From assembly GCF_000423005.1 (NCBI RefSeq), contig NZ_KE383968.1, positions 62,001 through 126,000 of the forward strand: a stretch of DNA of 64,000 nucleotides, in the 5' to 3' direction. This DNA comes from Gelidibacter mesophilus DSM 14095 (GTDB lineage: Bacteria > Bacteroidota > Bacteroidia > Flavobacteriales > Flavobacteriaceae). The notes under the pieces were generated by a model. It saw nothing but the letters and a program-made list of their open reading frames with translations, was not told the DNA's origin and did no database searches. Shown in pieces: positions 1 through 64,000 of this stretch; positions within the stretch are counted from its first letter, which is position 1; each line of letters opens with the position of its first letter. The translations under genes were made by a program, and so were the position numbers.

Positions 1-40
1 TTCTGATTTAGAGACTTATCACTGAAAAATAATGAACGAA

Positions 41-75
41 GACTGAAAACTGAGGACTGCAGACTGTAGACTGGC
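41..75. repeat. Intergenic heptad repeat (RACTGNN x5)
   Basis: Five consecutive 7-base units follow the pattern (G/A)ACTGNN: GACTGAA, AACTGAG, GACTGCA, GACTGTA, GACTGGC. The array is non-coding and lies downstream of arfB. Similar period-7 arrays occur at several other intergenic positions in this window. Confidence 0.75.
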
Positions 76-124
76 TGCCGTCCGAAGCTTTTACGAAGGC
101 GGGAATACTGCCAACTATAAAAAA

Positions 125-529
125 CTACTCCAATTCTGGTGGTTTCCGATTGGCCTTCTTGTCGGAGGTTTTACGCTTTGCCTTGAGCCGTTTTCTAATC
201 ACTGAACGAGGTGTTTTTGTGGGGATTCGCACTTTGGGGATGATTAATCCGTCTTTGATGAGTTCAAAAAACCGATTGATCACGAGTTCTATATTTTTAT
301 GTTGGCTTCGACTTTCTTCACATTGAAGCAAGAGGACATTTCCTTTGGTGAGTCGGCTACTAAGGTTTTTCTTTAATAACTCCTTTTCATCATCCAATAA
401 CCCAGTTGAAGCCTCCAAATCAAAAGACAACTCCACTTTTGAGGCCACTTTATTGACATTCTGACCACCAGCACCTGAGCTCCTGACGGCTTTAAATTGC
501 AACTCTGATTGAAGAAAGTCTTTGTTCAT
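125..529 (-). CDS. arfB: Peptide-chain-release-factor-like ribosome rescue protein ArfB
   Basis: This 134-residue protein is a stand-alone release-factor catalytic domain. A GGQ motif lies at residues 21-23 in the context SGAGGQNVNK, which is the peptidyl-tRNA hydrolysis loop of class I release factors. The codon-recognition domains of RF1 and RF2 are absent, and the C-terminus is a strongly basic tail (KRLKAKRK and onwards). This combination and length are diagnostic of ArfB/YaeJ/ICT1 proteins, which enter the empty mRNA channel of stalled ribosomes with the basic tail and release the nascent chain. The gene appears to be transcribed alone: about 210 bases separate it from the next leftward gene. 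The ATG follows an AT-rich stretch with no Shine-Dalgarno, as is usual in Bacteroidetes. Confidence 0.93.
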   Translation of the reverse strand: MNKDFLQSELQFKAVRSSGAGGQNVNKVASKVELSFDLEASTGLLDDEKELLKKNLSSRLTKGNVLLLQCEESRSQHKNIELVINRFFELIKDGLIIPKVRIPTKTPRSVIRKRLKAKRKTSDKKANRKPPELE

Positions 530-702
530 AAAAATAATTTAGAAACAGATTTCAAGGATTAAAAAACAAAAAGTCAGAATATTAAATGCCACCTTGAAAA
601 AATTAAAGAAGTCTTTTTTTTAAAAAATGATGAATTTAATCACTTCTAACTTATTGTGATACTCTAATTATTGCTTGCGCGGCGCACTTGTAAAAACATA
701 TT

Positions 703-723
703 GACTGCCAACTGAAGGCTGAA
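703..723. repeat. Intergenic heptad repeat (RRCTGNN x3)
   Basis: Three 7-base units, GACTGCC, AACTGAA and GGCTGAA, lie just beyond the stop of the DUF4301 gene. They match the pattern of the five-unit array at 41-75. The rest of the 530-739 gap is AT-rich and holds no gene that I can support. Confidence 0.65.
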
Positions 724-739
724 CACCACCCACAAAACC

Positions 740-2293
740 TCACTCTATCTGATGTGTCGGTTTTAACAAATCAGTGACAGTTTTTACTGGATTAAAAGTA
801 ATCAATGGTACTTCAACAAAAATAGTATTCCAATTGGCCATACTTCCGTTCCAAAGACCAGGCAATTCTAAAGCCATTAAATCTTTTCCAGCACTCGTTT
901 TCTTGGTGATAAAAGCAGTTTTAGGATCTACAAATGCTTGTAAGTCAAAAACTTCTCCTTTAAAGTTTTTGATGCCACATACCAAATCAACAGGATTAAA
1001 GTGTGTCGCGTTTTTTAGGATTTCGTTTTGTTTTTTATTTTCTTTATCAATCTGTGCCGACTCCACAATTTGAAGTGATATTTGTCCAGTTTCTCCCTTA
1101 ACCCAAAAAGGGCCACCACCAGGTTCGCCTTCATTTTTCACCATCCCACAAATACGGATGGGCCTATTCAAGATATCAAATAAATATTCTATTTGATATT
1201 TTGTTGAATATTTCTGAAATTCACTACTGATGACCACATTCAATTTGTGCTCTAGAAATTCAGAAATAGTGATAATATCCTGTTCTGAAACTTCTCCATT
1301 TTTAAGTTGCTTCAAATGCTCAAAGACCTCATGCTGAATCTCAAGCAGCATGCCCGCCAACACTTTCTTATATTTTGCGACCTCATCTTCATATTTATAG
1401 ACCACTACATTATCAATATTCTTTATAAAAATTACATCGGCGTCCATTTGGTTCAAATTCTCTAACAGCGCCCCGTGTCCTGAGGGTCTAAACGTTAATT
1501 GACTATCGTCTGCCCGGAAAAGTTCGTTTTCGGGAGTGACCGCAATAGTATCGGTGGTTTCCTTTTGATAAGAAAAAGAAATATTGAATTTGGTATTTGT
1601 TTTATGTTCTACAATGTCCTGAATACGTGAAAACTCATCATCAAACATGTCTTTATAAACTTCTGAGATTGTAAAATGCAGATACGCCGTATTATTTGAG
1701 GATGCATATAGCGCTGCTTCAAATAAATGCTCCTCAAAAGCCGTAGCCAAATGATCTTTATATTCATGAAATGGCAGTAGTCCTTTTGGATAAAAACCAT
1801 AATTCATTTTGTCGTCATCCATCATTGTTTTCACAAATAGTAATTTTTGTCTATCATTAGAATATGAGGCATAATCAGGATAGAATACTTTTACTCGCTC
1901 AAGAACCTTTTCGTAAAACGGTAACTTTTCGATACCTACAAAAAACAAAGATAAATCAGCATCTTTATGTTTATTGACAAATGAGTTGATAGTTTCATTT
2001 TCAGGAATGTATTCATCAATAAAACGAAACAAAGTTTTAAACATGCGTGTGGCGGCACCAGAAGCCGGAACAAATTTCGCTATGGTTACTGCATTTCTTT
2101 TGGTATCAAAATAATTGATATAATGCGCTTTTGATTCTTCAGAACTCTTTACAATACCATTGTTTATGGTGGCCGCCTTACTCAAATTCACAAATGGCAC
2201 ACCCGTTTCAAAAAGTTCAAGTTGCGATTGGATCTGAGCGAAGGTCAACCCTTTATTTTCAATTTGCTGAATATCGTTTTTTGTAAAATTCAC
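740..2293 (-). CDS. DUF4301 family protein
   Basis: This 517-residue cytoplasmic protein has no signal peptide or membrane segment. It matches what I recognise as the Bacteroidetes family DUF4301, whose function has not been established. Two conserved stretches stand out: VPASGAATRM at residues 75-84, and FRPSGHGALL at 268-277 followed by DADVIFIKNIDNVV at 284-297. They resemble the glycine-rich nucleotide loop and the later Asn/Asp motif of sugar-nucleotide pyrophosphorylases, so a nucleotidyltransferase-like fold is my inference and not a demonstrated activity. The start overlaps the stop of the upstream NadR-like kinase gene by four bases, so the two are probably co-translated. It is the last gene of a leftward cluster with the kinase, a PnuC transporter and a thiamine-binding-like protein. 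Confidence 0.8.
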   Translation of the reverse strand: MNFTKNDIQQIENKGLTFAQIQSQLELFETGVPFVNLSKAATINNGIVKSSEESKAHYINYFDTKRNAVTIAKFVPASGAATRMFKTLFRFIDEYIPENETINSFVNKHKDADLSLFFVGIEKLPFYEKVLERVKVFYPDYASYSNDRQKLLFVKTMMDDDKMNYGFYPKGLLPFHEYKDHLATAFEEHLFEAALYASSNNTAYLHFTISEVYKDMFDDEFSRIQDIVEHKTNTKFNISFSYQKETTDTIAVTPENELFRADDSQLTFRPSGHGALLENLNQMDADVIFIKNIDNVVVYKYEDEVAKYKKVLAGMLLEIQHEVFEHLKQLKNGEVSEQDIITISEFLEHKLNVVISSEFQKYSTKYQIEYLFDILNRPIRICGMVKNEGEPGGGPFWVKGETGQISLQIVESAQIDKENKKQNEILKNATHFNPVDLVCGIKNFKGEVFDLQAFVDPKTAFITKKTSAGKDLMALELPGLWNGSMANWNTIFVEVPLITFNPVKTVTDLLKPTHQIE

Positions 2294-2856
2294 ACTTTTA
2301 TTTTTATAAGTTCATCAATATGGTCTACAGCCAGCTTAAATCGCTCCTCAATAGATCCTTTCAATAAAATGTAGGGTTTGTTATAGGTCGTTAAGGCACT
2401 TTTAAAAGCGTTAAACATGGTTTCCCGCTCATTTGGTTTGTCTCTTAAATTATCAGCTTTCCACGGAATGTCAATATAAGTCAAAAAGTACAACTCGTAG
2501 GTGTTTTCAATAGCATATTTTTCCAAAACGGGATCACAGAATCCATCATAATAGAATTCTGAATAAACTTTAGTCTCTAATAAATCCGTATCACAAATAA
2601 GCACTTGATTTGCTTTTGGCGCCATTTTATTTTCGAGTCGCATTTGACCTTCAGCAATTGGCAGTGCGTTTTCTTTAGTCAGCAATTGATTGCTTCGCAA
2701 TTTTGCCTCAGCAAAAATACGGGAATATTCAGGAACAAAAACAGTATGATAATGTGTGGCCAATTGTTTAGCAAGCGTACTTTTTCCGGTTGACTCCGGC
2801 CCAAACAAGACCACTTTTATGCAATCTGCGAGGTCTTGTTTAAGCTTTTCTTCCAT
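2290..2856 (-). CDS. NadR-like P-loop kinase (AAA ATPase, nicotinamide-riboside-kinase-type)
   Basis: This is a 188-residue P-loop protein with Walker A GPESTGKST at residues 19-27. It resembles the C-terminal ribosylnicotinamide kinase domain of NadR but has no N-terminal adenylyltransferase or HTH domain. It would phosphorylate a small molecule from ATP. The adjacent PnuC-type transporter suggests the imported vitamin, either nicotinamide riboside or possibly thiamine given the thiamine-binding-like gene upstream, and phosphorylation would trap that vitamin in the cell. The coding region overlaps the 3' end of the transporter gene by 40 bases and the start of the DUF4301 gene by four, which indicates tight co-transcription. 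No later methionine precedes the Walker A, so the start is well fixed. The P-loop kinase call is secure; the substrate is not. Confidence 0.8.
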   Translation of the reverse strand: MEEKLKQDLADCIKVVLFGPESTGKSTLAKQLATHYHTVFVPEYSRIFAEAKLRSNQLLTKENALPIAEGQMRLENKMAPKANQVLICDTDLLETKVYSEFYYDGFCDPVLEKYAIENTYELYFLTYIDIPWKADNLRDKPNERETMFNAFKSALTTYNKPYILLKGSIEERFKLAVDHIDELIKIKV

Positions 2857-3449
2857 GCGATATATCCATAAATTGCTATAAAGGTAAATCCAAAATATTG
2901 TATGCTTGTAAAGGTAAATCCTTTATAGAAATAAAGTGGAATAGAAATCAAATCTCCTACAATCCAATAAATCCAATTCTCAACCTTACGTCTTGCCATG
3001 AGCCACATACCAACAAAAAATATGGCTGTGGTAATTGTATCAACATAAGCCACCCAACTGGTCCATTTGTCAAAGGTTTTATAGACGGTAAAAACGAAGC
3101 CCAATGTTGCAATAAAAATAACGACGCTCATTTTATTCTCCCAAGATGTCGTTTTTGAAATTGGAGTAACATGAGTGTTATCAACTTTTCTAGTCCAAAT
3201 ATACCAACCATATACACTCATGATGAAGTAGTATGCATTGATCATCATATCCCCTAAAAGCTCCCATTTCAATAACAGATAAACAAAAATACCCGTACTG
3301 ATCATTCCTGTTGGAAACACCCAAATGTTATTTTCCTTAGAGCTATAGACAGAAAGGAACCCAAAGATGACTGCCACAATTTCTAAAATAATGTCAATGG
3401 TGTCATAACCTGAATACTGACCGAAAAGAAAATCAAAAATGTGGCTCAT
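2817..3449 (-). CDS. pnuC: PnuC-family vitamin transporter (nicotinamide riboside or thiamine)
   Basis: This polytopic inner-membrane protein of about 210 residues has seven or eight hydrophobic helices. It carries the aromatic signature of the PnuC family (YYFIMSVYGWYIWTRK). PnuC proteins are facilitative transporters whose substrates are trapped by phosphorylation, and a matching kinase gene overlaps its 3' end. In Bacteroidetes some family members (PnuT) carry thiamine, and a thiamine-binding-like gene lies immediately upstream here, so NR and thiamine are both plausible. I prefer the internal ATG at 3447-3449 (beginning MSHIFDFLF). The alternative ATG ending at 3473 adds eight residues and lengthens the overlap with the upstream gene from 17 to 41 bases. 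Confidence 0.85.
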   Translation of the reverse strand: MSHIFDFLFGQYSGYDTIDIILEIVAVIFGFLSVYSSKENNIWVFPTGMISTGIFVYLLLKWELLGDMMINAYYFIMSVYGWYIWTRKVDNTHVTPISKTTSWENKMSVVIFIATLGFVFTVYKTFDKWTSWVAYVDTITTAIFFVGMWLMARRKVENWIYWIVGDLISIPLYFYKGFTFTSIQYFGFTFIAIYGYIAWKKSLNKTSQIA

Positions 3450-3693
3450 AATCGTGTCTATCGGATTTGACAATTTTCATATAGAGCAAACCGCGCTCAA
3501 TCAATGAAAACGCTTCTTTTATTTCTGCAGTCAATAGTTGCATGACAGCATCATAATCGCCATAGACTTGAGTACTCAAAGGGTTTTCTAAAACCGTAAG
3601 GCCTGAGGCTCTCAATTTTTTTATAAAATGAATGATGCTTGGTTCATAGTCATCATGCAAAGGTGTAAAGGTTAATTCTACTGATATTTTCAT
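3433..3693 (-). CDS. Thiamine-binding-like protein (MTH1187/YkoF-type)
   Basis: This 86-residue protein begins MKISVELTFTPL and has the alternating beta-alpha pattern of the MTH1187/YqgV/YkoF-like family, small ferredoxin-fold proteins. Members of that family are annotated as thiamine-binding. It has no signal peptide, so it is expected in the cytoplasm. Its 3' end overlaps the PnuC-family gene, so the two are almost certainly co-expressed. It is the main sequence-level argument that the transporter may handle thiamine or a thiamine precursor and not nicotinamide riboside. I see no TPP riboswitch in the short upstream spacer, which instead holds a CTGC-GAAA-GCAG hairpin. The family call is fairly confident; ligand binding is inferred. 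Confidence 0.72.
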   Translation of the reverse strand: MKISVELTFTPLHDDYEPSIIHFIKKLRASGLTVLENPLSTQVYGDYDAVMQLLTAEIKEAFSLIERGLLYMKIVKSDRHDYEPHF

Positions 3694-3698
3694 AATAT

Positions 3699-3716
3699 TT
3701 TCTGCGAAAGCAGGAA
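3699..3716. repeat. Small intergenic dyad (REP-like)
   Basis: The sequence TTCTGC-GAAA-GCAGGAAT forms a short hairpin in the spacer between the GGGP synthase gene and the thiamine-binding-like gene. Similar CCTGC/GCAGG dyads occur at 31317-31336 and 57364-57379. Confidence 0.5.
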
Positions 3717-3743
3717 TCTCTATTTAGTTAAACTTATATTTTT

Positions 3744-4505
3744 TTACTTTGGAAGCAAGGCATCTGATTTTGCTTTTTTTAGTTCATCAAAGAATCGTTC
3801 ATCTTCTTCAAATGCGGTTCCAATAACCACAATATCTGCTCCAGAAGCATAGGCGCTATCAAGTTGTTTGTTTGATTTAATGCCACCACCAACAATCAAA
3901 GGAATTTGCAATTCATTTTTTACGGATCGAATTATCTCTGCATTGATTGGCTCCATGGCGCCACTTCCCGCTTCAAGGTAAACGCACTTCATCCCTAAAA
4001 GCTCAGAGGCCTTTGCCGTATCTATGATCTCTTGGATGTTCTCCCTTCTTAAAGGCTGGGTTTTTGTAACGCGTTCCACCGCTGTCTCCTTACCATTCTC
4101 GATTAACAAATAACCTATTGGAATGATTTCAAGCTGCATCGTTCTTAAAACTGAAACTGCTTCAACCTGTTTCCCAATTAGATAATCAGGATTTCTGCCC
4201 GATATGAGGGACAAAAAAAGCAAACCATCAGCATGAGAGGATAACTGTGACACATCACCTGGAAATATAAGAACAGGCAGTGTTGTCAATTGTTTTATTT
4301 TTTGGATTAAGAGGCCTGTTTGATGAACTTCAACGGTGCTGCCACCTACGAAAATGTGCGTTGCTTTTGAAGCATTTAATTTTAACATAAATCCAGATAC
4401 ATTTTCAGATGCCATTTTATCTGGATCAATAAGCACTGCGAGGAGTTTTTCTCCTAGCGAAATAGCACTTAAAATGTCTTGATATAAATTGTTCTTTTTG
4501 GCCAC
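3744..4505 (-). CDS. Geranylgeranylglyceryl/heptaprenylglyceryl phosphate synthase (GGGPS family)
   Basis: This 253-residue TIM-barrel enzyme joins a polyprenyl diphosphate to sn-glycerol-1-phosphate through an ether bond. Diagnostic motifs are LIDPDK (25-30), IFVGGSTVE (51-59), FPGDVSQLS (from 81), YLEAGSGA (176-183), GGGIKS (207-212) and DIVVIGTAFE near the C-terminus. In archaea this step commits lipids to the ether-linked core. Firmicutes PcrB uses heptaprenyl diphosphate, and a GGGPS group is known from Bacteroidetes. A polyprenyl synthase gene that could supply substrate is at 61.3-62.3 kb. I see no glycerol-1-phosphate dehydrogenase in the window. The neighbours are a phosphopantetheinyl transferase upstream and the vitamin-transport cluster downstream. 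Chain-length specificity cannot be read by eye. Confidence 0.9.
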   Translation of the reverse strand: MAKKNNLYQDILSAISLGEKLLAVLIDPDKMASENVSGFMLKLNASKATHIFVGGSTVEVHQTGLLIQKIKQLTTLPVLIFPGDVSQLSSHADGLLFLSLISGRNPDYLIGKQVEAVSVLRTMQLEIIPIGYLLIENGKETAVERVTKTQPLRRENIQEIIDTAKASELLGMKCVYLEAGSGAMEPINAEIIRSVKNELQIPLIVGGGIKSNKQLDSAYASGADIVVIGTAFEEDERFFDELKKAKSDALLPK

Positions 4506-4594
4506 AAATATTCTTCTCCTAATTAATTTTTATCATCTCTATTATAACTACAAGACATTGCTTAATAATTAATGCCCAATTGTTAAAAAACTCT

Positions 4595-4622
4595 GAACTC
4601 ACAACTGATAACTCATTACTCA
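4595..4622. repeat. Heptad repeat running into the 3' end of the PPTase gene
   Basis: Four 7-base units (GAACTCA, CAACTGA, TAACTCA, TTACTCA) keep the register across the stop codon of the phosphopantetheinyl transferase gene. The last unit encodes that gene's C-terminus. Confidence 0.6.
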
Positions 4623-5242
4623 AAAACATACGCACATGTAAACCCTTCAAACTCAAAAAAATGACTCGTATATCTGTATTTTTTATCGTTATAATCAATC
4701 CACGCTACCGTATCCTCATCGGTCATCATAAATGGAATCACTAAAAAGTGCTTTCTGAACAGCATGCCAGGCGTTGCAAACAATTTGTACAAAGATTCTT
4801 TGACGCACCATATCACAATGAGTTTATTCACGTAATCATCCGCAGTTTTATCTAGATAATCAAACTCATAACCTATAAATTTATGAGCTATTACTGCTAC
4901 TTTTTCGCGTTGTTTCTCAATGTCGATACCTACGTCACGATCGCTCACAATAATTCCAGAGAAAGTAAATGAATGGGTAATAGAAATATGTTTACCATCC
5001 TTTAAATGAGGTTTTCCGTTTTCGTCGTAAAACAGATCGTGATCCGTATATCCAAACTCTGCCAAGAGATGCCTCACACTTAAAAATCCGCGTCGGTGGA
5101 GTTCGCTTTTCATCCCCAGCACTCGCGTCATAGAAACCTCCGTCAAGGTAATGGACTGCAAAAGAGTCTCGTAGGATTCGGATATTTTCCAGATTTTAAC
5201 AGTAGTTTGTGAATTTGGAGCAATGGTTTTATATAAAGGCAT
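4616..5242 (-). CDS. 4'-phosphopantetheinyl transferase superfamily protein
   Basis: This 208-residue protein has the two magnesium-binding signatures of Sfp/AcpS-type transferases: GIDIE at residues 105-109 and WCVKES at 145-150, with the preceding ISITHS stretch. It would transfer the phosphopantetheine arm of CoA to a serine of acyl or peptidyl carrier proteins. No carrier protein or polyketide/NRPS gene is nearby, so the target is probably housekeeping ACP or one encoded elsewhere. The gene is divergent from ahcY, with a 160-base intergenic region between them. A period-7 repeat overlaps its stop codon, so the last residues may be of recent origin. The family is clear; the carrier partner is unknown. 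Confidence 0.88.
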   Translation of the reverse strand: MPLYKTIAPNSQTTVKIWKISESYETLLQSITLTEVSMTRVLGMKSELHRRGFLSVRHLLAEFGYTDHDLFYDENGKPHLKDGKHISITHSFTFSGIIVSDRDVGIDIEKQREKVAVIAHKFIGYEFDYLDKTADDYVNKLIVIWCVKESLYKLFATPGMLFRKHFLVIPFMMTDEDTVAWIDYNDKKYRYTSHFFEFEGFTCAYVFE

Positions 5243-5265
5243 TTATCTTTCTCGAAGTTATTAAT

Positions 5266-5273
5266 TATCTTTG
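5266..5273 (+). promoter_or_regulatory. ahcY promoter -7 box (TATCTTTG)
   Basis: TATCTTTG matches the Bacteroidetes -7 consensus TAnnTTTG. It lies about 130 bases before the ahcY ATG and so predicts a leader of roughly 125 nt. I do not recognise a SAH or SAM riboswitch in that leader. Confidence 0.6.
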
Positions 5274-5402
5274 CAGTCGCAAAACAAACTATAGAAACAA
5301 ATATACAATTATGTAATACTTTAAACAACCTCGGAAGTTTATAATAAAAACAAAAAGTACAGGATTGTATAAGAGCTGTAGAAAACAATAAAAAAACAAT
5401 AT

Positions 5403-6719
5403 ATGAACACGAAAACATTGCCTTACGTACCTTATAAAGTCAAAGACATTTCACTTGCGGCTTGGGGAAGAAAAGAAATAGAGTTAGCCGAAGCTGAAAT
5501 GCCTGGTTTAATGAGCCTTCGCGACGAATTCGGAAGCTCCCAACCACTTAAAGGTGCGCGTATTGCTGGGTGTTTACACATGACCATTCAAACAGCCGTA
5601 TTGATTGAAACTTTAAAAGCCCTTGGTGCGGAAGTCACTTGGAGTTCTTGTAATATTTTCTCTACTCAAGACCAGGCTGCTGCTGCTATGGCTGACGCCG
5701 GAATTCCGGTATATGCATGGAAAGGAATGAACGAAGAAGAATTCAATTGGTGTATTGAGCAAACCTTGTTTTTTGGTGAAGACAGAAAGCCCTTAAATAT
5801 GATCTTGGACGATGGTGGTGATTTGACCAACATGGTATTTGATAAATATCCAGAATTAATGGCTGGTATCAACGGGCTTTCTGAAGAAACGACTACAGGT
5901 GTCCACAGACTTTATGAACGTATGAAAAACGGCACCTTATCAATGCCTGCAATCAACGTAAACGATTCTGTAACAAAATCAAAATTTGATAATAAATACG
6001 GCTGTCGTGAAAGTGCAGTTGACGCTGTACGTCGTGCAACCGATTTAATGTTGGCTGGAAAACGCGTTGTTGTTTGTGGCTATGGTGATGTTGGCAAAGG
6101 AACTGCTGCCTCTTTTAAGGGTGCTGGAAGTATTGTTACGGTTACGGAAATTGATCCAATTTGTGCATTACAAGCGGCTATGGATGGTTTTGAAGTGAAA
6201 AAACTGGAGACAGTTGTTGCCAATGCTGATATTGTAATTACAACTACAGGAAACAAAGACATCGTTCAGGGGAAACACTTTAAAATGATGAAGGATAAAA
6301 CGGTTGTTTGTAATATTGGACACTTTGACAACGAAATTGAAATGTCTTGGTTGAACAAAAATTTTGGGGATACTAAGGTTGAAATCAAACCACAAGTTGA
6401 TAAATATACTGTAAATGGAAATGACATCATCATTTTGGCTGAAGGTCGTTTGGTAAACTTAGGCTGTGCTACTGGACATCCAAGTTTTGTAATGAGCAAC
6501 TCTTTTACCAACCAAACGTTGGCACAACTTGAATTGTGGACCAACAGAGATGCTTACAAAAATGAAGTGTATATGTTGCCTAAACATTTAGATGAAAAAG
6601 TGGCTAAATTACATTTGGCAAAAATTGGTGTAGAATTGACTGAATTACGTGACGAGCAAGCTGAATATATTGGCGTTGCGGTTGAAGGCCCTTACAAACC
6701 AGAATACTATAGGTACTAA
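5403..6719 (+). CDS. ahcY: Adenosylhomocysteinase (S-adenosyl-L-homocysteine hydrolase)
   Basis: This 438-residue NAD-dependent enzyme reversibly hydrolyses S-adenosylhomocysteine to adenosine and homocysteine. It relieves product inhibition of methyltransferases and feeds methionine regeneration. The NAD-binding Rossmann loop reads [15 protein letters not shown], the substrate region contains the [11 protein letters not shown] stretch, and the protein ends with the family-typical KPEYYRY, a C-terminus that reaches into the neighbouring subunit. The length is normal. The gene is monocistronic: a -7 box lies about 130 bases upstream and a near-perfect terminator hairpin follows the stop. Its partner steps (metK, metE/metH) are not in the window. 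Confidence 0.98.
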
Positions 6720-6740
6720 AATTCGAAAATCATAAATTCC

Positions 6741-6772
6741 AAATCCCAAGCCGCAAGGTTTGGGATTTTTTT
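6741..6772 (+). terminator. Intrinsic terminator of ahcY
   Basis: Bases 6741-6752 pair with 6757-6768 around a GCAA tetraloop, giving a 12-bp stem with one G-U pair, followed by a T run. The left arm is built from period-7 units that start directly after the ahcY stop. Confidence 0.9.
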
Positions 6773-6883
6773 ATTTTTGTCCTTTTGAAAATCTTTCATC
6801 ACCAATAACACCTCCTCAAACTTTTGTTAAACCTCTAAGCTTTTTTCTATTTCAACTAGAAATTTTATAATTTAGAGCGTCTC

Positions 6884-7354
6884 ATGACTTATGATAAACC
6901 CAATATAATCGTTCCAAGATTTAATGAAGCGTCAGGTTTCTACACTACCAAAAAACGCTCAAGAATGATGAGCAAGATCCGTGGCAAGAACACAAAACCT
7001 GAGCTTTTGTTTAGAAAGGCCTTGTGGCATAAAAACGTCCGCTACCGGGTAGACAGCAGACAAGTGCCTGGAAAGCCAGATATCTCGATCAAAAAATACA
7101 ACCTCGCTATTTTTATTGATGGCGAGTTTTGGCATGGCTATAATTGGGACGAACGAAAGAATAGCATAAAAAGCAATCGCAAATTCTGGCTTCCTAAGAT
7201 TGAACGCAATATGCAACGAGACAGACAAGTCAATCAAGAACTATTTGAAAAAGGCTATACCGTTTTCCGATTTTGGTCCAAAGAAATCTTGAATGATTTG
7301 GATCGCTGTATTAATGATGTCCTAATGTTTATAGCCACTGGAGAAAACACATAA
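6884..7354 (+). CDS. Very-short-patch-repair-type endonuclease (Vsr family), orphan
   Basis: This 156-residue protein has the Vsr arrangement: SRMMSKIRGKNTKPE near residues 26-40, PGKPD at 62-66 with the catalytic aspartate, and IFIDGEFWHG at 76-85. In E. coli, Vsr nicks at T:G mismatches that arise by deamination of Dcm-methylated cytosine. Here the segment after FWHG (YNWDERKN) lacks the zinc-binding cysteines and histidines of E. coli Vsr, so structural zinc is probably missing. No cytosine methyltransferase gene is within the window, which is unusual for a gene that normally accompanies one. The gene stands alone between ahcY and a convergent peptidase gene. It is either a housekeeping mismatch nuclease or a remnant of a restriction-modification system. 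Confidence 0.85.
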   Translation: MTYDKPNIIVPRFNEASGFYTTKKRSRMMSKIRGKNTKPELLFRKALWHKNVRYRVDSRQVPGKPDISIKKYNLAIFIDGEFWHGYNWDERKNSIKSNRKFWLPKIERNMQRDRQVNQELFEKGYTVFRFWSKEILNDLDRCINDVLMFIATGENT

Positions 7355-7374
7355 GACGAACTCATTTCAAAAGA

Positions 7375-7404
7375 AAACCCCTTCATAATTAAATAAAAGG
7401 GTTT
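7375..7404. terminator. Hairpin between convergent vsr and S46 peptidase genes
   Basis: AAACCC at 7375-7380 pairs with GGGTTT at 7399-7404 around an AT-rich loop. It lies between two convergent genes and probably serves both, although neither side has a long uninterrupted T tract. Confidence 0.55.
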
Positions 7405-7425
7405 GGTTCTTAATTTTCAATCTTA

Positions 7426-9558
7426 CTATCTTTTGGCTTTTGCCTTCTTAACTTTCTTCGTTTGCTTGTTTCCCGGTTTTGGACGTACCAAGCTCATCTC
7501 ATCAATCAAATGTTGTGCCCCAGCATATTTATCAATAATGAAAAGTATGTAGCGCGCATCAACCATAATGTTTCTACAAATTTCGGGATCATAATAGATA
7601 TCACTCATAGTACCTTCCCACACACGGTCAAAGTTCAACCCTACCAAGTTACCGTGGGCATCAATAGCTGGACTCCCTGAGTTTCCTCCGGTGGTGTGAT
7701 TGGTACCCAAAAAGCACACGGGCACCTTACCAGTGGCATCGGTATATTGTCCGTAATCTTTTTTAGCGTACAACTCCTGTAATTTTTCAGGCACATCAAA
7801 TTCATAATCCCCTGGAATGTATTTCTCCATCACGCCATCCAAATAGGTCAAAGGTTCGTAATAAACAGCATCCCTTGGCTCATATCCTTTTACTTTACCA
7901 TAAGTAACCCGTAAGGTACCATTCGCATCCGGAAAATAACGTTGTTCTGGCAATACCTCCATTAATGCGGTCATATACTGTTGTTCAAGACTATTAATCT
8001 GAGGATTCAACTCTTGAAATTTAGGCTCTACTTCTGTATAAAATGCAATTATAAATGGTTTTATATATTGGTAAGCGGCATCATTATTTAATTTCTGCAA
8101 CACTTCACTTGAATTGCCTTCCAACACTTTTAAAGCACCGTCCAAATTCGTAAATGCTGTTTTTTCATAAATGGAACTATCTACATGATCAGTATACAAT
8201 GGCATTACCGCTTCAAAAACCTCTTTATCCACCGTGGCATTATAGTTTTTATAAACGCCTTTCATCCTGCCAATATTGGCATCTCTTTGTTTTTCAAAAG
8301 CAGCTTCACTATGGGCGGCAGCGCCTTCAAGCTGAGCCAGATTAAAGAGCATAGGGGTAATTTCGTTCGTTCTTAAAAAGACTTCCATAAAACCGGTACG
8401 CTTCACGTTTACGGCTTCAATTTCATGATATAAGCGCTCGAGTTCCGGTAAGATTTTTCCGTATTTATTTTCCAGTCCTTTTGCCTTTAATTGTTTTGTA
8501 AATTCAGCTTCTTGTGCTTTTTTTATGCCGATGGCACCACTTTTTTCAATCCCTAAATTTTCACCTTGCCATTTTTTCCAAGCATTTGCAATTCGTGCTT
8601 GTTTGGAGGCATATTGGATTCTGATTTGATCATCCGTTTTCATATGGGCGTCAATCACTTTTAATGCGGCATCCCTGATGGCAATTGCTGTGGGATTAAT
8701 TTTTTCAACCGTTTGTGCAATCGCTACTGCTGGCAGGTATTCATCGGTAGTCCCAGGAAAACCAAAGACCATCGTAAAATCATCTTCGCTAACACCATCT
8801 AAAGATACAGGTAAAAAGTGTCTGGGCTTAAAGGGGACGTTATCTTTAGAATATTCTGCGGGACGGTTATTTTTATCGGCATAAATCCTAAACAACGAAA
8901 AATCGCCCGTATGACGTGGCCAAACCCAGTTGTCAGTATCACTACCAAACTTTCCTATACTTGAAGGTGGTGCACCTACCAATCGGACATCACTATAGCG
9001 CTCTGTAATAAACAGAAAATATTGGTTGCCTTTATAGAAGGCTTTGATCTTCGTATCCTGCCAATCTTCTTTTTTCGCGGCTTTTTCAATAGCGGTACTG
9101 TTACTACCTCTTTTTGATTGTTGTTCTCTATCAGACATATCAGAAGTAACACCATTCAAAACTTGTTGGGTGACATCCTCTATCCTAACAATAAATTCGA
9201 CAAATAAACTCTTATTAGGTAATTCTTCACTAAGGTTCATTGCCCAAAACCCGTCTTTCAAATAATCGTTCTCCAAAGATGAATGTGATTGGATTTGACT
9301 AAATCCACAATGATGATTGGTTAGAATCAGACCTTTTGACGAGATTACCTCTGAGGTACATCCGCCATTGAAATGCCCGATAGCATCCTTTAAACTGGAA
9401 TTGTTGACATCATAAATATCCTTCGCGGATAGTTTACTGCCAAGACTTTGCATTTCGTCTTCGTTCATGCCTTGCAATAAGGAAGGAATCCACATTCCTC
9501 CTTGCTGAGCAGATACTTGAAATGCAATAAAAAGAAATAAAATTCTGAAAATTCTCAT
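7426..9558 (-). CDS. S46 family dipeptidyl-peptidase, probably DPP11
   Basis: This serine dipeptidyl-peptidase of about 710 residues is predicted to be periplasmic. A signal peptide (MRIFRILFLFIAFQVSAQ) begins at the ATG at 9556-9558, which I prefer to the upstream ATG at 9603 because that one would put 15 polar residues before it. Catalytic motifs are LTNHHCGF for histidine, the NWVWPRHTGDFS region for aspartate and GGNSGSP for serine near residue 627. The residue 18 positions after the serine is Arg (NFDRVWEG). In Porphyromonas S46 enzymes Gly here marks DPP7 and Arg marks DPP11, so cleavage after Asp/Glu at the second position is expected. The C-terminus is lysine-rich. Such enzymes supply dipeptides from external protein. 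The gene is monocistronic, with a TATCTTTG box about 30 bases upstream. Confidence 0.9.
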   Translation of the reverse strand: MRIFRILFLFIAFQVSAQQGGMWIPSLLQGMNEDEMQSLGSKLSAKDIYDVNNSSLKDAIGHFNGGCTSEVISSKGLILTNHHCGFSQIQSHSSLENDYLKDGFWAMNLSEELPNKSLFVEFIVRIEDVTQQVLNGVTSDMSDREQQSKRGSNSTAIEKAAKKEDWQDTKIKAFYKGNQYFLFITERYSDVRLVGAPPSSIGKFGSDTDNWVWPRHTGDFSLFRIYADKNNRPAEYSKDNVPFKPRHFLPVSLDGVSEDDFTMVFGFPGTTDEYLPAVAIAQTVEKINPTAIAIRDAALKVIDAHMKTDDQIRIQYASKQARIANAWKKWQGENLGIEKSGAIGIKKAQEAEFTKQLKAKGLENKYGKILPELERLYHEIEAVNVKRTGFMEVFLRTNEITPMLFNLAQLEGAAAHSEAAFEKQRDANIGRMKGVYKNYNATVDKEVFEAVMPLYTDHVDSSIYEKTAFTNLDGALKVLEGNSSEVLQKLNNDAAYQYIKPFIIAFYTEVEPKFQELNPQINSLEQQYMTALMEVLPEQRYFPDANGTLRVTYGKVKGYEPRDAVYYEPLTYLDGVMEKYIPGDYEFDVPEKLQELYAKKDYGQYTDATGKVPVCFLGTNHTTGGNSGSPAIDAHGNLVGLNFDRVWEGTMSDIYYDPEICRNIMVDARYILFIIDKYAGAQHLIDEMSLVRPKPGNKQTKKVKKAKAKR

Positions 9559-9728
9559 ATCTGATATCGTTTTTAAAAAAGACTTCAAAGATAAGAAAGC
9601 CACCCCTAAGATTAAACAATTTAATCATGAATTGTCTTCATTGACTAGAATACTATAGCTAGAATCTTAAATGATATCATTAGTTTTATTTGTTTATATT
9701 AAGTTCAATACAACTAAAGCACGAAATC

Positions 9729-10871
9729 ATGCAACACCATTCAAAACTCCCCAATGTGGGCACCACAATTTTCACGGTCATGAGCAGTTTGGCACAAAAA
9801 CATAGCGCTCTTAATTTATCACAAGGGTTTCCGAACTTTAAAAGTGACCAGAAATTAATTGATTTGGTCACCAACGCCATGAACTCTGGCTTCAATCAAT
9901 ATGCGCCCATGCAAGGGAATTTAGAATTGCGCCTGGCCATTGCTCATAAATTCGAGGCCCTCTATCATACGTCTTACCATCCGGATTCAGAAATAACCGT
10001 TACCGCAGGTGCTACTCAGGCCATTTTTACCATTATTTCTACATTTGTAAAACCAATGGATGAAGTCATCCTATTCAGACCCGCTTATGACTGTTATGAA
10101 CCTGCAATAGCATTAAACGGCGGAAAAACAATTTCTGTGCAATTGGAAGCGCCGCTCTATAAGGTTGTCTGGAAAGAAGTATCAAAAAAAATCACTTCAA
10201 AAACAAAAATGGTCATCATCAATACGCCACAAAACCAAAGCGGTACCATCTTTTCTGAAGATGATATGCTCCAATTACAAGAATTATTAAAAGGCACTGA
10301 TATTATTTTGCTCAGCGATGAAGTTTACGAACATATTATTTTTGATGCTGAAAAACACTACAGTGCCTGTTTGTTTCCCGATCTCAAATCACGAAGTTTT
10401 ATTGTGGCCTCTTTCGGAAAAACCTTTCACAATACCGGTTGGAAACTAGGCTATTGTTGCGCCCCGAAAGAGTTAATGGTAGAGTTTCAAAAAATTCATC
10501 AATTTAATGTCTTCTGCGTGAATCATCCAACGCAAAAAGCTTTAGCCGACTATCTAAAGGAACCCAATCACTATAAGGAACTGTCAACCTTTTATCAGCG
10601 CAAACGCGACTTATTTTTGAGCTTAATTAAAGAATCCCGATTTAAATTCACCCCGGCACAAGGCACCTATTTTCAGATATTGGACTATTCAAACATCACC
10701 ATAGAGAATGATGTTGATTTTGCCAAACGCCTGACCATTGCTCATAAAATAGCAGCCATCCCCCTTTCAGTTTTTAACACTGATAATTTGGACAATAAAG
10801 TCCTAAGATTCTGTTTTGCAAAAACCGATGACACCCTAAGGCAAGCCGCTGATATTTTAAATACCATTTGA
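9729..10871 (+). CDS. PLP-dependent methionine/glutamine-type aminotransferase (YbdL/KAT-like)
   Basis: This 380-residue fold-type I aminotransferase has the PLP lysine in SFGKTFHNTGWKLGY, NxPxNP-like INTPQNQSG, and LSDEVYEHIIFD for the cofactor aspartate/tyrosine. It is closest in character to E. coli YbdL (methionine aminotransferase) and kynurenine/glutamine transaminases. I choose the ATG at 9729 (MQHHSKLP), since the upstream in-frame ATG at 9690 adds a non-conserved extension. An omega-amidase gene lies about 600 bases downstream on the same strand. That pairing fits transamination of alpha-keto-4-methylthiobutyrate with glutamine, followed by hydrolysis of the resulting alpha-ketoglutaramate. 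The aminotransferase family is certain; the amino-donor preference is inferred. Confidence 0.88.
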   Translation: MQHHSKLPNVGTTIFTVMSSLAQKHSALNLSQGFPNFKSDQKLIDLVTNAMNSGFNQYAPMQGNLELRLAIAHKFEALYHTSYHPDSEITVTAGATQAIFTIISTFVKPMDEVILFRPAYDCYEPAIALNGGKTISVQLEAPLYKVVWKEVSKKITSKTKMVIINTPQNQSGTIFSEDDMLQLQELLKGTDIILLSDEVYEHIIFDAEKHYSACLFPDLKSRSFIVASFGKTFHNTGWKLGYCCAPKELMVEFQKIHQFNVFCVNHPTQKALADYLKEPNHYKELSTFYQRKRDLFLSLIKESRFKFTPAQGTYFQILDYSNITIENDVDFAKRLTIAHKIAAIPLSVFNTDNLDNKVLRFCFAKTDDTLRQAADILNTI

Positions 10872-11020
10872 AGCAATAAACCCCTATAGAACGCAAGTCT
10901 TAAGGTGTTAAAAATTCTCTATTGATCTTGGAAATGACTACTTTTATACCGTAAAATAAGACACCAAAACACTGACTTTTAAAAGAGTTCATGTGATTTA
11001 GAAACTAAAAAAATAATGCT

Positions 11021-11458
11021 ATGAAAACCTGGATAATTATATTTTTTTTAAGCTTTGGATATATGGTGCATGCCCAACACATCGTTAGCGAAGGTGTAGC
11101 TTATGAAGTAAAAGGAAAATCCATCTTTAAAGGAGGTATTGATATCACGCACACCCTTGACAAAGGGAAGAAAGATAATATTTTCAAAACCCACAAGAAC
11201 CAAAAAAAGGTCACCAAAAGAGCAGAAAAAGCGAAAAAAAAGCAAGACAAAGCCCATAAGAAAGCTGCAAAGGATTTAAAAAAGAAACAAAAAGCACAGC
11301 GCAAATATCTTAAAGCCACAAAAAGATTACAACAAGATGAAGCAAAGTTTAAAAGACTTAAAGAAAGAGGACATCTTTCTCCGAACGCTGAGGAAAAATG
11401 GCTTGAGAAATTGGACAGCTCTAAAAAGAATGTAGAAAAAATAAGAAAAAAATTATAG
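11021..11458 (+). CDS. Secreted lysine-rich coiled-coil protein of unknown function
   Basis: This 145-residue protein has a clear signal peptide (MKTWIIIFFLSFGYMVHAQ, cleavage after the alanine or glutamine). The mature region of about 125 residues is dominated by Lys, Ala, Arg and Glu. From residue 55 onward it is nearly all K/A/R/Q/E with heptad character and is probably a charged alpha-helix or coiled coil. I recognise no named domain. It lies between the aminotransferase and omega-amidase genes on the same strand, with only seven bases before the latter, so it is probably in their transcript although no functional link is obvious. A periplasmic or surface role such as binding polyanions or cell wall is speculation. 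Confidence 0.75.
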   Translation: MKTWIIIFFLSFGYMVHAQHIVSEGVAYEVKGKSIFKGGIDITHTLDKGKKDNIFKTHKNQKKVTKRAEKAKKKQDKAHKKAAKDLKKKQKAQRKYLKATKRLQQDEAKFKRLKERGHLSPNAEEKWLEKLDSSKKNVEKIRKKL

Positions 11459-11465
11459 TCTCAAA

Positions 11466-12245
11466 ATGTCTGAAACCTTAAATATCGCCCTATTACAAAC
11501 CGAGTTAATTTGGGAAAATGCTGAACAAAACAGGACGCATCTTTCTAGGAAGCTTGCTACCCTAGTTGACCCCGTAGATATTATTGTATTGCCAGAAATG
11601 TTTACTTCAGGATTCACAATGAATCCCTCTCAGGTTTTTGAAACAATGCAGGGTGAAACGATCTCGTGGCTAATAAACTTAGCGGCAGAAAAAAACGCGG
11701 CAATTACCGGAAGCTTGGTCATCAAAGAAAACCGTAATTATTACAACCGTATGGTTTTTGTGCATCCAAACGGAAGGTTGGAACATTATGACAAGCGCCA
11801 CACTTTTACTTTAGCAGGTGAAGACAAAGTCTATACGGCAGGTACTAAAAAAATTACAGTCGATTATAAAGGTTGGAAAATCTGTCCTTTAATATGCTAT
11901 GATCTCCGCTTTCCTGTATGGGCAAGAAACACTGAAGCTTATGACGTACTTATTTATGTGGCCAATTGGCCATCTGTGCGCATGGTGGCTTGGGATACCT
12001 TATTAAAGGCGCGAGCCATTGAAAACATGAGTTATTGCGTGGGAGTCAATAGAGTTGGAACAGATGCCAATAATCACGAGTATTCGGGACATTCTGCGGT
12101 ATACGATGTTCTGGGAGAGCGCATAGACTCCATTCCATTTGCCAAAGAAGCCTTTGAAATTGTAAGTCTTAAAAAAGATGCGCTCTCACATTACAGATCC
12201 AAACTCAATTTTCTATCAGATCGGGACCAGTTTTCAATAATGTAA
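11466..12245 (+). CDS. Omega-amidase, nitrilase superfamily (YafV/Nit2-like)
   Basis: This 259-residue carbon-nitrogen hydrolase has the Glu-Lys-Cys triad visible as LPEMFTSGF (E44), HYDKRHTF (K110) and PLICYDLRFP (C144). The FTSGF and CYDLRFP contexts are typical of the omega-amidase branch (YafV, Nit2), which hydrolyses alpha-ketoglutaramate or alpha-ketosuccinamate to ammonia and the keto acid. The upstream aminotransferase would produce those omega-amides when glutamine is the donor, so the pair makes an irreversible transamination couple useful in methionine salvage. The gene ends 41 bases inside the convergent lipoprotein gene, so the two 3' ends overlap and transcripts would be antisense there. 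Confidence 0.9.
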   Translation: MSETLNIALLQTELIWENAEQNRTHLSRKLATLVDPVDIIVLPEMFTSGFTMNPSQVFETMQGETISWLINLAAEKNAAITGSLVIKENRNYYNRMVFVHPNGRLEHYDKRHTFTLAGEDKVYTAGTKKITVDYKGWKICPLICYDLRFPVWARNTEAYDVLIYVANWPSVRMVAWDTLLKARAIENMSYCVGVNRVGTDANNHEYSGHSAVYDVLGERIDSIPFAKEAFEIVSLKKDALSHYRSKLNFLSDRDQFSIM

Positions 12246-13836
12246 ACTCCTCAACCAAATCCCATCCCGTTCTTGCTTCGATAGGTTTTGAATAATAACT
12301 TATCCGCTCAGGTTGAATTTTTTTAAGATAATTCCCTGAGTCCCATTTACGGTTCCCATTGGTGTCATAAACAACCCTAAGATAGTATGTTGCTGGGTTG
12401 ATATGTCTAAAATCAAACACACGAGGTGCCTCTGCAAATTGCTCGTAGATAACCTTCCCTTTATTGTCGGTTAATTGGATGATCAAAGGATAAACAGCGT
12501 CTATCAATCTGACACGGACATCGGACAGCTCAGAAAGCTTTTTGGTCTTCACCGCATATTGCAAAGTATCATTCACATTCCCAAAAAAGCCGGTTATTGC
12601 CTCTGGCAACAGTTGAATTCTATACGTATTGGCTTCACTTCTATCAAATTTAAAACTATAAACATTTTTGAGCGAATCAAATTCTGCTTTAAAATTAATA
12701 GTTAATGAATCTTTATCGATGATTGATATTTTATTCTCATCCAATTTGTCAAAAGGAACATTGCCTTCAATTAAGAAATCTTGATCAAAATTAATACTTC
12801 CAGATATAGGTGCTTTAATTAGAAGAGAATCCACCTTCAAATCCCGAAAGCGATGTTTGAGAGTATCAATATGAGATTTGTTTTTCACTACAAAATAAGT
12901 GGTATCCATTTCTACGGCTGGTTTGTACCAATAGTATAAAGTGTCCCTTTGGGCATCCTTTATGATCCGATGTTCAAAACCCTCAGGGATATCTCCCATC
13001 ATTTCAATGGTTGCTGCTTTTGGATCACCTCTATATCCAAATTGGATTTTCTGTTTGGCAACCTGAGTGGGACGTTCCATTTTAAAATCGGCAATTTCTT
13101 TAAAGAGTTTTATCTCGTAAAAAGAATCTGTAGGCACGGTAATCTCTCTGTCATAAAACCCAATTTTATCAGATTTTTGCTGATACGTATAGTTGCCATT
13201 CCCATCTTTTAACGCTACCAAGCGATATTTACCTGCCTTAATATTATCAATGCTAAACGCACTGACACTATCCAGCGTATTAGTTACGTATTTTGGTCGT
13301 TTTTTAAACACAACAGAATCTGAATAGGTTGAGTCTACTTCGTACAACATAACGGTCACAAAGGTTTCTGGTTCGCGTTTCTCCGCATCAAGAATGGCAC
13401 CTTTAATTGAAAGAGAATCAATATAAGAACCCGTAGAAAGCACATATTTATAATAGGCGTATGGGTTTTCCTCATTATTATCAACAATACTTTGACCAAA
13501 ATTAAATGAGTAGGTTGTATTGGGCTGTAAGGTATCATTAATTTTTATGGTGATGTACTTGCTCGCACTACCCATAGGAATGATGTCTGGAGTAGGATCC
13601 ATAGGCGGCGAAATAATAAGCTGCTTTTGAACATTTTTTATTTTGATATACTCATCAAAATAAATCTTGATCTCATTACCTTTAAAATTAGTTGAAAAAT
13701 TTTCTGGGGTGGAATATCTTATTATAGGAGGTTCGATATCCTTTTCTCCTCCGGAAGGCGTGCCTCTATTGGCACAATTGACAAGCATACCAAGTAATCC
13801 AATAAAAAGGAATAGTTTATAATAGGTTTTAAACAT
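12205..13836 (-). CDS. Large lipoprotein with N-terminal Ig-like (SbsA/Big_5-type) domain
   Basis: This protein of about 543 residues begins with a lipoprotein signal (hydrophobic stretch, then MLVNC with the lipidated Cys at residue 21 from the chosen ATG at 13836; the alternative ATG is six bases upstream). The next 100 residues (PPIIRYSTPENFSTNF, IKIYFDEYI, LQPNTTYSFNFG) match the Ig-like Big_5 domain found at the start of many Bacteroidetes lipoproteins. The remainder is beta-rich with repeated sandwich-like segments and no catalytic motif I can identify. It is likely anchored in the outer membrane facing the periplasm or surface. Its 3' end overlaps the convergent omega-amidase gene by 41 bases. 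The function is unknown. Confidence 0.82.
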   Translation of the reverse strand: MFKTYYKLFLFIGLLGMLVNCANRGTPSGGEKDIEPPIIRYSTPENFSTNFKGNEIKIYFDEYIKIKNVQKQLIISPPMDPTPDIIPMGSASKYITIKINDTLQPNTTYSFNFGQSIVDNNEENPYAYYKYVLSTGSYIDSLSIKGAILDAEKREPETFVTVMLYEVDSTYSDSVVFKKRPKYVTNTLDSVSAFSIDNIKAGKYRLVALKDGNGNYTYQQKSDKIGFYDREITVPTDSFYEIKLFKEIADFKMERPTQVAKQKIQFGYRGDPKAATIEMMGDIPEGFEHRIIKDAQRDTLYYWYKPAVEMDTTYFVVKNKSHIDTLKHRFRDLKVDSLLIKAPISGSINFDQDFLIEGNVPFDKLDENKISIIDKDSLTINFKAEFDSLKNVYSFKFDRSEANTYRIQLLPEAITGFFGNVNDTLQYAVKTKKLSELSDVRVRLIDAVYPLIIQLTDNKGKVIYEQFAEAPRVFDFRHINPATYYLRVVYDTNGNRKWDSGNYLKKIQPERISYYSKPIEARTGWDLVEEFTLLKTGPDLIEN

Positions 13837-13889
13837 TACCACGCATAAATTTTAGCAAATTAACGACATATTTAATTGAAACGAAAAAA

Positions 13890-14570
13890 TTACTCCGCAA
13901 TTGCCATGGTAGCTACACTTATTGTGACACCTTCAATTTTCAATAAGGCATTTGCACATGTCTCAATTGTTGCACCTGTGGTGATGATATCGTCCACCAA
14001 AAGAATATGCTTCCCTTTTAAGCTATCATATTCAGTGACTAAAAATAAGGTATCATCATTAATCCAACGCTTAATTCGATCTTTAAAAACTTGGGTTTTT
14101 GTTGATTTGACCTTTTGTAAAATGACCGAGTTATAATCGCATTTTAGAGCAGCAGCCAGTTCCTTTCCAAATTTATCCACTTGGTTGTAACCACGCTGCC
14201 TTAGTCGTTTTGAATGAAGCGGAACAGGAATAACCACATCAACAGTTCTAAATTCGACATACTTATTCAGTTCCTGACCAAACCATTGGCCCAAAAACAC
14301 ACCTACCTCTTCATGTCCCTTATATTTTAGATTATGAATGAGGTGTTGGACGAGTCCTTTTTTTGAAAACCACAACAAGGTTGAAGCATATCTTAAATGC
14401 ACACGTCCATACAATATTTTAGAGACTTCATTATCGGTAATACTTCCAAAATTAGTCAAAGGCAATTCATGTCTGCAAACTGTACATACATAAACCTCAT
14501 TGTGTTCCAATAAGTTGTCGCACGACAGGCAAACCTTCGGGAAAAACAAGTTTAACAAATTTTTTATCAT
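13890..14570 (-). CDS. ComF/ComFC family phosphoribosyltransferase-like protein
   Basis: This 226-residue protein has the N-terminal zinc-finger pair CLSC (C14, C17) and CTVC (C29, C32), and a C-terminal type I phosphoribosyltransferase PRPP loop, ILLVDDIITTGAT. This is the architecture of ComFC/GntX proteins, which are needed for DNA uptake in naturally competent bacteria. In others they are found without known competence, and the reaction, if any, is undefined. The gene is flanked by the Ig-like lipoprotein gene on the same strand (54 bases away) and by a divergent coiled-coil membrane protein gene. No other competence genes are in the window. Confidence 0.9.
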   Translation of the reverse strand: MIKNLLNLFFPKVCLSCDNLLEHNEVYVCTVCRHELPLTNFGSITDNEVSKILYGRVHLRYASTLLWFSKKGLVQHLIHNLKYKGHEEVGVFLGQWFGQELNKYVEFRTVDVVIPVPLHSKRLRQRGYNQVDKFGKELAAALKCDYNSVILQKVKSTKTQVFKDRIKRWINDDTLFLVTEYDSLKGKHILLVDDIITTGATIETCANALLKIEGVTISVATMAIAE

Positions 14571-14657
14571 TTTATCGATTAAAAACAGTTATAACAAACA
14601 TAATATATAAGTTCGCAAGATTGATTAAATAATCCCTATTTCCCTTAATAATTAATA

Positions 14658-15536
14658 ATGATAGTTAACCCTCAATTTTTTAACTACAGAATAATTATTG
14701 GTTCACTGATTGTTAGCATTGCTGTTTTAGGTGTTGTTGGTTTTAATACTTACCAATCAAATAAAGCAGAGCAACATTTTTTGGAGCAAGAGAAAAAACT
14801 TGTAGAAAGCGAATTATCTCAAATGATTCTAAGATATGATGAATTAAACCAATCTGGTGACATCCTATCTGCCCAACTTGACAGCGCTAAAAAAAACACC
14901 TCTTTAGCTCTAGATCAATTAAGACTGATGGAAAGTGATTTTTCTGTATTCACACGTTTTAAATCAGAACTTGCTGTAATTAAATCTAAAAACAATGCTC
15001 TTTTTGAAACCGTAGATTCAATCAATACGTCGAACGAACATTTGCAAAAAGACAATCGTCTGGCCTACATTGAATTAGACAGGCAAAAAGAGATCAACAA
15101 TTCGCTCTTAAAGATAAACGCATCCTTAAAGCGCAACCTTGAAGAAGGGGCGCTATTAACTGCGAACTCCTTTAATGCCAAAGCCTATAAGTCAGGCAAC
15201 AACGCAGCAACCACCAAAGCCTCACATGCCAACAGGATTGACGTCTGCTTTACATTGGCAGAAAATGTGCTGGCAGAAAAAGGAAGAAAAGATATTTATA
15301 TTCAAATTTTAAACCCTCTCAACAACGTCATAGCGAATAAGGGTGCGGTTGAATTTGGCAAATTCTTACTGCTCTACAGTGATCGACAAGTTATTAATTA
15401 CAACAACAAAGTTGTGGACGTTTGTACCACTGTACGGGCGGATAGTAGAGATCAACCTTTCGCAAAAGGCACCTATTATGTTTCTGTTTTTCATAACGAA
15501 AGGAAACTTGGGAGTACGCAAATTGAATTAAACTAA
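14658..15536 (+). CDS. Membrane-anchored coiled-coil protein of unknown function
   Basis: This 292-residue protein has an N-terminal transmembrane helix (residues 12-30, IIIGSLIVSIAVLGVVGF), then about 130 residues of coiled coil rich in E, K, Q, L and S. A compact C-terminal domain (from about residue 190; VCFTLAENVLAEKGRKDIYIQILNP) is predicted to be beta-rich. The domain order resembles proteins that flavobacterial annotations often call chromosome-partitioning-like, but I see no ATPase or DNA-binding motif that would support that name. The C-terminal domain should be periplasmic if the helix is an uncleaved signal anchor. A terminator-like hairpin follows the gene and merges with the glyS promoter. 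Confidence 0.75.
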   Translation: MIVNPQFFNYRIIIGSLIVSIAVLGVVGFNTYQSNKAEQHFLEQEKKLVESELSQMILRYDELNQSGDILSAQLDSAKKNTSLALDQLRLMESDFSVFTRFKSELAVIKSKNNALFETVDSINTSNEHLQKDNRLAYIELDRQKEINNSLLKINASLKRNLEEGALLTANSFNAKAYKSGNNAATTKASHANRIDVCFTLAENVLAEKGRKDIYIQILNPLNNVIANKGAVEFGKFLLLYSDRQVINYNNKVVDVCTTVRADSRDQPFAKGTYYVSVFHNERKLGSTQIELN

Positions 15537-15557
15537 CCACATAAAATATATTTATGT

Positions 15558-15593
15558 AAACCGTTCCTTTAATTGGTACGGTTTTCTATTTTT
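15558..15593 (+). terminator. Terminator-like hairpin overlapping the glyS promoter
   Basis: AAACCGT at 15558-15564 pairs with ACGGTTT at 15578-15584, followed by TTCTATTTTT. The T-rich tail contains the glyS -7 box, so the end of one transcript and the start of the next share the same bases. Confidence 0.65.
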
Positions 15594-15594
15594 G
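15587..15594 (+). promoter_or_regulatory. glyS -7 box, four bases before the ATG
   Basis: TATTTTTG matches TAnnTTTG and is followed by CAGC and then the ATG at 15599. With initiation a few bases after the box, the mRNA would be leaderless or nearly so. This also supports the chosen start codon. Confidence 0.6.
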
Positions 15595-15598
15595 CAGC

Positions 15599-17140
15599 AT
15601 GATAAATCAGGACGATCAATTTAAGAAAGTAGTATCTCACGCCAAGGAATACGGTTATGTATTTCAGAGTAGTGAAATATACGATGGCCTAAGTGCAGTA
15701 TATGACTATGCACAAAATGGGGCTGAATTAAAGAAAAACATACGTGACTACTGGTGGAAAGCCATGGTACAGATGAATGAAAACATTGTGGGTATTGACT
15801 CCTCAATTTTCATGCATCCAACTATTTGGAAAGCTTCAGGACACGTTGATGCATTTAACGATCCGTTAATTGACAACAAGGATTCAAAAAAACGCTACCG
15901 TGCAGATGTGCTGATAGAGGACTATTGCGCCAAGATTGAAGGCAAAATTGACAAGGAGGTCGGTAAGGCAGAAAAACGTTTTGGTGAGGCTTTCAATAAA
16001 GAAGAATTTATAACCACCAACCCAAGAGTTGTTGGCTACTATGATACTATAAAAACCGTTCTATCGCGAATGGCAAAATCTTTGGAATCCGAAGATTTAG
16101 CTGATGTGAAAGCGCTGATTGAAGAATTGGAAATTGCTGATCCGTTGACAGGAAGTAGAAATTGGACCGAAGTCAAACAATTCAACTTGATGTTTGGCAC
16201 CAAATTAGGAGCTTCAGCAGAAAGTGCGATGGACCTCTACCTGCGTCCAGAAACGGCACAAGGTATTTTTGTAAATTTCCTCAACGTTCAAAAAACAGGG
16301 CGTATGAAAATTCCGTTTGGTATTGCCCAAACCGGAAAAGCTTTTAGAAATGAGATTGTTGCCAGACAATTCATTTTTAGAATGCGTGAATTTGAACAAA
16401 TGGAAATGCAGTTTTTTATTAAACCAGGTACCCAAAAAGAATGGTTTGATTATTGGAAAGACATGCGCATGAAATGGCATTTATCGTTAGGTTTAGGGCC
16501 TGAAAACTATAGATTCCATGATCATGAAAAGCTGGCCCACTACGCAGATGCGGCAACGGATATCGAATTCAAATTCCCATTTGGATTCAAAGAGTTGGAA
16601 GGCATCCATTCCCGAACAGATTTCGATTTAAAACAACACGAAGAGTTCTCAGGTAAAAAACTTCAGTTTTTTGACCACGAACAGAATGAGAGCTATACGC
16701 CTTATGTTTTGGAGACTTCAATTGGTTTAGACCGAATGTTTTTGGCAGTATTCTCAAATGCATTGGTTGAGGAAGAATTGGAAAATAATACCACAAGAAC
16801 CGTTTTAAAATTGCCTGCAGTATTGGCACCTGTTAAGGCCGCTATTTTACCATTGGTAAAAAAAGATGGCCTACCAGAAATTGCACGTCAAATCATGGAC
16901 GAGCTTAAATGGGATTTCAATGTGGATTATGATGAAAAAGATGCCGTAGGAAGACGCTATAGAAGACAGGATGCCAATGGCACGCCGTTTTGTATTACAG
17001 TTGACCACGATACTTTGGAGGACAATATGGTGACGATCCGTCACAGAGATACTATGGAGCAATCACGAGTTAAAATAGAAGACTTACGCGATATCATCAA
17101 ACAAGAAGTTGATGCAAAAGCGTGGTTGATGAAAATGTAA
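15599..17140 (+). CDS. glyS: Glycine--tRNA ligase (single-chain, eukaryote/archaea-like type)
   Basis: This 513-residue class II synthetase charges tRNA-Gly. It is the homodimeric alpha2 form, not the alpha2-beta2 form of E. coli. Class II motifs are visible: YLRPETAQGIFVNF and FGIAQTGKAFRNEIVARQFIFRMREFEQMEMQ (motif 2), and SIGLDRMFLAVF (motif 3). An anticodon-binding domain occupies the last 130 residues, starting near LPAVLAPVKAAILPLVKKDG. The length is normal. The promoter -7 box sits four bases before the ATG, which predicts leaderless translation. The gene is followed by an unusually regular terminator made of period-7 units. Confidence 0.97.
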   Translation: MINQDDQFKKVVSHAKEYGYVFQSSEIYDGLSAVYDYAQNGAELKKNIRDYWWKAMVQMNENIVGIDSSIFMHPTIWKASGHVDAFNDPLIDNKDSKKRYRADVLIEDYCAKIEGKIDKEVGKAEKRFGEAFNKEEFITTNPRVVGYYDTIKTVLSRMAKSLESEDLADVKALIEELEIADPLTGSRNWTEVKQFNLMFGTKLGASAESAMDLYLRPETAQGIFVNFLNVQKTGRMKIPFGIAQTGKAFRNEIVARQFIFRMREFEQMEMQFFIKPGTQKEWFDYWKDMRMKWHLSLGLGPENYRFHDHEKLAHYADAATDIEFKFPFGFKELEGIHSRTDFDLKQHEEFSGKKLQFFDHEQNESYTPYVLETSIGLDRMFLAVFSNALVEEELENNTTRTVLKLPAVLAPVKAAILPLVKKDGLPEIARQIMDELKWDFNVDYDEKDAVGRRYRRQDANGTPFCITVDHDTLEDNMVTIRHRDTMEQSRVKIEDLRDIIKQEVDAKAWLMKM

Positions 17141-17160
17141 CAAATTTCTGCCCAGACAGA

Positions 17161-17233
17161 ATCCAAAAAACCAAAAGTCAAATCCCAAATTCCAATAACG
17201 CATCTTTGGAATTTGGGATTTTGGCTTTGGAAT
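17161..17233 (+). terminator. glyS terminator built from inverted heptad repeats
   Basis: Five 7-base units (NNNNCAA type, 17161-17195) face four complementary units (TTGGAAT, TTGGGAT, TTTGGCT, TTGGAAT; 17206-17233). The inner two units on each side form a perfect 15-bp stem (17181-17195 with 17206-17220), followed by a T-rich stretch. Confidence 0.85.
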
Positions 17234-17237
17234 CTTG

Positions 17238-17795
17238 CTAGAATCTATAGCCTAGGTTAAAACCAAATTTCCCAACGATGGGGGAGTAATCGTGATATTC
17301 TGATTTGTTGTTATTGAATAGATTTCTTCCAATACCACCACTGACTTCAAATACAAAACCACCTTTAGTGAACCATTTTCCACCTAGACCAAAACCTAAA
17401 GCAAAATCAGTAACATCTTTATGATAGTAATTATAATTTCCATCTTGAGAATTACTATAATACTCACGTTCCATGGAATTTAACATCCCAAAACCTTCCA
17501 GGAAAAATCCTGCTGCGTATTTTTGACCAAAGAATATTCGGTAGTAAGGAGAGACGTAATAATTTATAGAAGTATCGAAATTCTCATCATCAAAAGGAAT
17601 GAACAATGAAACTCCTGCCGAAGAATTTTCTGTAATATTTCGCTCATAACTGGGCTCAAACACTCCAAACAGCAGCAATACAGAATTCAATTTAACTTCA
17701 TTTTTTCCAACATTATTGCTGGTGATACTATCGTTTTGAGCTTGTGAACCCATCATAGCAAAAAGCAATAAAAATGCAAAGGCACAATTTTTCAT
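17238..17795 (-). CDS. Small outer-membrane beta-barrel protein, function unknown
   Basis: This 185-residue protein has a signal peptide (MKNCAFAFLLLFAMMGSQAQ) followed by alternating polar and aromatic beta strands. It ends in GKFGFNLGYRF, a C-terminal strand with a terminal phenylalanine typical of outer-membrane barrels. With six to eight strands it resembles OmpX/OmpW-sized proteins. No enzyme motif is seen. It is convergent with glyS, whose terminator lies between the two genes. The ATG at 17793-17795 immediately precedes the signal peptide, so the start is clear. Confidence 0.75.
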   Translation of the reverse strand: MKNCAFAFLLLFAMMGSQAQNDSITSNNVGKNEVKLNSVLLLFGVFEPSYERNITENSSAGVSLFIPFDDENFDTSINYYVSPYYRIFFGQKYAAGFFLEGFGMLNSMEREYYSNSQDGNYNYYHKDVTDFALGFGLGGKWFTKGGFVFEVSGGIGRNLFNNNKSEYHDYSPIVGKFGFNLGYRF

Positions 17796-17901
17796 AAGTA
17801 GTGATTTTAAAATGTTCGGGCTGAATATTTATGTGATACAATAGTATATTAAAAGTTGTTTCAAAACAATTTTATTATTCAGGAATAGCTAATAGCTTTC
17901 C

Positions 17902-19890
17902 TTATTTTTTCTCATTGTAAGCCAATAATCGCAATGCATTTAACACCACAACTAATGTGGAACCTTCATGAAAAACTACCGCTAATCCAATTCCAGTTAA
18001 ACCTAAAATAGTAGCAGGCACCAATAAGGCAACCACACCCATACTGATCCAAATATTTTGAGTGATGATCCGTTTAGATGCTCTACTCAGCCCAATGGCA
18101 AAGGGCAACATCTCAATTTTATCTGACATCAAAGCGACATCCGCAGTTTCTAGCGCCACATCACTTCCTGCAGCGCCCATTGCCACACTTACGGTGCTAT
18201 ACGCCATGGCAGGGGCATCGTTAACTCCATCGCCAACCATAGCAATTTTACCATCACGTTGCATGAGTTCTTTAATGGCCTCCACTTTATCTTCTGGCAA
18301 TAAATTGCCTTTGGCTTCGGTCAATCCAATCTGTTTGGCTATCGCATCTCCCACATTTTGATGATCACCAGTAAGCATTACCATCCGTTTAATGCCAATA
18401 CTCTTTAGCCTTTTTAAAGTCTCCACAGCAGTTGTTCTTGGAACATCCATCACACTGATCAATCCAACAACAGAAGTCCCATGTGCCACCAACATGGCAG
18501 TATGTCCTTCCCGCAATAGACCTTCCATCTTTGAACGCAGTTCAGGAGCAATGGTTAAACCTTCATCAGATATCAATTTTTCATTTCCTATAAAAACCGT
18601 TTTATTCTGATATGTTGCACTAATACCTTTACCCTGAATCGCATTGACGTTTGAAGCTACATTTTCATGGACTAAATTATATTGAGATTCCACATCTTTC
18701 ACAATGGCTCTTGCCAAAGGATGATTGCTCAAACTTTCTACTTCCAAAACAAGTCGTGCCAAAGCCTCTTTAGAGTAATTTTGAAACGGAATCATGTTGG
18801 TCAATTTGGGCTTACCTTCGGTTAAAGTACCAGTTTTATCAAATGCAATAGTTCTTATGGATCCTAAATCTTCCAGCGCTTTTCCGCCTTTAATCAATAC
18901 ACCCTTTTGTGCCGCTCTAGCAATCCCACTTAAAACTGCACTAGGTGTAGAAATCGCCAAGGCACACGGACTCGCTGCCACCAATACGGTTATGGCACGG
19001 TATAAACTATCTTCAAAAGGCTCATTGACCACCAAATATGCAAAACACAAAATAATGACGACCAAAATAACTATAGGCACATACCACTTTTCAAATTTTT
19101 TGGTCATGCGTTGTGTAGGCGATTTTTGTGTTTCCACCTCACTTACCATCTTGATCAATCGAGCGACGGTAGAATCTTTACTCAATTTTAGAACCAATAC
19201 TTCAATACTACCATCGCCATTAATGGTTCCGGTATAAACAACATGCGCTGAATCTATAGCATTAAATTTGGGAAGGTTGTCAGTAGAAGCAATGGCTGTT
19301 TTATCAATAGGCATGCTTTCTCCCGTAATTGGAGCCTGATCAATGGCACTGTTTCCTTTGATGATGACACCATCTGCCGCAATTTTTGAATTTGGTCTTA
19401 CGACAATAATATCATTGATCTTCAAAGCTTCTACTCCAACTTCTTCAACCTTGCCGTTTTTTTTAATTAATGCTGCTTTAGGCGTTAAATCTCCTAAAGC
19501 TTCAATGGATTTTTTAGCCTTAATCATGGCATAGTTTTCTAAAGCATGCCCTAAACTAAACAGGAACAACAATAGAGCGCCTTCTGCCCAACTTCCAATA
19601 TAAGCCGCCCCAATAGCAGCTGCAATCATCAAAAAATCAATTTCAAAGCCACCAACCTTAATTTTTTCAAAGGCTTCAATAGTGATATAATACCCACCAA
19701 AGCCATAAGAAAAAAAGAATGGAATTAAATAAAACCATACCGATTGAGTGTCAGCGCCTAAAATTTTAATGAGGAATCCTATGAGAAGGAAAACGCCACT
19801 GAGCAATGAGAAATATAATTCCGTACGTTGACCAAAAATACCATTATGATCGTGAGCGTGGTCATGCGCTTCGTTATGTTGTTGTTTCAT
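17902..19890 (-). CDS. Heavy-metal P1B-type ATPase, P1B-4-like (SPC motif)
   Basis: This 662-residue inner-membrane metal exporter has a histidine-rich N-terminus (HDHAHDH), no CxxC heavy-metal-associated domain, the membrane motif SPCALAIS at residues 307-314, phosphorylation site DKTGTLTEG (Asp351) and hinge GDGVNDAPA. Near the C-terminus it has HEGSTLVVVLNALRLL. SPC together with HEGST and a short N-terminus is the signature of P1B-4 pumps, which are linked to Co2+, Fe2+ or Zn2+ and not to Cu+ (CPC). It is the last gene of the leftward czc-like operon, nine bases after the adaptor gene. It would move metal from cytoplasm to periplasm, from where the RND pump exports it. Confidence 0.92.
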   Translation of the reverse strand: MKQQHNEAHDHAHDHNGIFGQRTELYFSLLSGVFLLIGFLIKILGADTQSVWFYLIPFFFSYGFGGYYITIEAFEKIKVGGFEIDFLMIAAAIGAAYIGSWAEGALLLFLFSLGHALENYAMIKAKKSIEALGDLTPKAALIKKNGKVEEVGVEALKINDIIVVRPNSKIAADGVIIKGNSAIDQAPITGESMPIDKTAIASTDNLPKFNAIDSAHVVYTGTINGDGSIEVLVLKLSKDSTVARLIKMVSEVETQKSPTQRMTKKFEKWYVPIVILVVIILCFAYLVVNEPFEDSLYRAITVLVAASPCALAISTPSAVLSGIARAAQKGVLIKGGKALEDLGSIRTIAFDKTGTLTEGKPKLTNMIPFQNYSKEALARLVLEVESLSNHPLARAIVKDVESQYNLVHENVASNVNAIQGKGISATYQNKTVFIGNEKLISDEGLTIAPELRSKMEGLLREGHTAMLVAHGTSVVGLISVMDVPRTTAVETLKRLKSIGIKRMVMLTGDHQNVGDAIAKQIGLTEAKGNLLPEDKVEAIKELMQRDGKIAMVGDGVNDAPAMAYSTVSVAMGAAGSDVALETADVALMSDKIEMLPFAIGLSRASKRIITQNIWISMGVVALLVPATILGLTGIGLAVVFHEGSTLVVVLNALRLLAYNEKK

Positions 19891-19899
19891 AAATAACTT

Positions 19900-21045
19900 T
19901 TAATGTGAATGTCCGCCACCTTCTATATCATTTAGCAACATGTAGGTGCCATTTACCACAATTTTTTTATTCTCTAAAGATACTGTGTTTAATACTTCAA
20001 CAAAGTCCTCGGTTTGTAAACCTATCTCTAATTTTACTTTTGTAAACTGATATGCATTGGCACTCTCACTATCCAAAACCAAAGCATAATAATCGTCCTC
20101 AACCTGAATAACAGCCGATTTAGGCAAAGCAGTTCCTTTTGAAGAGCCAACGACAATCTCCGCTTCGGCAAACATGCCAACAATAAATGCCGTATGTTCA
20201 TTTTCAATATGACCGTGGACTACAACCCGTCTGCTTGATGGATCAATACTTGTCCCTACCAAATGAACTTTTGCCTTATAAATACTATCTGAGGCTTCTG
20301 GAATTCTAAAATTAATGGCTTGATCTTTCTTTACTTTGAGAATGTCCTTTTCAAACACTGATAGCTCCAAATGGATGTGATGGGTATCAATAATCTCTAA
20401 AATAATATCTGCGGGAGAAACATAAGTGCCATTACTTACATTAACCTTAGTTACATAGCCATCAATCGGGGCATACAGATTAATGGTAGAGGTAATGGTC
20501 CCATTTTCTACAGATGTAGGATTAATGTTGATCATTTGTAATTTCTTCTTTAATCCATTATAATGCGCCAAGCTGCTCTTATAACTACTTTCTGCCTTTA
20601 AAAAGTTTTTTTGTGACGTAATATTTTCATCATACAAGGTTGTTTGACGAGTGAATTCAGATTTCAGGAAATTCAACTGTTCAGAAATTTCTAAATACTG
20701 CTGCTGAATCTCAACATAATCCGTACTCTCCAAAGTTACTAAAAACTGTCCTTTTTTAACTTCATCCCCAATTAATAATGGGTTACTGGTAACATAACCT
20801 CCCACAAAGGTACTTACATTCGACTGGTTTTGAGTGGGCACTTCAATTATTCCACTCGCTTTGATCACAGAGTTAAAATCATGTTCAGAAAAGCTACCCA
20901 ATTCCATGTTCTCACCATCAAACTGCGCTTTAGTAATTACAAGTTGGTCAGTTTCTTCGTGACTCTCTTCGGTTTGTTCTTCGTTTTTCTCATTTCCACA
21001 GCTCATTAAAAATATGGAAAGACATAAGATATATAGTTGTTTCAT
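19900..21045 (-). CDS. Periplasmic adaptor (membrane fusion protein) of a heavy-metal RND pump, CzcB/CusB-like
   Basis: This 381-residue lipoprotein (signal peptide ending FLMSC, Cys16) has the adaptor order: beta-barrel and lipoyl halves flanking an alpha-hairpin (YVEIQQQYLEISEQLNFLKSEF to AHYNGLKKKLQMI). A membrane-proximal domain follows. The N-terminus is acidic and His-containing (EEQTEESHEETDQ), and the protein ends GGGHSH, both potential metal ligands. It bridges the RND pump to the outer-membrane factor in the periplasm. Its start shares one base with the stop of the CzcA-TolC fusion gene, so they are translationally coupled. Confidence 0.92.
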   Translation of the reverse strand: MKQLYILCLSIFLMSCGNEKNEEQTEESHEETDQLVITKAQFDGENMELGSFSEHDFNSVIKASGIIEVPTQNQSNVSTFVGGYVTSNPLLIGDEVKKGQFLVTLESTDYVEIQQQYLEISEQLNFLKSEFTRQTTLYDENITSQKNFLKAESSYKSSLAHYNGLKKKLQMININPTSVENGTITSTINLYAPIDGYVTKVNVSNGTYVSPADIILEIIDTHHIHLELSVFEKDILKVKKDQAINFRIPEASDSIYKAKVHLVGTSIDPSSRRVVVHGHIENEHTAFIVGMFAEAEIVVGSSKGTALPKSAVIQVEDDYYALVLDSESANAYQFTKVKLEIGLQTEDFVEVLNTVSLENKKIVVNGTYMLLNDIEGGGHSH

Positions 21046-24000
21046 TAATCTAAAATTAAATAATTGATGACAATAATTGTTTGATTGTAAGCATTGAGAT
21101 TATCAAGATAGTTTATTTCAATTTCCTTTGAAGTCTCAATACTTTGAATGTATTGGAAAAAATCAATTTCCCCTTCCTTAAGCGTGCGTTCTGCAGTTTT
21201 TATAATTTCCTCTGAAAGGTGTTTGCCCTGGGTTTCATAATAGGTAATCTCCTCATTATACTGCTGAAGCTTAGCCATCAAGCTTTCTTGCTCTGCAAAC
21301 CATTTTGACTGGTAGTCCTGTTGTCTTTCTTCAACAATATCCTGTGCGATTTTGGACGCTTTTATTTTAGACGCATTTCCTCCAAACAACAGAGGAATCT
21401 TAAGACCTAATTGGTAGCCCACAAAATTTTTACTAATGCCTTCATTGAGGCCATGCAGAAATTCGACACTTATATCAGGCAATAAGCTTTGTTTCTCCTG
21501 TTGCATTTTAGCTTCATAAAAGTCTTTGGATTCTTCAAAATAAAGCAATCCTGCGTTTTCATTTATCGAGGCTGGCTGGATCAATAACTTTTCCAGAGGT
21601 TCTTTCTGAATGATGATATCTTCTACCTGCACAATTTTTTTCAAATGTGCTCTATACATGAGCTCCTCTTGTAGGGTTTGTTTATAGAGCGTTTCCGATT
21701 GTTTTTGTTTAGATTGTGCCGTGATCATTTCTAAATAATTGGTCTCTCCCAATTCAAAACGCCGTTTCGCAGATTGGGCAAAATTTTGGTACAAACTATC
21801 TAAAAAGCGATAGGATTCCGCCTTCCTTTGAGCATAACTCAAATTGTAATATGCTGCATAAACTTCCTTTTTCAAATTTTGGAGTCCGATTTTATATACT
21901 GACTCTTGCAATCCCACCTGCGCCTTATTCACTTTTTTATTAGCAAAATAAACGGTTGGAAACTTAAAGTCCTGGGCGATCCCTAAAACCTTTAAAGGCT
22001 CAATCTCGTTGGCATTATTTTCATACTCATAATAAACGGAAGTTTTGTCAAAATTAAACGCACTGCCTATTAAAGCATCAGCTTCGTCTATTTCTAATAA
22101 GGACGCCTTTAATCCGGAATTATTCTCAATCGCCAAATTAATAACCTCATCTACAGACATCGGTTTTTCCTGGGCACTCATAGTGCATGTCAACATGAAA
22201 AAAATTAATGTTACGAGTCCTGTTTTATTTATCTTCATTTCTTTTTTCTTTTCTATCCAAGCGTATAGCACAGGCAATACCACTAATGTCAAAATGGTTG
22301 CACTGATGAGTCCACCAATAACCACAGTGGCTAAAGGACGTTGCACTTCCGCACCCGCATTGGTTGAGATGGCCATAGGCAAAAACCCTAAAGCCGCGGC
22401 TGAAGCCGTTAATAAAACTGGTCTTAAGCGCTCTTGGGTGCCTCGTTTAATTCGTTCTTGGATATTGGAAATACCTTGGCTTTTTAGTTCCTTAAAATGC
22501 TCTATCAAAACAATGCCGTTTAGTACTGCAATACCGAAAAGCGCAATAAAACCAACACTTGCCGAAATACTAAATGGCAAATCTCTCATCCATAAAAACA
22601 GAATCCCGCCCACAGCCGATAACGGAATTGCCGAGTAGATCAATAAGGCATCTTTAACAGAATGGAATGCGAAATACAGCAAGATAAAGATCAGCACCAA
22701 CGCTACGGGAACGGCAATCATTAAGCGTGCTTTTGCACTTTGCAAATTCTCAAATTGTCCTCCGTAAGTTATACTGTATCCCGCCGAGAGTTTTACATTG
22801 TCTTGAATAATGTTTTGAACTTCATCAACCACCGATTGCAAATCCCGATTCCTAACATTGACGCCAACCACAATCCGCCGTTGGGTATCATCTCGAGATA
22901 TTTGTGCTGGCCCCATAGTGTAACTGATATCTGCCAATTCACTCAATGGAATCTTTCCGCCATTTGGTGTATCTACATACAAACTCTGGAGACTTTCAAT
23001 GTTTTTTCGTTTCGATTCTTGGAGCCTGATTATCAGGTCAAATCTTTTTTCCCCTTCGAAAACGCTACCCACCGTTCTGCCCGCAAAACCGGCAGAGATC
23101 AATTCGTTTAAATCTGAAATATTGAGCCCGTAGCGTGCAATTTTAGCACGGTTGAAGTTGACAGTCATTTGAGGCAAGCCTGCTACTTTTTCCACTATAA
23201 TATCAGAGGCGCCCTCTACATTTTGAATCAACGACTTGATTTCATCTGCTTTACTTGCCAAAACAGATAGGTCTTCGCCAAAAATCTTAATCGCCAAATC
23301 AGCTCTCACTCCCGTAATCAATTCATTAAAACGCATTTCTATAGGTTGTGTAAATTCCACTTCCATTCCTGGGATGACATGCAGGGCTTCTTTAAATTTA
23401 TCGGCCAATTCATTTTTTGAACTGGCAGATGTCCATTCTTTTTTTGGTTTTAACTTAATGATGACATCACTTTCTTCCATTGACATTGGATCTGTGGGTA
23501 CTTCTGCAGCTCCAATACGGGTCACCACCTGTTCCACCTCTGGAAAATTATCCAATAATATTTGTTCAATTTTCGTGGTGATTTCTATGGTTTTACTCAA
23601 AGATGTTCCGGTTTTTAAAACAGGCTGGATCACAAAATCGCCCTCATCAAGCGTCGGAACAAACTCACCTCCCATGCGGCTAAAAATCCACCCACTCAAA
23701 ATCAATAATACTACTGAGGTTCCAATGACAATTCGTGTATTTAGCAATGCCCAATTGATTATTGGACGGTAGTGTCGGTTTAAAAATCGCATTAACCGTA
23801 CAGAAATATTGGAGTCCTTTGGTTTAACTGCTTTTAAAAACATGGAGGACGCCACCGGAACGTAGGTGAGACAAAAGATCATTGCCCCAATTAAAGCAAA
23901 ACTAAAAGTCATGGCCATCGGTTTGAACATCTTCCCTTCTACACCACTTAAAGAGAGTATTGGAATAAACACAATCAAAATAATGAGTTGCCCAAAAATG

Positions 24001-25355
24001 GCTGAATTCATCATTTTTGACGCACTTTTTAAAGTGATCTGATCAATTTCAGATTGCTGATCAATCTTTGAGAGCGACTTTATCTTGGCACTTTGGGTGG
24101 TAATTTGAAAAGCAATGAATTCGACAATGATGACCGAGCCATCAATGATAATCCCAAAATCGATGGCACCCAGGCTCATCAAATTGGCATCCACACCAAA
24201 CACATTCATCATTGAAATGGCAAACAGTAAACTCAACGGAATAACTGAAGCAACAACCAAACCTGAACGCCAGTTCCCCAATAATAAAACCACCACAAAA
24301 ATCACGATCAAAGACCCCAAAATTAGATTCTCTGCCACGGTGAACGTGGTTTTATCTATGAGTTCCGTTCGTTCTAAAAAAGCATTAATATAAACTCCTT
24401 CTGGCAAGGTTTGCTCTATGGACGCTACGCGCTCCTTAACTGCTTCAATGATTTTCTTGGAGTCTCCGTCCTTAATCATCATAATTTGACCAAGTACTTT
24501 CTCGCCTTCCCCATTTCCGGTAATCGCTCCAAAACGCGTGGCATGTCCAAAGCCTACTTTAGCAATATCCTTTACATAGATAGGCACACCATCATTTTTT
24601 ACAACGATATTTTCAATATCCTGAAGAGAAGTCACCAAACCTTCACCACGAATAAAAAAAGCTTGATTGGTCTTTTCAATATAGCCACCACCAGCAACAC
24701 TGTTGTTTTTCTCAAGCGCCTCATAAATTTCCGAAATGGAAATATTCATGGCATTCAATTGTTGGGGATTGATGGCCACTTCATATTGTTTTAAAAAGCC
24801 GCCCCAAGTATTGACCTCCACCACACCAGGGATTCCTGATAACTGTCGTTTTACAATCCAATCTTGGATGGTACGTAATTCTGTAATAGTATATTGATCT
24901 TCATAACCTGGTTTTACATCGAGGATATACTGATAGATTTCACCCAAACCAGTGGTAATGGGACCCATTTCTGGCGTTCCAAAGTCTTCCGGAATCTTTT
25001 CTGAAGCCGATTTAATCTTTTCAGCAATTAATTGCCGGGGCAAATAGGTGCCCATCGCATCTTCAAACACAATGGTCACTACCGAAAGTCCAAATTTTGA
25101 AGTTGAACGAATTTCAATAACACCCGGTAAATTGGCCATTTCCAACTCAATGGGATAAGTGATAAATTGCTCCACATCTTGTGTGGACAGGTTGCGTGAT
25201 GTGGTGATCACCTGCACTTGGTTATTGGTGATATCCGGAACGGCACCAATGGGGATTCTGGTTAAGGAGTAAATTCCAAAACCAATCACAAATCCCATAA
25301 ATAAGAGAATAATAAGTTTATTCCTTAAACTGAATTTTATAATATGTTCTAACAT
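21045..25355 (-). CDS. CzcA/CusA-type heavy-metal RND pump fused to a TolC-like outer-membrane factor
   Basis: This 1436-residue protein has two parts in one reading frame. Residues 1-1039 are a complete CzcA/CusA-family proton-driven RND pump (start MLEHIIKFSLRNKLIILLFMG; DFGIIIDGSVIIVEF in TM4 with the proton-relay acids; 12 membrane helices). Residues 1040-1436 begin like a secretory signal peptide (MKINKTGLVTLIFFMLTC, then MSAQE) and continue as a TolC/OEP outer-membrane factor with long coiled-coil helices. Separate genes usually encode these. The continuous frame is clear, and such fusions are known from Bacteroidetes. Either the internal hydrophobic segment is cleaved to release the channel, or ATG 22236-22238 is also used as an internal start. 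Together with the adaptor it makes a tripartite export system. Confidence 0.9.
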   Translation of the reverse strand: MLEHIIKFSLRNKLIILLFMGFVIGFGIYSLTRIPIGAVPDITNNQVQVITTSRNLSTQDVEQFITYPIELEMANLPGVIEIRSTSKFGLSVVTIVFEDAMGTYLPRQLIAEKIKSASEKIPEDFGTPEMGPITTGLGEIYQYILDVKPGYEDQYTITELRTIQDWIVKRQLSGIPGVVEVNTWGGFLKQYEVAINPQQLNAMNISISEIYEALEKNNSVAGGGYIEKTNQAFFIRGEGLVTSLQDIENIVVKNDGVPIYVKDIAKVGFGHATRFGAITGNGEGEKVLGQIMMIKDGDSKKIIEAVKERVASIEQTLPEGVYINAFLERTELIDKTTFTVAENLILGSLIVIFVVVLLLGNWRSGLVVASVIPLSLLFAISMMNVFGVDANLMSLGAIDFGIIIDGSVIIVEFIAFQITTQSAKIKSLSKIDQQSEIDQITLKSASKMMNSAIFGQLIILIVFIPILSLSGVEGKMFKPMAMTFSFALIGAMIFCLTYVPVASSMFLKAVKPKDSNISVRLMRFLNRHYRPIINWALLNTRIVIGTSVVLLILSGWIFSRMGGEFVPTLDEGDFVIQPVLKTGTSLSKTIEITTKIEQILLDNFPEVEQVVTRIGAAEVPTDPMSMEESDVIIKLKPKKEWTSASSKNELADKFKEALHVIPGMEVEFTQPIEMRFNELITGVRADLAIKIFGEDLSVLASKADEIKSLIQNVEGASDIIVEKVAGLPQMTVNFNRAKIARYGLNISDLNELISAGFAGRTVGSVFEGEKRFDLIIRLQESKRKNIESLQSLYVDTPNGGKIPLSELADISYTMGPAQISRDDTQRRIVVGVNVRNRDLQSVVDEVQNIIQDNVKLSAGYSITYGGQFENLQSAKARLMIAVPVALVLIFILLYFAFHSVKDALLIYSAIPLSAVGGILFLWMRDLPFSISASVGFIALFGIAVLNGIVLIEHFKELKSQGISNIQERIKRGTQERLRPVLLTASAAALGFLPMAISTNAGAEVQRPLATVVIGGLISATILTLVVLPVLYAWIEKKKEMKINKTGLVTLIFFMLTCTMSAQEKPMSVDEVINLAIENNSGLKASLLEIDEADALIGSAFNFDKTSVYYEYENNANEIEPLKVLGIAQDFKFPTVYFANKKVNKAQVGLQESVYKIGLQNLKKEVYAAYYNLSYAQRKAESYRFLDSLYQNFAQSAKRRFELGETNYLEMITAQSKQKQSETLYKQTLQEELMYRAHLKKIVQVEDIIIQKEPLEKLLIQPASINENAGLLYFEESKDFYEAKMQQEKQSLLPDISVEFLHGLNEGISKNFVGYQLGLKIPLLFGGNASKIKASKIAQDIVEERQQDYQSKWFAEQESLMAKLQQYNEEITYYETQGKHLSEEIIKTAERTLKEGEIDFFQYIQSIETSKEIEINYLDNLNAYNQTIIVINYLILD

Positions 25356-25422
25356 AATTCATACGTAAAGTGTTGTAAGCCATTGAAAACAGCTTATTAA
25401 AAAAACTTAGACTAAAATTGAA

Positions 25423-25812
25423 TTATGCAGATTTTGGTGGTTGAAACACTGAAGGTTTCTCAAATAAGGAAATCGATTCTTTATAATGAAAATTAAGAGG
25501 TATTTCAATAAAGGCGTCGGAAGAGTTTATAAACTCAATACTGTGAAGTGTAAACGAGGTGTTTAAATGACAACAACTTTGATGCTCATGTTTAAAAGGT
25601 AAATTCTCATGCTCTGAGTGATCACTTTCGTGCTGCACAGAAGCTTCACCGTAATGTTCAGAAAGGAAGTCAAAAAAAGAATCGCCGTAGGTTTCCTGAT
25701 GATAAGATGCATGGTCCATAAGCGCACTGAATTTTGATGCATCTTCAAAGCTGATGTTCAGACTTTGAAAAAGAATCAAGACCGTATAAAATATGGCGAC
25801 TAATTTTGACAT
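25423..25812 (-). CDS. Small His-rich secreted protein leading the metal-efflux operon
   Basis: This protein of about 129 residues has an N-terminal hydrophobic signal or anchor (MSKLVAIFYTVLILFQSLNI) and a middle segment rich in His, Glu and Cys (HESDHSEHENLPFKHEHQSCCH). It is probably a periplasmic metal-binding or sensing protein. A small protein of this type commonly precedes CzcA-like genes in Bacteroidetes. I choose the ATG at 25810-25812 and not the one at 25857, because a TAnnTTTG -7 box (25821-25828) lies between them and the extra residues are not signal-like. The gene starts the operon that continues into the RND fusion, adaptor and P-type ATPase. Confidence 0.75.
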   Translation of the reverse strand: MSKLVAIFYTVLILFQSLNISFEDASKFSALMDHASYHQETYGDSFFDFLSEHYGEASVQHESDHSEHENLPFKHEHQSCCHLNTSFTLHSIEFINSSDAFIEIPLNFHYKESISLFEKPSVFQPPKSA

Positions 25813-25820
25813 GCTTCTGG

Positions 25821-25828
25821 CAAATTTA
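25821..25828 (-). promoter_or_regulatory. -7 box of the metal-efflux operon
   Basis: On the minus strand TAAATTTG (TAnnTTTG) ends eight bases before the preferred ATG of the His-rich protein. It fixes the likely start and implies a very short leader. Confidence 0.5.
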
Positions 25829-25867
25829 CAAAAAAAATATAAGCTTAAAGCTAACATATATCAGCTT

Positions 25868-28800
25868 TTAAAAATAGGCCTTTAACTGAATGGTTCCTGT
25901 ATGAATGGTTTTAGAAGTTTCTGTTTTCCGTCCAAAGTAATTCAGATTGAGATCTAAAAAAGCAGTCAATTTCCGTTGTGCCAATAAGGTCCATGTAAAG
26001 TTTTTACCCGGTTGTAAACCTTCCAACATTTGGTACGATACAGGCGTGTTGGCATTACCTTCAAAGGTATTGTCAAAAAAATTGACCTCCCCGGTAAGTG
26101 CGATTTTTTGAGCTTTGTTATAGGTGAACGATGCACCAAAATTATTTTGAAGCAAGGTCTCCATATTACCAATGGTATTACCCTTGGAGGTATATTGGTA
26201 AAACACATCAAAACGTGCATTCTCATTGAACAAATACGAGAGTTTAGGTTGTAGACGTGTTTCGTTAATCTTATAATTACGGGTTGCAAAATTTTCACTC
26301 AAACTTTCATTTTCTTCTAAACTCGACTTTAAATTAAGGAGCCAACTTTCTGCAAACTTGTGATTAAAATTGAGTTGATGACTTTTTAGTTTACTCTCTT
26401 GAAAACCGATAGACAATAAGGTTCTGGCGGCATTGGACAAGAACGTATAGGAGGTTGTGAAATGTTGTTTTCCCCTATTAAAAAACAGAACATTTCTAAC
26501 ACTTTTATTTAATGCCAATTGATTGTCGTTATCATCTGCAAACGGATTTAAATCAAAGGACCCTTCTTCCCTTTTTATTTTTCTATCAACTAAATATGAG
26601 GTTTGATTGTAAAAATGCGACCAGAATTTGCGGGATTTATGTTCACTTACTGCCCATCGTTGTGGGTTGATGGTCACCGTTTGACTCAATCGGTTTTGAT
26701 GCGTTTTGACATATACCTGATTGGGTAGCAACACTCTTATATAGGCTCCTTGATCTTGAAATTGGGCAATTTCAAACTCATTCAGCTCCTGAATACCATT
26801 GTTGTTGTAGTCAATCCAAGTATAAGCACCTTGCCCTGGCTCCACTTTAACATAGGTAAAATCCTGTTGGGGCAGACTTCCGGCATTTGTCTCAAATACC
26901 GTGTTCCACAACACAATTTGCTCAAATAACTGTTTGTTAAAGGTGACTCTTGAATTTAAGGATTGCTCATCTTCAATGGTTTTGTCTACTGATTTTAGTG
27001 TGCGATAATTGATATAAACTCCTAAATCAGTAGTGGCATTCTGGATGATTTTCGATTTGATATAATAGGTATTGGAACTGCTTACCTTTTCAACAGAATT
27101 CATCCGTAAACTATCATTAACACGGTGCTTATACCCTACTTCCGCAAAAACCTTGGTGCTATCTCCAATCCCATAAAACATTTCAGCCGATTTAAAACGT
27201 TGACTCAATGTGGTAAGTTGATTGGTTAGGACTTCGCGCTGCTCATTATCTTCAGCAGCCAATTTTGCACCTACCCATTGGGTGTTGAAATTATAGGTAA
27301 ACCTATTGAAAGTTCGTAAAAATGTCGATTCAGCCCTATCACTTTCACTATTTAAAATACTGGAGTTTGTAAATAGTTGCCAGTTTCCAAATCTTAAACT
27401 CGCAAAAGCACTATGCCTATTGCCATTAAAATTTTCTGAATAATTGAGATGTTCAAATTTATAACTTGCCACACCTTTTTTTGAATGGAATAGATCGAGA
27501 CCAGCAGTCAGTAAATTTTGATTTCCGAGAGGCATTCCCAAATTCCAGTCCCGATTGAACTCAGCATAATACAAACGCTGAATGGATTTAAAATCCTGTT
27601 GAACCATATCAGCATCCAGAATTGCAGATAGATTCCAAAGACTATCATTTTTTATAACGTCTTGCCGCACACGAAGTTTCCCAGCGAATCCATCATTATC
27701 ATCATCATCCAAATTAGAAAACAGATTCATATCATTTTTGCTGCCCGCGGCTTCAAAATAAATATCTGTGCGCTCTGAAGGTCTATAGCTTCCATTAACC
27801 ACAGCCACTTGTAATTTAGTAGGCGCAATCAATTGAACAATCGCCGCGTAATTTCCCTGAGGCACTCCTGATACTGGAGAGACATACTCATATATATTAG
27901 AAACAGCGCTGCTACTTACCAATACATAATTCCCTCGATTATCACCGACCAATCGAAATTTTACACTGTATAAATCATCTTCAGGATTGCTTGAAAACAC
28001 ATAAGCCTCTGCGCCATCAATAAGTTCTTTGCGATAGAGAATCCGGTTTTCATTAAAAGGCTCAGGCACTCCTGAAGGTGCTACCATTAAAGATTGATCA
28101 TCACCGGCATTGGCCAAAATTTGAACTTGGTCAGGTGATAAGTTTTGCTGTAAGGGTTGGTTTTTGGAATCCACTTCAGAATAGACCGAAGCACCGATTT
28201 TAAACTTCTCCGTTTCAAGACTTCCACCGCCAAACACTGTAAACCGAGAAAAATTACGTTCACTAAATTGATAATCTACGGTAATTCGCATTTCAGAAGT
28301 GATAGGAAACGTCGCGTTGAAAATAATTTCACCGGCGTTATAATCAATAATGTAATCTTGATTTTCCCCTCGTTTTATAGGAGTTCCATTGACATAAACC
28401 GTTTCACTGCCTGAAATCACCAGAACGTACAATTCATTATTGGGGCCTCTTAATTTGTAAGGACCTTGATTGCCTTCCTGCGCTGTAAATTGGCTTGTGG
28501 TAAATTGTCCTCTGACCAAGGCTCCGGCAGCAAATAAGTTAGTTTGGGAACTGTCGTTGTCCAAATTGACATCTATATTCAAACCTTGAACGCGTTTTGT
28601 AAAACTGGCAAAATAAGAATCGGTATTTTGCAAATCGATGTCGCCTGCCCTAATGCGCCAATTCTCGCTAAACAATTCAATAAATACCTGATCAAACTCA
28701 TCCAAACGCTGGGAATAGCCACTTTCCTGCAACGGAATATTGGCATCTTGAATGGAGGCTCGCAAGGATACTTTATCACTGAGTTTTCCTGAAATTTGAA

Positions 28801-29278
28801 GGTCTAATTCACTATTCAAAACCGAATTCTGATTGTTACCAATAGTCACCCCTCTAGAAATACTTCCCGAAGTGGTCAATCCTTCAAAAGGCGTAAAGTT
28901 TTTGGTCAAAGTGGATTGCTGCATCTTGTATAGTTGCTGCATATTATCCGTGTTTTCTACGATAATCTTATCGTCGAGCTGATAGTATTTCCGAGTGATA
29001 TAGTTGGGATATCTGAGATAATTGATAATTACCGAATCCGTTGGGACAGGTTTTCTGAACGTCAAAATTGCTTTAGAAAAATCCACGTTGTAGTAGGACG
29101 TGTCAATACTAATGCCATTTTTCGTTTTCAGGTTGAATTGACTGGAATTAATACTTACTGAATCAATTTGGATTACCTCCTTAACCGCCATTTTCTTTGT
29201 CTTATAATTGGAAGCTGGTTCCTGTGCATACACACAACAACACATCAAAAAGAACGTAAGAAAAATAATGATTTTCAT
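25868..29278 (-). CDS. Giant outer-membrane beta-barrel-like protein, function unknown
   Basis: This 1136-residue protein has a signal peptide (MKIIIFLTFFLMCCCVYAQ) and a mature region made almost entirely of amphipathic beta strands. It ends in GTIQLKAYF, a terminal Phe strand typical of outer-membrane barrels. Two acidic loops, DDDDNDGFAG and DYNNNGIQELNEFE, look like calcium-binding EF-hand/dockerin-type turns. The N-terminal 130 residues resemble a periplasmic domain that precedes the barrel. I recognise it as a conserved Bacteroidetes hypothetical type but cannot name it. I do not find plug motifs of TonB receptors. It is followed leftward by the metal operon (11 bases to the longer reading frame) but is likely independent of it. 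Confidence 0.75.
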   Translation of the reverse strand: MKIIIFLTFFLMCCCVYAQEPASNYKTKKMAVKEVIQIDSVSINSSQFNLKTKNGISIDTSYYNVDFSKAILTFRKPVPTDSVIINYLRYPNYITRKYYQLDDKIIVENTDNMQQLYKMQQSTLTKNFTPFEGLTTSGSISRGVTIGNNQNSVLNSELDLQISGKLSDKVSLRASIQDANIPLQESGYSQRLDEFDQVFIELFSENWRIRAGDIDLQNTDSYFASFTKRVQGLNIDVNLDNDSSQTNLFAAGALVRGQFTTSQFTAQEGNQGPYKLRGPNNELYVLVISGSETVYVNGTPIKRGENQDYIIDYNAGEIIFNATFPITSEMRITVDYQFSERNFSRFTVFGGGSLETEKFKIGASVYSEVDSKNQPLQQNLSPDQVQILANAGDDQSLMVAPSGVPEPFNENRILYRKELIDGAEAYVFSSNPEDDLYSVKFRLVGDNRGNYVLVSSSAVSNIYEYVSPVSGVPQGNYAAIVQLIAPTKLQVAVVNGSYRPSERTDIYFEAAGSKNDMNLFSNLDDDDNDGFAGKLRVRQDVIKNDSLWNLSAILDADMVQQDFKSIQRLYYAEFNRDWNLGMPLGNQNLLTAGLDLFHSKKGVASYKFEHLNYSENFNGNRHSAFASLRFGNWQLFTNSSILNSESDRAESTFLRTFNRFTYNFNTQWVGAKLAAEDNEQREVLTNQLTTLSQRFKSAEMFYGIGDSTKVFAEVGYKHRVNDSLRMNSVEKVSSSNTYYIKSKIIQNATTDLGVYINYRTLKSVDKTIEDEQSLNSRVTFNKQLFEQIVLWNTVFETNAGSLPQQDFTYVKVEPGQGAYTWIDYNNNGIQELNEFEIAQFQDQGAYIRVLLPNQVYVKTHQNRLSQTVTINPQRWAVSEHKSRKFWSHFYNQTSYLVDRKIKREEGSFDLNPFADDNDNQLALNKSVRNVLFFNRGKQHFTTSYTFLSNAARTLLSIGFQESKLKSHQLNFNHKFAESWLLNLKSSLEENESLSENFATRNYKINETRLQPKLSYLFNENARFDVFYQYTSKGNTIGNMETLLQNNFGASFTYNKAQKIALTGEVNFFDNTFEGNANTPVSYQMLEGLQPGKNFTWTLLAQRKLTAFLDLNLNYFGRKTETSKTIHTGTIQLKAYF

Positions 29279-29378
29279 CTATTACATTAACTGCTAAAGA
29301 CCGAAAATATTTTATCGTTAAAATGCCTTTAAAATTATCGCATAAAAGTACAGTATTATTTAAGTTTGCATCAAAATC

Positions 29379-29406
29379 AGTACAAAGTATCAAGTACAAA
29401 GTATTA
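29379..29406. repeat. Intergenic heptad repeat (AGTAYNA x4)
   Basis: Four 7-base units (AGTACAA, AGTATCA, AGTACAA, AGTATTA) lie between the divergent giant barrel gene and xth. The sequence differs from the ACTG-type arrays but the period is the same. Confidence 0.7.
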
Positions 29407-29465
29407 AGATTTCAGTGCTTAAATTAAATCTTTGTATTTAATACTAATATCATAATTCTATTTCA

Positions 29466-30230
29466 ATGAAAATTATCTCGTACAACGTCAATGGCATTCG
29501 CGCAGCACTCAACAAAGGCTTTATGGATTGGTTAAAAAGCGCTAATCCAGATATCATTTGTCTCCAAGAAATAAAGGCTATGGAAGAGCAATTGGACGTT
29601 TCTGTTTTTGAAGAGGCGGGTTATCCTTACCCTTATTGGTTCAGTGCGCAAAAAAAAGGCTATAGCGGCGTGGCGATACTTTGCAAAGCCCAACCCAACC
29701 ATGTTGAATATGGGACAGGAATTGCTTCAATGGACTTCGAAGGACGCAATTTGAGAGTAGATTATGATAACGTTTCCATTATGAGTTTGTATCTACCATC
29801 AGGAACTAACGATTTACGTTTGCAACATAAATTTGATTATATGGATATGTTCCAGGTTTATATTAATGAACTTAAGACGAAAATTCCAAATCTCATTATT
29901 TTAGGAGATTACAATATTTGTCATGAAGAGATAGATATTCATAACCCTAAAGGACTTTCAAACGTTTCTGGATTTTTACCTGTAGAGCGCACATGGATCG
30001 GAAACTTTATGACTAACGGATTTATAGATTCTTTCAGACATTTTAATAAAGAACCCGATAATTATACGTGGTGGAGTTACAGAGCAAATTCGAGAGCAAG
30101 AAACAAAGGTTGGCGACTGGATTATGCCTTAGTGAGCACACCTTTACAAGAAAAACTGAAACGTAGCGTTATCCTATCGGATGCTGTGCACAGTGATCAT
30201 TGTCCGATTTTGCTAGAAATTCAGGATTGA
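29466..30230 (+). CDS. xth: Exodeoxyribonuclease III (AP endonuclease)
   Basis: This 254-residue enzyme of the exonuclease-endonuclease-phosphatase fold incises DNA at abasic sites and removes blocked 3' ends in base-excision repair. Conserved metal and catalytic motifs include ISYNVNGIRAA at the N-terminus, CLQEIKA with the metal glutamate, LGDYNICHEEIDIHNPK with Asp/Asn, and the C-terminal HSDHCPI with catalytic His. Length and start are as expected for the ExoA/XthA family. A heptad repeat fills most of the short spacer to the next gene. Confidence 0.96.
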   Translation: MKIISYNVNGIRAALNKGFMDWLKSANPDIICLQEIKAMEEQLDVSVFEEAGYPYPYWFSAQKKGYSGVAILCKAQPNHVEYGTGIASMDFEGRNLRVDYDNVSIMSLYLPSGTNDLRLQHKFDYMDMFQVYINELKTKIPNLIILGDYNICHEEIDIHNPKGLSNVSGFLPVERTWIGNFMTNGFIDSFRHFNKEPDNYTWWSYRANSRARNKGWRLDYALVSTPLQEKLKRSVILSDAVHSDHCPILLEIQD

Positions 30231-30234
30231 TGAT

Positions 30235-30262
30235 GGATAACGAACAACCGAGAACTAAAAAC
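30235..30262. repeat. Intergenic heptad repeat (NNNNAAC x4)
   Basis: Four 7-base units (GGATAAC, GAACAAC, CGAGAAC, TAAAAAC) begin directly after the xth stop and end about 20 bases before the OmpA lipoprotein ATG. Confidence 0.6.
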
Positions 30263-30285
30263 CTTAACAATAAACACCTATAAAC

Positions 30286-31242
30286 ATGATTAAAAAATTG
30301 TCCCTAATTGCCTTAACGCTTGTATTGACAACCTCTTGCGTTTCTAAAAAAATCTATACAGACTTAGAGAGCAAATACGCTACTTTGAGAAAAGAGAATC
30401 GAAAAATTTCTGACGAAAATGCTGATCTTAAGAAAGAATTACTCCTAGCTCAAAACAGATTATCACAATTACAAAGAGATTATGACGACATTACCACCAA
30501 ACGTCATCAACTTCAAAAAGATTATGATCTTACCAGCACCAATCTAAAAAATCTACAAGAGTCTTACCAAGCTTTAGAGAAAAATAGTTCTTCGGCCATT
30601 GCTGAAAACGCAAAAAAGAACAGGGAATTATTAGCACAATTAGAAGCGAAAGAACAGGCACTAGCTGCGGAGAATTCTCGTTTGCAAAAACTAAAACAAG
30701 ACATGGAGTCAAGGTCACAACGCATTGCAGAACTTGAAAGTGTGATAGCTTCCAAAGACGCCGCCATGAATAAGCTAAAAGATGCCATTTCAAAAGCTCT
30801 GACCAATTTTGAAGGCAAAGGTCTGACCGTTGAACAGCGTGATGGAAAAGTATATGTCTCGATGGAAAATAAATTATTGTTCCAATCTGGCAGTTGGGCC
30901 GTAGGTGCCAATGGAAAACAGGCCGTCAAACAATTAGGAAGCGTTCTGGCTGAAAATCCGGACATTGCCATTTTGATTGAAGGGCATACTGACAGCGATC
31001 CATACAACGGCACAGGTCAATTGAGCAGCAATTGGGATTTATCAACCAAAAGAGCAACAGCCATCGTTGAAATCTTAAAAGAAAATTCACGCATCAACCC
31101 TGAAAATCTGACCGCGGCAGGACGCAGCGAATATGCACCAATAGCAAGTAATGACACCAATGAGGGGAAAGCGAAAAACAGACGCATTGAAGTTATTTTA
31201 ACTCCTAAATTGGATGAGATTTCTCGTTTATTGAATGATTAA
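30286..31242 (+). CDS. OmpA-family lipoprotein with coiled-coil stalk
   Basis: This 318-residue protein has a lipoprotein signal (TLVLTTSC, Cys18), then a coiled coil from about residue 25 to 165 (repeats of LQKDYD and similar heptads). The C-terminal OmpA peptidoglycan-binding domain contains ILIEGHTDSDPYNGTGQLSSNWDLSTKRA. It would anchor in the outer membrane and bind the peptidoglycan, with the coiled coil as a spacer. No beta-barrel is present, so it is Pal-like and not OmpA-like. It is probably transcribed with xth or alone; the spacer is 55 bases. Confidence 0.9.
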   Translation: MIKKLSLIALTLVLTTSCVSKKIYTDLESKYATLRKENRKISDENADLKKELLLAQNRLSQLQRDYDDITTKRHQLQKDYDLTSTNLKNLQESYQALEKNSSSAIAENAKKNRELLAQLEAKEQALAAENSRLQKLKQDMESRSQRIAELESVIASKDAAMNKLKDAISKALTNFEGKGLTVEQRDGKVYVSMENKLLFQSGSWAVGANGKQAVKQLGSVLAENPDIAILIEGHTDSDPYNGTGQLSSNWDLSTKRATAIVEILKENSRINPENLTAAGRSEYAPIASNDTNEGKAKNRRIEVILTPKLDEISRLLND

Positions 31243-31316
31243 TTGACCTTAGATCTGTCAAGTTTATCTAACCAGACAGGTCTTTAATTGCTAAAATTGA
31301 ATAGAACCTAAACAAA

Positions 31317-31336
31317 ATCCCCGCCTGCGCAGGGAA
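31317..31336. repeat. Small intergenic dyad (REP-like)
   Basis: ATCCCCGCCTGCGCAGGGAAT contains the perfect palindrome CCTGCGCAGG (31324-31333) just before the aldo/keto reductase ATG. It resembles the dyad at 3699-3716. Confidence 0.5.
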
Positions 31337-31340
31337 TAAG

Positions 31341-32375
31341 ATGAAATATACCACACTTCCACATACCGATATAAAGGTTAGTAAATTATGTTTGGGCACC
31401 ATGACCTGGGGCATCCAAAACACACAAGATGAAGGCTTTGAACAAATGGATTACGCGTTAGATCAAGGCATTAATTTCTTTGATACGGCAGAACTTTATC
31501 CGGTGCCATCAGATCCTAAAACTTATGCCGATACTGAACGTATTATTGGCAATTGGTTCGAGAAAACAGGCCATAGAGACAAAGTTATATTGGCCTCTAA
31601 AATAGCTGGAACAGGAGACTATACAGCCCATATTAGAACCACTGGGTTTAGTACAGAGGCATTAAATGATGCCGTTAACCAGAGTTTGAAACGTCTAAAA
31701 ACGGATTATATTGATTTATACCAATTGCACTGGCCAGAAAGGAATACCAATACTTTGGGGCAACGTGATTATAAACATGAAGAAGAACAATGGCAGGATA
31801 ATTTTAATGAAATCCTCCACACGTTTGACGGCATAATCAAATCTGGCAAAATTAGGCACATTGGCATTTCCAACGAAAAAGGATGGGGAACCATGCGCTT
31901 TTTGGAAGAATCCAAATGGTACAATTTGCCACGGATGCTGACCATACAAAATGCGTATTCCTTAATCAATCGGATTTTTGAAGGCGATATGGCCGAAATT
32001 GCTTTAAGAGAAAATATAGGACTTTTGGCCTATTCGCCCTTGGCATGTGGTGTTTTATCTGGAAAATATATTAAAGGCGAAGACACAAAAAACTCAAGAT
32101 TAAATCGTTTTACAAGGTTTGCGAGATATAGCAGTGAACAATGCACAGCAGCTGCTAAACGTTACCTTGAAATTGCAGAACAATACGATCTATCATTTGC
32201 ACAAATGTCATTGGCTTTTGTCTCCCAACAGCCTTTTGTGACCAGTAATATTATTGGTGCAACCAATTTAAACCAGCTTAAGGAAAATATTGGCAGCATC
32301 CATTTAAACTTAAGTAAAGAAGTTTTGGACGCTATTGAAGAAGTCCATAGAGAGATTCCAAATCCATCGGCATAA
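31341..32375 (+). CDS. NADP(H)-dependent aldo/keto reductase, Tas-like
   Basis: This 344-residue cytosolic TIM-barrel oxidoreductase has recognisable motifs: LCLGTMTWG at the first strand, FFDTAELYPVPSDP with catalytic Asp and Tyr, LASKIAG with the catalytic Lys, and YQLHWPERNTN with the catalytic His. The N-terminal TMTWG and the insertion after LYPVP are typical of Tas (YgdS) proteins, whose physiological substrate is not firmly known. The gene is monocistronic and followed by a strong intrinsic terminator. Confidence 0.92.
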   Translation: MKYTTLPHTDIKVSKLCLGTMTWGIQNTQDEGFEQMDYALDQGINFFDTAELYPVPSDPKTYADTERIIGNWFEKTGHRDKVILASKIAGTGDYTAHIRTTGFSTEALNDAVNQSLKRLKTDYIDLYQLHWPERNTNTLGQRDYKHEEEQWQDNFNEILHTFDGIIKSGKIRHIGISNEKGWGTMRFLEESKWYNLPRMLTIQNAYSLINRIFEGDMAEIALRENIGLLAYSPLACGVLSGKYIKGEDTKNSRLNRFTRFARYSSEQCTAAAKRYLEIAEQYDLSFAQMSLAFVSQQPFVTSNIIGATNLNQLKENIGSIHLNLSKEVLDAIEEVHREIPNPSA

Positions 32376-32400
32376 CACTACTATTGGATTAAAATAGAAA

Positions 32401-32428
32401 AAGCGGATCTCTCACGATCCGCTTTTTT
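32401..32428 (+). terminator. Intrinsic terminator after the aldo/keto reductase gene
   Basis: AAGCGGATC (32401-32409) pairs with GATCCGCTT (32416-32424) across a six-base loop and runs into a T tract. The A run on the left means it could also work for the convergent lipoprotein gene. Confidence 0.92.
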
Positions 32429-32449
32429 ATTGCAATAAGCTTTACGCAC

Positions 32450-32986
32450 CTATTCCGGCTGCGCTTCCACCATTCTTTCGTAAGTAAAAGTCACTTTTAC
32501 TGGTTTCACTGAACCACTTACGTCACGAAAATTTAAGGTAGACTCATAAGTGAAAACATTTTCAACAGCTCCCATATCAATCACGATATTTTGAGAAGCA
32601 CAGTTAGCAACAAAGGTCAAGGTATTTCCTGTTAAACCCCAAGTGCCTGTTAAGGAATCCTTATTATCACAATCTGCAGACGAAGAGCCTTGTTTCAAAG
32701 AATAATTTCTGTTAGCCATAAAATCATATATTAAATCTCGTTCACAGGCACTATATTGAGCGTAAATGTCCTCACTAGGATTATCGATATTATCATCCGT
32801 AATGTCAACCGCTTTATCTGCTTCCATCCCAACAAATACCCAAGTGCCCGCAAATGCAGTTTCATCAGCACTCAATTCGCCTACCAAAGGTTCTGGGCAT
32901 GTGAAACCGTCATCAGTATTACAACTGACCATAAAAAGGGCACCAAACACCATTAGAGATTTAGTAATCAAATTTAATTTTTTCAT
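32450..32986 (-). CDS. Lipocalin-like lipoprotein, function unknown
   Basis: This 178-residue protein has a lipoprotein signal peptide (LMVFGALFMVSC, Cys22) followed by a compact beta-rich domain. The GTWVFVG opening, the ERDLIYDF segment and GTWGLTGNTLTF match the general pattern of Bacteroidetes lipocalin-like/DUF5004 proteins, where two 'TW' strands mark the barrel. Five further cysteines in the mature domain may form disulfides. No ligand can be inferred. It is transcribed alone and convergent with the aldo/keto reductase gene. Confidence 0.7.
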   Translation of the reverse strand: MKKLNLITKSLMVFGALFMVSCNTDDGFTCPEPLVGELSADETAFAGTWVFVGMEADKAVDITDDNIDNPSEDIYAQYSACERDLIYDFMANRNYSLKQGSSSADCDNKDSLTGTWGLTGNTLTFVANCASQNIVIDMGAVENVFTYESTLNFRDVSGSVKPVKVTFTYERMVEAQPE

Positions 32987-33203
32987 TTTTATTATAGTTT
33001 TTAAAGTTCATTTATAAGATGTGTAATTCCCCAAAAGGTTGCTTCTAAAACGTAATAATCTTTATTTAATTATATAAATATGATATTAAAATCAGAGCAC
33101 CTCTGAATACCAGGGCACTACAACCTCGTTAAACCCACAGAATTTTTAAGCTTTAAATTATTTATCTAAAAGAAACAAGAAACTCAGAACACGGTTTTTT
33201 TTA

Positions 33204-33243
33204 CATTAAAAAAACCCCTTACTTCCAAAGAAATAAGGGGTTT
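33204..33243 (-). terminator. Intrinsic terminator of rng
   Basis: AAACCCCTTA (33212-33221) pairs with TAAGGGGTTT (33234-33243). On the minus strand the hairpin is followed by a T run. The remaining 32987-33200 gap is AT-rich and shows no gene. Confidence 0.88.
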
Positions 33244-33248
33244 CATAA

Positions 33249-34790
33249 TTAATTGATTTTGTCTCCATTTTTATCAAAAAAATGGTATTCAAGATATGTG
33301 TAAGCATCTCTGGGTAAAACCTTTACCCATTTTTTATGTTCTAAAAACCATTTTGACCGTAAGGAAGGGAATCCCTTAGTCAAAAAAGCCGCTATAAAAG
33401 GATGTGTGTTTAGGGTCACCTTTTTGTAGTCTTTTTTGAAAATCCGTTCCATGTCCTGCTGGATGCGCTGAACCACCTTAATTGGCGCTTCAATCTCCTC
33501 ACCGCTGACATTTGGGTTTTCCTCTTTTGTTTCAATATTCCTTTCTGGGCGCACGCGTTGTCTGGTAATTTGGATCAGACCGAATTTGCTAGGAGGTAAT
33601 ATCTTATGCTTTGCTTTATCATCTTTCATTTCGTCACGAAGATGATTATAAAGTTTTTTTCGATTCTCTGCATTGGACATATCAATAAAATCGACCACAA
33701 TAATGCCTCCCATGTCGCGCAAACGCAACTGTCGGGCTATTTCAGTAGCTGAAATTAAGTTGACTTCTAGAGCAGTGTCCTCTTGATTTTTTTCTTTGTT
33801 GGATCGATTGCCACTGTTCACATCAATCACATGGAGTGCTTCGGTGTGTTCTATCACAATATACGCACCTTTCGCCATAGAGACTGTACGTCCGAAAGAA
33901 GTTTTTATTTGCCTTTCAATACCATGCTTTTCAAAAATGGGCACGCCATTCTGATAATGTTTCACAATTGATTCCTTTTTTGGTGCTATAAGATGCACGT
34001 AATCTTTGATTTGCATATACAATTCTTCATCATCCACAACAATACTCGAGAATGAGTCATTAAAAATATCCCTCAAAATGGAGGATGCTTTGTTCATTTC
34101 TCCAAGCACCTTACTTGGGTGATGTGCTTTGTTGAGTTTCTTGCACATTGCTGTCCAACGGCCCAACAAGTTTTGCAAATCGGTGTCTAACTCGGCTACT
34201 TTTTTCCCTTCAGCAACAGTCCGGACAATAACGCCAAAACCTTTAGGCGTAATGCTTTTTACCAATCGTTTTAAACGATCTTTCTCTTCCTTTGATTCTA
34301 TTTTTTGAGAAATAGAAATCCGATCAGAGAATGGTACCAAAACAATATACCTTCCGGCTATGGACAACTCGCTACTAATGCGAGGTCCTTTTGTTGAAAT
34401 AGGTTCTTTTACAATTTGGACCAAGAGGGATTGATTTGATTTTAAAGCGTCAGCAATACTGCCGTTTTTATCAATATCTTTTTCAAATTGAAAGTTTTTG
34501 AGTAGAAAATCTGTGTGTTTCCCTGTGCTTACACGTTTTACGAATTTTAAAAGTGAAGGTAATTTTGGGCCTAAATCATGATAGTGCAAAAATGCATCTT
34601 TCTCATAACCTACATTCACAAATGCAGCATTTAACCCAGGAACAGCTTTACGGATTTTGGCGATAAACACATCACCAACCGCAAAGTTGTTATCCTCTTC
34701 ATCTTTATGTAATTCAATAAGTTTTCCATCTTTTAATAAGGCAAAATCAACAAAATTTGAACTCGAACGAATAATTAATTCTTTATCCAT
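33249..34790 (-). CDS. rng: Ribonuclease G/E family endoribonuclease
   Basis: This 513-residue RNase G-type protein starts with an S1-like RNA-binding domain (about residues 35-125, VGDVFIAKIRKAVPGLNAAFVNVG), then the RNase H-like/5'-sensor region and DNase I-like catalytic region. IIVVDFIDMSNAENRKKLYNHL supplies the metal-binding aspartates. It lacks the long C-terminal scaffold of RNase E. It processes 5S/16S rRNA precursors and degrades mRNA. It lies downstream of the HU gene and the 29-residue basic protein gene on the same strand. Confidence 0.95.
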   Translation of the reverse strand: MDKELIIRSSSNFVDFALLKDGKLIELHKDEEDNNFAVGDVFIAKIRKAVPGLNAAFVNVGYEKDAFLHYHDLGPKLPSLLKFVKRVSTGKHTDFLLKNFQFEKDIDKNGSIADALKSNQSLLVQIVKEPISTKGPRISSELSIAGRYIVLVPFSDRISISQKIESKEEKDRLKRLVKSITPKGFGVIVRTVAEGKKVAELDTDLQNLLGRWTAMCKKLNKAHHPSKVLGEMNKASSILRDIFNDSFSSIVVDDEELYMQIKDYVHLIAPKKESIVKHYQNGVPIFEKHGIERQIKTSFGRTVSMAKGAYIVIEHTEALHVIDVNSGNRSNKEKNQEDTALEVNLISATEIARQLRLRDMGGIIVVDFIDMSNAENRKKLYNHLRDEMKDDKAKHKILPPSKFGLIQITRQRVRPERNIETKEENPNVSGEEIEAPIKVVQRIQQDMERIFKKDYKKVTLNTHPFIAAFLTKGFPSLRSKWFLEHKKWVKVLPRDAYTYLEYHFFDKNGDKIN

Positions 34791-34987
34791 GTTGTTAATT
34801 TAAATCCGTTGTGATAGACATCAAAACAGATGGATTATACTAAATTTTTTGACACAGGATTCCCGATAGTCTATCGGGAAAATTCCAGTAAACTCAAGTG
34901 AACCGCAACCAGCGGGTCTGCTTAAATTTTATATCAAAGAACGTTACTGTAAAAACCGAAAAAGTAGTTAAAAACTACTTTTTCAAT

Positions 34988-35077
34988 TTATTTCTTTTTG
35001 TGACGGTTAGCGCGTCTACGTTTTTTACGCTTATGCGTCGCTACCTTATGTCTTTTTCTTTTTTTACCACTTGGCAT
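34988..35077 (-). CDS. 29-residue extremely basic protein
   Basis: A complete reading frame of 29 codons plus stop begins MPSGKKRKRHKVATHKRKK and contains 17 Lys/Arg and 3 His. It has its own ATG and stop and lies between the HU and rng genes on the same strand, 41 bases after HU. Composition this extreme in a non-repetitive frame argues for a real gene that binds RNA or DNA. The position next to rng and its size suggest a small ribosomal or rRNA-binding protein, but I cannot assign a family from the sequence alone. Confidence 0.75.
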   Translation of the reverse strand: MPSGKKRKRHKVATHKRKKRRRANRHKKK

Positions 35078-35118
35078 AAATCAAGTCTTTTTTTAGATTA
35101 ATATTTCCTTTAAATGTT

Positions 35119-35412
35119 TTACTGTACTACTTCAACATTAGACTTTACGCCTTCTACAAATACTTTTGCAGGTTTAAATGCTGGAATGTTGTGTGCTGGT
35201 ATTTTGATTGTTGTGTTTTTAGAGATATTTCTACCTGTTTTTTCAGCTCTTGTTTTAACAATAAAACTTCCAAAACCTCTTAAATACACGTTATCTCCAC
35301 TCTCTAAAGATGTTTTAACTTCCTCCATAAACGTTTCAACGGTTGCTTGGACATCTCCTTTTTCAATTCCTAATCGCTCAGAAATTTTCGCTACTATATC
35401 AGCTTTTGTCAT
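35119..35412 (-). CDS. hup: HU-family DNA-binding protein
   Basis: This 97-residue nucleoid protein has the typical start (MTKADIVAKISERLGIEK) and the DNA-wrapping beta arm with GFGSFIVKTRAEKTGRNISKNTTIKIPAHNIPAFKPAK. The proline that intercalates DNA sits in IKIPAHN. It compacts and bends DNA without strict sequence preference. It is the first gene of a leftward HU - small basic protein - rng group, divergent from mutY. A TATATTTG -7 box with a TTG 21 bases upstream precedes it. Confidence 0.96.
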   Translation of the reverse strand: MTKADIVAKISERLGIEKGDVQATVETFMEEVKTSLESGDNVYLRGFGSFIVKTRAEKTGRNISKNTTIKIPAHNIPAFKPAKVFVEGVKSNVEVVQ

Positions 35413-35453
35413 TGTTATTAATTTTAGGGTTTATCTATTAATTATAAGGGATG

Positions 35454-35485
35454 CAAATATATGCATTTTAATTTCAATATTTCAA
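35454..35485 (-). promoter_or_regulatory. HU promoter
   Basis: On the minus strand, TTG (35483-35485), then 21 nt, then TATATTTG (35454-35461) fits the Bacteroidetes TTG-N17-23-TAnnTTTG promoter. The leader would be about 40 nt. Confidence 0.65.
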
Positions 35486-35546
35486 GCCTAATTAATTAAA
35501 ATTTAAGGTTGTAAAGCTTTATTTTTGGCGAGATTTATAAAAAAAC

Positions 35547-36584
35547 ATGAATTTTAATAAGACCTTAAGTGTTTGGTATTCAGAACATAAACGCGACATG
35601 CCTTGGAGAAACACCAAGAACCCCTATTATATATGGTTATCGGAAATAATCCTGCAACAGACACAAATAGCGCAAGGGCAACCATATTACGAAGCATTTG
35701 TTAGTAAATATCCAACAATTTTTGACCTCGCAAATGCTGAGGAAAATGACATTTTAAAACTTTGGCAAGGACTAGGGTACTATTCTAGAGCTCGAAATTT
35801 ACATTTTACGGCCAAATATGTCGTTAATGAACTCAATGGAATCTTTCCAAACACCTACAGCGAACTTTTAAAATTAAAAGGTGTTGGTGATTATACCGCT
35901 AGTGCCATAGCATCCATTTGTTTTAATGAACCTACGGCAGTTGTAGACGGAAATGTCTATAGAGTACTCTCTCGATATTTTGGAATTGACACCCCCATAA
36001 ACTCCACTAAAGGCATTAAGGAATTTAAAACACTTGCGGCCTCGTTGATGGACCATGATAACCCATCAAAGTATAACCAAGCCATAATGGAGTTTGGCGC
36101 CATACAATGCAAGCCAAAAAACCCCTATTGCGCTACTTGTCCATTAAATGAAAGTTGTGTGGCACTTCAAAAGAACCTCATTGATGAGTTGCCAGTTAAA
36201 TTAAAAAAGACAAAGGTTAGTATAAAATATTTCAATTTCTTGGTCCTTCTATCTTCGGATAAAAAAACCGTTTTTCAGAAAAGAACACAAAAAGGGATTT
36301 GGCAAAACTTGTATCAATTTCCATTATTAGAGACAGACCATAAATTAAAGATAGCCGATTTTAAAAAGCATCCTTATATAACCTCCTATTTTAAAGGACT
36401 GCCTTTTGAATATAGTTTATATAATAATAAAGACATTGTGCACAAACTATCGCATCAACATTTACACACAAAATTTTGGATTGTTGAGATTGATCAGCTT
36501 CCAAAAAACGGAATTCCTATCGCAAATTTAAGACAGTACCCTACCTCAATCTTGATCAGTAATTTTATTGACGCGTTTTTTTGA
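35547..36584 (+). CDS. mutY: Adenine DNA glycosylase MutY
   Basis: This 345-residue base-excision-repair enzyme removes adenine mispaired with 8-oxoguanine. The N-terminal HhH-GPD domain has LPWRNT-like MPWRNTKNPYYIWLSEIILQQTQ, the helix-hairpin-helix LKLKGVGDYTASAIAS and catalytic Asp in AVVDGNVYRVLSR. The 4Fe-4S cluster cysteines follow the C-X6-C-X2-C-X5-C pattern (CKPKNPYCATCPLNESC). The last 120 residues form the NUDIX-like domain that recognises 8-oxoG. The gene is divergent from HU and upstream of ssb-gldE-gldD, an order also found around gldD/gldE in other flavobacteria. Confidence 0.97.
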   Translation: MNFNKTLSVWYSEHKRDMPWRNTKNPYYIWLSEIILQQTQIAQGQPYYEAFVSKYPTIFDLANAEENDILKLWQGLGYYSRARNLHFTAKYVVNELNGIFPNTYSELLKLKGVGDYTASAIASICFNEPTAVVDGNVYRVLSRYFGIDTPINSTKGIKEFKTLAASLMDHDNPSKYNQAIMEFGAIQCKPKNPYCATCPLNESCVALQKNLIDELPVKLKKTKVSIKYFNFLVLLSSDKKTVFQKRTQKGIWQNLYQFPLLETDHKLKIADFKKHPYITSYFKGLPFEYSLYNNKDIVHKLSHQHLHTKFWIVEIDQLPKNGIPIANLRQYPTSILISNFIDAFF

Positions 36585-36815
36585 AGCCTAAGAAATCTTA
36601 GACGTTCTTAATGAACCCAGCTCAATTTATCATCACATCTAGTCAAATAGCAAAGTCCATGCTTGTAATAATAATCGCGTAATTATTAACTTTTTTGAAT
36701 TTACTTAGGAAAGAATGACCACAAAATAACGATTAATTAAAACTGATAAACATAAAAGAGAATAAATAAAAAATCACATTTTATTATTACTTTTAAGAAA
36801 GTCGATGCAAATGGT

Positions 36816-36823
36816 TAATTTTG
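36816..36823 (+). promoter_or_regulatory. ssb promoter -7 box (TAATTTTG)
   Basis: TAATTTTG lies 20 bases before the ATG at 36844. It falls inside the longer reading frame that begins at 36805, so it supports the downstream start. Confidence 0.6.
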
Positions 36824-36843
36824 CATATAAATTAAAAGAAATT

Positions 36844-37272
36844 ATGTCTGGAACTTTAAATAAAGTTATGTTAATTGGTCATTTGGGAGAAGACGTAAAA
36901 ATGCATTATTTTGATAAGACAAATTGTGTTGGGCGCTTCTCATTGGCCACTAATGAGACCTATACAAGTAAACAAACCAATGAGCGTATTACTAATACGG
37001 AGTGGCATAATATTGTGGTTCGAAATAAAGCCGCTGAAATTTGTGAGAAATATTTAAGCAAAGGCGATAAAGTTTATATTGAAGGCCGCATCAAAACCAG
37101 AAAATGGACTGATGATAAGGGTATTGATCGGTATTCAACTGAAATTCAATGTACAGATTTCACATTTTTAACCACCAAAAGTGAAAGTCAGGAAAATGCT
37201 TCCAACCAAGAACAATCCTCAACGAACCCCAATCCAAATTCTGCTGGACCCGAGCAGAATGAAGGTGTATAA
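36844..37272 (+). CDS. ssb: Single-stranded DNA-binding protein, without the usual acidic tip
   Basis: This 142-residue protein has an OB fold over residues 1-110 (MSGTLNKVMLIGHLGEDVK, WHNIVVRNKAAEICEKYLSKGDKVYIEGR, DRYSTEIQC), followed by a Q/N/S-rich tail. It binds ssDNA during replication, repair and recombination. The start is set by family convention and by the -7 box just upstream. The tail ends PNSAGPEQNEGV and lacks the acidic DDDLPF-type tip through which most SSBs recruit partner proteins. No in-frame or frameshifted version of the tip is visible downstream. It may be a specialised second SSB or may have lost partner recruitment. It is followed by gldE after 26 bases. Confidence 0.92.
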   Translation: MSGTLNKVMLIGHLGEDVKMHYFDKTNCVGRFSLATNETYTSKQTNERITNTEWHNIVVRNKAAEICEKYLSKGDKVYIEGRIKTRKWTDDKGIDRYSTEIQCTDFTFLTTKSESQENASNQEQSSTNPNPNSAGPEQNEGV

Positions 37273-37298
37273 TTTTAAAAGAAGTCTAACTAATTCCC

Positions 37299-38633
37299 AT
37301 GCTATTGGACCCTGAACCCACGCTATTTTTAATCCTTCAGTCTCCGGACACCTTCTTAATCATAGGGGTTGTTTTATTATTTATTTTGCTAGCTTGCTCC
37401 GCCCTCATATCGGGTGCAGAAGTTGCGCTTTTCTCTTTAACCCGTTCTGACATTGACAATGGCATCGCTGAAAAGTCGGCTGCTTTCCAAATTATTTCTA
37501 AACTTCTCGAGCGTCCAAAAAAATTACTGGCGACCATTCTGGTAGCAAATAACTTCATTAATATTGCTACGGTCTTACTATTTGCCAGCATTAGCAAAAT
37601 TATTTTTGAAGGACGCCATATGATTTTTACGGTGTTTAATTTCCAGTTAAACCTCGCCTTTATTGTTGATGTTGTGGTCGCCACATTTCTTATTTTGCTT
37701 TTTGGAGAAATCATCCCTAAAATCTATGCAAGTAGAAACCGAATAAAGTTTGCCGTTTTTATGGCGCAGCCCTTAAAGGTTTTAGATGTGATATTTTCGC
37801 CTATTAGTTTGCCCATGCGTTCCATCACTATTGGCATTCATAATAAATTGGGAAAACAGAAATCAAATATTAGCGTGGACCAATTGTCTCAAGCTTTGGA
37901 ATTAACGGGAGAAAACGAAACCACTATGGAAGAGCAAAAACTTCTACAAGGAATTGTTTCTTTCGGAAACACAGATACAAAACAGGTTATGCGACCTCGT
38001 ATTGATATTTTTGCCTTGAATAAAGAGCTTAAATATTCGGAAATTATTCAAGAAATTATTAAAAATGGCTATTCAAGAATTCCTGTTTACAATGAAACTA
38101 TTGACAATGTTGTAGGTATTTTATACGTAAAAGATCTTCTTCCTTATATTGATCGTAAACAGTTTGACTGGACCGCCTTATTGCGCGATCCATTTTTTGT
38201 TCCAGAAAACAAAAAGTTGGATGATTTAATGGCTGAGTTTCAAGAGAAAAAAGTCCATTTAGCAGTAGTGGTTGATGAATATGGCGGCACATCGGGCATC
38301 GTTTCTTTAGAGGATGTTATTGAAGAGATTGTGGGTGATATTAGTGATGAGTTTGATGATGACGATTTGATCTTTACCAAAATTGATGATTACAACTATT
38401 CATTTGATGGCAAAACGCCCTTAAAGGATTTTTATAAAATTGTAAATCTTGATGACGACTCTGATTTCGAAAACAATAAAGGGGAGGCCGAAACCCTTGC
38501 CGGATTTGTTCTTGAACTTTCCGGGATCTTTCCAAGAAGAAACAGTAAAATAAATTTCAAAAATTACGTTTTTACTATTGAAACCTTGGACAAAAAGCGC
38601 ATCAAACAGCTGAAATTTACCATTTTACAATGA
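37299..38633 (+). CDS. gldE: Gliding motility-associated protein GldE (CorC/HlyC family)
   Basis: This 444-residue membrane protein has an N-terminal DUF21/CNNM domain with four hydrophobic helices. Two CBS domains follow (around VMRPRIDIFALNKEL and HLAVVVDEYGGTSGIVSLEDVIEEIVGDI), then a C-terminal CorC/HlyC transporter-associated domain. In Flavobacterium johnsoniae GldE is encoded next to GldD and its overexpression can partly suppress a gldB defect; it is related to ion transporters. Context (ssb upstream, gldD overlapping downstream by four bases) agrees with the canonical cluster. Gliding genes of the type IX secretion core are not in this window. Confidence 0.93.
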   Translation: MLLDPEPTLFLILQSPDTFLIIGVVLLFILLACSALISGAEVALFSLTRSDIDNGIAEKSAAFQIISKLLERPKKLLATILVANNFINIATVLLFASISKIIFEGRHMIFTVFNFQLNLAFIVDVVVATFLILLFGEIIPKIYASRNRIKFAVFMAQPLKVLDVIFSPISLPMRSITIGIHNKLGKQKSNISVDQLSQALELTGENETTMEEQKLLQGIVSFGNTDTKQVMRPRIDIFALNKELKYSEIIQEIIKNGYSRIPVYNETIDNVVGILYVKDLLPYIDRKQFDWTALLRDPFFVPENKKLDDLMAEFQEKKVHLAVVVDEYGGTSGIVSLEDVIEEIVGDISDEFDDDDLIFTKIDDYNYSFDGKTPLKDFYKIVNLDDDSDFENNKGEAETLAGFVLELSGIFPRRNSKINFKNYVFTIETLDKKRIKQLKFTILQ

Positions 38634-39211
38634 TAAAATTTAAAATATTTGCCCTTATCTTAACTGTTTCGCTTTGTTTTTCATGCGGCGAAGATCCGGT
38701 TCCCAAACCGAAAGGTTTTTTGCGATTGGATTATCCGAAAGCGGAATACACAGAAGCAGAAATTGATTTGCCTTTTACCTTTGAAAAAAACATACTTGCA
38801 CAACGGGTTAGAAATGTCAAGATAGACTCTAAAAATCGTTCTTATGGTATTAATATTGATTATCCATCTTTAAAAGGAACGATATACCTAACCTATATTA
38901 AGGTTACCGAAGACAATCTCATTCCACTGATTAGGGATTCACAAAACCTCACACAGGAACACACTCAAAAAGCAGATGCTATTGAGGGCGATTTTTATGA
39001 AAACAAAGATCATAATGTGTATGGCATGTTCTATGAAATTGGAGGTAATGCCGCTTCACAATCGCAATTTTATGTGACAGACAGTGTCAACCATTTTTTA
39101 AACGGATCATTATATTTTTACGCGAAGCCTAATTATGATTCCATTTTACCAGCTGCCGATTATTTAAAAAAAGACATTAAGCACATTATGGAAACCTTAA
39201 AATGGAAATAA
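38630..39211 (+). CDS. gldD: Gliding motility lipoprotein GldD
   Basis: This 193-residue lipoprotein has its lipobox at LTVSLCFSC (Cys19), then the characteristic segment PKPKGFLRLDYPKAEY. GldD is required for gliding and chitin utilisation in F. johnsoniae and is found only in Bacteroidetes; its biochemical activity is unknown. The ATG overlaps the gldE stop (ATGA), so the two are co-translated. It should sit in a membrane facing the periplasm. Confidence 0.95.
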   Translation: MIKFKIFALILTVSLCFSCGEDPVPKPKGFLRLDYPKAEYTEAEIDLPFTFEKNILAQRVRNVKIDSKNRSYGINIDYPSLKGTIYLTYIKVTEDNLIPLIRDSQNLTQEHTQKADAIEGDFYENKDHNVYGMFYEIGGNAASQSQFYVTDSVNHFLNGSLYFYAKPNYDSILPAADYLKKDIKHIMETLKWK

Positions 39212-39244
39212 GCAACTTCTACTTTTGTAAATTACAATTATCCT

Positions 39245-39252
39245 TATATTTG
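39245..39252 (+). promoter_or_regulatory. pyrH promoter -7 box (TATATTTG)
   Basis: TATATTTG matches TAnnTTTG and precedes pyrH by about 110 bases, which gives a leader of roughly 105 nt if the ATG at 39363 is used. Confidence 0.55.
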
Positions 39253-39362
39253 CTAAACTTTTCAACACAGCACATGAAACAAATATGCTCACAATAAAAA
39301 AATCCAATGGTACGATTAATGGCGAGCAGCATGTAACCTTTGAAAACAATATGTATGAACAC

Positions 39363-40070
39363 ATGAAATACAAAAGAATCCTCCTCAAGTTATCCGGCGA
39401 AGCATTAATGGGAGATCGTCAATATGGAATAGATCCGAAGCGATTGGCAGAATACGCAGAAGATATTAAATCTATCATAGAACAAAATGTTGAAGTTGCC
39501 ATCGTTATTGGTGGAGGAAATATTTTTAGAGGGGTTGCAGGGGCAAGTCATGGTATGGATCGCGTACAAGGTGACCATATGGGCATGTTGGCAACAGTTA
39601 TTAATGGGTTGGCTTTGCAGAGTGCTTTAGAAGATGCTGGTATTCCAACACGTTTGCAGTCTGCAGTACATATCAATCAAGTGGCAGAGCCTTTTATAAG
39701 ACGAAAAGCTATGCGTCATTTAGAAAAAGGCCGCGTGGTCATTTTTGGTGGTGGCACAGGAAACCCTTATTTCACTACGGATTCAGCAGCTGTTTTAAGA
39801 GCTATTGAAATAGAAGCAGACGTTATTTTGAAAGGTACCCGCGTAGACGGTATTTACAACACCGATCCTGAAAAGGATAGATCTGCGACAAAGTTTGACC
39901 ATATTACTTTTGAAGACGTATTGCGCAAAGGTCTAAAAGTTATGGATACCACGGCATTTACGCTGAGTCAAGAAAATGAATTGCCAATTATTGTTTTTGA
40001 CATGAACAAAAAAGGGAATTTATTAAAAGTGGTTTTAGGAGAGAAGATTGGAACCAAAGTGAATCTATAA
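39363..40070 (+). CDS. pyrH: UMP kinase
   Basis: This 235-residue amino-acid-kinase-fold enzyme phosphorylates UMP to UDP in pyrimidine synthesis. Motifs are [13 protein letters not shown] at the start, [28 protein letters not shown] and [17 protein letters not shown] choose the ATG at 39363 ([10 protein letters not shown]), which gives the usual length. An in-frame ATG at 39285 would add 26 residues not seen in the family. The gene is followed by frr after about 55 bases, a common bacterial pairing. Confidence 0.96.
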
Positions 40071-40125
40071 TTCAAAAACCATTAGCTCATTTTTTAAGTT
40101 GTTTTAAAAATTAAAATTTTTAGTG

Positions 40126-40683
40126 ATGAACGAAGACATTACATTTATATTGGACAGTACAAAAGAAGCAATGGACATGGCCATAAAGCATCTTGAGAAG
40201 CAATTTTCGAACATTAGAGCAGGTAAAGCAAGCCCTGCAATGTTGGGCAATGTCATGGTCAACTATTATGGCTCACAAACGCCATTAACCCAAGTAGCCA
40301 ATGTGAACACTCCAGATGGCAGAACAATTTCTGTGCAACCCTGGGAAAAGAAAATGCTTCAAGAAATTGAAAAAGGAATACAAATTGCAAACTTGGGCTT
40401 CAATCCAATGAATAATGGCGACCTGATCATTATCAATGTTCCACCATTGACTGAAGAGCGGAGACGTGACTTGGCAAAACAAGCCAAAGCTGAATCAGAA
40501 GATGCAAAGATTGGGGTGCGTAGTGCCAGAAAAGATGCCAATAATGAAATTAAAAAATTAGAAGATGTTTCTGAAGATCTTCAAAAAAATGCCGAATTGG
40601 AAGTACAACAATTAACTGACAAATACGTTAAAAGGATTGATGAAGCTCTGGACTTAAAAGAAAAGGAGATCATGACAGTATAA
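40126..40683 (+). CDS. frr: Ribosome recycling factor
   Basis: This 185-residue protein has the RRF fold: a three-helix bundle (MDMAIKHLEKQFSNIRAGKASPAMLGNV to the C-terminal helix) and a small beta/alpha domain (YYGSQTPLTQVANVNTPDGRTISVQPWEKKML). With EF-G it splits post-termination ribosomes. I take the ATG at 40126; a GTG three bases earlier is also in frame. It is downstream of pyrH and ends at a perfect-stem terminator. Confidence 0.97.
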   Translation: MNEDITFILDSTKEAMDMAIKHLEKQFSNIRAGKASPAMLGNVMVNYYGSQTPLTQVANVNTPDGRTISVQPWEKKMLQEIEKGIQIANLGFNPMNNGDLIIINVPPLTEERRRDLAKQAKAESEDAKIGVRSARKDANNEIKKLEDVSEDLQKNAELEVQQLTDKYVKRIDEALDLKEKEIMTV

Positions 40684-40686
40684 CTT

Positions 40687-40712
40687 AAAGCGACTTGCAA
40701 GTCGCTTTTTTT
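40687..40712 (+). terminator. Intrinsic terminator after frr
   Basis: AAAGCGACT (40687-40695) pairs with AGTCGCTTT (40700-40708) around TGCA, followed by a T run. It ends the pyrH-frr transcript. Confidence 0.93.
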
Positions 40713-40746
40713 AGCCTTGACTTTAATTTTATCCCTCAATCTTCGT

Positions 40747-42030
40747 ATGGAAAAACAGTGTGCCTTGCTTTTTTTTGTCATTTGTATTTGGTCAGCACAG
40801 TCACAAATTTCTACTATAACAAAGGATACTTTAACTATTGAACAACAAGATTCAATTAAAAAAAATAAATTCTTTAAGCAAATAGGCAATGGTTTTTTTC
40901 CAACACCATATGTAGACATTGACTTAAGGTATTTGATAAAGTACAACCAATATGAAGGTATCAGAACGGGTTTGGGAGGAAGAACCAATGAGAACCTGTC
41001 TGATAAATACCGAATCAATGGCTATATCGTTTATGGGTTTAAGGACCATACTTTCAAATACAATATGACAGGCGGTGCCAGACTTTCAAAGGCATCGGAT
41101 ACATGGATCAATCTTTCTTATAATGACGACTTGCAAGAAACCGGAAGCTCGACTTATTTAACAGATAAGCGATTCTTTTCATTTTTTGAACCACGATTAT
41201 TAAACATTGATCTCTTTCACCATCACATTACCAAAGCTATTTCTCTAGAACACAAAATTACTCCCTATTTGTTATCTGAGACACAACTTTCCAGGAGCAA
41301 TATCACCACCACTTATAAGTATACTTTTTTTGTTGATGATACTGCTTATAAAGAGTTCCGGATGAGTATTGCAAAAGTATCCCTTCAATGGAACCCTTTT
41401 AATACTTTTGAGAACATGGGTGACCTAGAAGTTGAAAAAGAAGGATTTCCAAACTTCACCCTTCAGATGTCACAGAGTTTTAAAAACGTCATAGGCGGCG
41501 ATTTTAATTTTTTTAAGGCCGATTTTAGAACGTTCTACAAACTGACCCATAGTCCTGTTGGCAACTCCTATACAGAAGCCACGCTGGCTAGTGGAATTGC
41601 TTTAGGAAAAACTCCTTTAACCCATTTATACCATACTTACCCGAATAATCTAGATAAGCAAACCATCTTACAGCGATTTTCTGTGGCGGGCAACAATAGT
41701 TTTGAGACCATGTTCTTTAACGAGTTTTTTTCGGATAAATTTGTAACCCTCCAACTTAAACATGCCCTCAAGCCTTTTAATATTTCTAAGCGCATGCAAC
41801 CACAAATGGTCTTTATTTCGCGTTTCGCATTAGGAGATATGAACCATACAGAACGGCACCAAGAGATTGAATTTGACAGACTCAACAAAGGCTATTATGA
41901 AGCTGGCCTTGAGTTAAATAAAATACTTTTCGGGTTTGGACTGAGTTTTGCGTATCGCTATGGCGCTTATCACCTTCCTGAATTTGAAGATAATGTAGCA
42001 GTCAAATTCACTTTTAATATTACCTTATAA
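40747..42030 (+). CDS. DUF5686-like outer-membrane beta-barrel protein
   Basis: This protein of about 427 residues has a signal peptide (MEKQCALLFFVICIWSAQSQ; ATG at 40747 preferred over the frame start at 40717, which would add a non-signal extension). The mature part is beta-strand rich with many aromatic residues. It closely resembles the C-terminal barrel portion of the DUF5686/carboxypeptidase-regulatory-like family (for example RYLIKYNQYEGIRTGLGGRTN and ADFRTFYKLTHSP). The N-terminal carboxypeptidase-like domain of longer relatives is absent. Its function is unknown. It is followed by the MMPL gene on the same strand after about 50 bases. Confidence 0.75.
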   Translation: MEKQCALLFFVICIWSAQSQISTITKDTLTIEQQDSIKKNKFFKQIGNGFFPTPYVDIDLRYLIKYNQYEGIRTGLGGRTNENLSDKYRINGYIVYGFKDHTFKYNMTGGARLSKASDTWINLSYNDDLQETGSSTYLTDKRFFSFFEPRLLNIDLFHHHITKAISLEHKITPYLLSETQLSRSNITTTYKYTFFVDDTAYKEFRMSIAKVSLQWNPFNTFENMGDLEVEKEGFPNFTLQMSQSFKNVIGGDFNFFKADFRTFYKLTHSPVGNSYTEATLASGIALGKTPLTHLYHTYPNNLDKQTILQRFSVAGNNSFETMFFNEFFSDKFVTLQLKHALKPFNISKRMQPQMVFISRFALGDMNHTERHQEIEFDRLNKGYYEAGLELNKILFGFGLSFAYRYGAYHLPEFEDNVAVKFTFNITL

Positions 42031-42084
42031 AAAACAAACAAATCTTTTGTTTTCTCTACCTTTGCCACAGTAAAATATGCTATT

Positions 42085-44481
42085 TTGAAACTGTTTACAA
42101 AAAATTTCTGGGAAGTTGTTGCGGGATTGATGCTGCGTAACAGAATCGCCATCCTTATTGTCATTGCGTTAACCACTATTTTCCTAAGCACACAATGGAA
42201 ATACATGCGCTTTGCGTTCACCGAAGCAAATTTACTTCCGGACGATAATGAAGTCAATATTACTTACAACGAATTCTTAAAGATTTTTGGTGAAGAAGGC
42301 AATCTTGTAGTCCTAGGTATCAAAGACCCCTCCTTATTTACCGTTGAAAAATTTAATGCCTGGAACCGACTTTCTGAGAGCTTTAAACATTATGATGAAG
42401 TTGAAACGGTTCTTTCTATAAAGGATTTACAGAAGCTTGTCAAAAATACTGAACAGCAAAAGTTTGATTTAGAACCTTTCATAAAAGACTCCTTAACCTC
42501 CCTATCAGAAATTGACAGCCTGCAGCAACAGCTCTTCCAGCAATATCCTTTTTATGACAACTTTCTTTTCAACAAAGAAACCAGGACAATAAGAACGGCT
42601 ATTTATCTCAAAAAAGATATTGTCAACACCGCCGCAAGAAAAGATTTTATCATCGATATCCTCGAAACTAAAGTCAAAAATTTTGAAGATGATTATGATT
42701 TAGATGTCAGGGTTTCTGGGATGCCCTATATAAGAACGCTTAATTCAAAAAATATTTCGGATGAAATAAGCCTGTTTATTGGTGCAGCGCTCCTTGTCAC
42801 TTCTTTTATTTTCTTTTTATTTTTTAGATCGTTTAGAGCAACATTAATTTCATTGGTTGTCGTTTCATTTGGGGTCATGTGGACCTTTGGTATCATTGGT
42901 TTGTTAGGCTATGAAATAACCGTATTGACGGCTCTAATTCCGCCACTGATTATCGTTATAGGAATTCCTAACTGTATTTTCCTAATCAATAAATACCAAA
43001 ACGAGGTCAAACTCCATGGCAATAAAGTAAAATCCTTGCATCGTGTCATCACTAAGATTGGAAACGCCACCTTAATGACCAATGTAACCACAGCTTCAGG
43101 TTTTGCAACGTTCATGTTCACCCAAAGCACGCTGTTAAAGGAATTTGGTGTCGTGGCTTCATTAAGCATCATTTCTATTTTTATTCTATCCCTGCTAATT
43201 ATTCCAATTCTCTATAGCTTCTTACCTTATCCTAAAGAACGCCATCTCAACCATCTTAACAGACGTTGGACGACCGCATTTGTAAATTGGATGGCACGTA
43301 TGGTCAAAGAACGACGTATCGCCATATATAGTACTGCCATTGGACTTCTCATTGTGAGCCTAATAGGAATTTTCCAAATAAAAATTTCTGGTAGCCTTAT
43401 TGAAGACATGCCAAAAAATACTGAATTCTTTAGGGATATTAAGTTTTTTGAAAGTGAATTTGATGGTATCATGCCTTTGGAGATTATGGTGGATACCAAA
43501 CGAAAAAAAGGCGTTATGAAGTTGAGCACGCTCAAACGCATGGACCAATTGGAAGATCTTATCATAGAAACACCTCAATTATCGCGTCCTATTTCTGTGG
43601 TAAGTTTAGTAAAGTATTCCAAACAGGCCTATTATAATGGCAACCCAAAATACTATCAGCTGCCCACAAGTCAAGAAAATAGTTTTATACTGTCTTACGC
43701 TAAAAATTCTAGTACTGAAGCTGATCTTTTAAAGAGTTTTGTAGACAGTACGGGTAGATATGCACGGATTACCACTTTTATGAAGGATATTGGGACGGAT
43801 AAAATGGAGCGTATTGAAGAAAACCTTCAAACGGAAATCAATAAACTGTTTCCTGCTGAAAACTACAACGTCATCATGACCGGTAAAGCGCTGGTGTTTC
43901 AAAAAGGAACGGAATATCTCGTGAAGAATCTAGCCATTTCCCTATCGCTTGCCATTTTGTTGATCGCCTTATTTATGGCCTATATGTTCAGGTCTTTTAG
44001 GATGATTGTGGTTTCATTAATTCCTAACCTCCTGCCCTTATTAATTACCGCAGGCTTGATGGGTTATCTAGGTGTTCCTATAAAGCCTTCTACAATTTTG
44101 GTGTTTAGTATTGCTTTTGGCATTTCAGTAGATGATACCATTCACTTTTTGGCAAAATACCGCCAAGAGTTACAAGCGAATAACTGGAAGATCAAAAAAT
44201 CAGTCTATGGAGCATTGCGCGAAACTGGCGTAAGTATGTTCTACACCTCCATTGTCTTGTTCTTTGGGTTTTCTGTGTTTACGCTTTCCAGCTTTGGAGG
44301 GACGGTTGCTCTTGGTGCTTTGGTATCTGCTACCTTACTATTTGCAATGCTATCCAATTTATTATTGTTGCCATCCTTACTTTTATCCTTAGAAAAAAGT
44401 ATTGCCAACAAAGAAACACTCAAAGAACCTACAATTAATATTATTCCTGAGGATGATGACGATGATGACACAAAGGGGTAA
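42085..44481 (+). CDS. MMPL/RND superfamily transporter
   Basis: This 798-residue inner-membrane protein has two similar halves. Each has one helix, a large periplasmic loop and then a cluster of five helices (first cluster near residues 230-390, second near 620-780). It carries GxxxD-type signatures such as VFSIAFGISVDDTIHFLAKY with paired aspartates in a transmembrane helix, as in RND proton relays. Substrates may be lipids or hopanoids by analogy with MMPL/HpnN-like proteins. The best start is a TTG at 42085, because it gives MKLFTKNFWEVVAG before the first helix; the first in-frame ATG is 17 codons downstream. The C-terminus is a run of acidic residues (EDDDDDD). Confidence 0.85.
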   Translation: MKLFTKNFWEVVAGLMLRNRIAILIVIALTTIFLSTQWKYMRFAFTEANLLPDDNEVNITYNEFLKIFGEEGNLVVLGIKDPSLFTVEKFNAWNRLSESFKHYDEVETVLSIKDLQKLVKNTEQQKFDLEPFIKDSLTSLSEIDSLQQQLFQQYPFYDNFLFNKETRTIRTAIYLKKDIVNTAARKDFIIDILETKVKNFEDDYDLDVRVSGMPYIRTLNSKNISDEISLFIGAALLVTSFIFFLFFRSFRATLISLVVVSFGVMWTFGIIGLLGYEITVLTALIPPLIIVIGIPNCIFLINKYQNEVKLHGNKVKSLHRVITKIGNATLMTNVTTASGFATFMFTQSTLLKEFGVVASLSIISIFILSLLIIPILYSFLPYPKERHLNHLNRRWTTAFVNWMARMVKERRIAIYSTAIGLLIVSLIGIFQIKISGSLIEDMPKNTEFFRDIKFFESEFDGIMPLEIMVDTKRKKGVMKLSTLKRMDQLEDLIIETPQLSRPISVVSLVKYSKQAYYNGNPKYYQLPTSQENSFILSYAKNSSTEADLLKSFVDSTGRYARITTFMKDIGTDKMERIEENLQTEINKLFPAENYNVIMTGKALVFQKGTEYLVKNLAISLSLAILLIALFMAYMFRSFRMIVVSLIPNLLPLLITAGLMGYLGVPIKPSTILVFSIAFGISVDDTIHFLAKYRQELQANNWKIKKSVYGALRETGVSMFYTSIVLFFGFSVFTLSSFGGTVALGALVSATLLFAMLSNLLLLPSLLLSLEKSIANKETLKEPTINIIPEDDDDDDTKG

Positions 44482-44494
44482 GTTTCACTAAAAA

Positions 44495-44551
44495 ATTCCA
44501 ATCACGACCAAATACAATTTGAAATTTGAGTTTTAGAATTTCACTATTTGG
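44495..44551. repeat. Intergenic heptad repeats with hairpin potential
   Basis: Period-7 units (ATTCCAA, TCACGAC, CAAATAC, then AATTTGA, AATTTGA, GTTTTAG, AATTTCA) lie between the MMPL and asnS genes. CCAAATA and TATTTGG at the outer edges can pair. Confidence 0.6.
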
Positions 44552-44602
44552 TGCCTAAAACGCTATAGGCTTTATTATCTTTGCATTCTTAAATTTATTA
44601 CC

Positions 44603-46036
44603 ATGACATCAAAAACTGTTGCAGAATTATTAAAATCCGATTTTAAATCGCAGGATATTGACATTAAGGGTTGGGTCAGAACCTTTAGAGCGAATCGTTT
44701 TATAGCTTTAAATGATGGCTCCTCGCTCCAAAATATACAGTGTGTTGTTGATTTTGAAAACACTGACGAAAAAACATTAAAACGTATTACCACCGGTGCA
44801 GCAGTCCATATAAAAGGTCAGTTGATCGAAAGTCAAGGGAAGGGACAGTCTGTGGAGATTAAAGTAGATAATATCGTTATTTTGGGTGATTCTGATCCTG
44901 AAACTTTCCCTATCCAACCTAAGAAACATTCATTTGAATTTTTACGTGAAAACGCACATTTACGCACCAGAACCAATACGTTTAGTGCTGTCATGCGTTT
45001 GCGTTCTACCTTATCATTTGCCATTCATAAATATTTCAATGATAATGGATTCTATTATATGCACACGCCAATCATCACCGGAAGTGATGCTGAAGGGGCA
45101 GGTGAAATGTTCCGTGTAAGCGCATTAGACCCTAAAAATCCACCATTAACAGAAGATGGAAAAGTAGATTACAAAGAAGATTTCTTCGGAAAGGAAACCA
45201 ACTTAACCGTTTCTGGGCAATTGGAAGCTGAAGCCTACGCTATGTCATTAGGCAAAGTCTATACATTTGGTCCAACGTTTAGAGCTGAAAACTCGAACAC
45301 CTCACGTCATTTAGCAGAGTTCTGGATGATTGAACCTGAAGTTGCCTTTATGGATTTGGCCGGAAATATGGATTTGGCAGAAGATTTCTTGAAATCTGTT
45401 TTGAAATATGTTTTAGAGCACAATCGAGAAGACTTAGAGTTTTTGGAGCAACGCTTATTGGACGAAGACAAAACAAAACCGCAGGCAGAGCGTTCCGCAA
45501 TGACCTTAATTGATAAATTGAAATTTGTTATTGATAACAATTTCAAACGTGTTAGCTATACAGAGGCCATCGATATTTTAAAGGATTCAAAACCTAATAA
45601 AAAGAAACAATTCAAATATATCATTGAAGAATGGGGCGCGGATCTCCAAAGTGAGCACGAACGCTTTTTAGTGGAGAAACACTTTAAATGTCCCGTAATT
45701 TTATTTGATTATCCAGCCAATATTAAGGCATTTTATATGCGTTTGAATGAAGATGGAAAAACCGTTCGCGCTATGGATATCTTATTTCCAGGCATTGGTG
45801 AAATGGTGGGAGGTTCTCAGCGTGAAGAGCGTTTGGAGGTCCTAAAAGAGAAAATGAAAGCTCTAGACATTGACGAAGAAGAATTGTGGTGGTATTTAGA
45901 ATTGCGCAAATACGGTACCGCAGTGCATTCTGGTTTTGGGCTTGGGTTTGAACGTTTGGTGATGTTTGCTACAGGAATGGGCAACATTAGAGATGTGATC
46001 CCTTTTCCGAGAACACCTCAAAATGCCGACTTTTAA
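44603..46036 (+). CDS. asnS: Asparagine--tRNA ligase
   Basis: This 477-residue class IIb synthetase has an N-terminal OB-fold anticodon-binding domain (IDIKGWVRTFRANRFIALNDGSSLQNIQCVV). The catalytic core has motif 2 (TFRAENSNTSRHLAEFWMIEPE) and motif 3 (GFGLGFERLVMFATGMGNIRDVIPFPRTP). The AEFWMIEPE and final PFPRTPQNADF are typical of AsnRS and not AspRS. A TATCTTTG -7 box lies about 22 bases upstream, so the leader is short. It is upstream of rpoN with a 140-base spacer. Confidence 0.97.
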   Translation: MTSKTVAELLKSDFKSQDIDIKGWVRTFRANRFIALNDGSSLQNIQCVVDFENTDEKTLKRITTGAAVHIKGQLIESQGKGQSVEIKVDNIVILGDSDPETFPIQPKKHSFEFLRENAHLRTRTNTFSAVMRLRSTLSFAIHKYFNDNGFYYMHTPIITGSDAEGAGEMFRVSALDPKNPPLTEDGKVDYKEDFFGKETNLTVSGQLEAEAYAMSLGKVYTFGPTFRAENSNTSRHLAEFWMIEPEVAFMDLAGNMDLAEDFLKSVLKYVLEHNREDLEFLEQRLLDEDKTKPQAERSAMTLIDKLKFVIDNNFKRVSYTEAIDILKDSKPNKKKQFKYIIEEWGADLQSEHERFLVEKHFKCPVILFDYPANIKAFYMRLNEDGKTVRAMDILFPGIGEMVGGSQREERLEVLKEKMKALDIDEEELWWYLELRKYGTAVHSGFGLGFERLVMFATGMGNIRDVIPFPRTPQNADF

Positions 46037-46178
46037 ATTGAAAATAAAGAGAAAAGTCTTTTGACTTTAAAGGGTACAGATTGCAAGTTCTGAAAACGTA
46101 AATATTTCACAAAACAATCTACATTTATTACTTATGTAGATTGTTTTTTCTATTTTTAGTGTTAATCCATTTATACGC

Positions 46179-47639
46179 ATGCTTAAACAGTTTTTACAGT
46201 TCAAATTATCACAAAAGTTGTCGCCGCAACAGATTCAGTTGATGAAGCTGATCCAGTTGCCCACGCAAGCATTTGAACAACGTTTAAAGCAGGAAATGGA
46301 AGAGAATCCCGCCTTGGAAACAGGCAAGGAAGCTGATGAGTTTGACGACAACTTTGATGAATTTGACAACAGTCAGGATGATTATGAAGACAATGAACAA
46401 ATTGGAGAAGACATCAATGTTGATGAATATTTGAGTGATGATGATATTCCAGATTATAGGACCCAAGTCAGTAATTATAGTGCAGATGACGAAGATAGGG
46501 ACATTCCTTTTGCTGCCGGAACATCATTTACGCAGTATTTAACCGCGCAACTCAACACCTTCAGATTGAGCGATGATGAACGGGATATTGCTGAATTCCT
46601 GGTGGGAAGTGTTGATGAAAGCGGTTATATCAGACGTTCTTTATCAGATATTACTGATGACTTGGCTTTTACCCAAAACGTCTTTACGGACGAAGAATCT
46701 ATAGAAAAGGTGCTTCACGTTGTGCATCAATTGGACCCTGCAGGCGTTGGAGCGCGCCATCTACAAGAGTGCTTGAGCATTCAATTACATCGTAAAGAAA
46801 AGAATCCTGACGTAGAGTTGGCCATTGAAATAATAGATAATGCCTTTGATCAATTTACCAAAAAACATTATAAGAAGTTAATCCAAAAATTTGATATCAG
46901 CGAGTTGCAACTCAAAGATGCCATTGACGAAATTGAACGTTTAAATCCTAAGCCAGGTGGCTCTTATTCGGGTAATAACCGTATTGTAGAACATATTGTT
47001 CCTGATTTTGCCATAAAGATTGTAGATGGTGAGCTAGAACTTACCCTAAATGGTAGAAATGCCCCAGAATTGCACGTCTCAAGAGAATACAGCAATATGA
47101 TGAAAGGCTATAAAGAGGCCAAAGACAAGTCTAAGTCGCAAAAGGATGCGGTCATGTTCATCAAACAAAAATTGGATGCTGCAAAATGGTTTATTGAAGC
47201 CATCAAACAAAGACAACAGACACTATTTGTCACCATGAGTGCTATAATGCATTATCAGAAAGAATACTTTTTAACTGGTGACGAGCGCAAGTTAAAACCA
47301 ATGATTTTAAAGGATATAGCCGATGAAATTGAAATGGACGTTTCAACGGTATCTCGCGTAGCGAACAGCAAATATGTGGACACACCCTACGGCACCAAGT
47401 TAATTAAGGAATTTTTCTCTGAATCCATGACTAATGATCAGGGCGAAGAAGTTTCCACACGAGAAATAAAAAAGATCCTCGAAACCGTAATTGAAGAAGA
47501 AAATAAACGCAAACCATTAACCGATGAGAAATTGGCGTCAATTTTGTTGGAAAAGGGCTATCCCATTGCACGACGCACCATTGCAAAATATAGGGAACAG
47601 TTGGACATTCCTGTAGCGCGTTTACGAAAAAAAATATGA
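46179..47639 (+). CDS. rpoN: RNA polymerase sigma-54 factor
   Basis: This 486-residue protein has the three sigma-54 regions. Region I is Gln/Leu-rich (LKQFLQFKLSQKLSPQQIQLMKLIQLP) and contacts activators. An acidic linker spans about residues 45-90. The core-binding and DNA-binding regions follow, and the C-terminal RpoN box reads ARRTIAKYREQLDIP. It directs transcription that depends on AAA+ activators at -24/-12 promoters; no such activator gene is in this window. Its stop overlaps the ATG of the downstream membrane protein gene. Confidence 0.97.
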   Translation: MLKQFLQFKLSQKLSPQQIQLMKLIQLPTQAFEQRLKQEMEENPALETGKEADEFDDNFDEFDNSQDDYEDNEQIGEDINVDEYLSDDDIPDYRTQVSNYSADDEDRDIPFAAGTSFTQYLTAQLNTFRLSDDERDIAEFLVGSVDESGYIRRSLSDITDDLAFTQNVFTDEESIEKVLHVVHQLDPAGVGARHLQECLSIQLHRKEKNPDVELAIEIIDNAFDQFTKKHYKKLIQKFDISELQLKDAIDEIERLNPKPGGSYSGNNRIVEHIVPDFAIKIVDGELELTLNGRNAPELHVSREYSNMMKGYKEAKDKSKSQKDAVMFIKQKLDAAKWFIEAIKQRQQTLFVTMSAIMHYQKEYFLTGDERKLKPMILKDIADEIEMDVSTVSRVANSKYVDTPYGTKLIKEFFSESMTNDQGEEVSTREIKKILETVIEEENKRKPLTDEKLASILLEKGYPIARRTIAKYREQLDIPVARLRKKI

Positions 47640-48244
47640 TTCACTATCTTTTAAAAAGTATCTCCTATATTTTTCATCCTTTGATCATGCCCATGCTTGG
47701 GGTGATCTTCTATTTTTCAAAAACACCCCGGTTTATTCCTGAACCAGTAATGAAAGCCAAAGTGTTTTCAATTACAATCTTGACCATCATTTTGCCCATC
47801 CTTCTATACTTCTTGTTAAAGACTATCAAAAGAGTGGAATCACTTGAATTAAAAACCACCAAAGAGCGTGTCATTCCATTACTTTTAAGCGCATTGATTA
47901 TGGTGTTGATCTTAAAGAGAGTATTACCTTATGATGAAATTCCTGAATTATATTATTTCTATTTAGGCATCCTCTTTTCTACATTAGCCTGTTTGGTGTT
48001 AGCTTTTCTAAAATTCAAGGCAAGTATTCACATGATTGGTAGTGCAGGTTTTTTTATGTTTGCCGTGGCATTGAGTATTCATTTCAAGATCAATATTAAT
48101 GGTACAATCGCTCTAATGTGTATAATCATTGGTGCCATTGCCACTTCAAGACTACACCTAAAGGCTCATAGAAGCTCAGAATTACTTATAGGTTTTTTTG
48201 TGGGTCTTCTACCGCAGTTAATACTATTGAACTACTGGTTGTAG
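47636..48244 (+). CDS. Polytopic membrane protein with PAP2-like remnant motifs
   Basis: This 202-residue protein has about six transmembrane helices and overlaps the rpoN stop by four bases. Two stretches, KASIHMIGSAGFFMFA and SRLHLKAHRSSELLIGFFVGL, resemble motifs 2 and 3 of PAP2-type lipid phosphatases in layout (small residue plus His, then SRxxxxxHxxxxxxxG). Motif 1 (KxxxxxxRP) is not clear, so activity is doubtful. It is likely translated together with sigma-54, although I know of no functional link. Confidence 0.65.
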   Translation: MIHYLLKSISYIFHPLIMPMLGVIFYFSKTPRFIPEPVMKAKVFSITILTIILPILLYFLLKTIKRVESLELKTTKERVIPLLLSALIMVLILKRVLPYDEIPELYYFYLGILFSTLACLVLAFLKFKASIHMIGSAGFFMFAVALSIHFKININGTIALMCIIIGAIATSRLHLKAHRSSELLIGFFVGLLPQLILLNYWL

Positions 48245-48314
48245 CCTTCAGTCTCCAAACGTGCAACAAGAACTCTCAATTTACATGATGGCGGACATTT
48301 AGAACCGCTTACGA

Positions 48315-49013
48315 CTATAGAATATAAAAAATCAGTCCAAGTCGAATCGTATTCATATCAAGGGACTGTCCATCAAGTTTTGCTGAATCTTTAAAAATGG
48401 AGTTTAACCCATAATACACATTAAAATTCCATGTGGAATACCCTGCACTTAAGGTGAGACCATATTGTAATTTATTAAAATCTTCAATACCGCCAAGTTT
48501 GATTGCATCAATATTGCTCTTGAGTTTGGAGGAGTTATAAAAAACGTAACCAATATTCAACCCTGTATAAACACGCCAAAACTTATAATCTCTAGCTGTA
48601 GAGGTACGCCATCTATATTGCAGAGGAACTTCAACTAAATAAGTTGTAAACTTATTCCTTTTGATCGTTATTTCACTTTCATCAATAATTTGATAGGTAT
48701 AATTTTGGTCTGAATCTTGGTTGATGAGCATATTTTGATTGTAAGAATTTATAGAAACTCCTAGCCCTACTCCAACGGCCTTATTTCTACGCACATTGAT
48801 GGGCATATCCCTGATGACCCCAAAATGAATGCCACTTGAGAATCCGCTCTGTTTGATCTCCTTAGGCTTATTACCCAATAAATCATAGGTTAGTGAAAAA
48901 TAAAATTGATCTTCCCGATACTTATGGTCCACAAAGGTGGTATCCATAGGTTGTTGTGCAAACAACACTGAAGTAATACAAGAGAACCAGACGATAAACA
49001 AAAATGTTTTCAT
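48315..49013 (-). CDS. PorT-like/outer-membrane beta-barrel protein
   Basis: This protein of about 232 residues has a signal peptide (MKTFLFIVWFSCITSVLFAQQ) and about eight beta strands. It ends TIRLGLIFYIL. The spacing of aromatic-Gly strands (GIHFGVIRDMPINVRRNKAVGVGLGVSINSY) is typical of the PorT-like barrels common in Bacteroidetes. I choose the ATG at 49011-49013, since a TATATTTG -7 box sits exactly four bases upstream of it and excludes the longer frame start at 49058. A role in secretion or porin activity cannot be assigned. Confidence 0.75.
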   Translation of the reverse strand: MKTFLFIVWFSCITSVLFAQQPMDTTFVDHKYREDQFYFSLTYDLLGNKPKEIKQSGFSSGIHFGVIRDMPINVRRNKAVGVGLGVSINSYNQNMLINQDSDQNYTYQIIDESEITIKRNKFTTYLVEVPLQYRWRTSTARDYKFWRVYTGLNIGYVFYNSSKLKSNIDAIKLGGIEDFNKLQYGLTLSAGYSTWNFNVYYGLNSIFKDSAKLDGQSLDMNTIRLGLIFYIL

Positions 49014-49017
49014 CTTG

Positions 49018-49025
49018 CAAATATA
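49018..49025 (-). promoter_or_regulatory. -7 box four bases before the PorT-like ATG
   Basis: On the minus strand TATATTTG is followed by CAAG and then ATG. The transcript would start at or next to the start codon. Confidence 0.55.
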
Positions 49026-49057
49026 ATTGATAATGGTGCGACTTTGAATATTGACCA

Positions 49058-49090
49058 TAAAAAAAGCATCCCATTTTACAAGGATGCTTT
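49058..49090 (-). terminator. Intrinsic terminator of the ExbB/ExbD operon
   Basis: AAAGCATCC (49063-49071) pairs with GGATGCTTT (49082-49090). On the minus strand a T run follows. It separates exbD from the PorT-like gene. Confidence 0.88.
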
Positions 49091-49111
49091 ATAGACTATT
49101 TAACTAATAAA

Positions 49112-49597
49112 CTATTTCTTCACATTTCCAGAAATATCACCTTTTTTGGTGGTATAGTTTATTTTTAATGCATTTTCTTTTCTAAGTTCTTGCTTCACGT
49201 CACTTACCAGTCCCATGTTAGCTTTTTCATCCACTTTAAGGGCAACCGTTAAAAAAGGAACTAATTCCTCTCTTTTTGAGGCTCTCTCTGCGGCAATAAA
49301 AGATTTAATATCTGCTAATTCTGCAAACTTGTCATTCAGTTGGATTCGCGATTCATTACCATATTTACTTTGAAAAGCCTCTTGGGGTTTTCCAATATAG
49401 ATATACATGATCAAATCTTTTTTATCGAGTTTCTCAACCTGATCAGCAAATGGTAATTTGTTTTCAATCTTCAATGTCGTCTCACGCATTGTAGTTGCCA
49501 CCATAAAAAAGAACAATAGCATAAATACAATGTCAGGTAATGACGCTGTTGATATTGCCGGTAAATCTCCTGACTTCTTTTTATTAAATTTGGCCAT
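49112..49597 (-). CDS. ExbD/TolR-type biopolymer transport protein (second copy)
   Basis: This 161-residue protein has one N-terminal transmembrane helix (PDIVFMLLFFFMVATT) carrying the conserved aspartate of ExbD/TolR, followed by a periplasmic domain. It works with the ExbB-type channel encoded upstream in the same operon to convert the proton gradient into motion for TonB-like partners. It lies 20 bases after the other ExbD gene. No TonB or TonB-dependent receptor gene is in the window. Confidence 0.92.
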   Translation of the reverse strand: MAKFNKKKSGDLPAISTASLPDIVFMLLFFFMVATTMRETTLKIENKLPFADQVEKLDKKDLIMYIYIGKPQEAFQSKYGNESRIQLNDKFAELADIKSFIAAERASKREELVPFLTVALKVDEKANMGLVSDVKQELRKENALKINYTTKKGDISGNVKK

Positions 49598-49617
49598 ATT
49601 GATGTTTTTCTAAATTA

Positions 49618-50223
49618 TTATTGAACTTCTGACAGTTTCTGAGGATATTCAATTTTGATCTTCTCGATTTTCTCTTTAAGATTTTCTTTGTTTCCTACCC
49701 AATTGACATCGCTATAGTTGGCTTCCATTTCCTTTAAAGTTTTACCGTAAAGATCCATAGCTCTTCTATCTCTCAACTGATTGTATGCCGCTACCAATTC
49801 ATTCTGAACAGAGATGTAAGTACCATACTTGGTCTCTCTCTCATTTTTCAATGAAATGATGGCCTTATCAGGATGGTCAGATGACGCCGGATCCTTTTTA
49901 CCATTACAGTAATCACATTTATTACCTTGGCTGTCAACCCCACCGCCATTATCCAAAAACTCAACGGCTGCCTTTCTTAAATCTTTAAGTTCCATTAACT
50001 CATCCTCAACCATAAGCTGATCTTTTCCGTTAATAAGTACAGTAAAGATATTCTTCTCTCTAATGATAGGTGGTTCTACCTTTTCATCGTCTATTGGAGG
50101 TAATCTTCTGTTTAAACCTGTATCCGTTTCAATGGTAGTTGTTACCAAGAAAAAGATAAGAAGTAAGAATGCAATATCAGCCATGGATCCTGCATTAACT
50201 TCGGGTGCTGATCTTTTTGCCAT
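49618..50223 (-). CDS. ExbD-type protein with a cysteine-containing insertion
   Basis: This 201-residue protein has the ExbD helix and aspartate (GSMADIAFLLLIFFLVTTTI), then a periplasmic domain longer than usual. An insertion near residues 100-120 contains CDYC within GNKCDYCNGKKDPASSDHP, a possible disulfide or metal site. The C-terminal third is helical and charged. It shares the operon with ExbB, a small membrane protein and the second ExbD. The insertion is the main difference from its paralogue. Confidence 0.88.
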   Translation of the reverse strand: MAKRSAPEVNAGSMADIAFLLLIFFLVTTTIETDTGLNRRLPPIDDEKVEPPIIREKNIFTVLINGKDQLMVEDELMELKDLRKAAVEFLDNGGGVDSQGNKCDYCNGKKDPASSDHPDKAIISLKNERETKYGTYISVQNELVAAYNQLRDRRAMDLYGKTLKEMEANYSDVNWVGNKENLKEKIEKIKIEYPQKLSEVQ

Positions 50224-50225
50224 AA

Positions 50226-50678
50226 TTACTTAGTTATTTTTTTGATTCCTGATAATAACATTGCTACTGCTGCACCTACGATTAGAATATAAAATGCAAC
50301 TAAACCTGCACCTACCATGTGCGCCTCACCTTCTGTAGCAGGGGCTCCATTATAGAGATAATCCCCAGCATCAGAACCGCTAGATGCCACATAGGATATA
50401 ACTAATACAGCTGCAAAGGCTCCTACCCCAATTAACGTACTTTTCAAAGATCCTGTATTCGTAAACAAGTTTTGCAATACGAAAATGAGAACAAGAAGTA
50501 TGGTCAATCCAAAGATAAAGTAAGTTACATAAAGCATTGGATCAAGGATGGCACTGTCGCCATCCGCAGCCGCCGATTGAATTGCGGTATCACCTTTAGA
50601 GATAACCATCACTAAAAAGATAATGCCTGCAAGACCCAAGAGCGCTGCTACTATTTTTAATATTTTGTGTAAATTCAT
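50226..50678 (-). CDS. Small polytopic membrane protein of the ExbB/ExbD operon
   Basis: This 150-residue protein has four hydrophobic helices (IVAALLGLAGIIFLVMVIS; a segment around MLYVTYFIFGLTILLVLIFVL; TLIGVGAFAAVLVISYVASS; GAGLVAFYILIVGAAVAMLLSGI). No named domain is recognised. It sits between the ExbB gene (22 bases) and the first ExbD gene (2 bases), which implies a structural or accessory role in the same complex. Confidence 0.8.
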   Translation of the reverse strand: MNLHKILKIVAALLGLAGIIFLVMVISKGDTAIQSAAADGDSAILDPMLYVTYFIFGLTILLVLIFVLQNLFTNTGSLKSTLIGVGAFAAVLVISYVASSGSDAGDYLYNGAPATEGEAHMVGAGLVAFYILIVGAAVAMLLSGIKKITK

Positions 50679-50699
50679 AGTTTTCTTTAATTGATCGGT

Positions 50700-51482
50700 T
50701 TATCTTTTGTATCTCACGAGCATATCCATCAAAGTGATAGATGCATCTTCCATGTCATTTACAATACTATCAATCTTAGCGATGATGTAGTTGTAAAATA
50801 CTTGAAGAATAATAGCTACAATAAGACCAAAAACCGTTGTCAAAAGTGCTACTTTAATACCACCAGCAACAAGTGACGGTTGCATATCTCCAGCAGCCTC
50901 AATTTTATCAAAGGCCTGGATCATACCAATTACCGTACCCATAAACCCAAGCATTGGGGCTAAGGCGATAAACAATGAAATCCAAGATACATTTTTCTCT
51001 AATTGACCCATTTGAACACCACCATAAGCAATAACAGCTTTTTCAGCAGCATCTAAATCTTCATCAGCTCTATCTAAACCTTGGTAATAGATAGAAGCAA
51101 CAGGTCCTTTTGTATTTCTACAAACTTCCTTAGCAGCTTCAATACCACCAGATTGTAAAGCATCTTCTACATTTTGAACTAATTTCTTAGTGTTTGTAGT
51201 TGATAAATTTAAAAAGATAATTCTCTCAATGGCGATCGCTAGTCCTAAGATCAAACAAAGCAATACAATACCCATAAAGCCAGGGCCACCTTCAATAAAA
51301 CGTTTCTTTAATTCTTGATGAAACCCAAGTTCTTCTTCTCCAGCCTGAGCCGAAGTGTCATCTTGTGTTACTGTTGCAACAGTTGTAGTTGCCATTGATG
51401 CTGTAGCCGCATAGTTATTTGCACTTACAGTTCCGAAAGCCATGATTCCTGCGATGGCTAGGATAGAAAATAGTCTTTTCAT
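50700..51482 (-). CDS. exbB: ExbB/TolQ/MotA-type proton channel protein
   Basis: This protein of about 260 residues has three transmembrane helices of the ExbB family, including FMGIVLLCLILGLAIAIERI and the paired helices around SLFIALAPMLGFMGTVIGMIQAF and KVALLTTVFGLIVAIILQVF. An N-terminal extension looks like a cleavable signal peptide (MKRLFSILAIAGIMAFGTVSA) plus a Thr/Ala-rich linker. I choose the ATG at 51480-51482 on that basis. It forms the proton-driven stator with the two ExbD proteins. The gene order exbB - small membrane protein - exbD - exbD is read leftward. Confidence 0.93.
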   Translation of the reverse strand: MKRLFSILAIAGIMAFGTVSANNYAATASMATTTVATVTQDDTSAQAGEEELGFHQELKKRFIEGGPGFMGIVLLCLILGLAIAIERIIFLNLSTTNTKKLVQNVEDALQSGGIEAAKEVCRNTKGPVASIYYQGLDRADEDLDAAEKAVIAYGGVQMGQLEKNVSWISLFIALAPMLGFMGTVIGMIQAFDKIEAAGDMQPSLVAGGIKVALLTTVFGLIVAIILQVFYNYIIAKIDSIVNDMEDASITLMDMLVRYKR

Positions 51483-51609
51483 TGTTCTGATCTTAATTTT
51501 ATTAGTTAAAGTGTTAAAGATATAAAAAAATTGCAATTAAAAAATAAAAATACGGTAGAGTCTAAGAGATTTCCTGTTGACTTATATCTTTTAACTCACC
51601 ATGACATTA

Positions 51610-51675
51610 CAATTTAATTTGATTAAAAAGGGTTTTTCCCAATTAAAAGAAACCCTCATAATTCAAATTAAATTG
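51610..51675. repeat. 13-bp inverted repeat enclosing the tRNA-Ser terminator
   Basis: CAATTTAATTTGA (51610-51622) and TCAAATTAAATTG (51663-51675) are perfectly complementary and end one base from the tRNA 3' end. Between them an AGGGTTT/AAACCCT hairpin with a T run on the minus strand (51629-51656) acts as the likely tRNA terminator. Confidence 0.7.
51629..51656 (-). terminator. Terminator of tRNA-Ser
   Basis: AGGGTTT (51629-51635) pairs with AAACCCT (51650-51656). On the minus strand the hairpin is followed by TTTT. Confidence 0.7.
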
Positions 51676-51763
51676 CAGAGAGGAAGGGATTCGAACCCTC
51701 GATACCCTTTTGGAGTATACACGCTTTCCAGGCGTGCGCCTTCGACCGCTCGGCCACCTCTCT
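51676..51763 (-). tRNA. tRNA-Ser (anticodon GGA)
   Basis: An 88-nt class II tRNA on the minus strand. Acceptor arms AGAGAGG and CCTCTCT pair, and the anticodon loop reads CTGGAAA with anticodon GGA. A long variable arm (TATACTCCAAAAGGGTAT) is typical of serine tRNAs, and the T loop reads GTTCGAATC. The discriminator is G, and CCA is not encoded. Confidence 0.97.
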
Positions 51764-51835
51764 AAAACTTAAAGCTCAATTGCTTTGCCAAATAACGAAA
51801 AAAAATATTGGTGCAAAAAATTTTATACGTTAATT

Positions 51836-52867
51836 TTAAGACATTTCTCCTCTTAAAGAGGTTTCAAATATGGTTTTGAACGTTTTAGAGGAAATTTTTT
51901 CTCCCAACATATACATTAATTTTGTCACTGCAGCTTCCGTTGTGATGTCTTTTCCTGAAATTACACCTATATTTTTGAGTTGGGAGCTCGTTTCATACTG
52001 CCCCATAATGACACTTCCTCCCGAACATTGGGTCACATTGATGACCGGAATACCATTTTTTATAGTCTTTTTAAGAAGCTCAATAAACCAAGTATCAGTG
52101 GTTGTATTTCCTGCACCATAAGTTTCTAAAATTATACCTTTAATATGAGGGGAAGAAAACATACACTCCATTACGGGTTTTGAAATCCCTGGAAAAATTT
52201 TAATCAAGGCTATGTTATTTTCAAATTTTTTATGAACGACGAGCTTTTTGCGTGAATTTGGCTTGAATAGATGCTCTTTGGACACCTTTAAATGCACACC
52301 TGATTCCGCTAAATCGGGGTAATTCATGGATTCAAAGGCTTCAAAATGCTCTGCATTGAGTTTTGTTGTTCTATTGCCCCGATAAAGTTTATATTCAAAA
52401 TAAAGACCTACTTCCTTAATTACCGGCTTACCATGATAATGTAAGGACGCCATTTGGATGGAAGTGATTAGGTTTTCTTTAGCATCGGTGCGCAAATCGC
52501 CAATAGGCAATTGAGACCCTGTGAAGATGACCGGTTTTGTCAAATTTTCCAACATAAAACTCAAGGCTGACGCCGAATAACTCATCGTATCACTACCATG
52601 CAATACCACAAACCCATCAAAATTATCATAATTTTCCTCAATAATTTCAGCAATTTGAATCCAATATTGTGGATTCATATTAGAGGAGTCAATAGGAACT
52701 TCAAAAGAAATAGTCTGGATTTGGCAATCCAACAGCTTTAATTCTGGAATTTGCTTTAACAAGTTGCTAAAATCGAAAGCTTTTAAAGCACCCGTATCAG
52801 CATGCTTGATCATCCCAATGGTACCTCCAGTGTATATCAATAAGATGTTAAGTTTTGGAAAGGACAT
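51836..52867 (-). CDS. ansA: L-asparaginase, type I (cytoplasmic)
   Basis: This 343-residue amidohydrolase converts asparagine to aspartate and ammonia. The first catalytic threonine lies in IYTGGTIGMI and the second in FVVLHGSDTMSYSASAL, which includes the Asp of the triad. There is no signal peptide, which points to the cytoplasmic type I enzyme. The ATG lies two bases from the tatD stop, so the two genes form an operon. The C-terminal regulatory domain of E. coli AnsA-type enzymes appears present. Confidence 0.94.
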   Translation of the reverse strand: MSFPKLNILLIYTGGTIGMIKHADTGALKAFDFSNLLKQIPELKLLDCQIQTISFEVPIDSSNMNPQYWIQIAEIIEENYDNFDGFVVLHGSDTMSYSASALSFMLENLTKPVIFTGSQLPIGDLRTDAKENLITSIQMASLHYHGKPVIKEVGLYFEYKLYRGNRTTKLNAEHFEAFESMNYPDLAESGVHLKVSKEHLFKPNSRKKLVVHKKFENNIALIKIFPGISKPVMECMFSSPHIKGIILETYGAGNTTTDTWFIELLKKTIKNGIPVINVTQCSGGSVIMGQYETSSQLKNIGVISGKDITTEAAVTKLMYMLGEKISSKTFKTIFETSLRGEMS

Positions 52868-52869
52868 AG

Positions 52870-53637
52870 TTAGACTTTAAAAATAGCTTTAGAGTTTTCA
52901 GTTGTAATTTCGGCAATTTCTTGGTGAGATTGTCCGTAAAGCTCCGATAGCTTATCTAGTACTTTTACAATGTAAGCACTTTCATTCCGTTTCCCCCTAA
53001 ACGGTGCAGGCGCCAAATAGGGAGCATCCGTTTCCAAGACAATATGCTTTAAATCAATTTCATTCAAGAATTTATCAATTCCACCGTTTTTAAAAGTTAC
53101 CACGCCCCCAATGCCTAACTTCATATTGAATGAGATGGCACGTTTTGCCTGCTCTAAATTACCCGTAAAACAATGAAAAATACCAAACAACTCTTCTGAT
53201 TTCTCCGTTTCTAAAACTTCAAAGATTTCATCAAATGCCTCTCTACAATGAATTACAATAGGAAGTTGATAATGTTTTGCAAGCCTTATTTGATGTCTGA
53301 AAGCCTCTTTTTGAATTTCTAAAGTACTTTGGTCCCAGTATAAATCAACACCTATTTCTCCAATGGCCACAAATTTTCTTTCTGAAAGGAGCTTCTCAAC
53401 ATGCTTTAACTCTTCCTTATAGTTTTCTTTTACGGACGTAGGATGTAGGCCAGTCATCAAATAAACATAATCCGGGAAATCAGATTCCAATTGAAGCATG
53501 GCTTCAGTATAGGAGGAATCAATGGCAGGAATAAAAAAACGGGTGATATTAGCTTCAACAGCGCGTTCTATCATTGCTTTCCGGTCTTCATTAAAGGCCT
53601 CACTATATAAATGGGTATGGGTATCTGTTATAGTCAT
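52870..53637 (-). CDS. tatD: TatD-family metal-dependent DNase/hydrolase
   Basis: This 255-residue TIM-barrel metalloenzyme has ITDTHTHLY with the metal histidines, VAIGEIGVDLYWD with Glu, LPIVIHCREA and FGIFHCFTG with further His, and LETDAPYLAPAPFRGKRNE with the metal Asp. TatD proteins are 3'-5' exonucleases or DNA repair and degradation nucleases. The gene is upstream of ansA on the same strand. A TACTTTTG -7 box lies exactly four bases before the ATG, so its transcript is probably leaderless. Confidence 0.95.
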   Translation of the reverse strand: MTITDTHTHLYSEAFNEDRKAMIERAVEANITRFFIPAIDSSYTEAMLQLESDFPDYVYLMTGLHPTSVKENYKEELKHVEKLLSERKFVAIGEIGVDLYWDQSTLEIQKEAFRHQIRLAKHYQLPIVIHCREAFDEIFEVLETEKSEELFGIFHCFTGNLEQAKRAISFNMKLGIGGVVTFKNGGIDKFLNEIDLKHIVLETDAPYLAPAPFRGKRNESAYIVKVLDKLSELYGQSHQEIAEITTENSKAIFKV

Positions 53638-53641
53638 CGTG

Positions 53642-53649
53642 CAAAAGTA
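53642..53649 (-). promoter_or_regulatory. tatD -7 box, four bases before the ATG
   Basis: TACTTTTG on the minus strand, then CACG, then ATG. Confidence 0.55.
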
Positions 53650-53694
53650 TGAGTTCTTTTGTAAATAATCCTTATCAACGACTAGAGTCTTAAA

Positions 53695-53769
53695 ATGATA
53701 ACGCTTAAAATTATCAGTTTAATAATTCTCTTTCTTCTAAAGCTTTTAATCTTTTCGGAAGATTTATAA
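53695..53769 (+). CDS. Possible 24-residue hydrophobic micropeptide
   Basis: In the 340-base gap between tatD and the retropepsin gene, a 24-codon frame starts MITLKIISLIILFLLKLL, then runs IFSEDL to the stop. It would make one transmembrane helix flanked by polar ends. No clear promoter or conservation supports it, and short hydrophobic frames arise easily in AT-rich DNA, so this is a weak candidate. The rest of the gap shows only an ACCCTA/TAGGGT dyad at 53932-53959. Confidence 0.25.
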   Translation: MITLKIISLIILFLLKLLIFSEDL

Positions 53770-53977
53770 TACTAACACCAGAAACATCATTGCCACACTA
53801 TGACAGGTTTTGGCTAAAGAACTATATAAATTAAATTCATCCTTGATTCAAAAAAGTCATTCAACTTTGAAGTTCATTTTATTTTTAAACTTTCGAAGCA
53901 ATGGACTTTTTAGCAACTTCTTGGGATAGATACCCTAATAATTGTCCTATTTTTAGGGTTCAGAAAACAAACAGCTA

Positions 53978-54442
53978 ATGATTGGAAAAACAGATAAAAG
54001 CAGTGCCACGTTGAAGGACTTTCTTTTGGAGAAAGGATATATCAAAGTCAAACTTAAATTGACCAAAACAAATCATTTTGAAATTAAAGCGACCATAAAC
54101 GGTATTAAAGGCCTATTTATCTTAGACACAGGCGCTTCTAATTCATGCGTAGGTTTTGAAGGTGTTGAAACCTTTAAATTAACAGCAAAAGATTCTGAAG
54201 TCAAAGCTGCCGGAGCTGGAGCTACAGATATGCAAACCCAGATTTCCAAAAAAAACAAACTAAAGATAGGAAAATGGAAAAAAGATAAAGTAGCGTTAAT
54301 TCTTTTTAATTTATCACATGTAAATACCGCCCTTTTAAGCTACAATTCCGAGCCTGTGGATGGCATTATTGGGGCTGATATCTTGACAAAAGCAAAAGCC
54401 GTTATAGATTATGATAAAAACTATGTGTATTTAAAATTGTAA
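53978..54442 (+). CDS. Retropepsin-like aspartic protease-fold protein
   Basis: This 154-residue single-domain protein has the retropepsin active-site triad FILDTGASNS near residues 48-57, followed by beta strands and the late motif PVDGIIGADILTKAKAVIDY, which is the second hydrophobic-Gly motif of clan AA. Two copies would form an active dimer as in retroviral proteases. It has no signal peptide or membrane segment, so it acts in the cytoplasm. It is 62 bases upstream of the response regulator gene and in the same orientation, so the two may be co-transcribed. Confidence 0.85.
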   Translation: MIGKTDKSSATLKDFLLEKGYIKVKLKLTKTNHFEIKATINGIKGLFILDTGASNSCVGFEGVETFKLTAKDSEVKAAGAGATDMQTQISKKNKLKIGKWKKDKVALILFNLSHVNTALLSYNSEPVDGIIGADILTKAKAVIDYDKNYVYLKL

Positions 54443-54504
54443 TTCCAGCATTTTAAGATATAATAGCTATCTTTAAAACCCCTAAGAAACCTAATTAATA
54501 GCTC

Positions 54505-55131
54505 ATGCATGCCTCTATAATTATAGCCGACGATCATCCGCTTATCCTTAAAGGTCTCACCGATTTTTTAAACGAAAAAGAATATAATCTTGTGGGATCT
54601 GCTGTAAATGGCAAGGAAGCCTTTGAGCTGATTGCGTCTAAAAAACCGGACATTGCCATTCTAGATATACAAATGCCCTTTTTATCAGGTCTTGAAGTGG
54701 CAAGAAAATGTAGAGATCTAGAGCTGCCTACCAAAATCATCCTGATCACTTTTGAAAAAGACGAAACCATATATAAGGAGGCCAAGACCATAGGAATTTA
54801 TGGCTATGTTCTTAAAGAATTTGCCTTGGCTGAAATTGAAAACTGTATTGCTGCCGTCTTCAAAGGCAAATCCTATTTTAGTCCAGAGTTGATTGAGTTT
54901 TTAGAAATTGCTGAACCACCTGAAGAATGGGAATTGCTCACGCCTACTGAAAAGGAAATCTTAAAACTTATTGCTAAAAATAATACGGGTGTTGAAATAG
55001 GGCATATTCTTAATGTATCTCCTCGTACAGTTGAGAAACACAAAAGCAATATTATTAAAAAAATAGATCTCTCCCATAAACAAAACAGCTTGTTGATTTG
55101 GGTCAAGGAAAATCAAGATTGTTTTTTGTAA
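54505..55131 (+). CDS. NarL/LuxR-family response regulator
   Basis: This 208-residue two-domain transcription factor has an N-terminal receiver domain with acidic pocket DDH (residues 9-11), the phosphoacceptor Asp in DIAILDIQMP, the Thr in ILITFEKD and Lys in YVLKE. The C-terminal LuxR-type HTH reads LTPTEKEILKLIAKNN to SPRTVEKHKSNIIKKIDL. No histidine kinase is encoded nearby, so it is an orphan by position. Directly downstream lie three copies of a 20-bp palindrome overlapping promoter elements, two of which lead to small membrane peptides. A dimeric LuxR-type regulator could recognise such a palindrome, so autonomous control of this locus is an attractive but untested inference. Confidence 0.94.
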   Translation: MHASIIIADDHPLILKGLTDFLNEKEYNLVGSAVNGKEAFELIASKKPDIAILDIQMPFLSGLEVARKCRDLELPTKIILITFEKDETIYKEAKTIGIYGYVLKEFALAEIENCIAAVFKGKSYFSPELIEFLEIAEPPEEWELLTPTEKEILKLIAKNNTGVEIGHILNVSPRTVEKHKSNIIKKIDLSHKQNSLLIWVKENQDCFL

Positions 55132-55203
55132 TCTTCATAGAACACCTGAATATCAGAGCTCAATACCATTTAAAGAGCATATCCTCTATGCTCCCCAGTT
55201 AAA

Positions 55204-55265
55204 AATACGTAAAGTTACGTATTGTTTCGCGTGACTTAATTGACGATATTTACACTGCTATTAAT
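55204..55265 (+). promoter_or_regulatory. Palindrome-promoter module 1
   Basis: The perfect palindrome AATACGTAA-AG-TTACGTATT (55204-55223) overlaps TTG (55222-55224). After 20 nt comes GATATTTA (55245-55252), a relative of TAnnTTTG, and then TGCTATTAAT (55256-55265) where transcription probably starts. Spacing is identical in modules 2 and 3. Confidence 0.8.
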
Positions 55266-55282
55266 CAACAATCCAAGTATTT

Positions 55283-55310
55283 AGCTCTGGGTTAATAGTA
55301 ATCCAGAGCT
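55283..55310 (+). promoter_or_regulatory. Leader hairpin before micropeptide 1
   Basis: AGCTCTGG (55283-55290) pairs with CCAGAGCT (55303-55310). Inner G-U and TTA/TAA pairs extend this to about 12 bp around ATAG. It lies in the predicted leader, about 28 nt before the ATG, and is not followed by a T run, so it may affect translation or stability more than termination. Confidence 0.6.
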
Positions 55311-55338
55311 TTATACTTTGGATTTTAAAAAAATCACT

Positions 55339-55437
55339 ATGAAATCCAAAGTCGGTTTATTAAATACAATGTTTATAATTGTATTAATTTTGACCTCAAT
55401 TCTTATCATATCAATGAACATTCTTATTATCTGCTAG
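55339..55437 (+). CDS. Single-pass membrane micropeptide 1 (32 aa)
   Basis: A 32-codon frame with ATG at 55339 and TAG at 55435-55437. It begins with a basic stretch (MKSKVG), then one hydrophobic helix with core LILTSILIISMNIL and a C-terminal cysteine. It has its own promoter module, a leader of about 82 nt with a hairpin, and a strong terminator 23 bases after the stop. A second cassette with the same layout encodes a similar peptide (core LILSAVLIITANIL), and the helix positions align without gaps. Two similar copies with matched regulation make a real gene much more likely than chance. It probably inserts in the inner membrane; a regulatory, kinase-modulating or toxin-like role are alternatives I cannot choose between. 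Confidence 0.65.
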   Translation: MKSKVGLLNTMFIIVLILTSILIISMNILIIC

Positions 55438-55459
55438 TCAGCTTATTCCTTTAACAAGC

Positions 55460-55497
55460 AAAAAAGCGCCGTCTAAAACCCTAGATGGCGCTTTTTT
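55460..55497 (+). terminator. Terminator of micropeptide 1
   Basis: AAAAAGCGCCGTCTA pairs with TAGATGGCGCTTTTTT around AAACCC. The stem has a single G-U pair and a T run. Confidence 0.93.
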
Positions 55498-55526
55498 ATA
55501 GTATAAAACGGCCGTATTCATTGAAA

Positions 55527-55588
55527 AATACGTAAAGTTACGTATTGTATGACACCTCGTAATTTTGCATCTTTGTTATGCTATTAAT
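55527..55588 (+). promoter_or_regulatory. Palindrome-promoter module 2 (no long frame downstream)
   Basis: The palindrome (55527-55546) is identical to module 1. TTG is at 55545-55547, then CATCTTTG (55568-55575) and TGCTATTAAT (55579-55588), all at the same spacing. No ATG lies at the expected distance of about 82 nt. A 24-codon frame starting at 55578 (MLLILRGIIFKKNF...) begins at the predicted start site and would be leaderless. Confidence 0.7.
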
Positions 55589-55719
55589 TCTTAGGGGAAT
55601 TATTTTTAAGAAAAACTTTGGATCGTCAATGATTCAGGGTTTTTCTGTTTAGCATCATTTCTACACGCTTTTAGTTCGTTTTGAGCATTTTTTGAGCAAT
55701 TTATAGTCCTATAACGAAA

Positions 55720-55781
55720 TATACGTAAAGTTACGTATTGTTTGCCGTTACAATATTGCTGAAATTTACAGTGCTATAAAT
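55720..55781 (+). promoter_or_regulatory. Palindrome-promoter module 3
   Basis: ATACGTAA-AG-TTACGTAT (55721-55738) has one mismatch in the outer pair compared with modules 1 and 2. TTG overlaps its edge (55738-55740), GAAATTTA is at 55761-55768 and TGCTATAAAT at 55772-55781. Downstream bases are also strongly similar to module 1. Confidence 0.8.
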
Positions 55782-55853
55782 CACCATGCCAGTGTCGATA
55801 AATATGAAGTCTTTATAACGATATCCTATATCACTCTAATTTTTAAAACCCTT

Positions 55854-55964
55854 ATGAAAACCATGAAATGGAACTTCAAAAACAGCAATCAATTATTGAT
55901 CATCGGATTAATTTTAAGTGCTGTATTGATCATCACCGCTAATATTCTTGTAAATTTACCCTAG
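55854..55964 (+). CDS. Single-pass membrane micropeptide 2 (36 aa)
   Basis: A 36-codon frame from ATG 55854 to TAG 55962-55964. It has a basic/aromatic N-terminus (MKTMKWNFKN), then a hydrophobic helix with core LILSAVLIITANIL and a short polar end (VNLP). An in-frame ATG at 55863 (MKWNFKN...) is an alternative start. It is a paralogue of micropeptide 1: the segments NTMFIIVLIL and NQLLIIGLIL and the following Leu-Ile-Ile-x-x-Asn-Ile-Leu match. It is preceded by promoter module 3 and a leader of about 80 nt, and followed by an intrinsic terminator. The function is unknown. Confidence 0.65.
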   Translation: MKTMKWNFKNSNQLLIIGLILSAVLIITANILVNLP

Positions 55965-55980
55965 CTATCGAATTGTCACA

Positions 55981-56015
55981 AAAAAAAGCAACTTAACAAT
56001 GTAAGTTGCTTTTTT
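55981..56015. terminator. Bidirectional terminator between micropeptide 2 and sucB
   Basis: AGCAACTTA (55987-55995) pairs with TAAGTTGCT (56002-56010). It is flanked by an A run on the left and a T run on the right, so it can stop both convergent transcripts. Confidence 0.9.
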
Positions 56016-56036
56016 ATAATGTCATTACTCTCTTGA

Positions 56037-57320
56037 CTATAGCTCCAATGCTCTCTTAACGTCATTATCCATTAATAATTCTGTAGGGTTTTCTAAAGCT
56101 TCTTTAATCGCTACTAAAAAGCCGACACTTTCTTTTCCATCAATAATTCTGTGGTCATAAGAAACAGCTAAGTACATAATTGGTCTGATCTCAACATGAC
56201 CATCTATTGCTACAGGACGCTCCACAATATTATGCATTCCTAAAATTGCACTTTGTGGCGGATTGATAATTGGTGTAGATAACATACTTCCAAAAACACC
56301 TCCATTAGAAATGGTAAATGTTCCTCCGGTCATTTCATCTACAGTAATTTGTCCGTCACGTGCTCTAATAGCCAATCGTTTCACTTCAGATTCAACACCT
56401 CTAAAGGTTAAGTTCTCTGCATTTCTAATTACCGGAACCATTAAACCTTTCGGTCCAGACACCGCAATACTGATGTCACAAAAATCATAACTGATCATTT
56501 CCTGACCATCAATCATTGAATTTACTGCAGGATATTCCTTTAACGCTCTAACTGCAGCCAAGGTAAAGAAACTCATAAAGCCCAATCCAACGCCATGTTT
56601 ATTTTTGAAATCTTCTTTGTACTCTCCACGCAACTTGAAAATTGCGGACATATCCACCTCATTAAAGGTTGTTAGCATTGCCGTTTCGTTTTTGGCATTC
56701 ACCAATCGCTCTGCAACTTTACGTCTCAACATCGACAATCTTGAACGTGATTCTCCACGTCGTCCTCCAGTTGGTGTTCCCATTGAAGGCACTGCTTTTA
56801 CAGCATCATCTTTGGTAATTCGACCATCTTTTCCTGTGCCACTAACATCAGAAGCTGACATATTTTTTTCTGCCAATACTTTTTTAGCTGCAGGACTAGC
56901 GACTCCAGTGGCATATGTTTTTGAGGCAGGTTTTGGGGTGTCTTTCGAATCTTCCTTTGTAGGTGCTTCCTTTTGTTCCTTGGCAAGCTCTTTTTCAACA
57001 TTTTTATCGCCTGAGCCTTCATCGCCTTTGCTTTCAGAGGTCTTGCTGTCTGATGACTCTGAGCCGCTACCAGCTGGTTTCTCAGCAGCTGTATCAATTA
57101 AACATACCACTTCACCAACAGCGACAGCATCACCTTCTTCTGCTTTTAATGTAATAATTCCGCTTGCCTCCGCAGGAAGCTCTAAAGTGGCCTTGTCACT
57201 ATCTACTTCAGCAATAGCCTGATCTTTTTCTACATAATCGCCATCTGCAACTAACCATGCTGCAATTTCTACCTCTGTAATGGACTCTCCTGGTGAAGGA
57301 ACTTTCATTTCTAAAATCAT
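56037..57320 (-). CDS. sucB: Dihydrolipoyllysine succinyltransferase (2-oxoglutarate dehydrogenase E2)
   Basis: This 427-residue protein has an N-terminal lipoyl domain with the lipoylated lysine in [12 protein letters not shown] (K43). A charged Gly/Ser/Glu/Lys-rich linker follows (about residues 80-130), then a peripheral-subunit-binding domain ([30 protein letters not shown]) and the catalytic domain with [16 protein letters not shown]. It transfers the succinyl group to CoA in the TCA cycle. It lies downstream of sucA with 137 bases between. The E3 component is not in this window. Confidence 0.97.
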
Positions 57321-57363
57321 AGTTCTTATTGTTTTTGTAACCTTTTGGTTTGCGTTGTTGAAC

Positions 57364-57379
57364 TCCTACAAAGCAGGAA
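57364..57379. repeat. Small dyad in the sucA-sucB spacer
   Basis: TCCTACAAAGCAGGAA shows a short TCCT/AGGA dyad similar to the small CCTGC/GCAGG elements elsewhere. It is weak. Confidence 0.35.
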
Positions 57380-57457
57380 TTTTTATAATTTATTTCAATT
57401 TATCTTCTGTCGGAATTTTTAGCGACGTCATAGAACGTCCTAAGTATATCCCAGTTA

Positions 57458-60220
57458 CTATCTCTGATTGTTTTTTGTCTTATCAAAAACATAATCAATG
57501 ACTTCTTTATGACGACGTTTAGAACGTGTTGAACTTCCTGCTGCTGGCGCACCATAAGCGCGACGTGAAGCAATCCTAAATGATTTGGACTCCTCAAAAT
57601 GCATCATCAAAAAGCTGTAAGCTCCCATGTTACGAGGCTCTTCTTGTGCCCAAACCACATCATCAGCATGTTCGTATTTCTTTAAAATCTCTCGCATTCC
57701 TTTAGTTGGTAACGGAAACAGCTGTTCTATTCTTACCAAGGCAACATCGTCTCTCTGTTCATTTTCTCTTACCTCTAATAAATCATAATAAAATTTACCC
57801 GTTAAGAACACTAAGGTTTTAACTTTTTCGACCTTTGCTTTTTCATCATCTATAATTGTTTGAAAACTTCCGTTTGCAAATTCGTCCACCGACGATACAA
57901 CCAACGGATGACGCAACAAGCTTTTAGGTGTAAACACAATTAATGGTTTCCTAAAATTTGCTTTCATCTGCCTTCTTAACAAATGGTAAAAGTTTGCTGG
58001 TGTTGTACAGTCTGCAACGTACATATTATCACTCGCACATAATTGCAAATAACGCTCCATACGCGCTGAAGAATGCTCCGCACCTTGGCCCTCATAACCA
58101 TGAGGCAATAGCATGACCAATCCATTTTGAATTTTCCATTTATCTTCAGCTGCCGAAATATATTGATCGAGCATTATTTGGGCACCATTACTAAAATCTC
58201 CAAATTGAGCTTCCCAGATAGTTAGCGTTTTAGGACTTGCCATAGCATATCCATAGTCAAAACCAACAACACCATATTCTGAAAGCAATGAATTATAAAT
58301 ATAAAATTCTCCTTGCTTTTCATTGATGTGATTTAAAAGTATGATCTCTTCTTCGCTATCTTCAACCTTAACCACAGCGTGGCGATGTGAAAACGTACCA
58401 CGTTCAACATCTTGCCCTGACATTCTTACGTCATGCCCTTCTTCTAATAAAGTGCCATATGCCAAGTGCTCTGCCATTGCCCAATCCAATTTGTTTTCAT
58501 CAAACATGGTTTGTCTGGATTGAACAAGACGTTCTATTTTACGTATAAATTTTTTATCTTTTGGTAACGTTGAAATGACCTTAGCTATCCTAGCAAGCTT
58601 TTCTTCAGACACCGTCGTGTCCACCGTTTCCATCATTTTATTTTCATCGGCATGCTCATAACCAGTCCATTCTCCCTGCATAAAAGCTGTAATGATTGTT
58701 TTTTCTTCCTTGCGGGAATCTTCCAATTCTTCTTCTAAGGAAGCTTTATAGCTTTCTTCAAGATTTTTAACAAAGTCTTTATCAACGACACCCTCCTTTA
58801 TAAGCTTATCAGCATAAATGTCTCGTGGATTCTCATGCTTGGCAATGGCTTTATATAGTTTTGGTTGTGTAAATCTAGGTTCATCACCTTCATTATGTCC
58901 ATATTTACGATATCCTAAAAGATCTATAAACACGTCGCGTTTAAAGGTCATTCTAAAATCTAAGGCAAACAACATGGCATGAACAACCGCTTCAGCATCA
59001 TCCGCATTAACGTGCAACACAGGTGATAACGTTACTTTAGCAACATCCGTACAGTAGGTACTAGAACGTGCATCGAGATAGTTTGTGGTAAAACCAATCT
59101 GATTGTTGATCACAATGTGAATGGTTCCACTGGTTTTATAGCCATCCAAATTCACCATTTGAATCACCTCATAAACTAAACCTTGACCAGCAATTGCCGC
59201 ATCTCCATGAACGATGATAGGCAGAACTTGAGATGGGTTATCTGCGTATTTATCGTCTTGCTTTGCTCTTGCAATTCCTTCAACCACTGCACCTACAGTC
59301 TCTAAATGTGACGGGTTGGGTGCGATATTTAAGTTTATTTTTTTACCTTCTTTAGATTCTCTATCACTCGTCCAGCCTAAGTGATATTTGACGTCACCGT
59401 CAAAAATTTCCTGTTCGTAATCCTTCCCATCAAATTCACTGAAGATATCCTTAGCCGATTTTCCGAAAATATTAATTAACGTACTTAAACGACCACGATG
59501 TGCCATTCCCATGACAAATTCTTTAACACCAACTTCCGCAGCACTTTCAATAAGCGCATCAAGAGCAGGAATTAAAGATTCCCCTCCCTCAAGTGAAAAA
59601 CGTTTTTGCCCAACATATTTTGTATGTAAAAAACTTTCAAAAGAAACCGCTTGATTAAGTTTGTTAAGGATATGCTTTTTTTCATCAGCAGAAAAACTAG
59701 GTTGATTGTCACTGACATTCAGTTTTTTCTGAATCCATTCTATTTCTTTAGGGCTTCTGATATACATGTACTCCAACCCAATGGAGGAACAATAGATCTT
59801 TTCGAGATGATTGATAATGCTCTCTAGACTTTGTGGTCCAATTCCTAAAATTTCTCCGGCAGAAAAAACTGTTTTAAGATCTTCTTTAAGAAGTCCGAAG
59901 TTCTCAATAGCTAAGGTTGGCTCGTATTTTCGTCGTTCCCTAACAGGATTGGTTTTTGTAAATAAATGACCTCTATTTCTATAGCCATCAATCAATCGCA
60001 CCACATTGAATTCCTTTTGCATATGCGCAGGAATTTCTGGTGAAATACAGACCGCCCCATCATCATAGACTGGGTCACTGTTTTCAGAGCCGAAGTCAAA
60101 ACCTTGGAAGAAAGCCCTCCAACTTGGTTCAACTGTATCCGGATTATGTAAATATTGGTCGTATAATTCAGCAAAGTGAGCTGAGTGAGCAGCGTTTAAA
60201 AAGGAATATTTATCCATCAT
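57458..60220 (-). CDS. sucA: 2-oxoglutarate dehydrogenase E1 component
   Basis: This 920-residue thiamine-diphosphate enzyme decarboxylates 2-oxoglutarate and passes the succinyl group to E2. The N-terminal helix (YSFLNAAHSAHFAELYDQYLHNPDTVEPSWRAFF) is the E2-binding segment of the family. The ThDP site includes GMAHRGRLSTLINIF and HGDAAIAGQGLVYE, and the C-terminal half has LPHGYEGQGAEHSSARMERYLQL and FTPKSLLRHP. The length is normal. It starts the sucAB operon and is divergent from a small beta-barrel protein gene. Together with sucB it provides the succinyl-CoA step. Confidence 0.97.
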   Translation of the reverse strand: MMDKYSFLNAAHSAHFAELYDQYLHNPDTVEPSWRAFFQGFDFGSENSDPVYDDGAVCISPEIPAHMQKEFNVVRLIDGYRNRGHLFTKTNPVRERRKYEPTLAIENFGLLKEDLKTVFSAGEILGIGPQSLESIINHLEKIYCSSIGLEYMYIRSPKEIEWIQKKLNVSDNQPSFSADEKKHILNKLNQAVSFESFLHTKYVGQKRFSLEGGESLIPALDALIESAAEVGVKEFVMGMAHRGRLSTLINIFGKSAKDIFSEFDGKDYEQEIFDGDVKYHLGWTSDRESKEGKKINLNIAPNPSHLETVGAVVEGIARAKQDDKYADNPSQVLPIIVHGDAAIAGQGLVYEVIQMVNLDGYKTSGTIHIVINNQIGFTTNYLDARSSTYCTDVAKVTLSPVLHVNADDAEAVVHAMLFALDFRMTFKRDVFIDLLGYRKYGHNEGDEPRFTQPKLYKAIAKHENPRDIYADKLIKEGVVDKDFVKNLEESYKASLEEELEDSRKEEKTIITAFMQGEWTGYEHADENKMMETVDTTVSEEKLARIAKVISTLPKDKKFIRKIERLVQSRQTMFDENKLDWAMAEHLAYGTLLEEGHDVRMSGQDVERGTFSHRHAVVKVEDSEEEIILLNHINEKQGEFYIYNSLLSEYGVVGFDYGYAMASPKTLTIWEAQFGDFSNGAQIMLDQYISAAEDKWKIQNGLVMLLPHGYEGQGAEHSSARMERYLQLCASDNMYVADCTTPANFYHLLRRQMKANFRKPLIVFTPKSLLRHPLVVSSVDEFANGSFQTIIDDEKAKVEKVKTLVFLTGKFYYDLLEVRENEQRDDVALVRIEQLFPLPTKGMREILKKYEHADDVVWAQEEPRNMGAYSFLMMHFEESKSFRIASRRAYGAPAAGSSTRSKRRHKEVIDYVFDKTKNNQR

Positions 60221-60342
60221 TTTTTTGTAAAACGTTCAGATGTTTTCAAATTTTAGTCAAAAATACAACTTTTACTAAAATAAGAATTGCTTTTAGTATA
60301 TTTATATGATATAACTGTATCAATAAACAAAATACTAATTTT

Positions 60343-60876
60343 ATGAGATTCCTATTAAATAAAACCTTAATAGTTTGCTTTCTAAGCATATCATTTTCAT
60401 TCAGCGCAGTGGCGCAATTGGCATCGTCACAAACATCGCCTGATTTTTGGAGTCATGTTCGCTTTGGTGGAGGAATTGGTTTGAGTTTTGGAGACGGTTT
60501 TTTTAGTGGAACTCTTGCACCAAGTGCTATTTATGAATTTAACCCTCAATTTGCTTTAGGCGTTGGGATCAATGGCACTTATAACACGCAAAAAGACATC
60601 TATAAATCAACGGTTATAGGTGGGAGTTTGATAGGATTGTTCAATCCGATTCCGGAAATTCAATTATCAGCAGAATTTGAAGAACTTAATGTCAGCCGTA
60701 AATGGGATGACAGATTAAGGTACGCCAATGAAAACTATTGGTATCCCGCTCTCTTTTTAGGCGCCGGTTTTAGAACTCATAATGTGGCTATTGGCGTGAG
60801 ATACGATGTATTATACGATAAGAAAAAAAGCATTTACGCCGATGCTTGGGCACCTTTTATCAGAGTTTATTTCTAG
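60343..60876 (+). CDS. Small outer-membrane beta-barrel protein next to sucA
   Basis: This 177-residue protein has a signal peptide (MRFLLNKTLIVCFLSISFSFSAVAQ), then glycine/aromatic beta strands (GGGIGLSFGDGFFSGTLAPSAIYEF), ending FIRVYF. Its relatives have sometimes been named alpha-ketoglutarate decarboxylase because of this position, but nothing in the sequence suggests ThDP binding. An outer-membrane or porin-like protein is far more likely. Confidence 0.75.
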   Translation: MRFLLNKTLIVCFLSISFSFSAVAQLASSQTSPDFWSHVRFGGGIGLSFGDGFFSGTLAPSAIYEFNPQFALGVGINGTYNTQKDIYKSTVIGGSLIGLFNPIPEIQLSAEFEELNVSRKWDDRLRYANENYWYPALFLGAGFRTHNVAIGVRYDVLYDKKKSIYADAWAPFIRVYF

Positions 60877-60974
60877 CAACCTTTCTATCATAGTTGTTAA
60901 GAGCATTCATCCAAAAAGTGGGTGTTGATTCCACAACGTACACCCAAAATAAAACTCTATTCCTGGAGATGGTT

Positions 60975-61328
60975 TCAAGAAGAAAATGTACTCCTGTAAT
61001 ACACCTTTTGCCATTCCCGTTTTAAGATTAGAAACGTGACGTTTTCTGACAACAATAAAACATCATTACCATCCATTTCCTTAATTTTCGTCTCAGAAAC
61101 ATCAATAATGTAGAGCAGGTTAAGATAGTCCATGAATTTTTCCTGAATAAGTCGAAATATTTCTTGGTGCAACAGTAATTTCAAACTGGTTGGCAGGATT
61201 TCATCATCAAACTCCAAATTAACGTTGGCCAATGCCAAATCTTTATTGAGTTGATGAATGAGTTTTGTATAAAGATTCAGATGCTGAGCTTCATTCACTA
61301 AATCGTCAAAAGTTTTTAGATCTTTCAT
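60975..61328 (-). CDS. Conserved small helical protein, function unknown
   Basis: This 117-residue protein has no signal peptide or membrane segment. It is mostly charged amphipathic helices (TFDDLVNEAQHLNLYTKLIHQLNKDLALANVNL and LKLLLHQEIFRLIQEKFMDYLNLLYIIDVSE). It lies six bases after the polyprenyl synthase gene on the same strand, so it should be co-expressed. I do not recognise a family. Confidence 0.7.
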   Translation of the reverse strand: MKDLKTFDDLVNEAQHLNLYTKLIHQLNKDLALANVNLEFDDEILPTSLKLLLHQEIFRLIQEKFMDYLNLLYIIDVSETKIKEMDGNDVLLLSENVTFLILKREWQKVYYRSTFSS

Positions 61329-61334
61329 TGCACT

Positions 61335-62309
61335 TTATACCCTTCTATTCATTAAATCATGGCCAAATTCTTTAAGAGCGTCTTTTTTGTTTTCAGGAAT
61401 AGAAAGTTCATCAAGCACCTTAAAGGCCAGTTTTGTATAATTTTCAATTTCGTTACGAGTGGTATCCGCCGCCCCACTAGATTGAAAGATCTGTCTTACG
61501 GTTTCAATTTTATCGGAAGCATCCGTTGGATTGATTCCAAACAAATGTTGTAGTTGTAACTTGTCATCTTCATCGGAAAACTCAACTGCTTTGATGTATA
61601 AAAATGTTTTCTTGTTTTCAATAATATCGCCACCTACTTGCTTTCCAAAGGTTTCCGGATCTCCAAAAGCGTCCAAATAATCATCCTGAAGTTGAAAGGC
61701 TATGCCCAACAATCTTCCAAATTCATAAATATGATCTTGATCCTCTTTTGCTGCTGATGCTACAATAGCCCCCATTTTCATGGCTGCACCCACTAATACC
61801 GCAGTTTTGAATTCGATCATTTTGAGATATTCCTCCACCTGAACATCATCCCTAGTTTCAAAATCCATATCATATTGCTGTCCTTCACATACTTGTAACG
61901 CAGTTTTACTGAAGAGTTTTGCTAAATCCTGAAAAGTAGAGGCCTCATACTGTTCAAAAAGCTGATAGGCCATAATAAGCATAGCATCTCCTGACAAAAT
62001 TCCTGTATTGATATCCCATTTTTCGTGCACAGTTGGTTTTCCGCGACGCAATGGCGCGGCATCCATAATATCATCATGGATTAAAGAGAAATTATGAAAA
62101 ATCTCAACACTTAAAGCGGCATTGAGTGCATGCTCATAATCGTCGTTGAAAGCTTCAGCAGTCATTAAGGTTAAAATGGGTCTTAGACGTTTACCTCCCA
62201 AGCCCAAAATATATAATATCGGATCGTATAGTGAGTTAGGTTCTTTTGATTGCACTTTCTCCTTTAGATAAGCGATAAATGCACGGTGATAAAATGGAAT
62301 ATTTTGCAT
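61335..62309 (-). CDS. Polyprenyl (isoprenyl) diphosphate synthase
   Basis: This 324-residue trans-prenyltransferase has the first aspartate-rich motif in LIHDDIMDAAPLRRGKPTVHEKW and the second in LQDDYLDAFGD. GGKRLRPIL lies upstream of the first. It elongates allylic diphosphates with isopentenyl diphosphate, for quinone side chains, geranylgeranyl diphosphate or longer products. It could supply substrate to the GGGP synthase at 3.7-4.5 kb. The product length is not readable by eye. The -7 box sits four bases before the ATG, with a TTG 21 bases further upstream. It is divergent from the TetR gene. Confidence 0.94.
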   Translation of the reverse strand: MQNIPFYHRAFIAYLKEKVQSKEPNSLYDPILYILGLGGKRLRPILTLMTAEAFNDDYEHALNAALSVEIFHNFSLIHDDIMDAAPLRRGKPTVHEKWDINTGILSGDAMLIMAYQLFEQYEASTFQDLAKLFSKTALQVCEGQQYDMDFETRDDVQVEEYLKMIEFKTAVLVGAAMKMGAIVASAAKEDQDHIYEFGRLLGIAFQLQDDYLDAFGDPETFGKQVGGDIIENKKTFLYIKAVEFSDEDDKLQLQHLFGINPTDASDKIETVRQIFQSSGAADTTRNEIENYTKLAFKVLDELSIPENKKDALKEFGHDLMNRRV

Positions 62310-62313
62310 GAAG

Positions 62314-62345
62314 CAAAAATAAAGGAAATCGGCTCAGAAAAGCAA
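62314..62345 (-). promoter_or_regulatory. Polyprenyl synthase promoter, leaderless type
   Basis: On the minus strand TTG (62343-62345), 21 nt, TATTTTTG (62314-62321), then CTTC and ATG. This is a full match to TTG-N17-23-TAnnTTTG with four bases to the start codon. Confidence 0.7.
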
Positions 62346-62400
62346 TATTAAAATTATATTAAACTTTGGAAACTTTATTTGTTTTTAAAGTTTCCTATCG

Positions 62401-62408
62401 TATTTTTG
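62401..62408 (+). promoter_or_regulatory. -7 box of the TetR-TolC operon
   Basis: TATTTTTG lies nine bases before the ATG at 62418. It is inside the longer frame beginning at 62379, so it supports the internal start. Confidence 0.55.
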
Positions 62409-62417
62409 CGCCCTATT

Positions 62418-63035
62418 ATGAGAGAAAAGATTATACATAGAGCTACGGAATTGTTCCTGACACTTGGTTTCAAAAGCGTTACTATGGATGATATTGCCAA
62501 TGAATTGGGCATTTCAAAGAAAACCATCTACGTGCATTTCGAAAATAAAACCAAATTGGTCGAGTCCACAACCTTAGAAATGTTTGCACTCATTTCACAC
62601 GGTATTGACGGTATATGCCAACTGCAAAAAGATCCTATTGAAGAAATTTACGATATCAAACAGCTTGTATTGGAACATTTAAAGGATGAGAAATCATCTC
62701 CTTACCATCAATTACAAAAATATTATCCTAAGATTTTTAACTCTTTACGATCCAAACAATTTGGTTTGATGGATGCTTGTGTAGTGAATAATTTAAAACG
62801 CGGCATAGCGCTCGGACTTTATAGAGATACCATCGAAATTGCATTTATCTCCAAAATTTATTTCGCCTCTATAATGTCATTAAAAGACAAACAGTTATTT
62901 CCGTTAAAAGTCTTTTCCATGGCCTCCTTAATGAACTATTATATCGAATACCACGTCAGGGGTATTTGCACACCAAAAGGCTTGAAAGTACTTTCAAAAA
63001 TCATCAACAATCAAATACAACCCAATGACAAATAA
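62418..63035 (+). CDS. TetR/AcrR-family transcriptional regulator
   Basis: This repressor-type regulator of about 205 residues has an N-terminal HTH (MREKIIHRATELFLTLGFKSVTMDDIANELGISKKTIYVHFENKTKLV) and a helical ligand domain. I choose the ATG at 62418, because the preceding 13 residues are hydrophobic and atypical and because a -7 box lies within them. Its 3' end overlaps the next gene by 11 bases, so it probably controls that efflux operon in response to a small toxic or lipophilic molecule. Confidence 0.92.
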   Translation: MREKIIHRATELFLTLGFKSVTMDDIANELGISKKTIYVHFENKTKLVESTTLEMFALISHGIDGICQLQKDPIEEIYDIKQLVLEHLKDEKSSPYHQLQKYYPKIFNSLRSKQFGLMDACVVNNLKRGIALGLYRDTIEIAFISKIYFASIMSLKDKQLFPLKVFSMASLMNYYIEYHVRGICTPKGLKVLSKIINNQIQPNDK

Positions 63036-64000
63036 GTTTCATATACTTTTATTAATCCTGTTTCCTTTCATCATGTTCTCACAAGAGGCACCTACAGCAT
63101 TCAGCTTGCAGGAAGCTATTGATTTCGCACTTGAAAATAACCGACAATCCATTAATGCTGAACGCGACATTGAAGCTGCTGAGGCCCAAAAATGGGAAAC
63201 AACGGCCACTGGATTGCCGCAATTGAATGCAGGGGTTGACTATCAAAACTTCTTGAAACAACAAGTTCAAGTGATTCCGGCGGAATTTTTTGGCGGTAAC
63301 CCCGGCGAGTTTGCTGAAGTTATTTTTGGCACCAAACAAAACATCAATGCCACCGCCACCTTAACCCAAAAGATTTTTGATGGCTCCTATATTGTAGGTT
63401 TACAATCCGCCAAAGTGTTTTTGGAAATTTCAAAGAATGCCAAAACCAAAACAGATTTGGAAGTCAGAAAAGCGGTCATCAACGCCTACGGCAACGTATT
63501 GGTGGCTGATGAGAGCATTGTGATATTAGATCGTAATTTAGAAGTGCTACAACAAAACCTCAACGAAACCATCAAGATCTTTGAAAATGGACTGGCAGAG
63601 GAAGAGAGCGTTGAGCAATTACAAATTACACTTGCAGGTATTGAAAGCAATTTGAACAACATGACCCGATTGAAAACCATGGCTTACCAAATGCTCAATA
63701 TGACACTTGGTCTGGACATTAATCGTCCGATAAGGCTAACTGATGATTTGCAAGAACTAACTGAACAATACATTTCTATTGGATTATTACAAACCGAAGC
63801 TGATATCGAAAACACGATTGACTATCAAATTGCAGAAAATGACAAAACCTCCAAAGAGCTCATGCTTAAGTTAGAAAAAAGCAAGAGCTTACCAACCTTG
63901 GATGCGTTCATCAACGGTGGTTATTCCGCATTTCGCGATGATTTCAGCTTTACACAAAAAAATCAAGAATGGTATGGGTCCTCTCTTTTTGGTGTTAGTT
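63025..64000 (+). CDS. TolC-family outer-membrane efflux protein (truncated by the window end)
   Basis: An open frame of 325 codons runs to the window end without a stop. It begins MTNKFHILLLILFPFIMFSQE, a signal peptide, then FSLQEAIDFALENNRQSINAERDIEAAEAQK and GLPQLNAGVDYQ, the standard opening of outer-membrane efflux proteins. Long coiled-coil helices follow. The start codon overlaps the TetR stop by 11 bases. By analogy with other TetR-OEP-MFP-RND operons, adaptor and pump genes should follow beyond this window. It is separate from the TolC-like half of the CzcA fusion at 21-25 kb. Confidence 0.9.
   Translation, partial: MTNKFHILLLILFPFIMFSQEAPTAFSLQEAIDFALENNRQSINAERDIEAAEAQKWETTATGLPQLNAGVDYQNFLKQQVQVIPAEFFGGNPGEFAEVIFGTKQNINATATLTQKIFDGSYIVGLQSAKVFLEISKNAKTKTDLEVRKAVINAYGNVLVADESIVILDRNLEVLQQNLNETIKIFENGLAEEESVEQLQITLAGIESNLNNMTRLKTMAYQMLNMTLGLDINRPIRLTDDLQELTEQYISIGLLQTEADIENTIDYQIAENDKTSKELMLKLEKSKSLPTLDAFINGGYSAFRDDFSFTQKNQEWYGSSLFGVS

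What the first reader, a model, noticed from the sequence alone, without database searches (positions are those of the whole stretch)
55204..55781. Three identically spaced palindrome-promoter modules downstream of an orphan response regulator
A palindrome of two 9-bp arms (AATACGTAA-AG-TTACGTATT) occurs at 55204, 55527 and 55720 (one outer mismatch in the last). At each site the right arm donates a TTG, then exactly 20 nt to a -7-like box (GATATTTA, CATCTTTG, GAAATTTA), then TGCTATWAAT starting 52 bases after the palindrome start. Identical spacing in three copies argues for an operator fused to a promoter. The gene immediately upstream is a LuxR-type response regulator with no kinase nearby. 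I do not know of a described system with this layout. That this regulator binds the palindrome is inference.
Basis: partly seen in the sequence, partly recalled or inferred. Interest (0 to 1): 0.85.

Follow-up and report, generated by a model that had tools for sequence, protein, structure and literature searches.

The report
Response regulator driving small-RNA modules
Next to a bacterial signal-response gene lie three matching DNA switches that appear to turn on a short regulatory RNA and two tiny membrane proteins, and the same RNA lies behind other, unrelated regulators in related bacteria, which makes it look like a shared output of several senses.

Summary
Three 20-bp palindromes (55204, 55527, 55720) have identical promoter spacing and are the only such sites found in the 4.43 Mb genome. 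Module 2 encodes a ~67-nt small RNA: a near-invariant 5' domain with an AGGG hairpin, then an intrinsic terminator in which 10 of 10 pairs show compensatory changes. Modules 1 and 3 lead to 32- and 36-aa membrane peptides; module 1 also carries a weak copy of the RNA. The layout is conserved: 76 of 80 regulator-orthologue loci carry the palindrome, and a script found a peptide in 71 of those 76. In other Flavobacteriaceae the same RNA lies behind a PAS-LuxR regulator with its own palindrome, behind a putative two-component pair with a third palindrome, and once behind a LytTR regulator. No Rfam 15 family matches it. Best reading: separate regulators each activate a copy of one shared small RNA from about 43 bp upstream of the start; here the regulon includes the peptides. 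Binding, transcription and targets are untested. Against strict coupling: one complete genome keeps operators, RNA and peptides without the regulator, and three loci keep the regulator without an operator. New variant of a known kind: sibling small RNAs under response-regulator control.

The parts
54505..55131 (+). Orphan NarL/FixJ (LuxR-type) response regulator, 208 aa, called RR1 here
   Evidence: Pfam Response_reg 4.5e-25 and GerE 1.3e-12; D9, D10, D54, T82, K104 invariant in 15 orthologues
55204..55223 (.). Operator 1, AATACGTA-AAGT-TACGTATT
   Evidence: arms conserved in 140 modules
55222..55252 (+). Promoter 1: TTG (55222) and box GATATTTA (55245-55252); predicted start 55257
   Evidence: box offset conserved; start inferred from the -12 to -5 rule in PMC9723704 (passage)
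55256..55315 (+). Weak copy of the small RNA with terminator-like hairpin 55283-55310
   Evidence: R1 hit E 0.017 at G000:C2:117256-117315; sequence
55339..55437 (+). Small membrane peptide 1, 32 aa, MKSKVGLLNTMFIIVLILTSILIISMNILIIC
   Evidence: family pattern in orthologous loci
55466..55497 (+). Intrinsic terminator after peptide 1
   Evidence: read by eye in the sequence
55527..55546 (.). Operator 2, AATACGTA-AAGT-TACGTATT
55545..55575 (+). Promoter 2: TTG (55545) and box CATCTTTG (55568-55575); predicted start 55580
55579..55646 (+). Conserved small RNA (model R1): 5' hairpin 55585-55602 with UAGG loop, terminator 55609-55646
   Evidence: R1 hit E 1.2e-9; covariation; fold
55720..55739 (.). 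Operator 3, TATACGTA-AAGT-TACGTATT
55738..55768 (+). Promoter 3: TTG (55738) and box GAAATTTA (55761-55768); predicted start 55773
55854..55964 (+). Small membrane peptide 2, 36 aa, MKTMKWNFKNSNQLLIIGLILSAVLIITANILVNLP
   Evidence: peptides found by script in 71 of 76 loci
55988..56015 (+). Intrinsic terminator after peptide 2
   Evidence: read by eye in the sequence

Best explanation
The three palindromes are operators for the LuxR-type response regulator encoded just upstream. When phosphorylated by an unlinked kinase, the regulator binds about 43 bp upstream of the start, overlapping the -33 element, and activates three weak promoters in parallel. The products are a ~67-nt trans-acting small RNA (module 2; module 1 carries a degenerate copy) and two 32-36-aa single-helix membrane peptides (modules 1 and 3). 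The RNA acts through its near-invariant 5' domain, a short leader plus a hairpin exposing AGGG, and ends in an intrinsic terminator. In other Flavobacteriaceae the same RNA is placed behind other regulators, each with its own palindrome at about the same place, so it is a shared output of several signals. Shown by sequence: operators, spacing, conservation, terminator by covariation, peptides, recurrence behind other regulators. Inferred: binding, activation rather than repression, transcription, trans action, and any role of the peptides (possibly feedback on a sensor).
For: Only three sites in the genome, all directly downstream of RR1. 15 of 15 loci L010-L024, own included, and 76 of 80 loci of named records (some are the same genomes) carry the operator; the arm gap is 6 in 140 of 140 and the box is at a fixed offset in 137 of 140. 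The box departs from TAnnTTTG at both ends in most modules (position 41 is G in 64%, position 48 is A in 86%), as expected for an activator-dependent promoter (inference). In 14 of 28 single-module loci the peptide ATG sits exactly at the predicted +1, which agrees with the start rule taken from PMC9723704 (passage). A script found a peptide in 71 of 76 loci. All 10 terminator pairs have compensatory changes in 36 sequences; 49 cells changed on both sides against a mean of 11.0 in shuffles, 0 of 500 as high, and all slid structures lower. Model R1, built only from RR1 loci, finds the RNA behind PAS-LuxR (12 hits, inverted repeat centred at -41.5 in 11) and behind a 221-aa receiver protein (5 hits). 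Between classes the 5' part is 0.89-0.93 identical while the 3' part is 0.58-0.61, near the shuffled level of 0.54-0.56 (sequences chosen by R1 and an AGGG anchor, so the 5' value is biased upward).
Against: G040, a complete genome, keeps operators, RNA and peptides but its best RR1 match is 31% identical. L082, L095 and L103 have RR1 and no operator in the stretch printed. 20 of 99 R1 hits at E<=1e-3 lie near none of the three regulators: three of these have the RR1 operator, one follows a LytTR regulator, four stronger ones show no regulator, and the other 12 have E above 5e-5. In the exact-site search over 299 genomes, 4 of 9 sites were away from RR1. No HTH family was detected in the 221-aa protein, so its DNA binding is assumed. 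No kinase is identified for RR1. No target: the perfect complement CCCCTAAGAAT occurs in the own genome only as the RNA itself, and pairing with the peptide leaders is at chance. No expression data.
Confidence: 0.68

Rival explanations
1. The hairpin segment is a cis attenuator: RNA from each promoter usually ends at the terminator and reads through to the peptide under some signal. No free small RNA acts in trans.
For: In several loci the hairpin sits between promoter and peptide ORF (L019 module 3, L022), and module 1 of the window has this order.
Against: The RNA also stands behind PAS-LuxR and the 221-aa protein, where a scan of the 350 bases after it found a small hydrophobic ORF in 0 of 12 and 0 of 5 cases. 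The middle module in Gelidibacter has its own promoter and terminator followed by another promoter. The 5' domain is better conserved than the terminator.
Confidence: 0.17
2. RR1 represses these promoters, because the palindrome covers the -33 region; the outputs rise when the signal stops.
For: The right arm overlaps the TTG element.
Against: The fixed centre near -43 and the off-consensus -7 box fit an activator (inference).
Confidence: 0.15
3. Another regulator, for example a paralogue paired with a TPR-HisKA_3 kinase, is the main binder of the palindrome.
For: A paralogue 46% identical to RR1 lies by such a kinase (L120); in G014 a 40% identical relative beside a TPR-HisKA_3 kinase is followed by a similar palindrome and TGCTATTAAT (L124). 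G040 has operators without RR1.
Against: The first palindrome lies a median 2.5 bases from the RR1 stop codon in 76 loci, and the own genome has no such site elsewhere.
Confidence: 0.15
4. The palindromes are a dispersed repeat element without regulatory function.
For: G157 has three exact sites away from RR1.
Against: Three sites in the own genome, all in one intergenic region, with promoter spacing conserved across genera.
Confidence: 0.02

Closest known systems
CiaR-controlled csRNAs of Streptococcus (PMC4211561, passages seen)
   Same: A response regulator drives several sibling small RNAs, some in tandem
   Different: CiaR operators are direct repeats (recalled); here a LuxR-type regulator with palindromes, membrane peptides in the same regulon, and other regulators beside the same RNA
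GacA-RsmX/Y/Z and CsrB siblings (PMC4211561 passages; PMC6262261 abstract and outline)
   Same: A LuxR-type response regulator acting through an upstream palindrome on sibling RNAs with G-rich hairpin loops (recalled); CsrB copies differ in regulation so that several signals are integrated (abstract)
   Different: No CsrA in 20 of 20 relatives searched; the RNA is ~67 nt with one AGGG hairpin, not many GGA hairpins (recalled)
FopS/GibS RNAs of Bacteroides with RbpB (PMC11697453, passages seen)
   Same: Paralogous 65-70-nt RNAs in Bacteroidota with a conserved 5' part and a terminator
   Different: No Rfam match; no RRM protein found in the 9 genus genomes among 20 relatives; paired regulator genes here
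Rfp18 of Flavobacterium psychrophilum (PMC9723704, passages seen)
   Same: A conserved small RNA in Flavobacteriaceae
   Different: At least three stem-loops; the sequence is not in the passages I saw, so identity was not tested

Membership tests
NarL/FixJ (LuxR-type) response regulators | REC domain with conserved Asp, and C-terminal GerE HTH | tested here: met
   Pfam hits; D54 and partners invariant in 15 sequences
Sibling small RNAs under response-regulator control | Several related RNA genes with a shared operator | tested here: met
   Tandem modules with the same palindrome
Sibling small RNAs under response-regulator control | Regulator shown to control the RNAs | not testable with these tools
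   Needs EMSA and expression data
Gac/Rsm system | CsrA/RsmA protein as the target | tested here: not met
   PF02599 in 0 of 20 relatives; control genomes rang in 3 of 14 (E. coli, B. subtilis, T. maritima)
FopS/GibS | Match to the FopS RNA family (deposited in Rfam according to PMC11697453) | tested here: inconclusive
   No FopS match at E up to 5 (9 loci) or 0.5 (5 loci); I did not check that the family is in this release
FopS/GibS | RRM-type partner RbpB | tested here: not met
   PF00076 in 2 of 20 relatives, none of the 9 of this genus
Rfp18 | Sequence identity | not tested
Any Rfam 15 family | Score above gathering cut-off | tested here: not met
   Only a tRNA in the window; nothing over cut-off in 9 related loci and only tRNAs in 5 more

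The most novel reading that the evidence does not exclude
One small RNA is the common output of several unrelated sensory regulators in Flavobacteriaceae. Each regulator (RR1, PAS-LuxR, a putative TPR-kinase/receiver pair, perhaps a TPR-LytTR membrane regulator) carries its own copy of the RNA beside it, the first three each with their own palindrome near -43, while the 5' RNA domain stays nearly identical. This would be a CsrA-free counterpart of Gac/Rsm acting through an AGGG hairpin loop, in bacteria that do not use Shine-Dalgarno sequences (PMC6847099, abstract start in a listing).
Probability: 0.45. Interest if true: 0.85.

Novelty: new variant of a known kind. Interest (0 to 1): 0.73.

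Why it matters
Small RNAs of Flavobacteriaceae are little explored; the one with a deletion mutant that my searches brought up is Rfp18 (PMC9723704, passages). A compact RNA family absent from Rfam and tied to identifiable regulators gives ready-made operator-regulator pairs to test, and a way to ask how small RNAs work where SD pairing is not used and where, in this genus, neither CsrA nor an RRM protein was found. If several sensors feed one RNA, its target set becomes a direct question.

Tried and rejected
CsrA titration as in Gac/Rsm: rejected for this clade, CsrA in 0 of 20 relatives.

An RRM protein as partner (suggested by the UAGGG motif): RRM in 2 of 20 relatives, none of the 9 in the genus.

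Base pairing with the peptide leaders of the same locus: mean z -0.16, 2 of 48 below -2, so no support.

A perfect target for the loop in the genus: CCCCTAAGAAT (11 nt) was found in 9 of 9 genomes, in the own genome only as the RNA itself; the extra places in the other genomes were not followed up.

Rfam, gathering and relaxed: no family.

PAS-LuxR in the genus of the window: 0 of 13 genomes (9 of the genus) at E<=1e-20, without a positive control in that set.

R1 in the order: 5 of 196 genomes at E<=1e-4, all five in the same family; the listing does not give the families of all misses.

Paper searches for a described system: judging from the listings, no paper describes this RNA or layout. 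That holds for this open-access library only.

Full report
OBSERVATION. The palindromes, boxes and spacings are as described. TACGTAANNTTACGTA with up to one mismatch occurs three times in the 4,430,943-base genome, all here. The window is of the same genus as G303, whose contig C25 has the same length, 43,960 bases, as the record NZ_BJKB01000025.1 of Gelidibacter japonicus, so I read it as Gelidibacter (inference).

CONSERVATION OF THE MODULE. RR1 orthologues from searched relatives (L011-L024, 47-76% identical over A1) and the own locus L010 carry one to three modules: 15 of 15. A scan of named genomes kept the best 80 of 484 loci that encode a relative; some are the same genomes as above. 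76 of 80 have the palindrome, 140 modules in all. My matcher allowed at most 2-3 mismatches to the arms, so part of the arm conservation is selection; the gap between the arms was free from 5 to 7 and is 6 in 140 of 140. The exceptions are L082, L095 and L103 (no operator in the 420-500 bases printed) and L096, whose divergent palindrome TCTACGTGTTAACACGTAGA the matcher missed. TTT[AG] lies at offset 45 in 137 of 140. In 33 of 48 loci with several modules the four central bases are identical within the locus, which suggests duplication or homogenisation inside each lineage. The first palindrome lies a median 2.5 bases from the RR1 stop codon, range -9 to 62.

START SITE. In F. psychrophilum the sigma-A box TAnnTTTG spans -12 to -5 (PMC9723704, passage). 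Applying this to the box at offsets 41-48 puts +1 at offset 53. ATG is at that offset in 25 of 140 modules; in 14 loci, each with a single module, it is the start of the peptide the script found, a leaderless mRNA, which independently supports the start. The palindrome centre is then at about -43.

OUTPUT 1, PEPTIDES. A script found in 71 of 76 loci a 32-47-aa peptide with one hydrophobic helix. It required a high hydropathy score, so size and helix are partly selection; the recurring ending with an Asn in the helix (..I..N..VNFF and the like) is not. One of the 71 (L080) does not resemble the others, and five loci gave none. In the window the peptides are at 55339-55437 and 55854-55964. Pfam shows nothing above its cut-offs for these two.

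OUTPUT 2, SMALL RNA. The middle module in Gelidibacter and the first module in many Winogradskyella and others encode TGCTATTAATT(AGTT)CTTAGGG(A/G)... followed by a terminator. In 36 sequences that I chose for this motif, the 5' part is near-invariant, and all 10 predicted terminator pairs have compensatory changes: 98.9% of 359 cells pair, 49 cells changed on both sides against 11.0 in shuffles, 0 of 500 shuffles as high on any measure, and structures slid by 1 to 3 columns are far worse (shuffles do not keep relatedness). The full-length minimum-energy fold has a short 5' hairpin with AGGG in or beside its loop in 36 of 36; this hairpin was not in the RNAalifold consensus and its covariation was not tested. 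No match in Rfam 15. Some Winogradskyella versions add a second hairpin-like stretch with AAGGG. Not every module makes this RNA: in a looser count a terminator-like hairpin was found in 107 of 158 modules, and AGGG before it in 68 of those 107.

DISTRIBUTION. Model R1 hits 72 of 120 family genomes at E<=0.05; many weak hits are likely chance, and 37 of 120 have a hit at E<=1e-5 (counted from the table). In the own genome only modules 2 (1.2e-9) and 1 (0.017) pass E 0.03. RR1-locus hits are partly by construction, since the model was built from RR1 loci.

THE SAME RNA BEHIND OTHER REGULATORS. The 99 hits with E<=1e-3 were examined with their surroundings. 62 follow RR1. 12 follow a PAS-LuxR protein (three scanned: GerE in all, PAS_3 above cut-off in two and just below in one), in most cases beside folC- and murF-like genes (by eye), with AATACTCAAATTGAGTATT-like repeats centred at -41.5 in 11 of 12. 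5 follow a 221-aa protein (L160 twice, L174, L185, L196) with TACGG-N4-CCGTA; it stands beside a TPR protein with an HATPase_c match below cut-off in L160 and L174. A receiver domain is above cut-off only in the orthologue L219, and below it in L174; no HTH family was detected, so two-component pair is a reading, not a result. 20 follow none of these. For RR1 the centre is -42.0 in 54 of 62 by the same automatic measure (first base of the hit as zero); for the 221-aa class it scatters from -37 to -45.5. Among the 20, three have the RR1 operator (L150, L180, and the second copy in L168, where RR1 lies about 8.5 kb away), one (L183) follows a TPR-LytTR protein with a hydrophobic stretch, four (L164, L166, L170, L179) show no regulator, and 12 have E above 5e-5. 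No small hydrophobic ORF follows the RNA in 12 of 12 PAS-LuxR and 5 of 5 221-aa cases. 12 genomes hold two regulator classes with nearly the same 5' domain and unlike terminators (only hits with the AGGG anchor: 38 of 62 RR1, 11 of 12 PAS-LuxR, 4 of 5 of the 221-aa class). In G013, of the window's genus, a 221-aa orthologue is followed by TTGCGGAAAACCGTAA and a diverged RNA with TTAGGG and a terminator.

AGAINST. G040 is complete, has no RR1 orthologue (best 31%), and keeps two operators, the RNA and two peptides between the aspartyl protease and odhB-like genes. G048 (82% complete) also has operator and RNA there without RR1. Either another regulator reads the operator or the loss is recent. 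Four of nine exact sites in 299 genomes are away from RR1. Binding, expression and targets are untested.

MECHANISM. A response regulator bound at about -43, an off-consensus -7 box and an operator in parallel copies argue for coordinated activation (inference). The peptides could feed back on a sensor, as small membrane proteins do elsewhere (recalled), and the RNA could pair with mRNAs or bind a protein; CsrA and RRM proteins were looked for and not found in this genus.

NOVELTY. Sibling RNAs under response regulators are known (csRNAs, Qrr and Csr/Rsm in PMC4211561, passages), and CsrB copies with different regulation are known in Vibrio (PMC6262261, abstract and outline). What appears new is the RNA family, its pairing with small membrane peptides, and the recurrence of one RNA beside regulators of several families, with their own operators.

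Noticed in passing
L120-L124 (own genome G000:C1:667618-668229 and relatives): A paralogue of RR1 (40-46% identical) lies beside a TPR protein, with HisKA_3 and HATPase_c detected in L120 and L124; in G014 (L124) it is followed by a similar palindrome and TGCTATTAAT. Candidate source of the missing kinase.
   Followed up: partly
L150, bases 961-1760: In a complete genome the RR1 gene is absent from its usual place while two operators, two peptides and the small RNA remain.
   Followed up: partly
L183, bases 2115-3659: A TPR-LytTR protein with a hydrophobic stretch lies directly upstream of a copy of the small RNA, a possible fourth kind of regulator.
   Followed up: partly
L160: Two copies of the TPR-protein/221-aa pair about 7 kb apart, each followed by the RNA, with further ACGG palindromes around and another AGGG-containing RNA-like stretch.
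   Followed up: partly
window 53978-54442: A retropepsin-like aspartyl protease gene (PF13650) directly upstream of RR1; the same order is seen in the relatives L008, L168, L176 and L178.
   Followed up: no
L005 and L007 (G157): Two intergenic copies of TATACGTAAAGTTACGTATA with similar flanks, away from RR1 and without the promoter spacing.
   Followed up: no
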